Below, one piece after another: positions 1-32,809 of a stretch of DNA of 32,809 bases. The translations under genes and the position numbers were made by a program. The stretch lies in assembly GCA_003133065.1 (NCBI GenBank), contig PKZM01000148.1:7892-40700 (forward strand), written 5' to 3'. Under the pieces are notes generated by a model. It had not been told where the DNA came from, did not search any database, and was given only the letters and a program-made list of their open reading frames with translations. The stretch is from Acetobacteraceae bacterium. GTDB lineage: Bacteria > Pseudomonadota > Alphaproteobacteria > Acetobacterales > Acetobacteraceae. Numbering within the stretch: position 1 is the stretch's first letter; each line of letters starts with the position of its first letter.

Positions 1-780
1 TCCCGTCAGCAGCCCCGCGGGGCTCACCGGTACATGCTTCATCGTCACCGCATCGTCCACATTCCCGCCTACCACCGTCAGCACCCCGGGGGTCACCTGC
101 ACCACCAGGTCGCAATGCGCGGGAAATGGGTCCACCGTCGGCAAATCCGCAAAACTCAGTCCGGCGGACTTGCCCCGCGCGAGGCACATCAAATCCCCGG
201 CCATGGGCGCGTAAGCCTGCGGCGGATAGGCACGCAGCACCTTCGTCGTCCCGAGCACGGCCGCGTTGATGTAAGTGGAGTGGTTGGGCGAATACGGGAA
301 ATCAGCCCCGGCACCGGCAATCCGCATGACATAGGAAATGAACGCGGCCGACCACGCATAGGTCCCGTCGTCCTCCGCCGGAAAAACCACGCCGGCCTCG
401 TCATGCTTGCCGGTCCATGAGACTTCGCGCTCGCCCGGATCCTGGCCAACCCACCAATACTCGCCCACGCGTTGCCATAGCCCAGGCTCACGCTCCGGCT
501 TCAGCTCCGGGGGCGGGTGCGGCCGCGTGCCGGGCGGATCGTCGTCGACCGTCTGCCCAAACAGACGCCATTCCCGCATCGCTATGGCGATAGCATCCTC
601 GCGGGCGAAGGGCTCCCACGGCACCAGCGCGAAGGGCGGCACGTGATCGTCCGCCACCATGGGGCCATGCACGATGCGGCCTTGGGTTTTGGGCGTGACA
701 CCGGGGCCTTTTGGGTGGGGGGTGGTACAACCGACCACAAGGAGAGAAAGAAAGACTTCTTTTTTGAAAAAAAGAAGCAA
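1..780 (-). CDS. DUF2272-like lipoprotein, partial (C-terminus beyond left edge)
   Basis: Manual minus-strand translation absent from the ORF track: ...LLVVGCTTPHPKGPGVTPKTQGRIVHGPMVADDHVPPFALVPWEPFAREDAIAIAMREWRLFGQTV...GTYAWSAAFISYVMRIAGAGADFPYSPNHSTYINAAV...; open to base 1; lipobox-like LVVGC at about 727-741. Start codon uncertain (TTG at 778-780 lies inside the repeat; an internal ATG lies near 660). Confidence 0.7.
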   Translation of the reverse strand, partial: MLLFFKKEVFLSLLVVGCTTPHPKGPGVTPKTQGRIVHGPMVADDHVPPFALVPWEPFAREDAIAIAMREWRLFGQTVDDDPPGTRPHPPPELKPEREPGLWQRVGEYWWVGQDPGEREVSWTGKHDEAGVVFPAEDDGTYAWSAAFISYVMRIAGAGADFPYSPNHSTYINAAVLGTTKVLRAYPPQAYAPMAGDLMCLARGKSAGLSFADLPTVDPFPAHCDLVVQVTPGVLTVVGGNVDDAVTMKHVPVSPAGLLTG

Positions 781-866
781 AAAACTTTTGACTGTTGGTG
801 CGCGACTCGCCGGCAGCGTGTGCCCGGGGAATAAAGGCTTTTTGGTTCTTTTTTTCAAAAAAGAAC
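756..866. repeat. Intergenic palindromic repeat, locus 1 (outward pair: hairpins 756-777 and 845-866)
   Basis: CTTCTTTTTTGAAAAAAAGAAG-CAAAAAACTTTT ... AAAGGCTTTTTG-GTTCTTTTTTTCAAAAAAGAAC. Confidence 0.95.
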
Positions 867-874
867 GCTCTTCC

Positions 875-1699
875 TCAGCATCTGACCTTGTGGATTTTCG
901 GGTCATACCCGGACAGCCCCGGCACTCCGTAGCCGGGCACCAGCAGGTTCTCCAGATCCTCCGCACCCGGCTCCCGCCCGAACCAGGCTTTCGACAAGCG
1001 CGCCACCGTGCCGTTCTGCTTCAAGCACCGTAACGCATCCTCCACCTCATCGCGTAATTCCACATCGGCTTTGCGCACCGCAGCACTCTCATGCGTGCGA
1101 GTCTCGGGTAATGACATGCCCGCCACGTAACCCGGATCATGGGCTGCCGCATATAACTGGATCGGGCTGCCGCTGAGGCTCACATCCGCCTCATGCCGCA
1201 TCACTGCCTGCGTTGCCGCCAGTGCGCTGGGCGTGGGCGTTACCGTAAAGCCATAGCGTTGCGCGTTGCGAAGCGCCCAATCGGCATAGGCGCTCCCCTC
1301 CCGCACCGCCAGACGCCGTCCTTTCAGATCCCCGAACCCCCGCACCATCTCTCCGGCCCGCGACCCGAACTGGAACTCCGACCATACATATCCTTCCGTC
1401 AGCAGCATCCCGGCGGCGCGGTCCGGCGTCGCGTTGATCGGGCCAGGCAACAGATCGTAGGTGCCTTGCTCCAGCCGCTTGAACAGCGGCGGGGAGGGCG
1501 AGATCTCGAACACGATCGGCCGCTGCATCCGCGCCGCGATGGCCCGGAACAACTCCACCGTGAAGCCGGTCAACCGACCGCCTTGCTGCACCACGAACGG
1601 CTTCGCATCAGCGACCACCCCCGCCCGCAAGGGGGCTTCCCCCGCCCGCAGCGGCGTCGCTACCAGACACGCCATGAGCACGAGTGAGTGCCGACGCAT
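875..1699 (-). CDS. Family 3 (amino-acid type) periplasmic solute-binding protein
   Basis: 274 aa; signal peptide MRRHSLVLMACLVATPLRAG; SBP_bac_3-like RAGVVADAKPFVV..GRLTGFTVELFRAIAARM...GTYDLLPGPINATPDR. Confidence 0.85.
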   Translation of the reverse strand: MRRHSLVLMACLVATPLRAGEAPLRAGVVADAKPFVVQQGGRLTGFTVELFRAIAARMQRPIVFEISPSPPLFKRLEQGTYDLLPGPINATPDRAAGMLLTEGYVWSEFQFGSRAGEMVRGFGDLKGRRLAVREGSAYADWALRNAQRYGFTVTPTPSALAATQAVMRHEADVSLSGSPIQLYAAAHDPGYVAGMSLPETRTHESAAVRKADVELRDEVEDALRCLKQNGTVARLSKAWFGREPGAEDLENLLVPGYGVPGLSGYDPKIHKVRC

Positions 1700-1850
1700 G
1701 ATCCCCTCGCACCTCCAGACACCCCATCAATGCAAACGCCTCGGCCGTTGGCAAGGCAAGCGCGCCAAAGGCGCAGACCTTGGCCCTCCCCGCTATCGGC
1801 AATCCGCTCCGGGGTCGACGCCCCCACGCCCCCAGAGTAAGTAACCCGGC

Positions 1851-2381
1851 ATGTTCGACTTTTCCTTTCCCGAAATCGCGCTCATCGGCGTGGTGGCGCT
1901 GATTGCCATCGGGCCGAAAGACATGCCGGTGGCGATCAGGGCCATCAGCGACACGGTGAAAAAACTCCGCCGGATGGCCAGCGAGTTCCAAGGGCACGTG
2001 GACGAGATGATACGCGACGCCGATCTCGGCGAGGTGAAATCCACCTTTGACGAACTGCGCAGCATGAACCTGAAAAACACCATCAATCGCGCCATCGACC
2101 CCGATGGCATGGTCCGCACCGCTTTTGCCGATCCTTTCAAGGATCGCCGCGTGCCGGGTGTGGTGGCGCCGCTCGATCAACCTGCGATCGCCGCCGGCCG
2201 CCCCGTTCCGGCACTTCCCCTACCTGACGAGACGGACCTGCCGGAGCCACCCGCCTTCATTCCGCCCGGAGCGGCACCGCCGGTTGCCATGCTGCCCCCT
2301 ATCCCGGCTCCGCCCGCCTTTATCCCCCCGCAAGTCGCCCCGCCCGAACCCATGCCCACCGACACCACGCAGGGCCACTGA
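1851..2381 (+). CDS. tatB: Sec-independent protein translocase TatB
   Basis: MFDFSFPEIALIGVVALIAIGPKDMPVAIRAISDTVKKLRRMASEFQGHVDEM; immediately upstream of tatC. Confidence 0.93.
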   Translation: MFDFSFPEIALIGVVALIAIGPKDMPVAIRAISDTVKKLRRMASEFQGHVDEMIRDADLGEVKSTFDELRSMNLKNTINRAIDPDGMVRTAFADPFKDRRVPGVVAPLDQPAIAAGRPVPALPLPDETDLPEPPAFIPPGAAPPVAMLPPIPAPPAFIPPQVAPPEPMPTDTTQGH

Positions 2382-2384
2382 TCC

Positions 2385-3176
2385 ATGCCTGCCGACGCCC
2401 AGGGCCCGGACCACGATCCCATCAACGACAAGCCGATGCCCCTGCTGGAGCATCTGATCGAGCTACGCCGCCGTCTGCTCTGGTGCGCCGTTGCGTTCGT
2501 GATCGCTTTCTTCGTCTGCTATCACTTTTCCGGTCCGATCTACTTCTTCCTGGCCCAGCCGCTGGCCGCCATCATGCGCCAGCGCGGCGAGCAGCCGCAT
2601 CTGATCTACACCGCGCTCTACGAAGCCTTCTTCACCTACCTCAAGGTTGGATTTTTCGGCGCTACCTTCATCGCCTTCCCGGTGATCGCAAGCCAGGTGT
2701 GGCTGTTCGTCGCGCCAGGCCTGTATCGCAGTGAACGCCGCGCCTTCGCGCCCTTCCTCATTGCAACCCCGGTGCTGTTCGTCGCCGGCGCGGCCCTGGC
2801 CTATTATTTCGTGTTCCCTTTCGCTTGGCGCTTCTTCCTGAGTTTCCAGACAACGGGCGGCCAGGATGGGCTGCAGATCGAATTGCAGGCCAAGGTGAGT
2901 GAATACCTGGCCCTGGTGATGAAGCTGATCCTTGCGTTTGGCATTGCCTTCCAACTGCCCGTGCTGCTCACCCTGTGCGCCAAGGTCGGCCTGGTCTCCT
3001 CGCGCGGCCTGAAACGCTACCGTCGCTATGCCTATGTGGGCTGCTTCATCATTGCGGCCGTGCTCACCCCGCCCGATGTGATCACCCAGACCGGCCTCGC
3101 CGTGCCGCTGATCCTGCTCTACGAAGTCTCCATCTTCGCCGCCCGCCTGGTGGAACCCAAACCGGTCGACATCTGA
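2385..3176 (+). CDS. tatC: Sec-independent protein translocase TatC
   Basis: [43 protein letters not shown]...; multi-TM; TatC signature. Confidence 0.96.
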
Positions 3177-4450
3177 TGCATGATATCCGCGCCATCCGCG
3201 CAGACCCTGCCGCTTTCGAGGCGGCGATGGCCCGGCGCGGCCTTTATGATGTAGCCGCCCCCCTGCTCGACCTGGATGCGAGCCGCCGTGCTGCCCTGAC
3301 CGTGGAGCAGGATTGGCAGGCCCGCAGTAACGCCACCGCCCGCGAATTTGGCCAGCGCAAGCGGGAGGGGGCTGAAACCGAAACGCTTCTGGCCGCCATC
3401 GAAAAGCTGAAGCGCGAGAAATCCGCCATCGAGCGGGTCGCCGCCGAGGCGGAGCAGGCGCTGCAGGAAGCGCTGGCAAAGCTGCCCAACGTGCTGGATG
3501 CGGACGTACCGGATGGCGCGGACGAAAAATCCAACATGGAGATGAAGCAATGGGGCATGCGGCCCAGCTTCGATTTTCCGGCGCGCCAGCATTTTGAACT
3601 TGGCGAGGCGCTGGGGCTGATGGATTTCGAGCGTGCGGCCAAGATCGCCGGCAGCCGCTTCACCGTGCTGCGCGGCCCGCTCGCGCGGCTGGAGCGTGCG
3701 CTCGGTCAGTTCATGCTGGACCTGCACACCGGCGAGCACGGGTATGAGGAGACGGTGGTGCCGTCGCTGGTAAACGATGCTGCCGCCTACGGCACCGGCC
3801 AACTGCCCAAATTCGCCGAGGATCTGTTTCATACCACCGATGGGCGGTGGCTGATCCCGACTGCCGAGCTGCCGCTCACCAACCTCGTTGCCGGCGAGAT
3901 TCTCCCAGAGAAATCCTTCCCCATTCGCCGCACGGCGCTGACGGACTGTTTCCGCAGCGAGGCGGGTGCGGCGGGGCGTGATACGCGCGGCATGTTGCGC
4001 CAGCACCAGTTCCGCAAGGTGGAGCTGGTGACCATTGCCCATCCCGATCGTAGCCTGGTCGAGCATGAAGCCATGACGCGCTGTGCCGAACGCGTGCTGG
4101 AGCTGTTGGAGCTGCCGTATCGCCGCATGCTGCTGTGTACAGGGGATACCGGGTTCGGTGCGGCCCGCACCTATGATCTGGAGGTATGGCTGCCGGGGCA
4201 GGGGGCTTGGCGGGAGATCAGCTCCTGTTCCAACACCCGCGCCTTTCAGGCCCGGCGGATGAACGCCCGCTTCCGCAGCGAGGATGGCAAGACCATCGCG
4301 CATGTGCACACGCTGAACGGCTCGGGTGTTGCCGTTGGCCGCGCGCTGATTGCGGTGATGGAAAACTACCAGACCAGGGATGGCGCTATCCGCATCCCCC
4401 CCGCCTTGCGCCCCTACCTGGCCGGCCAGGACCTGATCCAGAAGGCGTAG
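3176..4450 (+). CDS. serS: Serine--tRNA ligase
   Basis: [23 protein letters not shown]...[27 protein letters not shown]...[26 protein letters not shown] overlap with the tatC stop; the listed ORF from 2975 is over-extended. Confidence 0.97.
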
Positions 4451-4467
4451 CGGCGCCGGCATCGCGC

Positions 4468-4585
4468 CCAAACAGATCAAAGTTTTTTGCTTCTTTTTTT
4501 CAAAAAAGAAGTGTCTTTCTTTATTTCCGCTGCGCGGGGCCTTCTTTCTTGAAAGAAAGAAGCAAAGAACTTTTATCTGTTTGGG
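4468..4585. repeat. Intergenic palindromic repeat, locus 2 (inward pair: hairpins 4490-4511 and 4541-4562)
   Basis: CCCAAACAGATCAAAGTTTTTTG-CTTCTTTTTTTCAAAAAAGAAG ... CTTCTTTCTTGAAAGAAAGAAG-CAAAGAACTTTTATCTGTTTGGG; outer arms are also inverted repeats. Confidence 0.95.
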
Positions 4586-4602
4586 TGTGTGGTGGGGGAA
4601 CG

Positions 4603-5403
4603 GTGGTGACAACATGGCGTGATTGGGCGTGCATCGTTGCGGCCGCGGCGGTGCTGGCGGGGTGCAACATGAGCGCGGTGCAAACCAGTTCGGGCTCGGA
4701 TTATCTGGCGCGCACGCCCGCGATCGGTCTGCCGCCGGCCGCGGCTGGGGAGGCCACCACCAACCTGAACGAGGCCGTGCGCCGCGCCGCGGATGTGGAA
4801 CCGACCCTGCAATTCCCTACCAAGATCTGCCTCGCGCGCATCGAGCGATTCGGGCTCACCGAGCCGCCGCCCGATGAACTCGCGCAGTGGGAGCAGCTCA
4901 GCGAAAAGCTCGGCCCTAGCGTGGGCGAATTCGCCGTGCTCAACCCCCTCGTCGCGTCGCTCGCCGCCACAACCTACACCCATCCGGCCAACGAAGCGCC
5001 GCTCGCCCGCATGGTCGCCGATATCCGCCTCGGCGCCGCCCGCGAGCATTGCGACACCGCCTTCATCTACGAACCGAGCGCCACCGGCAAAACCAGCAAC
5101 ACGCCGTTGCAACTGCTGGACTTGACGATCGTGGGCTACTTCATTGTTCCCTCCACCGGCGTGCAGGCCGATGGCACTGTGCAGGCGCTTTTGGTGGATG
5201 TGCGCAGCGGCTACCCCTATGCCCAGCTCACCGGGCAGAGCCACAACGAAACCTTCACCACCGGCAACACGCGCGGCAACGCCATGGTGAGCCACGAGGA
5301 CATCGCCCGCCTTTCCGCTGTGGCTGACTTGATCAAGAAGATCCCGGACACGATCAGCACGCTGCGCACCCGGCTGTCTGATCGGAAAAGTAGCGAGAAA
5401 TAG
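4603..5403 (+). CDS. Putative lipoprotein, unknown function
   Basis: GTG start gives MVTTWRDWACIVAAAAVLAGCNMSAVQ...; lipobox LAGC; the 4186 start in the ORF track reads through serS and the repeat out of frame. Confidence 0.75.
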   Translation: MVTTWRDWACIVAAAAVLAGCNMSAVQTSSGSDYLARTPAIGLPPAAAGEATTNLNEAVRRAADVEPTLQFPTKICLARIERFGLTEPPPDELAQWEQLSEKLGPSVGEFAVLNPLVASLAATTYTHPANEAPLARMVADIRLGAAREHCDTAFIYEPSATGKTSNTPLQLLDLTIVGYFIVPSTGVQADGTVQALLVDVRSGYPYAQLTGQSHNETFTTGNTRGNAMVSHEDIARLSAVADLIKKIPDTISTLRTRLSDRKSSEK

Positions 5404-5440
5404 CCCTTTTGCGTTTGACAGCCGCCAGGGCAACGGCATT

Positions 5441-5477
5441 GAACGCCTGCTTCCGCAGCGAGGGTGGCAAGACCATC
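5441..5477 (+). pseudogene. Duplicated 37-nt fragment of serS
   Basis: gaacgcctgcttccgcagcgagggtggcaagaccatc matches serS 4261-4297 with 2 mismatches. Confidence 0.85.
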
Positions 5478-5521
5478 CCAAACAGATAAAAGTCTTTTGC
5501 TTCTTTTCTTCAGAAAAGAAG
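5478..5521. repeat. Intergenic palindromic repeat, locus 3 (single; hairpin 5500-5521)
   Basis: CCAAACAGATAAAAGTCTTTTG-CTTCTTTTCTTCAGAAAAGAAG. Confidence 0.93.
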
Positions 5522-5676
5522 ACTCTTTCTTCTTGCCCCTCCGTGGGTCTTTCTTCTTGCCGCTCTCCGGCGGGTCCATCAGGGCCGCGGTTGTAGGCGG
5601 GCGGCGTACGCTAAAATACGGTTGCAGGCCGGGGTGGGCTTCGTTACGCTGAGGTGTAATCTCGGGTCATGGAACC

Positions 5677-6336
5677 ATGCCGCTGGGTCGTTGCGACATA
5701 TGCGCGTCCAAGTTGCGGCTCGGCCGGGTCGTTTGCGATCGCTGCGGCGCGCGGAAGAGCCGCACCAAGGCGATCCTGGGCACGGTGGTGCTGCTCCAAG
5801 CCGTCACCATCGGCATATATATGTATGTCACCACGACGTTCGCTGATCCGATGAAGCATGTGGAGGGCGGCACGCGTGCCGTTATCCCCGTTGCCTTGAA
5901 CTCGCCCATCCCGCCCGCCGGCTGGTTGTATTACGAAACGCGCGACGATCTGGTGGGGGATGTCACCCGGCACGCCCGTGTCCTCAGCCTGAGCGATCCG
6001 CAATCCGGCAAGCCGAGATCCCATGGCAGCACCGGCGTTCTGGAACTGCGGGCCAGCCTGATCTACGGCAACAGCGTGATCATCACCCTGCGCCGCCAGG
6101 CCTTCGATAACGTGGACGAAACCTGCGTTTTTCACGCGCAGTTCGATGCGGAGGATCCGGTCATTTTCAAGGCCGCCGGTGCGGCCGACACCGACACGGC
6201 CACCTTGATCGTTGTGGACACCAAACACTTCCTGCGTGCGCTGCTCGGCGCGCACACGCTCTCGGTCGATGCCCACCTTTCGCCCAACACCGAACGCATC
6301 GCGAGCTTCGACATCACCGGCCTGCGGTGGAATTGA
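5677..6336 (+). CDS. Zinc-ribbon, single-TM membrane protein of unknown function
   Basis: MPLGRCDICASKLRLGRVVCDRCGARKSRTKAILGTVVLLQAVTIGIYMYV; CxxC..CxxC pairs then a TM helix. Confidence 0.75.
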   Translation: MPLGRCDICASKLRLGRVVCDRCGARKSRTKAILGTVVLLQAVTIGIYMYVTTTFADPMKHVEGGTRAVIPVALNSPIPPAGWLYYETRDDLVGDVTRHARVLSLSDPQSGKPRSHGSTGVLELRASLIYGNSVIITLRRQAFDNVDETCVFHAQFDAEDPVIFKAAGAADTDTATLIVVDTKHFLRALLGAHTLSVDAHLSPNTERIASFDITGLRWN

Positions 6337-6380
6337 GAGAGGCAGCACGTACAACATAATTCATCTTGGAGCTAACCCCG

Positions 6381-7015
6381 GTGGCAATCATTGATGTAAC
6401 GACCCAAGGCGTGGTTGCGGGTTCCAGCCAGGAAGTACGCCTTCAAAAAATAGCATATATATCAATGTTGGTCTCGGTAATGGGGGAGATTCAGTATTTG
6501 GCCCTCCTGTAAAAACGTCAATTGTCATCGTAGGCTGCGGTTTTGCACCAGGTTCATCAAGTTACACGCCGTCGAGGTCTACGCCCTACGTGCAGATCGT
6601 CGAAGGAGGGGGTCTTTATCAGGTAACGCAGTGGGGCAACTCCTGGCATTCTGCACTTGAAATGCCATCCTTTCGGGGGCCGATTGCGGGGCCATACGCG
6701 CTCGCATCGTCACAGGTTGTGTTCAATGGCACCGGCTCTGTCGGCGGCTACTGCTCACTCAACGCCTCTTGTTTTAATGTTCAAAGCGTTTACAAGAATG
6801 CCGTCGGAAATTATACAATTAATTTTCAGAAGTCTCTTTCGGATAATGTTTACGCGGTTCTGGGCTCTTTCGCGGGTATTGGCTTCTTTTCAACCTGGGT
6901 CACACTCGAGACTGCTGTGACTGTGCAGCTTTTCAATTCATCTGGCAATGCAGCGGACATCAACTACATTTCTGTGGTTACGTTCGGGAGCAATGATTTG
7001 ATAAGGGGTATGTAG
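6381..7015 (+). pseudogene. Phage tail-fibre-like protein, apparently frameshifted
   Basis: Frame 1 from GTG 6381: MAIIDVTTQGVVAGSSQEVRLQK; -1 frame after the A-run at 6445-6450: NSIYINVGLGNGGDSVFGPPVKTSIVIVGCGF...VYKNAVGNYTINFQKSLSDNVYAVLGSFAG...VTVQLFNSSGNAADINYISVVTFGSN. The C-terminal part resembles tail-fibre domains. Lower GC than neighbours. Confidence 0.5.
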
Positions 7016-7027
7016 TAAGAGGTGGGC

Positions 7028-8389
7028 TTATCTGATGATCGCTCGGCGATCTTTCAGATGCGTTCGATACAAAGCTATCATATCATAGAAGGCCCGCCAC
7101 AGACCTACCAATATGACTGCCGTCAGCGCTATTATAACGGGCTCAATAGACAGACGAAAACGCATGTTCTCTCCGCCATCACCAATGCTGAATATCAGAA
7201 GCCCATAGAGGCTCGTTGGTATCAGAAAAATCACTCCACGGCTCAAGTAGTTTGATTTTCGGCGCCGGCGACGCAAACAGTCAACGACGACTAAAAGTGG
7301 TAGCAAAAAATGCAATGCAAGAATGCTTAAAGCATCTAGAGGAGCAAGGCTAAGTGTCCCAAGGTTTGCTTCGCGGCCAGGCTGTGCGCCCACGCCGAGT
7401 GGGTTTAGGGCAACTTGCTGTTTCTCGCTGAAGCCGCGACTCAACAATCCTGGGAACGGTCTATCAACGGGCTCCACGTATAGCAAGTTCCAAGCGAACA
7501 ACGCAGAATGATCCGCTATACGCTGCCAAAGAAACTCGTACCCCTTCCGAAAGTGTTGAAGAAAGAGGAGGGGGTGAGCTTTCGTGAAGCGGACGACCGC
7601 TGTCCTCCACGCATCCGACTCGGCCGCTATTGAGGGCAAGTTCCAGGGAGCTTGGTAGCCAAGCCGATCCGTCATCTCCTCATCTTGCTTGACCAGGCTC
7701 GGGGGTAGAGACTGTCTCTTGCTTACCTCGAATGGAAAGGTATAATGATGACCAATGGCCTGGAACCACGGCGGATAGATGCCGCTCGGCGCGTCAGCGA
7801 TATCTTTCAAGATCAAAAGATCCTGATTCGCCCAGAATACGCCTTTAGCCATGTTCATTCCGGTCCAGCTTGAATCCTCCATCGTAAACCTGTTCAATGC
7901 CACCCAATTTTTGGCAGCCCAACCGCCCTGCAACACAAGAATAGGTAATACAAGCGCAACTATGCTCCTTGTTCTCAGGAACATGACCGCACCTGGAAGT
8001 ATCGCGAGCGGAAAGAAATTTAATGAGGACCTTGTAAGAGCTGTAAGGGCAGCCAATGTGCCGAGCACGCCAGAGTTGGTAATTGTGTCGGCATCGTTCC
8101 GTTGGGCTAATCTGCACGCCTGCCAACAACAGGCCAAGGTACCCAGCATGCCGAGGTCTTCATAAAACATTTGTCCATAGAAGGCATATTCAGTTACAAG
8201 GAGATCAGTGGATAGTAAGAACCACAGTGAAAACAGCAACGCGATAGCGTTGCTATTTACTAACCGCCTGATCAGGGAACAAAGAAGTACGCCGGCCAGC
8301 AATGATATTATCCCCTGCATCGCGCAGAGAATCTCTGCCGTTCGAAATGGCCAACCTCCAGCGGTGGATGACGGGATCGCGGTTATCAT
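7028..8389 (-). CDS. GT39/ArnT-like polytopic membrane protein, probably N-terminally truncated
   Basis: 453 aa, many TM helices; starts MITAIPSSTAGGWPFRTAEILCAMQGIISLLAGVLLCSLIRRL, which resembles a region downstream of the usual N-terminal catalytic segment. Confidence 0.55.
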   Translation of the reverse strand: MITAIPSSTAGGWPFRTAEILCAMQGIISLLAGVLLCSLIRRLVNSNAIALLFSLWFLLSTDLLVTEYAFYGQMFYEDLGMLGTLACCWQACRLAQRNDADTITNSGVLGTLAALTALTRSSLNFFPLAILPGAVMFLRTRSIVALVLPILVLQGGWAAKNWVALNRFTMEDSSWTGMNMAKGVFWANQDLLILKDIADAPSGIYPPWFQAIGHHYTFPFEVSKRQSLPPSLVKQDEEMTDRLGYQAPWNLPSIAAESDAWRTAVVRFTKAHPLLFLQHFRKGYEFLWQRIADHSALFAWNLLYVEPVDRPFPGLLSRGFSEKQQVALNPLGVGAQPGREANLGTLSLAPLDALSILALHFLLPLLVVVDCLRRRRRKSNYLSRGVIFLIPTSLYGLLIFSIGDGGENMRFRLSIEPVIIALTAVILVGLWRAFYDMIALYRTHLKDRRAIIR

Positions 8390-8420
8390 CGCGGCGGTGA
8401 AAGGAAAGGCAAAAGAAAGT

Positions 8421-8545
8421 GTTCTTTTTTGAAAAAAAGAAACAAAAAACTTTTATCCCTGCGCCGTCCCCCCGATCCGACACGTTGCCGCGGCGCGTGT
8501 CTGAACAGACAAAAGTCTTTTGGTTTCTTTTTTTTAAAAAAGAAC
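8421..8545. repeat. Intergenic palindromic repeat, locus 4 (outward pair, partly degenerate)
   Basis: GTTCTTTTTTGAAAAAAAGAAA-CAAAAAACTTTT ... AAAAGTCTTTTG-GTTTCTTTTTTTTAAAAAAGAAC; centre contains GACACG...CGTGTC. Confidence 0.92.
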
Positions 8546-8554
8546 ATTTCTTTC

Positions 8555-10549
8555 TTATTCCCGATATTTCGCTGTCGCATCCGCCAGCGCATCCCTCAAC
8601 GGCTCCAGCCAGGCCTCGAACCTCTTCCATTGTTCCAGCCCATCGCGAAAAATGGGCTGCCGTACCTGCTCGGAGCTCGGGGTGCGCACGCTGCGTGTGT
8701 TCTTGTGAAAATCGACGCATGCCGGCTCGAACGATAGCCCGCAATACGCCAGCATCCGCCTCACGCTTCCCTCAAGATCGTGCACCACATCCTCATGCTG
8801 CACGCGCAGCACCCGCCCGGGCAGCACCGCATCCCAATGCCGCATCAGGTCGAGATAGGTTCTATAATAGCGCGCGATATCCGCGATGCTGTAGGTAAAT
8901 TCCTGCCCCTGCGCGAAAAGCTGTTTGAGGTTGGAAAAGCAGCAGGACATGGGATCGCGCCGCGCATCGATGATGCGCGCGCGCGGGAGCATGAGGTGGA
9001 TCAGGCCGATATGCCGGAAATTATTCGGCATCTTGTCGATAAAGAACGGCTTGCCGGTCCGGTACACCCGTGTATCCGCCATATAGCGCTCACCGAGCCG
9101 CCGAAAATCCTCCGCATTCATGTCCCGCAGCGCGCCCGGATAGCGTGGATTGTCCAAATCCGGATCGCGTCCGGCAATCTCGATCACGATCCTTTGGATG
9201 TCGGATAATTCCTGTGTTCCCTCCACCTGCGAATGCGAGGCGAGTATCTGCTCCAGCAGGGTGGAACCGGCGCGTGGCAGGCCCAGGATGAAGATGGGGT
9301 CGGGGCTGTCGTCGCCCCATCCGGCACGCTGTGCGAAGAATCCGGTGGTGCATATCTCGATCTGCCGTGCGGTGTTGGTTTCAATGATCTCCGGCCGGTA
9401 GCGGCTTTCGGCACGCTTTAAGGCGTTGCCGCGTTCGTAATTCCGCCAGGCCTCATCAGCCTCGCCGCGATCCTCGAATGCCTTGCCCAGGGCGAAACAC
9501 AGGTGAATGCGATCCGTGGCGCCTGTGGTGGACGCGGCTTCCTGGGCGCGCATGCGGGCGATCTCGTCGTCGGAGAAGCGGTAGAGCTTCAGGTTGGCCA
9601 AACTCCAGTAGGCGTCGCCGAAATCGGGCCGGGCCGCAATTGCCGCATGATAGGCCTCGATCGCCTCGGCCACCTGACCTACCGTTTTCAACGCATGTGC
9701 AATCCACAGCCGGAATTCCGGATCGTTTGGCCGGTCCGCGATCATGGCGCGGTACAGCGCGATCGCCGCGTCGTGGTCCCCGAGACCGACAAGGGCGGTT
9801 GCGGCCAAGGAGCGGTAATCCGAATTGTCGGGATCCACCTTCAGCAAAAGCCGGGCCTGCTCCAGCGCCTGGCTATGTTTGTGCCGCTGGATCAGCGTAT
9901 GCGTATAGTCGTGCCGTGCCGCGTGGTACTCCGGCTGCAGCACCAGCACCGCCGCGAGCAGGGTTTCGGAGTCATCCAGCGCATCATTGGCGACCGCGAT
10001 CTTCGCCAGCACGCGCATCGCCTCGGGGTGGTTGCCGTGGCGCAGCAGGAAGGCGCGGATGATCTGTTCGGCAGCCGCCGTCTCCCCATCCGAGAACAGT
10101 GAAATCCCCCTCACCACCTCGGCGGGCAGGCTCTTCAGGGTGGCCACCTGCCGGCCGGCCTCCGCCGCCGCCGCGCCGTCGCCTATCAGGCGATACAGGC
10201 CCGCCAGCATGTTCCAACTGGCCATCAAGGCTGGGTTGATCTGCACAGCCCGCACCAACGAGGCGATGGCAAGGGGCGCGTCCTTTCGTACCACATGGCA
10301 CAGGCCGCGCTCCTGATGCAGCCGGCTGAACCCCGGCTTGCACGCCTCCAGCCGGTCCAGCGTCGCCATGGCCGCATCGATCCGCATCAGATGGCGCTGG
10401 GCGATGGCCGCGATCAGCAGCAGATCGCGATTTTCCGGCCAGGTCCGCAGGAGCTCCAGCGCCTTTGGCAATGCCTCGGCGTGCCGGCCTTCCTGCTGCA
10501 GGCTGCGCAGGCGCAGAACGTCGTGTTCCAGGGGGGATTGGGTGAGCAT
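8555..10549 (-). CDS. TPR-repeat sulfotransferase family protein
   Basis: 664 aa; N-terminal TPR units; PAPS-binding-like FILGLPRAGSTLLEQILASHSQVEGTQEL; IIDARRDPMSCCFSNLKQLF. Confidence 0.9.
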   Translation of the reverse strand: MLTQSPLEHDVLRLRSLQQEGRHAEALPKALELLRTWPENRDLLLIAAIAQRHLMRIDAAMATLDRLEACKPGFSRLHQERGLCHVVRKDAPLAIASLVRAVQINPALMASWNMLAGLYRLIGDGAAAAEAGRQVATLKSLPAEVVRGISLFSDGETAAAEQIIRAFLLRHGNHPEAMRVLAKIAVANDALDDSETLLAAVLVLQPEYHAARHDYTHTLIQRHKHSQALEQARLLLKVDPDNSDYRSLAATALVGLGDHDAAIALYRAMIADRPNDPEFRLWIAHALKTVGQVAEAIEAYHAAIAARPDFGDAYWSLANLKLYRFSDDEIARMRAQEAASTTGATDRIHLCFALGKAFEDRGEADEAWRNYERGNALKRAESRYRPEIIETNTARQIEICTTGFFAQRAGWGDDSPDPIFILGLPRAGSTLLEQILASHSQVEGTQELSDIQRIVIEIAGRDPDLDNPRYPGALRDMNAEDFRRLGERYMADTRVYRTGKPFFIDKMPNNFRHIGLIHLMLPRARIIDARRDPMSCCFSNLKQLFAQGQEFTYSIADIARYYRTYLDLMRHWDAVLPGRVLRVQHEDVVHDLEGSVRRMLAYCGLSFEPACVDFHKNTRSVRTPSSEQVRQPIFRDGLEQWKRFEAWLEPLRDALADATAKYRE

Positions 10550-10567
10550 AAGGGAAGGAAGAAAGCA

Positions 10568-10698
10568 CTTCTTTTTTGAAAAAAAGAAGCAAAAAACGTT
10601 TATCTGTTTGTCCCCATCACCATCGGCGCAAACGCATCACGCGCCGTGGTGGGAGCGAGCAGGTAAAAGTTTTTTGGTTCTTTTTTTCAAAAAAGAAC
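10568..10698. repeat. Intergenic palindromic repeat, locus 5 (outward pair: 10568-10589, 10677-10698)
   Basis: CTTCTTTTTTGAAAAAAAGAAG-CAAAAAACG ... AAAAGTTTTTTG-GTTCTTTTTTTCAAAAAAGAAC; centre hairpin CACCATCGGCGC/GCGCCGTGGTG. Confidence 0.95.
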
Positions 10699-10711
10699 AG
10701 TCTTCCTGTCT

Positions 10712-13399
10712 CTAAAACGCCGCGCTCACCTTGATCCCGATCACCCGCGGCCGCACCGGGATCTCCGCCTTGATGAACTCGGTGGAGGTTGTGTAGGTGC
10801 TGGCGCGCGAGTTGCCCAGATTGGTGCCGAACAGGGTCGCGGTGTACTTCTTGTATTCCACGCCAACCGAGGCATCGTAGGTCTCGTAGGCGGGCATCAG
10901 GTAGCGCAGGAGCGTGGTGCCCGGCACAACCACGCCCTCGCCCGAGGTATAGTTCGCAGGCTCGTTATACTGGTTGCCGATATAATTGGCGTCGGCCTGA
11001 ACGAACATGTTGTACTTGTCGAACTCGGTCCACTCGTAACGGCCACGCAGCGTGCCTTCGAAGCGCGGCGCGAAGGCCGGTGTCGATCCCAGCGTGCCGA
11101 ACGGATTGACAAACGCCTTGCCCTTCACCTCCACGATGCAGCTTCCCAGATCCGGCGATCCCGGAACGTTGTCCGTCAGGCATGGAGAGGATGTCTGGCT
11201 GTTGTCGTTTGCCGAGAACGACCCGCCAACCGTCAGCCCCTCGATCGGCCGGCTGGTAATCTGACCTTCCAGGCCGCGAACCTCGTAGTTTGGCCCATTG
11301 AGAAGGAAGCTCGTGTTGCCAAGCCCGCCCGCGGGATCGAAGAACAGGAATTGCGTATTGTCCCACTGCATGTAGTAGGCCGAGAAATCCAGCACCAGCC
11401 GGTTCTGCAGCAGCGTGGTCTTCAGGCCGATTTCGTTGTTGATCAAGCTATCGGGCGCATATCCGTTGGGCTTGTTGAACTGATCGTTTTTCTTGTCCGC
11501 GAATTCCGGCGCCACCAGGCCCTGGGCGCGATTGAAACCGCCGGGACGGAAGCCTTCCGAATAGGTGTAGTAGGCGATTGTGCGCGGGTCGACGTGCCAG
11601 GTGATATTAAATCGGTTCTTGAATCCGTGATACACCTTCTTGTCGTGGTGTTCGTTGATGTTCTTGTCGTCGGCGATGCAGGTGCCGTCGGGCACATCGG
11701 CGCAGGCCGTGTCGGTACCGTATTGTGAGCCGACCTCGAATTCGGAGTATTGGAAGTACCGCGTGCCTGCCGTGATCGTGAGCACATTCGGAATGATATC
11801 GTAATCCACCGACCCGAAGAACGCAATCTGGTCGTAGCCGCGCTGAACATCTTCACCGAACGCGGTACTGTTGCCGCGTGGCCCAGGATCGTTGGCCGTG
11901 GAGTTCGGCGCGGTGGCCACGTTGCCGATGCAGGTAGGGCCGCCCGCCAGGGCTGCCGCGAGATTGGCAGGGCTGCAATCGGGGATGGTCTTGTAGTTGA
12001 AGTTCATGTTGTCATAGATACGGAACTGTTCCTGAAACACGCCGCCGATGGCGCGCAGGCGCCAGTCATCCGGTGTGCTCAGGCGGATTTCGTTGCTGAG
12101 ATGCGTATTGCGCACCGTGTCCTGCCAATAGCTGTTGGGCGAATAGCAGTAGGGCTTGCCCTTCCAGCCCGTGGAGCCGCCGACGCATTGGTAATACATG
12201 CCACCGGAGGTGCGCGAGTAGTTGATGTAGTCCACCTGCTGCGAGATATTACGCACCAGGTAGGACCCGGTATAGACCGCCTTCAGATCGTCGCCGATCT
12301 TGCCATTCACCGTCCAGGCGGTGTTTTCATACCTGTCATTGTCGTAGGAAGGATTGAACTGCGTCGTCTGCAGCGGCGCCAGGGTCTGCCCATTCGAGCC
12401 GATCGGATATTCGTCCGGCGAACCCTTGGCTTCCATATTCTGGAAGCTCTGAACGATCAGAACGTCCCAGTCTTCATCGATCTTGCCGAGTACGGAGCCA
12501 CGAAAGCCGGTGAAGGTGGTCGGATTGAAATCTTTCTTGGCGATCGCGTAATTGTTGATTGGCCCGGAGTTCGGCGGCGAGCACAGCCCCGATCCGGCGG
12601 GCTTGCCATTCGGGCACAGCCCCGCCGCATTGGGCGTGATTCCGAAATAGCCATTGCCGGAGTCATAATTCTGCCGGCTGAATTGGCTGGGCACGTTGTC
12701 GATATAGCCGCCTTCATAGTCATCATACCCAACCAGGCGCACGGCCAGCTTGCCCGGCACGATCGGCAGGTTCGCCATGGCGCTGCCGCTCTCGATCCCT
12801 GCGCCATGATCCTGAAACCCATACTCGCCCTCCACTTTGCCTTCATAGACATCGAGCTTGGGCTTGTTGGTGATGTAGCGCAGCGCACCGGCCTCCGCAC
12901 CGCCGCCGAACAGCGTGCCCTGCGGGCCTTCCAGCACCTCCACCCGGTTCATATCCGCGAAATACACATCCGCGTTGCGCCCGGGAAACTGCATCGACTG
13001 GTCATCGAGATAAACCGCGACGTTGGGAAAATTGCCGATCGTGGCGCTGGACTGGTTGCCCTGCGACCCGGCGCTCAAGCCGCGCATAAAGATGTTGCCC
13101 TGGCCGGGGCCGTTATTGTTGAACGTCACGTTCGGCGTGTATTTCAACAGGTCATCAAACGTCTGGACGTTCAACCTCTCCAGCGTGGCGCCGGTAAAGG
13201 CCTGGATGGTCATCGGCACTTTCTGCACGGTTTCGTTGCGGCGCTGCGCCGTTACGATCACCTGTTCCAGCCCGCCGGCCGTCGTGCCTGGGGCAGGGGG
13301 GGGCGTGGTGGAACCGGCCGTATCGGCGGCATGCAGCGCGCCGCCGGATCCGCTCAGGATCGCCGCGACCGCGCAGGAAAGCATATAAGAACGTCTCAA
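10712..13399 (-). CDS. TonB-dependent receptor
   Basis: Plug EQVIVTAQRRNETVQKVPMTIQAFTGATLERLNVQTFDDLLKYTPNV...RVEVLEGPQGTLFGGGAEAGALRYITNKP; beta-barrel ends KVSAAF. Probable TTG start at 13399 (MRRSYMLSCAVAAILSGSGGALHA) or ATG at 13384; the listed 13585 start is too long. Confidence 0.93.
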   Translation of the reverse strand: MRRSYMLSCAVAAILSGSGGALHAADTAGSTTPPPAPGTTAGGLEQVIVTAQRRNETVQKVPMTIQAFTGATLERLNVQTFDDLLKYTPNVTFNNNGPGQGNIFMRGLSAGSQGNQSSATIGNFPNVAVYLDDQSMQFPGRNADVYFADMNRVEVLEGPQGTLFGGGAEAGALRYITNKPKLDVYEGKVEGEYGFQDHGAGIESGSAMANLPIVPGKLAVRLVGYDDYEGGYIDNVPSQFSRQNYDSGNGYFGITPNAAGLCPNGKPAGSGLCSPPNSGPINNYAIAKKDFNPTTFTGFRGSVLGKIDEDWDVLIVQSFQNMEAKGSPDEYPIGSNGQTLAPLQTTQFNPSYDNDRYENTAWTVNGKIGDDLKAVYTGSYLVRNISQQVDYINYSRTSGGMYYQCVGGSTGWKGKPYCYSPNSYWQDTVRNTHLSNEIRLSTPDDWRLRAIGGVFQEQFRIYDNMNFNYKTIPDCSPANLAAALAGGPTCIGNVATAPNSTANDPGPRGNSTAFGEDVQRGYDQIAFFGSVDYDIIPNVLTITAGTRYFQYSEFEVGSQYGTDTACADVPDGTCIADDKNINEHHDKKVYHGFKNRFNITWHVDPRTIAYYTYSEGFRPGGFNRAQGLVAPEFADKKNDQFNKPNGYAPDSLINNEIGLKTTLLQNRLVLDFSAYYMQWDNTQFLFFDPAGGLGNTSFLLNGPNYEVRGLEGQITSRPIEGLTVGGSFSANDNSQTSSPCLTDNVPGSPDLGSCIVEVKGKAFVNPFGTLGSTPAFAPRFEGTLRGRYEWTEFDKYNMFVQADANYIGNQYNEPANYTSGEGVVVPGTTLLRYLMPAYETYDASVGVEYKKYTATLFGTNLGNSRASTYTTSTEFIKAEIPVRPRVIGIKVSAAF

Positions 13400-14040
13400 A
13401 AAACCATCCCCCCGATACCGCCGCAAACGACACGACGGACCCAGCCAAATGACGGCCCTTCCGAAACCCAAATCTGGGCTTGGATCGCGCGCGACAGGCA
13501 AGCCACATTTATGTCTACGGACGAAATAGCAACGAGCAGAGGATAGCGGCCAGCCCCCACCTGCGCAATCGTAGCGTCTTCTCAACGGTTTCCTAATGAT
13601 TACAATGGGCTCGGCTCATAGAGGCATTGGACGACGTGTGGGTCTTTCCGTGTCCGCTTCCAGCCAAATTCGGAAACGTTTCACATTTTCAAAGCAAACA
13701 ATCGTAGCGGCCTGACCAGATATCGGCTGCGGAAGGTTTCACAGGTGCCTCAAACCCCGGCGCATTGTCATGATCTCTTAACGGTTGCGATGGTGCAGTA
13801 ATGCAACAGTCCATCGACGCTTGTGCTGGCCTGACCACTGTAAGTGCTGCCGCCGGCCAGCAAGCCCGGAGAATATTACAGTCTCAAGACGGTATGATGA
13901 CGGCACGGTGACGGTCCAGCGCCACGGTCGCATCACCGCCGTCGCCGGGCCGGCCGCATTGCCACGCTCTGCGCCGGCGTCTATTTTTATGACCGCAGTG
14001 CCGCGCACCGTGCGGAGGTCGCGCTGACGTAAGGAAGGGT

Positions 14041-14153
14041 GTTCTTTTTTGAAAAAAAGAACCAAAAAACTTTTACGCCTTCAGGGATGCGGTCCCCCGC
14101 CGCCCCGGGCCAAAAAGTCAAAAGTTTTTTGCGTCTTTTTTTCAAAAAAGAAG
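14041..14153. repeat. Intergenic palindromic repeat, locus 6 (outward pair: 14041-14062, 14132-14153)
   Basis: GTTCTTTTTTGAAAAAAAGAAC-CAAAAAACTTTT ... AAAAGTTTTTTG-CGTCTTTTTTTCAAAAAAGAAG. Confidence 0.95.
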
Positions 14154-14184
14154 ACTCGTTCTTCCTCTCGACTGGACACCCCCC

Positions 14185-15315
14185 ATGTCACCCCTCCAGC
14201 TCCTCGACGCAGGCGCCGCCCTGCAAGTCACCCTGGCCGGCGAGGTGCACCGCTTCCACGCCATCTGGCTGCGTGACAACGCGCAGGATGCGCAAACTCG
14301 CGGCCCCGGCCATGGCCAGCGCCTGATCACGCTGCGCGATATCCCGCCGGAAACCCACATTGCGGAGGCCGCGTGGTCGGAGGCGGGCCTGCATCTGCGC
14401 TTCGAACCCGAAGGCAAGCGCGTCACCTTCGATCCGGCGTGGCTGCTCGCCCGCGCCTACGACGCGCCGTCGCCGCAAACCCCTGGCTGGACGGCCGAGG
14501 CGATCACGCGCTGGGATTCGCGCCTGGCCGACCACCTGCCCGTGGAGGATTTCCACGCCGTCGCTCAGGATAAGGCTGCCCGCCGCCGTTGGCTGCGCGC
14601 CATCGCGCGCTATGGTTTCGCCCGCCTCACTGGCGTGCCCACAACCGATGGCGCGCCCACCGAGGTCGCCCGGCTGTTCGGCTATGTGCGGGAGACCAAT
14701 TACGGCCGCGTGTTCGATGTCCGTGCCGAGGTGAACCCCAATAATCTCGCCTACACCAATCTCGGCCTTCAGGCCCACACGGACGATCCCTATCGCGACC
14801 AGGCGCCCGGCCTGCAGATGCTCGCCTGCCTGGCCAATACCGTGCAGGGGGGCGACTCCCTTCTCATCGATGGTTTTATGGTGGCCGAGCGGCTGCGCCA
14901 GCAATCGCCGCAGGGCTTCGCGCTGCTCGCCCGCCATTGCGCGCGGTTCGAATACACGGGGACCGCCGGCGTCCGGCTCCGCGCCAAGCGGCCGATGATC
15001 GAACTCGGCCCGGATGGCGAGCTGATCGCCATACGCTTCAACAACCGCGCCGCCGCCGCCTTCACCGACGTGCCCTATGAGGATATGGCCGCGTACTACG
15101 CCGCCTACCGCCAGATGGCCGAGCTGATCGAGGACCCGGCACTTGCGGTCACCTTCAAGCTGGAGCCCGGCGAGCTTTTCATCGTCGACAACCTGCGTGT
15201 GCTGCACGGCCGCCTGCCCATCACCAGCAGCGGGCAACGCTGGCTGCAAGGCTGCTACGCGGACCGCGACAGCCTGCTCTCCACCCTTGCCGCGCTGGAG
15301 GAGGAAGCCGCATGA
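14185..15315 (+). CDS. Gamma-butyrobetaine hydroxylase/TauD-type Fe(II)/2OG dioxygenase, TmpA-like
   Basis: 376 aa; N-terminal FHAIWLRDNAQD; Fe ligands AHTDDPYRDQAPGLQMLACL and VLHGR; overlaps the start of the HD oxygenase gene. Confidence 0.85.
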   Translation: MSPLQLLDAGAALQVTLAGEVHRFHAIWLRDNAQDAQTRGPGHGQRLITLRDIPPETHIAEAAWSEAGLHLRFEPEGKRVTFDPAWLLARAYDAPSPQTPGWTAEAITRWDSRLADHLPVEDFHAVAQDKAARRRWLRAIARYGFARLTGVPTTDGAPTEVARLFGYVRETNYGRVFDVRAEVNPNNLAYTNLGLQAHTDDPYRDQAPGLQMLACLANTVQGGDSLLIDGFMVAERLRQQSPQGFALLARHCARFEYTGTAGVRLRAKRPMIELGPDGELIAIRFNNRAAAAFTDVPYEDMAAYYAAYRQMAELIEDPALAVTFKLEPGELFIVDNLRVLHGRLPITSSGQRWLQGCYADRDSLLSTLAALEEEAA

Positions 15316-15884
15316 CCGCCACCAGCCCGAACCGTGGCGACATCATCGCGCTGATCGCCGATATCTTCGCGCGCCGCGGCGCGGAGGCTTATGCCGGGGA
15401 GGACCTGACCGTGGCCGAGCACATGCTGCAAACCGCTTGCCTGGCCCAGGCGGAAGGGGCGCCCGATACCCTGGTTGCCGCGGCGCTGCTGCACGATATC
15501 GGCCATTTCACCAGCGAATTCGGTGAATATTCGCCTCAGGATACCGAAGACAAGCATCACGATGAATCCGGCGCGCAGGTGCTCGACGGGTTTTTTCCGC
15601 CAGCGGTCACGCACTGCGTCCGCCTGCATGTGGCCGCCAAGCGGTACCTCTGTGCCACCGATGCAAGCTACCACGATCGGCTCTCCCCCGCATCGCGGCA
15701 CAGTCTTCTGCTCCAGGGTGGGCCGATGACGGGGGTGGAAGTGGCCGCATTCCGCCAGCTTGCGTTCTATCAGCAGGCCGTGCGGCTGCGCCGTTGGGAC
15801 GACAGCGGCAAGATCACCGGCATCCAGACCATGCCATTCGCGTCGTTCTCGCCGCTGCTGCAACGCGTTCTCGATGCGGCATAG
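15312..15884 (+). CDS. HD-domain mixed-valent diiron oxygenase, TmpB/PhnZ-like
   Basis: 190 aa; EAYAGEDLTVAEHMLQTACLAQ, AALLHDIGHF, DKHHDESGA, VRLHVAAKRYLCATD, LSPASRHSLLLQGGPM, VRLRRWDDSGK; YxxE plus HD ligands as in PhnZ/TmpB. Confidence 0.85.
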   Translation: MTATSPNRGDIIALIADIFARRGAEAYAGEDLTVAEHMLQTACLAQAEGAPDTLVAAALLHDIGHFTSEFGEYSPQDTEDKHHDESGAQVLDGFFPPAVTHCVRLHVAAKRYLCATDASYHDRLSPASRHSLLLQGGPMTGVEVAAFRQLAFYQQAVRLRRWDDSGKITGIQTMPFASFSPLLQRVLDAA

Positions 15885-16020
15885 CGTTTTTTCAAAAGGT
15901 CGCAATTGCCGCGCCTGCGGCCACCCCGCGGCATGAAGGTCCGCGGGCCTTGGCAGCTTCCCATGGCCAGACTAGGTTCTCTCCCCTGTGAACGAATGCC
16001 CAGGTAATGGTCCCCCTATC

Positions 16021-16650
16021 ATGCGAGACAAGATCACCCAAGCGGCGCTTGCCGGCCTGTTGCTGTGCGTGAGCGGCTGCGGATCGGACACGATCGACGT
16101 CACCAGGGTAAGCCGCCTCTCCACCGGGGTGGGCAATGAGCGGTTCACCATCCTGCTGACCGAGCAGGAACAAAACGACACGCAATACCGGCGCTACGCG
16201 GTGGCGCTGTCCAAACAGATACAGGCCCATGGTTTCGTGCCGGTTGAAGATCCCCGCGACGCCCGCTACGCGGTGGTTCTGAACCTGGTTGAGCCGCAAT
16301 TGCCCGAGGATTTCGTGCCCCCCGCCGCCGGCGCCAGCGACAGCACCACGGCCGGCCTATCGGCGCCCGATCATGCGCAACACGCTGCCGACCCCGCCAC
16401 CGCCCCCGGGATCAGGCATACCGCCTCGGATTCGGGCGAGGGCCACGTGCTGATCGCCATGTACGATCTGACCAAGCCGCAGCAGCCCGACGAGAAAGTG
16501 CTCGGCGTGGATGTGACCGCGCCCGTCAAATCGGGGCATGAGCCGGCTTTTCTGCCGATGATCGCAGCGGCGTTCAAGGATTTTCCGGGCCAGGCGAAGG
16601 AGACGTATAGCGTGCCGTTGCCGGAGACAAAGGGCAAGAAAGGGAAGTAA
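16021..16650 (+). CDS. Putative lipoprotein, DUF4136-like
   Basis: MRDKITQAALAGLLLCVSGCGSDTIDVTRVSRL...; lipobox VSGC; DARYAVVLNL; family assignment tentative. Confidence 0.65.
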   Translation: MRDKITQAALAGLLLCVSGCGSDTIDVTRVSRLSTGVGNERFTILLTEQEQNDTQYRRYAVALSKQIQAHGFVPVEDPRDARYAVVLNLVEPQLPEDFVPPAAGASDSTTAGLSAPDHAQHAADPATAPGIRHTASDSGEGHVLIAMYDLTKPQQPDEKVLGVDVTAPVKSGHEPAFLPMIAAAFKDFPGQAKETYSVPLPETKGKKGK

Positions 16651-16657
16651 GGAAGGT

Positions 16658-16767
16658 CTTCTTTTTTGAAAAAAAGAAGCAAAAAACTTTTTGACTTTCG
16701 GTACGCGTCTCCCCGGCAGCGTACCCCATGGGTAAAAGTTTTTTGCTTCTTTTTTTCAAAAAAGAAC
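16658..16767. repeat. Intergenic palindromic repeat, locus 7 (outward pair: 16658-16679, 16746-16767)
   Basis: CTTCTTTTTTGAAAAAAAGAAG-CAAAAAACTTTT ... AAAAGTTTTTTG-CTTCTTTTTTTCAAAAAAGAAC; inner GGTACGC (16700-16706)/GCGTACC (16719-16725). Confidence 0.95.
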
Positions 16768-16794
16768 ACTTCCTTCCTTCAATCAGGCGAAAAC

Positions 16795-18462
16795 ATGCTC
16801 CTCACTCATCCGGTCGCGCGCCACTTCGTCAACGCCGATGGGCGGCAGGCGCATCTGCGGCGCGCCGGCAGCGGGCCGGCCGTGGTGCTGCTCCACGATA
16901 CGCCGCGCTCATCGGAATCCCTGCTGGATCTGATACAGGCCCTGGCACACGCGTGCACCGTCGTGGCACTCGATCTGCCCGGCTATGGCGGGTCGGAGGG
17001 CCTGGGCAAAACCGCCCCATCGATCAGCGATTATGCTGCCGCCACACTCACGGTGCTCGGTGCGCTGGGGATCACGCGCTGCGTTCTGTACGGTGAGGGT
17101 GTGGGCGGCTGCGTCGCCGCGGAAATCGCCGCGCGCGCACCGGATCTCGTCGCCGCCGTGGTGGTGTGCGGTGCCCGCGCGCGTGCCACCCCGTGCAGTG
17201 AGGCGGACTTCGCCCGCCACAACCCACCCCTTGTCCCCGCCTATGACGGCACGCATCTCGTGCGCCATTGGGCCGCGCTGCGCGATGCGTATATCTTTTC
17301 CCCCTGGTGGGATCGCCGGCCGCAGACGCGGGTTTACGGTGACGTGCCGGATGCGGATGCGCTGAACCGCATGCTGCTGGACGTGCTGCGCGCCGGCCCC
17401 GCCTACGCCGACGGCATGCGGGCGGCCGGCGGTTACGACATCGCGGGCAGGCTCGCACAGCTTGGCTCGCGTGCCCATGAGGTGGACCAAGGCGCCACCG
17501 CCCGGCACGCGGCCATCCTTGCAACGCTCGCCCGCGACATACCGCCCCCGCCGCCCGTGCCGGCGCGGCAAGACCGGCCCGGCCGCCTCAGCCGGGCCTA
17601 TGTCGATACGCCCTACGGCCAAACGCTGATGCGCTTCCGGGAGGAGGCGCCAGGCCGCCCGGTGATCCTGCTGCATGCCTCGCCGATCTCCGGCTTCACG
17701 CTCGAGGGTCTGCTGGACGGCATGGCCGCATCGCGCCCCGTCTACGCCCTGGATACCATCGCCAACGGCGAATCCGACAAGCCGGATCTCGCCGTGCACC
17801 CGCACTGGGCCCACCCCTCGCTTACCCACTTCGCCGATTGGCTGATCGCGGTGATCGACGAACTGGGCTTCGACCAGGTGGATCTGTTCGGCTCGCATAC
17901 CGGCGCGATGATCGCCCTGGAGGCCGCCATCCGCGCGCCGCACCGCGTCGCATCGCTGGTTCTCGATGGCGTTGTCATGAACACCGATGCAGAAAATGCG
18001 GACATCCTCGCCGGCTATTTTCCGGATATCCGGCCGCGATGGGACGGTGCGCATCTTCTCACCTGCTGGCTGCAGCAACAGGATGTGACCTTGTGGAATC
18101 CCTGGATGAGCCGGGATGCCGCGCATGTCTCGACATTTCCGATCATTCTTGCCTCCCAGATCCATGAGCACGTCACGGAAATGCTCAAGCGCGGGGAATG
18201 GCATGAACGCTGCTATCGCCCGGTGTTTGAATATCCCACGGCGGAAAACCTGCCCAGGCTGACAACGCGCACTTTGTTCGCAACGCCGCAGGACGATTAT
18301 CTGGAAAAATTCAGTGCTGCCGCCGCTGCCCTGGCACGCAACGCACGCAGCGGCAGCGCGCCGCGCAGCACAACCTTCTCCGATCGCTATTACGCGCCGT
18401 TCGTTCCCGATGCGGCCATCGCGGAATTCTATCTTGGCTTTTTCAACGAAGATGCGGGATAG
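16795..18462 (+). CDS. Tandem two-domain alpha/beta-hydrolase-fold protein
   Basis: Domain 1 PAVVLLHDTPRSSESLL..VVALDLPGYGGSEG..VLYGEGVGGCVAAE; domain 2 RPVILLHASPISGFTLEGL..VYALDTIANGESDKPD..VDLFGSHTGAMIALEAA. The upstream extension to 16666 is repeat sequence. Confidence 0.85.
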   Translation: MLLTHPVARHFVNADGRQAHLRRAGSGPAVVLLHDTPRSSESLLDLIQALAHACTVVALDLPGYGGSEGLGKTAPSISDYAAATLTVLGALGITRCVLYGEGVGGCVAAEIAARAPDLVAAVVVCGARARATPCSEADFARHNPPLVPAYDGTHLVRHWAALRDAYIFSPWWDRRPQTRVYGDVPDADALNRMLLDVLRAGPAYADGMRAAGGYDIAGRLAQLGSRAHEVDQGATARHAAILATLARDIPPPPPVPARQDRPGRLSRAYVDTPYGQTLMRFREEAPGRPVILLHASPISGFTLEGLLDGMAASRPVYALDTIANGESDKPDLAVHPHWAHPSLTHFADWLIAVIDELGFDQVDLFGSHTGAMIALEAAIRAPHRVASLVLDGVVMNTDAENADILAGYFPDIRPRWDGAHLLTCWLQQQDVTLWNPWMSRDAAHVSTFPIILASQIHEHVTEMLKRGEWHERCYRPVFEYPTAENLPRLTTRTLFATPQDDYLEKFSAAAAALARNARSGSAPRSTTFSDRYYAPFVPDAAIAEFYLGFFNEDAG

Positions 18463-18484
18463 GCCAGAAAGCAAGAAAGAGATT

Positions 18485-18520
18485 CTTCTTTCTTGAAAGA
18501 AGGAAGCAAAGAACTTTTAT
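18485..18520. repeat. Intergenic palindromic repeat, locus 8 (single)
   Basis: CTTCTTTCTTGAAAGAAGGAAG-CAAAGAACTTTTATC between convergent genes. Confidence 0.9.
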
Positions 18521-18897
18521 CGGATTGGGGGGAAACAAAAGCCATCTGTGCCGGTCCGCATCGCGGCCGTGATGGCACGGCCGAGCGCGATCTCGGTAAA
18601 CGGCTTTAGAAGCAGCGGCGCATGACGCAATCCCTCCACGTGGCTTCCGCTCATGAACACGTGTGGTATCTTCCCGCTGCGTTCGATCTCGGCCATCGCA
18701 TCCACGCCGCTATCGCATCCCAGCCGCGCGTCAACCAGCATCCAATCCGGCTTCAGCTTCAAGGCGGCGTCCACCGCCTCACGATGCGTCCGCGCAATGC
18801 CGCAGACCCGGAAACCCATGTTTTCGAGCAGTTCGCCCAGCAGGGTTGCAATCATCGGATCGTCTTCCGCCACCAGAACATCAACCATGTCGGGCAC
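18517..18897 (-). CDS. Single-domain response regulator receiver
   Basis: MVDVLVAEDDPMIATLLGELLENMGFRVCGIART..WMLVDARLGCDSGVDAMAEI..PHVFMSGSHVEG..LLLKPFTE. Confidence 0.88.
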   Translation of the reverse strand: MPDMVDVLVAEDDPMIATLLGELLENMGFRVCGIARTHREAVDAALKLKPDWMLVDARLGCDSGVDAMAEIERSGKIPHVFMSGSHVEGLRHAPLLLKPFTEIALGRAITAAMRTGTDGFCFPPIR

Positions 18898-19169
18898 GCC
18901 TTGGCGACGCAGGCAGAGTTACGCACAGCAATCGTTCAGGTCTCATGACGGTGCGCGCCTGTAATTCCCGACACATATTGTCAACCCGCAATCTGCGCAT
19001 CTTCCGGTGCGATCGGGTAGATTCGGAATCTACTCATGATGCCGGCGTGCAGCTTCGGGTCGGGTAAATCACCGCACGGCGACACGTGGCATTGGCGTCG
19101 GCTCCGCGAACGTGCTAATCTGATCACGGCCCTCGCCGCGACGGCCGATCATTTCGGTAGGTTAGTGCC

Positions 19170-22100
19170 ATGCCGAAGCAAAATCAGGCCATTCCAGTGG
19201 CTTCATCAGCAGTGGCGCGTTCCGGTGCGCAACCGGCCCGCGAGCCGCACGATACTGCCGATGCGATTGCCGTCGTGGGCGTCGGTGCGTCCGCCGGCGG
19301 GCTGGAGGCGTGCACTACCCTGTTCGGCAGCGTACCCCCGGGCACTGGCATGGCGTTTATCCTGGTGCAGCACCTCGATCCAACGCATGACAGCATGCTC
19401 GTGGATCTGATCTCCGCCCGCTGCGTGTTGCGCGTGGTGCAAGCCGCCGATGGCATGGCTCTGCTGCCCGACCATCTCTACATTATTCCGCCCGCGTCGC
19501 ATTTGTCCGTCACCCCCGGCAGGCTGCACGTCACGCGCCTGCCTGCGCGCCAAGGTGCCAGATTGCCCTTTGATTTTCTGCTGGCCTCCCTGGCGGAAGC
19601 CTATGGCAGCCGCGCCATCTGCGTGGTGATGTCGGGCACCGGCGGCGATGGCACGCTGGGCCTGCACGCCATCAAGGCGCAAGGCGGCCTGGTGGTGGCG
19701 CAGTTGCCGCAGGATGCGACGTATGGCGGCATGCCGCTCAGCGCCCTGGCAACGGGCGAGGTGGATCTTGTGCTCCCCGCACGTCAGATCGCTGCCGCGC
19801 TCGTGGAGCACGCCCACGTGCTTGAACATGAGCCGCAGACGGGCCACCCCGCCGATATGCCGGCGCCTGCCGATCATCTGGCGGAAATCATCGGGCTTTT
19901 GCGCGACCGAACCCCGCATGATTTCACGCTCTACAAGCCGGGCACACTGCAGCGCCGCGTGGAACGGCGCATGGCCATGGCCGAAATTTCCCCCGATCGG
20001 ATGGATCAATATCTGCAGGTGCTGCGGCGAGATGCCGCGGAAACCGACCTGCTGGCACAGGACCTGCTGATCAACGTGACCGGCTTCTTCCGCGACGCGG
20101 GTGTCTTTGAGGTGATCGGCGACAGGATCATCCCCGATTTGATCCGAACGCGAAAGCTGGATCGCCCTTTGCGCATCTGGATTGCCGGCTGCAGCACCGG
20201 CGAGGAAAGCTATTCCCTGGCGATCCTGTTCCACGAGCACCTCGCGGCCGCATCGCGTGAGATCAAGCTGCAGATGTTCGCCTCCGACATCGATGCGGAA
20301 GCCGTGGCCACGGCGCGCGAGGGGTTCTTCCCCGATGCCGCGCTCGCCGGCGTCTCACAGTCGCGCCTCGCGCGTTTCTTCATCCGCGAGGAGAACGGCT
20401 ATCGCGTGTCCCAGGATCTGCGGGCAAGCGTGGTATTTACCGTGCACGATGTTCTGAATGATCCACCGTTTTCCCGCCTGGATCTGGTATCCTGCCGCAA
20501 TCTGCTGATCTATCTTCAGCCCGAGGCACAGGCCAAGGTGATCGCCGCCTTCCATTTCGCCCTGCGCGAGGATGGCATCTTGGTTCTCGGCAGCGCGGAA
20601 ACCGTGGGCAGTGGCGCGAACCACTTCGAAGTCATATCGAAGTCACAACGGATATATCGCCATATCGGCCGAAGCAGGCCGGGCGAGCATGATTTTCTCT
20701 CCTCGGGGGGTGACTGGTCGCGGCCGCGAACCGCGCTCGGCCAACCGGCCGGCCCGCCAAGGCAGGCCGACCTGGCGGAGATAAGCCGCAGGCTGGTACT
20801 GGAATGTTTTGCACCGGCCGCCGTGCTGATCAACCAGAAGCATCACTGCCTGTTCTCCATCGGCCCCACGGACCGTTATCTGCGCATCTCCCCAGGCCAT
20901 GCGAGCCTGGATCTACTGGCCATGGCACGCACCGGTTTGCGCACCAAACTGAGCCTGGCAATCCAGAAGGCCAACGCGGAAAAATCGCGCATCCGCGTCG
21001 GCGGCCTGCGCGTGGTGGAAGACAAGACCGGCGAGGTGGTCGATCTGGATATCCAGCCCGTCAGCAGCGGCGGCGAGACCTTTCTGCTGATCTGCTTCGT
21101 GCCAGCACCGCGTATCGCCGCCGCCGCGCGCCCCGGTCAGGCGCGTGCTGCCACTGCGCCGCGCATCGCCGAGCTGGAGCAGGAACTGGAGGCGGTGGCG
21201 ACCGAGCTGAAGGGCGCGATCCGTGATCTGGATGCCTCCACAGAGCAGCAGAAGGCGTTCAACGAGGAAGCCCTTTCGGTCAACGAGGAGTATCAATCCA
21301 CCAACGAGGAACTGCTCACCTCGAAGGAGGAGCTGCAGTCCCTCAACGAGGAACTCACCGCCCTGAACGCCCAGTTGCAGGAAACACTGGAACGCCAGCG
21401 CAGAACGGCAACCGACCTGCAAAACGTTCTCAACAGCACCGATATCGCCACCCTCTTCCTGGATAGCGAGTTGCGGATCCGCTTCTTCACACCCGCCACC
21501 GCATCGATCTTCAGTGTCATTGCCAGTGACATCGGCCGGCCGCTGGCCGATTTGCACGCGCTGGTGCCCGATGACCGTTTTGTCGAAGATGCCCAGCTTG
21601 TGCTCCGCAGCGGTGGTCCCATCGACCGCGAACTCGTGGCACCTGCGCTGAGAGACGGGGGCGCCAGCTGGTTCATCCGCCGCATCCTGCCCTACCGCAC
21701 CGACAAGAGCGGTGTGGAAGGTGTCGTCATCACCTTCACCGATATCACGGACCGCAAACAGGCGGCGCGGGTGCTGCAGTCCGCCCAGGAAAGTTCGGAT
21801 ATGGCAAACGCGGCGAAATCCCGCTTCCTGGCCGCGGCCAGCCACGATCTGCGCCAGCCCCTGCAAACGCTGACGCTGCTGCAAGCCTTGATGGCTAAGA
21901 ATGCCGGCAGCGGGCCGCAGCAAAAACTGGTGGTACGCCTCGGTGAAACGGTTGAAGCGATGTCCGGCATGCTCAATACGCTGCTGGACATCAATCAGAT
22001 CGATGCCGGCGTCATCCGTCCGGAATTCTCCACATTCTGCCTCAATCACCTGTTCGATCGGCTGCGTGACGAACTCACTGTGCAGGCGGAAGCGGAGCAT

Positions 22101-23576
22101 CTGCGCTTTCGTGTGGTGCCGTGCAGCCTGTTCATCCGCAGCGACAAGCGCCTGCTGGCGCAAATGATTCGCAACCTGATTTCCAACGCTTTCAAATACA
22201 CCACTGATGGCAAGGTGCTGGTCGGCTGCCGGCGGCGGAGCGGAAAACTGATCATCGAGGTGCACGATACCGGAATCGGCATTTCCGCCACGGATATCAA
22301 CGCGATCTTTGAGGAATACCGCCAGTTGCACAATGCGGCGCGCGAGCGCAGCCTGGGCCTCGGCCTGGGCCTGCCGATCGTACGGCGCCTGGGGGATCTG
22401 CTCGGCCATGCCGTCACGGTTCGCTCCTATCCCGGCCGCGGATCGGTGTTCGGGATCGAAATCGCCTGCGCGCCCGATTCCTCTGTCATCCCGATGCCCA
22501 CCCCCCCGGAGCCGCCCGCGCAAGCGCCCCAGGGCACCGCGGAACGCGCCGCCACCATACTGGTGGTGGAAGATGATCCCGCCATCGCCGAGCTGCTGGA
22601 CATGTTCCTGCGCAGCCAGGGCCATCGCGTGACAACCGAGAAGGACGGCCCCGGTGCTCTAGCCCATATCGGCCGCGCCGCCCTCCAGCCGGATCTGATT
22701 CTCACCGACTACAATCTGCCGAACCGCATCAACGGGCTGGAACTCGCTTTGGCGATCCGGCGTATGCTGCGCCGGGAAGTGCCGGTCATCATCCTCACCG
22801 GCGATGTCTCCACGCAAACCCTGCGTAGCGTGGCCGGCCAGAATTGCCTGCATCTCGGCAAACCGGTCGAGCTTGCGGCGCTCTCGTCTGCCATTCAGGA
22901 CATGATCCCGCCCGTGCCATGGTTGCCTGCCATCCAGGACCGCCGCGCCGGCGCTGCCGCGGATACCAGCGTGCCGGTCTTCATCGTCGATGATGATGCC
23001 GGCGTGCGCGAAGCGCTGTGCTCCGCGATCCGGGATGCCGGCCGTATTGCCCGCGCCTTTCCCGATGCGGAAACCTTCCTGCAAGCCTATCAGCACGGCC
23101 AGGCTGGCTGCCTGGTGCTGGATGCGACACTGCCCGGCATGGATGGCCTGGGCCTGCTGCGCCATTTGCGCGAGGCCGGCGACACGCTGGCCTGCGTAAT
23201 GATCACCGGCAACAGCGATGTGCCGATGGCGGTGCAGGCGATGAAGGCTGGCGCCACCGACTTTATCGAAAAACCGGTCGGCTATGCGGAGCTTCTCAGC
23301 TCGATCGAAGCAGCCATCGACCTGACGCGCGATTCCACCAAGCGCGCCGCCTGGCGGGAGGTTGCCGCCGGCCACATCGCGGATCTCACCCCGCGCCAGC
23401 GCCAGATCCTGAACATGGTTCTCGCCGGGCACCCCAGCAAGAACATCGCCGCCGATCTCGGCATCAGCCAGCGGACCGTGGAGAACCACCGCGCCTCCAT
23501 CATGAAGCGCACCGGATCCCATTCCCTCCCCGCCCTCGCGCGCCTCGCCGTCACGGCGCAGTTGAACCAGGAGTAA
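19170..23576 (+). CDS. CheB-CheR-coiled coil-PAS-HisKA-HATPase-REC-REC-LuxR HTH fusion protein
   Basis: 1468 aa. CheB VGVGASAGGLEA/VQHLDP/GTGGDGTLG; CheR NVTGFFRD..WIAGCSTGEESYSLA..CRNLLIYL; PAS LFLDSELRIRFFTPA; H-box AAASHDLRQPLQTL; REC1 ILVVEDDP..LTDYNLP; REC2 VFIVDDDAGVREAL..VLDATLPGMDGL; HTH LTPRQRQILNMVLAGHPSKNIAADLGISQRTVENHRASIMKRTG. Confidence 0.93.
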   Translation: MPKQNQAIPVASSAVARSGAQPAREPHDTADAIAVVGVGASAGGLEACTTLFGSVPPGTGMAFILVQHLDPTHDSMLVDLISARCVLRVVQAADGMALLPDHLYIIPPASHLSVTPGRLHVTRLPARQGARLPFDFLLASLAEAYGSRAICVVMSGTGGDGTLGLHAIKAQGGLVVAQLPQDATYGGMPLSALATGEVDLVLPARQIAAALVEHAHVLEHEPQTGHPADMPAPADHLAEIIGLLRDRTPHDFTLYKPGTLQRRVERRMAMAEISPDRMDQYLQVLRRDAAETDLLAQDLLINVTGFFRDAGVFEVIGDRIIPDLIRTRKLDRPLRIWIAGCSTGEESYSLAILFHEHLAAASREIKLQMFASDIDAEAVATAREGFFPDAALAGVSQSRLARFFIREENGYRVSQDLRASVVFTVHDVLNDPPFSRLDLVSCRNLLIYLQPEAQAKVIAAFHFALREDGILVLGSAETVGSGANHFEVISKSQRIYRHIGRSRPGEHDFLSSGGDWSRPRTALGQPAGPPRQADLAEISRRLVLECFAPAAVLINQKHHCLFSIGPTDRYLRISPGHASLDLLAMARTGLRTKLSLAIQKANAEKSRIRVGGLRVVEDKTGEVVDLDIQPVSSGGETFLLICFVPAPRIAAAARPGQARAATAPRIAELEQELEAVATELKGAIRDLDASTEQQKAFNEEALSVNEEYQSTNEELLTSKEELQSLNEELTALNAQLQETLERQRRTATDLQNVLNSTDIATLFLDSELRIRFFTPATASIFSVIASDIGRPLADLHALVPDDRFVEDAQLVLRSGGPIDRELVAPALRDGGASWFIRRILPYRTDKSGVEGVVITFTDITDRKQAARVLQSAQESSDMANAAKSRFLAAASHDLRQPLQTLTLLQALMAKNAGSGPQQKLVVRLGETVEAMSGMLNTLLDINQIDAGVIRPEFSTFCLNHLFDRLRDELTVQAEAEHLRFRVVPCSLFIRSDKRLLAQMIRNLISNAFKYTTDGKVLVGCRRRSGKLIIEVHDTGIGISATDINAIFEEYRQLHNAARERSLGLGLGLPIVRRLGDLLGHAVTVRSYPGRGSVFGIEIACAPDSSVIPMPTPPEPPAQAPQGTAERAATILVVEDDPAIAELLDMFLRSQGHRVTTEKDGPGALAHIGRAALQPDLILTDYNLPNRINGLELALAIRRMLRREVPVIILTGDVSTQTLRSVAGQNCLHLGKPVELAALSSAIQDMIPPVPWLPAIQDRRAGAAADTSVPVFIVDDDAGVREALCSAIRDAGRIARAFPDAETFLQAYQHGQAGCLVLDATLPGMDGLGLLRHLREAGDTLACVMITGNSDVPMAVQAMKAGATDFIEKPVGYAELLSSIEAAIDLTRDSTKRAAWREVAAGHIADLTPRQRQILNMVLAGHPSKNIAADLGISQRTVENHRASIMKRTGSHSLPALARLAVTAQLNQE

Positions 23577-23606
23577 TCACCGCGCCGCCGCACCCACCCC
23601 AAAAGT

Positions 23607-23724
23607 GCAAAAGTTCTTTGCTTCTTTCTTTCAAGAAAGAAGACTCTTTCTTCCTGATCCGCGTAGATCGGCAAAAAGAAAGAGTCTTCTTTTTCTGAAG
23701 AAAAAGAAGCAAAAAGACTTTTAT
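23607..23724. repeat. Intergenic palindromic repeat, locus 9 (inward pair: 23621-23642, 23686-23709)
   Basis: CTTCTTTCTTTCAAGAAAGAAGACTCTTTCTT ... AAAGAAAGAGTCTTCTTTTTCTGAAGAAAAAGAAGCAAAAAGACTTTTA. Confidence 0.94.
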
Positions 23725-23762
23725 TCCTTTGGGCCCGTGGCCCCGCGGCGTTGAGGTACATC

Positions 23763-24716
23763 TTGAAGATCGGCTTTATCGGGCTGGGTAATGTCGGCGG
23801 CAAACTTGCCGGCAGTCTGATCCGCAACAAACACGACGTGACGGTGCTGGATCTGAACCGCACCCTCGTGGACCACTTCGTCACCCGCGGTGCCCGCGCC
23901 GCCGCAACGCCGCTGGAGCTGGGGCAGGGGGTTGATCTCATCATCACCTGCCTGCCATCGCCCGCCGCCAGCGCCGCCGTGGTGGAGGGCGAGAACGGCT
24001 TCCTGCCCGCGCTGGGCCCCGGCAAGATCTGGCTGGAAATGAGCACCACCGACCATGCGGACATCATCCGCCTCGGCGCCCTGGTGGAAGCAACCGGCGC
24101 GATGGTCATGGACTGCCCCGTCTCCGGCGGCTGCCACAGGGCGGATACGGGCAACATCTCCATCTTCGCCGGCGGGCGGCGTGAAGCCTTCGAGGCCGTG
24201 CTCCCGGTGCTGAAATCCCTCGGCCGCCGGATCCTGCACACCGGGGCCTTGGGCTCGGCGTCCGAAATCAAGGTCGTCACCAACTACCTCTGCACCGTGC
24301 ATCTGGCGGCCCTGGCCGAGGCCCTGACCGTGTGCAAGGTGGCCGGCATGGACATGAACACCGCCTACGAGGCGATCCGCATCTCCTCGGGCAATTCCTT
24401 CGTGCACGAAACCGAATCCCAGGTGATCCTGAACGGCAGCCGCGACATCAGCTTCACCATGGATCTGGTGATCAAGGATGTCGGCCTCTTCGACCAACTT
24501 GCCCAGGACCTTCACGTCCCCCTGGAAATCTCACCCCTGGTGCTCGGCATCTTCAAGGACGGCCAGGCCAAATACGGCCCGCGCGAACACTCCCCCAACA
24601 TCATCCGCCGCATCGAGGAACAATGCGGCGTGAAAGTGCTGGGCACGGGCTTCCCCGCCGAAATGACCGACGACGAACCCGAAGAACCCGGCTACGAAGT
24701 CATTCCTAAACGCTGA
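23763..24716 (+). CDS. NAD(P)-dependent oxidoreductase, 3-hydroxyisobutyrate dehydrogenase family
   Basis: TTG start preceded by [37 protein letters not shown]...[23 protein letters not shown]. Confidence 0.9.
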
Positions 24717-24752
24717 CGCTGTCGGTCAAGGATGCAACAGACAAGGAAGACT

Positions 24753-24787
24753 CTTCTTTTTTGAAAAAAAGAAGCAAAAAACTTTTA
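24753..24787. repeat. Intergenic palindromic repeat, locus 10 (single)
   Basis: CTTCTTTTTTGAAAAAAAGAAG-CAAAAAACTTTTA between convergent genes. Confidence 0.94.
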
Positions 24788-24819
24788 TCCGGCTGTCGCG
24801 GACTCATCGGAAACACCCG

Positions 24820-26436
24820 TCATTTCCAATCCTGCCTGATCATATCGGCGCCTTTTTCGGCCACCATCACCGTTGGCGCATTGGTATTCCCCGAGGTGAT
24901 CGTGGGGAACACCGAGGCATCGATCACCCGCAACCCCGAAACCCCATGCACACGCAGCCGCGAATCCACAACGGCACCGCGCGCATCCGGCCCCATCGCG
25001 CATGTCCCTACCGGATGATACACCGTATCCGCCCGCGCCCGGAAATCGGCCAGAAGATCCTCGTCCGTCTTCACGTCAAAGCCCGGCAAGATTTCATCCG
25101 TAATGATATCCGCCAGCGGCCGCGTGCCCGCCAACCGCCGCAACAGCCGCGCTCCCGTCACCGCATCGGCCACATCCTGTGCGGTCGCGAGATAATTCGG
25201 CCTGATGCGCGGCGCCCGCCGCGGATCGGGCGACACAATCGCCATATCCCCCCGGCTCGTCGGCCTGCACGCGTTGAAGGAGAGCAGAAACGCCGAAAAC
25301 GGATCAGGATTCAGCAGCTTGCGCGCCGCAAGCGGCGTCTGCGTATAACTCACCGGGCTGAAATAGAGCTGCATATCCGGCCGCCCCAGCCCCGCGCCCG
25401 ACCGCACGAACCCGCCCCCCTGATTCACGCTCATGGCGAGCGGCCCGCCGCGGTCCCACAAGTACCGCAGCCCCGCGCGGACCTTCCCCCAAAGCGGCCG
25501 CAACTCATCGTTCAGCGTCGGCGTGCGGGAGCGATAAAAATACGAAACGGCCAGATGGTCGGCCAGGTTCTTCCCCACCGCCGGCAGGCCATGCCGCACC
25601 GCCACCCCGGCCGCAGCCAGATCCGCCGGATCGCCAATACCCGAAAGCTGCAAAAGCTGCGGCGAGTTGATCGCGCCCCCACACAGGATCACCTCCCGCC
25701 GTGCTGCAACGCTCACCTCCCGCCCGTGCCGCGTATACGCAACCCCCGTGGCGCGCCCACCCTCGATCAAAACCCGCGTCGCCAGCGCCCGCGTCTCCAG
25801 CTTCACATTCCGCCGGTTCAGCGCCGGCCTGAGAAACGCATTCGCCGTCGAAGCCCGCACCCCTGCGCGCGTGTTGATCTGATAAACCCCCACGCCCTCG
25901 CCCTCCGGCCCGTTGAAATCCGCGGTCGCCGCAAATCCCAACTGCCGCGCCGCCTCCACGAACGTGGCACAGAGAGGATGCACCCGGCCGGAAATATCCG
26001 TCACATGCATCGGGCCGCCGGCCGCATGAAACGCGCTGTCGCCCCAATCATGATCCTCGGATTTGCGGAAATAGGGCAGCACATCGGCAAACCCCCACCC
26101 CGGATTGCCCAAAGCCCGCCAATCGTCGAAATCCTCAGGCCGCCCGCGCACATACACCATGGCGTTGATCGACCCGGACCCCCCGACCACCCGCCCGCGC
26201 GGCCAGTAGCTGGACCTGAAGTTCAGCCCCGGAACCAGATCGGTATCGTACATCCAGTTGATCTTGCGATCGAAGAAGGTCCGCCCATACCCGATCGGCA
26301 ATTGGATCCAGAGCGTGCGATCCGATCCCCCCGCCTCCAGCAGCAGCACGCGCGCGCCTGGCTCCTCCGACAGCCGGCTCGCCACCACACACCCCGCGGT
26401 GCCGGCGCCGACGACCACATAGTCAAAACGTTCCAT
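24820..26436 (-). CDS. GMC-family oxidoreductase (choline dehydrogenase-like)
   Basis: [37 protein letters not shown]...[27 protein letters not shown]...[12 protein letters not shown]. Confidence 0.95.
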
Positions 26437-26473
26437 CGGCCGGCTGGTATCACGTCATGGCCGAGTCTGGCGG

Positions 26474-27784
26474 CTACTCCGCCCGGATGATCAGCGGATG
26501 GTCCACCAGCGTGACAACAATCTGGGATGCCCCGGTTGCGGTCTGCACCGGGTTGATCCCCTTCGTCGGGTCGTACACCCACACCTTGGTGTAGGTGCGG
26601 CCCAGGCTGATGGTGACGCTCGCGCTGCTCGGTTGCACTTGCGTGCCGCTGCCTTGGTTCCACAGTGTGGGTTCGGCCCAGACCACGAAATCGCCGCTGC
26701 TGCCATCGCGCCTGCCCAGCGCCAGGCTGGTGCCGGAGGCCGGCATCCCGGCTGTCTGGAACGCCGGCACTTTGATGCCCCTGGTGCCCGTATCGGCCAT
26801 GATGGCTTGCAGATTATGCAGGCCGATCGCCAGCGGCTTCGGGTTGCCCAGATAATCGAACAGCCCGTAGGAATCATCGCCCTGCGGCGAGCCAGGCGCG
26901 TAGGCATCCAGCAAATCGTACCAGTACGTGCGCGTAACCCCGTAGAATGCGGCATCGAAAAACAGATCCAGCCCATACATGCACTGCACATACTGGCTGA
27001 CGGCGCCATTCGTGCCGCCGCCGCTGCTATAGCCGGTTTCGGTATACACTTCCGGCGCGGTATTGCCGGCAATGGTATTCGCCGGATTGATCGAGGGGTT
27101 CGGGGCCGCGCCATTGGGCGGATACGGATGCTGATTGTCGAAATCCGCATACCCCTTCACAACACCCACATTCGGATGATCCGGCAGGGAACAGGAATCC
27201 GCCCCCAGATAGGCATTGGCCCCCGTCAGCATCACAACTTTGACGTTTTTCCACGCCGGGTTGGTGTGCACCGCCTTGTACAACGCCTTTTGCAGTTCCA
27301 GCGCGTCGGCCAGTTCCTCCGCGCAGGTGGCATCCGGCGCGCCGTTCCAGGTAACCGGCTGATTGTTGATTTCGTTCGGCCCTTCCAGCGCCACCACGCT
27401 GCCGGGTGTGGCCGCTTCCACCTGCTGCATCAGATTGAGCTGCCCGGTGAGCGCCGTGCTGGTGACCGGCCCGCCTGCGAACGTCAGAAAATTGAACTTC
27501 ACCCCCGCCTGCGCCATGGTCAGATACGTGGAGAGCTGTGCCGAACCGTTCCATTGCCCCGATAGGGGATCGTACCCGTTGCTGATGCCGTCACGCACCG
27601 CGGTAATCCCGACATATTGCAGGCTCTGAAGCACCTGCGGCACATTGGCATATTCACCATCCGTATATGCCATATGCGTGACCACCCCGATGGTGGCCAG
27701 AAACGCGTTCGACGATGCAGGTGGCGCGGCGGCCGCGAGGCGCGGCGCAAGTATTGCCGTCAACAGCAGCATCCCGCGCAACAT
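26474..27784 (-). CDS. Secreted TIM-barrel glycoside-hydrolase-like protein
   Basis: Signal peptide; VVALEGPNEINNQP (NE of clan GH-A type) and EVYTETGYSS; family assignment tentative. Confidence 0.6.
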   Translation of the reverse strand: MLRGMLLLTAILAPRLAAAAPPASSNAFLATIGVVTHMAYTDGEYANVPQVLQSLQYVGITAVRDGISNGYDPLSGQWNGSAQLSTYLTMAQAGVKFNFLTFAGGPVTSTALTGQLNLMQQVEAATPGSVVALEGPNEINNQPVTWNGAPDATCAEELADALELQKALYKAVHTNPAWKNVKVVMLTGANAYLGADSCSLPDHPNVGVVKGYADFDNQHPYPPNGAAPNPSINPANTIAGNTAPEVYTETGYSSGGGTNGAVSQYVQCMYGLDLFFDAAFYGVTRTYWYDLLDAYAPGSPQGDDSYGLFDYLGNPKPLAIGLHNLQAIMADTGTRGIKVPAFQTAGMPASGTSLALGRRDGSSGDFVVWAEPTLWNQGSGTQVQPSSASVTISLGRTYTKVWVYDPTKGINPVQTATGASQIVVTLVDHPLIIRAE

Positions 27785-27899
27785 CTGTACATCTCCCGGC
27801 CCGTTGTCATATCTTGGCCGGAAGAAGTGCTATAATCAAGTTACCACGATGGTACGGGAATTCCTGTGCGCACGCCGCTCGCCTGGTCCGCGACAGACA

Positions 27900-27936
27900 G
27901 TCAAAAGTCTTTTGCTTCTTTTCTTCAGAAAAGAAG
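27900..27936. repeat. Intergenic palindromic repeat, locus 11 (single)
   Basis: TCAAAAGTCTTTTG-CTTCTTTTCTTCAGAAAAGAAG. Confidence 0.93.
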
Positions 27937-27954
27937 GCCTTCCTATCCTTGTAT

Positions 27955-29142
27955 TCAGATGACCGGCAGCTGCGTCATCTCCAAATGCAGCTCATCCCCC
28001 TCATACGGATGCGCCCGCGCCACCGCCTCGTTCAACTCCACCCCAAGCCCCGGCGTATCCGGCGGGATCACATACCCATCCTCCCAGCGGATCGGCGTCA
28101 CCAAAATTTCCGCATGGAACCCGCCCCATCTCTCGATCCCCTCCAGGATCAGGAAATTCGGGCTGCACGCCGCCAACTGAATATTCGCCGCCCCCACCAC
28201 CGGCCCGCAATACAGATGCGGCGCAATCTGCACATGATGCACCTCCGCCATCCCGGCGATCTTCTTGCCCTCCAGCAACCCGCCCACGCGACCCAAATTC
28301 ATCTGCAAAATTGCCGCGGCCCCCGCCGCCAGAACACGCGCGAAATCATACTTCGTCGCCAGCCGCTCCCCCGCCGCCACGGGGATCGATGTCGCACGCG
28401 CCACCTTGCCCATCTCCTCCGGCGCATCGGGCGGCACCGGCTCTTCCAGCCACAGCGGATCGTAGGGCTCCAGCCGCCGCGCCAGCCGTATGGCCGAAGC
28501 GGCCGTCATCTGCCCGTGCGTGCCGAACAGCAGATCAGCCTTGTCCCCCACCGCTTCCCGCAGGCGCCGCGCGAATCTCTCGCTCAGCGCCAGCGACGCC
28601 AGCGACAATTGCCGCCCATCAAACGCCGAATACGGCCCCACCGGATCGAATTTTACCGCCGTGAACCCTTGGGCCACATAATCGGCGGCATATTCCGCCG
28701 CCAGCTCCGGATCCTGATACACATCCGTCCGGTCGCCCGGCCGCGGATAGATATACGTGTAGCTCCGCAAACGCTCATGCACCCGCCCGCCCAGCAGACG
28801 ATGCACGGGCTGACCCGCCGCCTTGCCCACAATGTCCCAGCACGCCATCTCCAGCGCGCTCAACACCCCCATCAGCGTCAAATCCGGGTGCTGCGTGAAG
28901 CCGGAGGAGTACACACGCCGCCACAACGCCTCGATATCGTGCGGATCGCGCCCGCGCGCGTAACGATCGAACACGTCTTCGATCATCCTGGCAACCAGAT
29001 GCGGCGAGAACGGCACGCAATAGGCCTCGCCGAGGCCGCTTATGCCGTCATCTGTGAGAAGCTTGACGAATACGAAGTAACGGCCGCCGAAATGGGGCGG
29101 GGGGTTGCCGACGACGAAGGTCTCAGCGCCCCGAAGTATCAA
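27955..29142 (-). CDS. Mandelate racemase/muconate lactonizing enzyme family (enolase superfamily), sugar-acid dehydratase-like
   Basis: VKLLTDDGISGLGEAY...AVKFDPVGPY...LWLEEPVPPDAPEEMGKVARATSIPVAAGERLATKYDF... Confidence 0.92.
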   Translation of the reverse strand: MILRGAETFVVGNPPPHFGGRYFVFVKLLTDDGISGLGEAYCVPFSPHLVARMIEDVFDRYARGRDPHDIEALWRRVYSSGFTQHPDLTLMGVLSALEMACWDIVGKAAGQPVHRLLGGRVHERLRSYTYIYPRPGDRTDVYQDPELAAEYAADYVAQGFTAVKFDPVGPYSAFDGRQLSLASLALSERFARRLREAVGDKADLLFGTHGQMTAASAIRLARRLEPYDPLWLEEPVPPDAPEEMGKVARATSIPVAAGERLATKYDFARVLAAGAAAILQMNLGRVGGLLEGKKIAGMAEVHHVQIAPHLYCGPVVGAANIQLAACSPNFLILEGIERWGGFHAEILVTPIRWEDGYVIPPDTPGLGVELNEAVARAHPYEGDELHLEMTQLPVI

Positions 29143-29152
29143 GAAGAAAAAT

Positions 29153-29265
29153 CTTCTTTTTTGAAAAAAAGAAGCAAAAAACTTTTACCTATTGCACCCG
29201 ACACCGTGGGCCAACGCGCACCTGAATGAGTAAAAGTTTTTTGGTTCTTTTTTTCAAAAAAGAAC
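29153..29265. repeat. Intergenic palindromic repeat, locus 12 (outward pair: 29153-29174, 29244-29265)
   Basis: CTTCTTTTTTGAAAAAAAGAAG-CAAAAAACTTTT ... AAAAGTTTTTTG-GTTCTTTTTTTCAAAAAAGAAC. Confidence 0.95.
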
Positions 29266-29271
29266 ACTTGC

Positions 29272-30597
29272 TTACACATACCCGATAGCCGCCTTCTGAT
29301 CCGCAATCACCGTCTTGCACGCCGCCCAATAATGCCACGCCGCCCAAAACCCCGTCGGCGCCAGGATCAGCAGCGCCAGCCGCAACGATGCCGCATCAGG
29401 CCCCGCCGGCCCCGCCGTCATGTCACTGATCAGCGCCACGCCTTGCGGCGCCACGATCAGATTGAAAACATTCGGCACGAACAGGGAAACGGCAATGAAC
29501 GTCGCGCGCATCTTCGTCGGCGCCAGGTTCTGCACCAGCGCCATCGTCGGCCCGATATAGAAATAGATCGCCGGGATGAAGATCCAGAACATCACCCGCG
29601 CCAGCAGCAGAGAATGGGTCTGGTAGGCGATGAAGGAAGGTATCGTCGCCAGACCCACCCCGCCGCCCAGCAGCCACAGCACCCGCCGCGGATCAACAAA
29701 CTTGCGCTTGGCTAGCACCCACGCCGTGGCAACCGATGCCAGCGAGCCGCCGATCAGATGGATCGGCCCCACCACCGCGCCGGCCTCACCGACGCTGAGA
29801 TGATACGTCCGCTGCAGAAACGTCGGCGTGAACCACATCAATCCCCAGCCCCACAGCGCCGCCACGCCGCCGGCCATCACCACATGCACGGCCGCCTTGT
29901 GCTGCCAAAGAAACGTCATGGATTGTGCAAAACTGGGCTTCCCCGGGGCCTGCGCCGCATCCAGCCGCCCACGCAGCGGCTCGCGTATCGTCATAAGCAC
30001 CACCAGCCCCAGGATCAGCCCAGGAATACCCAGGCCCAGGAACGCGGCGCGCCAGCCATACGCATTGGCCACCCACCCCGCCATATCCGCGCCCATATAC
30101 GCGCCCAGCGGCGCCCCCAGGGCAAAGATCGCCATTGCCATCGGCCGCCGCCCGGCCGGAAAATAATCCGCGATGATGGAATTCGCCGGCGGCGTTCCAC
30201 CGGCCTCGCCCACGCCCACGCCCACGCGCGCCAACAGGAACTGGCCGTAATTGCGCGACAATCCGCATAACGCGCTCATCCCGGACCACGCAATCAGCGC
30301 AGCGGAAAGAATATTCCGCCTATTGGCATTGTCCGCGAGCCAAGCGATGGGGATGCCGAGCGTCACATAGAACAGCGCCAAGGGCGGCCCGGTCAGAAAC
30401 GCCACGCCGCTGTCGCTCAGGTGCAGATCGAGCCGCATCGGCTCCATCACCGTGGTCACCACATACCGGTCCGCGATATTGATCGCGTAGCCCAGGCACA
30501 TGATGAACAGCACGTACCATCGCAAGGTTATCGACGATGTTTGGGTCTGGATAAGACTATCCGCGCTGATATCCGTTACGTCCTGTCCCCAACCCAT
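29272..30597 (-). CDS. MFS transporter
   Basis: 441 aa, 12-TM pattern; LGIPIAWLADNANRRNILSAALIAWSGMSALCGLSRNYGQFLLARVGVGVGEAGGTPPANSIIADYFP. Confidence 0.92.
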   Translation of the reverse strand: MGWGQDVTDISADSLIQTQTSSITLRWYVLFIMCLGYAINIADRYVVTTVMEPMRLDLHLSDSGVAFLTGPPLALFYVTLGIPIAWLADNANRRNILSAALIAWSGMSALCGLSRNYGQFLLARVGVGVGEAGGTPPANSIIADYFPAGRRPMAMAIFALGAPLGAYMGADMAGWVANAYGWRAAFLGLGIPGLILGLVVLMTIREPLRGRLDAAQAPGKPSFAQSMTFLWQHKAAVHVVMAGGVAALWGWGLMWFTPTFLQRTYHLSVGEAGAVVGPIHLIGGSLASVATAWVLAKRKFVDPRRVLWLLGGGVGLATIPSFIAYQTHSLLLARVMFWIFIPAIYFYIGPTMALVQNLAPTKMRATFIAVSLFVPNVFNLIVAPQGVALISDMTAGPAGPDAASLRLALLILAPTGFWAAWHYWAACKTVIADQKAAIGYV

Positions 30598-30689
30598 ATT
30601 GCCTCATTCTCGCCCCGACCCCCACCACTACCGCACGCCGCTCTGCCAACCGTCAAGCCGCGCGCCGGGCCGGCAGCGCCCCCCAACAA

Positions 30690-30725
30690 ACAAAAGTTTT
30701 TTGGTTCTTTTTTTCAAAAAAGAAC
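30690..30725. repeat. Intergenic palindromic repeat, locus 13 (single)
   Basis: CAAAAGTTTTTTG-GTTCTTTTTTTCAAAAAAGAAC. Confidence 0.94.
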
Positions 30726-30774
30726 ACTTCCCTTCCCCGCCACTCCGCGGGAAGCCTGTCCTTCGTGGGCGACC

Positions 30775-31944
30775 TTATCCGCTTGCCCGGCCCGGCCCGG
30801 CCCGGCCAACCTGGTCCCGGCCGCCTTTCTTGGCCAAATACAGCGCCTGGTCAGCGGCCTGCAGCAGGGATTGTGCCGCCGCATTTTCCTTGGCAACCGC
30901 AATCCCCGCGCTGATGGTCACCACCCCGCCCTCGCGCCCGGCTTGGGGCAAGGCGAGGCGGTGCACGGCCAGGCGCAGCTTTTCGGCGATCTGCAAGGCG
31001 GCCGGCTCGCCGGTATCGGGCAGGACCACCGCGAATTCCTCGCCGCCATAGCGCATCACCTGGTCGTCACGGCGAACGAGTCCGGCGCGCAGGGCCTCGG
31101 CGATGGCGCGCAGGCATGTGTCGCCCGCCACATGACCGTGGCGATCGTTGTACATCTTGAAGAAATCGACATCGATCATGATCAGGGCGACGCAGCTGCC
31201 CGCCCGCCTGGCCCGCCGCAGCGCCTCGTCCAGATACTCGTCCAGCCGCCTACGGTTGCCCAGGCCGGTCAGGGCATCGATCAGGGCTGCCTGGCGATAC
31301 CGCAGTTCGGCCGGTTCGCGCACCAGCGCGATGATGCCGAAACTGAGCAGCATCGTTGCGGCCACCGTCAGCACCATCAGGTAGCTGAAGCCCGGGCTGG
31401 CAGTGAGCGCGGCCGAGGCGGGGTAGTGCGACCAGAGCGGCAGATTGAGCACCGCCCAGCCGAATTGGGAGGCCCATTGCAGCAGCAGCAATCCCGAGAC
31501 CCAAAGATTGGCAAAGCGGCTGCCACCCTGGGTGCGCCGCAACTCCAGGAACGACAGCCCGAGCAGGCTGGAGGACAGCATATTGAAGGCGATCAGGCGG
31601 ACATGGATATCGCCGCTGAAGCCGGGCAGCCGCGTTTCGGCCAGCCAGAGTCCCGCGCAGACCGGCATGGTCCACAGCCAGGCCTGCCGCCCGGCAATCA
31701 CACGGCATGCCATCCACTGCGCGGCTAGGCCCGCCATGATGACGGCATTGCCGATGAGCACCGCCTGGGCCTGTGGCAGGCTGAGGCGCAGCGCGTAGCC
31801 CAGGGCCGGCAGTGCCGTACCCCCAACCATCCAGAGCAGCGCGGCCTGGCTGCGATCCTGCACCCAGAACAGCAGATAGCCCGCGCTGATGAGGAACAGC
31901 ACGAGGGGCAACAATACCAGCGAGGTCCATGCGTCTAAATGCAC
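30775..31944 (-). CDS. Membrane-anchored diguanylate cyclase (GGDEF)
   Basis: Multi-TM N-terminus; DALTGLGNRRRLDEYLDEAL...MIDVDFFKMYNDRHGHVAGDTCL...VMRYGGEEFAVVLPDTGE. GTG at 31944 (VHLDAWTSLVLLPLVLFL) preferred over the listed 32178 start. Confidence 0.9.
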   Translation of the reverse strand: MHLDAWTSLVLLPLVLFLISAGYLLFWVQDRSQAALLWMVGGTALPALGYALRLSLPQAQAVLIGNAVIMAGLAAQWMACRVIAGRQAWLWTMPVCAGLWLAETRLPGFSGDIHVRLIAFNMLSSSLLGLSFLELRRTQGGSRFANLWVSGLLLLQWASQFGWAVLNLPLWSHYPASAALTASPGFSYLMVLTVAATMLLSFGIIALVREPAELRYRQAALIDALTGLGNRRRLDEYLDEALRRARRAGSCVALIMIDVDFFKMYNDRHGHVAGDTCLRAIAEALRAGLVRRDDQVMRYGGEEFAVVLPDTGEPAALQIAEKLRLAVHRLALPQAGREGGVVTISAGIAVAKENAAAQSLLQAADQALYLAKKGGRDQVGRAGPGRASG

Positions 31945-32030
31945 ACGCGGGTATCCGCATATATACGGGCGCCTGTCCAGGCGCTTCGATCGCGGGGGGC
32001 ACGCCGTTCCGGCAGGCTGCAACGCCGCCG

Positions 32031-32135
32031 GAACTGATCTACGGGTGGCGACCCCATCTTCGTGATGAAGGCGATAATCATCTTGTGGAACTGGCGATCG
32101 CCGGGGGCGCCGAGGCGATCGTGACGCCATCGTAG
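32031..32135 (+). pseudogene. Remnant of PIN-family (COG1569-like) toxin
   Basis: PELIYGWRPHLRDEGDNHLVELAIAGGAEAIVTPS*; matches the remembered C-terminal signature W-R-P-N-L-R-D-E-x-D-N-H-x-x-E-L-A; N-terminal part absent. Confidence 0.6.
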
Positions 32136-32367
32136 GACAGGCGGTTGCTGAGGGGCGTGGAGTAGGTTGGCGGGCCACGACCGACGATGATGAGCACTAT
32201 GTCTACGCCATAGCACTCTGATGGCCGGATAAGGGCCTGTCGTCCGTCGCTTCAGGGTCCGACGTTGCTTATAGTTGGGTCATCTTACTACGATCAGCCA
32301 TTGACACTTGGCCACGTGGCCTGGTGGGGGCCGCTCGTTCGGCAAGCGGGATTCGGGCAGGAATGGG

Positions 32368-32809
32368 ATGGTTTCCAAGAAAGTGACTGTGGGGCCGGCG
32401 GGGCGCCCCTATTTCGCCGGGGACTTCTATTCCTTCCAGACGACCCCGGAGATGGAGTGTGGTCCCAAAGAAACCGGAAGATTTGCCGCAATAAAGGTCT
32501 TTGGCTTTGAAGGTGAAGCTATCGGCGTGGCTCTTCTCGATTGTATTTTTGAAAACCATCCCACGCTGGAACAGGTCAAAAACCTACCGGTAATGAGGCA
32601 GAGACGTTTCAATTTTCAAGGTACGCTGGCCGTCTGCTTTGTCGGGATCGACTACGAGAATGACCTGGAAGATTTCAAATACCTCGGCACCTGTCCTACT
32701 TCGCCGGCAGATATCGCGTTGCTCACCATCTGCCGTTCATACTCTGCCTGGACATGGGCTAGCTTTAATGCGGAAGGTGAGTGGCTATGGAAGCATGATC
32801 GACCTGCAT
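32368..32809 (+). CDS. Hypothetical protein, partial (runs off right edge)
   Basis: Not in ORF track: MVSKKVTVGPAGRPYFAGDFYSFQTTPEMECGPKETGRFAAIKVFGFEGEAIGVALLDCIFENHPTLEQVKNLPVMRQRRFNFQGTLAVCFVGIDYENDLEDFKYLGTCPTSPADIALLTICRSYSAWTWASFNAEGEWLWKHDRPA; AGGA-like RBS upstream. Confidence 0.65.
   Translation, partial: MVSKKVTVGPAGRPYFAGDFYSFQTTPEMECGPKETGRFAAIKVFGFEGEAIGVALLDCIFENHPTLEQVKNLPVMRQRRFNFQGTLAVCFVGIDYENDLEDFKYLGTCPTSPADIALLTICRSYSAWTWASFNAEGEWLWKHDRPA

Follow-up and report, generated by a model that had tools for sequence, protein, structure and literature searches.

FixL/FixJ is among the closest described systems to the regulator considered here, a large hybrid protein encoded in a window of 32,809 nucleotides (the whole stretch of DNA that was analysed) from an Acetobacteraceae bacterium. 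The consensus determined for FixJ by SELEX is GTAGTTTCCC, with the core GTAGTTTCC (PMC4999443). A PAS-kinase input, a FixJ-like REC-HTH, the presence of that core in the predicted site and several low-oxygen-type targets are common to both systems, whereas the hybrid is a single polypeptide with an extra receiver and a CheB-CheR module, scores 213.6 bits against the cut-off of 255 for the FixJ equivalog family NCBIfam NF006900, and has a predicted regulon of stress genes, not fixK. Its N-terminal half resembles the CheB-CheR-coiled coil-PAS fusions annotated as ‘chemotaxis protein CheB’, with about 40% identity over residues 20–870 and the same Glu-Glu coil; these fusions lack the REC2-HTH, while the output of the hybrid is predicted to be DNA binding. 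The kinase and first receiver (REC1) have the NahK/ErcS family NF041832 as their best NCBIfam match, at 335.7 bits and thus below its cut-off of 400, and the hybrid further differs from these kinases in its input and in having its output fused in cis.

Two further systems resemble the hybrid in the genes concerned. EcfG-type regulons of the general stress response include genes of the Dps, BON, CsbD and PRC-barrel kinds, which overlap with the targets predicted here, and the small receiver divergent to the hybrid resembles the PhyR receivers; EcfG promoters have the form GGAAC-N16/17-CGTT, whereas the hybrid-linked promoters combine a FixJ-type box with a sigma70-like -10. The low-oxygen-activated (lxa) locus of Burkholderia is similar in the genes it holds, among them those for BON and universal stress proteins, although there an Anr/FixK-type regulator was proposed rather than a hybrid kinase (PMC6127331).

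The present analysis was computational throughout. The features identified in the window are as follows.

18517–18897, minus strand: divergent single-domain receiver (PF00072, E 7.8e-12), predicted first target and partner of the hybrid
19019–19036, minus strand: predicted binding site of FixJ type, TGAGTAGATTCCGAATCT, located 126 bp upstream of the receiver gene
19170–23576, plus strand: hybrid regulator CheB-CheR-PAS-coiled coil-PAS-HisKA-HATPase-REC-REC-HTH, 1468 aa
19275–19802, plus strand: CheB methylesterase domain (Pfam, residues 36–211, E 6.5e-52)
19875–20033, plus strand: CheR_N alpha domain (Pfam, residues 236–288)
20073–20645, plus strand: CheR SAM-binding domain (Pfam, residues 302–492, E 7e-53)
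20754–21104, plus strand: first PAS-like domain, residues about 529–645 (AlphaFold2 model, Foldseek)
21162–21437, plus strand: coiled-coil helix of about 92 residues between both PAS domains (AlphaFold2 model)
21264–21353, plus strand: five heptad-spaced Glu-Glu pairs, candidate cis methylation sites (699/700, 706/707, 713/714, 720/721, 727/728)
21417–21749, plus strand: second PAS domain, PAS_10 (Pfam, residues 750–860, E 7.7e-25)
21813–22010, plus strand: HisKA dimerisation domain, H-box His 892 (Pfam, residues 882–947, and alignment)
22143–22463, plus strand: HATPase_c catalytic domain (Pfam, residues 992–1098; N, G1 and G2 boxes conserved in the alignment)
22551–22889, plus strand: REC1, phospho-acceptor Asp 1180 (Pfam Response_reg, alignment)
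22977–23306, plus strand: REC2, FixJ-like, phospho-acceptor Asp 1318 (Pfam Response_reg, alignment)
23385–23549, plus strand: GerE/LuxR HTH with FixJ-like recognition helix SQRTVENHRASIM (Pfam, residues 1406–1460, E 1.2e-15)

A single ATG-initiated open reading frame occupies exactly 19170–23576, and together with the Pfam matches it bears out an earlier sequence-only reading in which CheB, CheR, PAS, histidine kinase, two receivers and a LuxR/FixJ-type HTH lie in one polypeptide; that reading overlooked a second PAS fold, at residues about 529–645, which is modelled with a pLDDT of 85.7 and in Foldseek matches sensors with tandem PAS domains, DosP and FixL among them. HisKA, HATPase and receivers with intact phospho-acceptors mark the protein as a hybrid histidine kinase (two Response_reg domains, E 2.5e-42). 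REC2-HTH has a REC-GerE HTH arrangement with FixJ as its nearest solved relative (PDB 5xso, E 6.9e-39), as expected of a FixJ-type DNA-binding output in the broad sense, and in an alignment of 41 distinct full-length homologues, all with conserved catalytic residues, no other domain is as strongly conserved as the HTH, at 80% mean identity. The combination of methylation-type domains, phosphorelay and predicted promoter binding in one protein thus holds, whereas the idea that this architecture is exceptional does not: it occurs in many Alphaproteobacteria and on plasmids, including those of Betaproteobacteria, and within the order 70 of 397 genomes contain a close relative of its C-terminal part. 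Among the carriers are culturable environmental strains such as Xanthobacter autotrophicus AM3 and a Methylocystis strain. Plasmid copies carry the annotation ‘chemotaxis protein CheB’, and our literature search for CheB-CheR fusions with a LuxR/FixJ output yielded no characterised example.

De novo comparison of upstream regions yielded the motif AGTA-N3-TCCG in 28 of 58 regions (0.2 expected), nearly always in the same orientation (33/35 among degenerate matches), and the comparative site TGAGTA(G/T)(T/A)TTCCGAnnCT, which includes GTAGTTTCC and so suggests a FixJ-like target sequence. The CT at +16/+17 of the site, which had not been selected for, was found at 88% and 96%, and a -10-like hexamer, TANNNT, follows at a fixed spacing of +39 to +41 in 77 of 136 sites versus 1.9 expected. 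Genome-wide work was by pattern scans; in three genomes these gave 20, 22 and 12 exact sites against none in the reversed controls, and 16 sites at up to one mismatch in the hybrid's own genome versus one in the control. Presence of the site follows the hybrid (20 of 30 hybrid-bearing genomes versus 19 of 410, P 7e-17); the exact form is absent from the other 10, with degenerate forms upstream in several. This conserved site and its regulon lend strong indirect support to the earlier suggestion of promoter binding, and phosphorylated REC2-HTH is predicted to recognise TGAGTAGTTTCCGAnnCT.

The site stands upstream of PRC-barrel, BON, phosphoketolase, Dps, CsbD, YflT and EAL genes; the predicted targets that were classified comprise PRC (6), BON (5), phosphoketolase, LTXXQ and YflT (3 each), and Ferritin, CsbD, DUF3309 and EAL (2 each). 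Genes for energy limitation, stationary phase and stress survival are thus probably the set that the hybrid turns on, and no description of such a DNA site and gene set for it was found in the literature searched.

In the window, the site lies between the hybrid and the receiver gene and points toward the latter, and the -10 that follows it at the predicted distance is weak. The receiver was correctly described as real and divergent, but not as convergent-ended, as the two genes have their upstream intergenic region in common. Its proposed partnership with the hybrid gains support from an opposite-strand receiver at about 17 of 56 loci and from receivers annotated beside the plasmid copies. 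No Dps gene adjoins it in the window, the nearest ferritin-like genes being on other contigs. Membership of the FATGUY receivers, such as SdrG and MrrA, was rejected, as the motif PFxFATG(G/Y) is replaced by IPHVFMSG in the window and by (I/V)PH(V/L)F(V/M)(S/T)G in the family. CstR of Methylobacterium, a single-domain receiver linked to stress, came into consideration as a possible relative of the partner receiver by description.

Taken together, the hybrid is likely to be a soluble, one-polypeptide analogue of FixL/FixJ that activates a stress and energy-limitation regulon. Cues would be relayed to the kinase by the two PAS domains and the long coiled coil that links them, and because the residues are intact the kinase is expected to phosphorylate REC1 and/or REC2. 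Phosphorylated REC2 would let the HTH bind its site at about -52 to -35, the position and orientation of which are established by comparison, and so activate sigma70-type promoters, among them that of the divergent receiver and in many cases that of Dps. Acting as a phosphate sink, this receiver may in turn provide feedback, while CheR and CheB would most likely set the gain through methylation and demethylation of the coil's own glutamate pairs.

Several other explanations have to be weighed against this scheme. That separate genes were fused by an assembly or sequencing artefact, with a mis-join feared near 22920–22980 in the REC1-REC2 linker, has only the unusual length in its favour and is refuted, because the many independent homologues, in dozens of assemblies and on closed plasmids, form one reading frame with an identical in-frame junction. 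An EcfG-type promoter was ruled out as the origin of the motif because a sigma70-like -10 stands at fixed spacing on the motif strand. The site might instead belong to a separate FixJ- or NarL-type regulator with control over the hybrid locus as well, in which case the hybrid would have a different target; a very similar sequence is bound by FixJ itself, and one genome (G006) has two sites and no detected REC2-HTH homologue. We regard this as very unlikely, since the own genome holds no close REC2-HTH paralogue (other REC-HTH proteins reach at most about 38% identity, over short stretches), the hybrid's own divergent promoter contains the site, and sites follow the REC2-HTH of its relatives, including one (G012) that keeps it at 59–65% identity without CheB-CheR.

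The role of the CheB-CheR module is a separate matter. Several relatives without it keep REC2-HTH, and some also the motif, as would be expected if it were vestigial scaffolding and only PAS-kinase-REC-REC-HTH mattered; this appears distinctly unlikely given that the catalytic residues typical of chemotaxis adaptation enzymes (Ser in GASAGG, His in VQHLD and Asp in GDG for CheB; GCSTGEE and CRNxxIY for CheR) are kept in about 95% or more of the 41 homologues, at 56–62% domain identity. Intact enzymes, about 14 MCPs in the own genome and a stand-alone CheB gene among the predicted targets would also suit action in trans on ordinary chemoreceptors, coupling receptor adaptation to gene expression. 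A chemotaxis role was rejected: as the sequence-only reading had noted, che genes are absent near the window gene, and likewise from the annotated neighbourhoods examined, and the hybrid lies outside che clusters. Pfam finds no N-terminal receiver on its CheB, and the classified targets include no che gene besides that CheB. In Phaeobacter, moreover, expression of a CheB-CheR chimera did not change when that of che genes did (PMC11974857), and the trans reading, to which the co-occurrence of the hybrid's own Glu pairs with CheB and CheR is also opposed, seems unlikely. These five pairs, spaced every seven residues in a predicted helix like the Glu/Gln pairs of MCP methylation helices, are 88–100% conserved among the 41 homologues and reduced in relatives without CheB or CheR, although there the whole coil erodes, its glutamates to just a somewhat greater extent (42% versus 58% retained; P 0.014, the positions not being independent), and one divergent CheB-less relative (L327) retains them. 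It is a tentative proposal that the hybrid's own CheR and CheB reversibly methylate its coil, by analogy with chemotaxis receptors, giving the kinase a methylation memory, so that a FixJ-type stress regulon would adapt to persistent signals as they do.

What is new here is the conservation of the HTH together with the predicted DNA target and regulon. A widespread protein labelled as a chemotaxis enzyme in databases is better read as a probable activator of stress transcription, now with a specific and testable DNA site and regulon, and the function of CheB-CheR-PAS fusions becomes testable as possible self-methylation adapting a kinase. If true, self-methylation would mean that sensory adaptation by methylation reaches beyond chemotaxis into the control of genes.

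The CheB–CheR–PAS–kinase–REC–REC–HTH hybrid is encoded by a single 1468-aa ORF spanning exactly 19170-23576, and all the domains named in the sequence-only reading were recovered in Pfam. An AlphaFold2 model of residues 515–868 (39 input sequences, mean pLDDT 85.7) places another PAS-like domain ahead of the coiled coil, and Foldseek with this region returned tandem PAS sensors, DosP and FixL among them; from the Pfam domains and the model, the predicted order is CheB–CheR–PAS1–coiled coil–PAS2–HisKA–HATPase–REC1–REC2–HTH. The opposite-strand receiver (18517-18897, 126 aa) is likewise real.

The supposed rarity of the architecture did not hold up. Full-length homologues (roughly 42–59% identity) are carried by Acetobacteraceae, Rhizobiales, Sphingomonadales, Parvibaculum, Xanthobacter and others. 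Plasmids of Methylocystis, Acidiphilium, Lichenicola, Phyllobacterium, Sphingomonas and Asticcacaulis also have them, as do plasmid records assigned to two betaproteobacterial genera, these plasmid copies being annotated as ‘chemotaxis protein CheB’ or ‘CheR family methyltransferase’. Residues 751–1468 have a strong match in 70 of 397 genomes of the order, not all with CheB–CheR and some lacking REC2–HTH. Across 41 aligned full-length sequences, CheB, CheR, H-box, N/G box, REC1 and REC2 residues are near-invariant, and among the domains conservation is highest in the HTH (mean identity 80%; CheB 56%, CheR 62%, PAS2 60%, REC1 48%, REC2 52%). Sister proteins of ~1260 aa (L331–L340), with CheB–CheR–PAS–kinase–REC1 and without REC2–HTH, are found in several genera. 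A 19,604-base contig filed under Candidatus Kuenenia (L028/L125) appears to match an equal-sized alphaproteobacterial genome contig, and is probably a misfiled bin.

For 58 distinct homologues, words were counted in the 510 bp around each start (~450 bp upstream and the first 60 bp). AGTA-N3-TCCG turned up in 28 regions against 0.2 expected and a degenerate form in 33 against 0.3; 33 of 35 matches to the latter share one orientation. The consensus of 136 distinct sites, selected solely by TGAGTANNTTCCGA, has C at -1 (57%), G/T at 6, T/A at 7 and CT at 16-17 (88% and 96%). TANNNT lies at 39-41 in 77 of these (control mean 1.9, maximum 7); if this is the -10, the predicted site would span about -52 to -35, where an activator that overlaps the -35 would sit. 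Its core, GTAGTTTCC, agrees with the consensus obtained for FixJ by SELEX, GTAGTTTCCC, and is similar to the fixK site TAAGTAATTTCCCTTA (PMC4999443). The window contains the following:

19019-19036, minus strand: predicted site, 126 bp from the receiver start, -10 weak

Among 442 sampled genomes, two of which had a partial hybrid and were set aside, 20 of the 30 with the full hybrid contain an exact site, as against 19 of the 410 that lack it (Fisher P 7e-17), many of these 19 having a single site, the background level. Four genomes contain 20, 22, 12 and 7 exact sites (reversed-pattern controls 0, 0, 0 and 1), and predicted sites lie mostly between genes, oriented towards a downstream start codon that is tens to a few hundred bp away. 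Pfam domains in 68 predicted target proteins include PRC-barrel (6), BON (5), phosphoketolase, LTXXQ and YflT (3 each), and Dps-type ferritin, CsbD, DUF3309, EAL and OmpA (2 each). In the window's own genome, the downstream genes encode the receiver, two EAL-domain proteins, a triple-BON protein, a NuoE/NuoF-type protein, an aldehyde dehydrogenase, thioredoxin and a stand-alone CheB methylesterase (G000:C5:41895, L294), whose near-perfect upstream site makes it a possible target of the hybrid. The predicted regulon looks like one of energy limitation and stress survival, for which low oxygen would be a plausible trigger, as the lxa locus suggests by analogy.

Of all neighbours the small receiver recurs most often: at ~17 of 56 loci it lies immediately upstream on the other strand, a position taken by Dps at ~7. 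Around the plasmid copies lie, among others, a response regulator with dps, CsbD, DUF3309, DUF3096, DUF1003, universal stress protein, PRC-barrel, BON, oleate hydratase, slipin, alcohol dehydrogenase and an alternate F1F0 ATPase. No chemotaxis genes were seen in plasmid neighbourhoods or among the window genes scanned, in line with the earlier remark on their absence nearby. The plasmid copies of Roseateles sp. XES5 (L183) and Rhizobium sp. Y9 (L185) adjoin a DNA-binding response regulator within polysaccharide gene clusters that resemble each other, a context differing from the stress genes. No evidence from this analysis ties the first two window genes below to the hybrid; the AT-rich intergenic repeat has ~20 window copies, frequently arranged between genes as closely spaced inverted pairs.

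8558-10549, minus strand: TPR-sulfotransferase protein
30778-32178, minus strand: GGDEF diguanylate cyclase
741-875, 4450-4584, 8406-8554, 10553-10707, 14026-14162, 16643-16776, both orientations: AT-rich repeat CAAAAGTTTTTTGCTTCTTTTTTTCAAAAAAGAAG
18470-18528, 23581-23715, 24738-24796, 27875-27945, 29138-29274, 30664-30735, both orientations: AT-rich repeat CAAAAGTTTTTTGCTTCTTTTTTTCAAAAAAGAAG

Chemoreceptor methylation sites take the form of heptad-spaced Glx pairs on a helix. The hybrid's coil has Glu–Glu pairs at 699/700, 706/707, 713/714, 720/721 and 727/728 (conservation 88–100%), and at least three heptad-linked pairs occur in 80 of 84 proteins encoding both CheB and CheR. Counting only proteins that no contig edge truncates, some 11 HTH-bearing relatives with neither CheB nor CheR have at most one pair; those without one of the two have none (L106, L032) or two (L102, L324), with the divergent L327 (five pairs) as an exception, and the apparent exceptions L130 and L186 retain CheB as an adjacent frame. 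The whole coil erodes in nine CheB- or CheR-less relatives, where 38 of 90 glutamates are kept versus 156 of 270 other conserved coil positions (P 0.014, positions not being independent). These patterns speak for the coil as the cis substrate of CheB and CheR but do not prove it.

A relative in genome G012 (C81, L286 and L036) lacks CheB, CheR, the ATPase domain and REC1, its 644-aa frame retaining only linker/coil, HisKA helix pair and REC2–HTH. This natural derivative, which cannot autophosphorylate in cis, lies within an island of predicted sites; the genome has seven, one adjoining the REC2–HTH gene. The REC2–HTH output and its predicted sites travel together, CheB–CheR being a detachable input.

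The hybrid would be a self-contained stress regulator of FixJ type with a defined predicted site and regulon, every functional step being inferred from sequence comparison, and its self-methylation is a testable hypothesis; it is this putative function, from stress regulator, site and regulon to self-methylation, that raises its interest.
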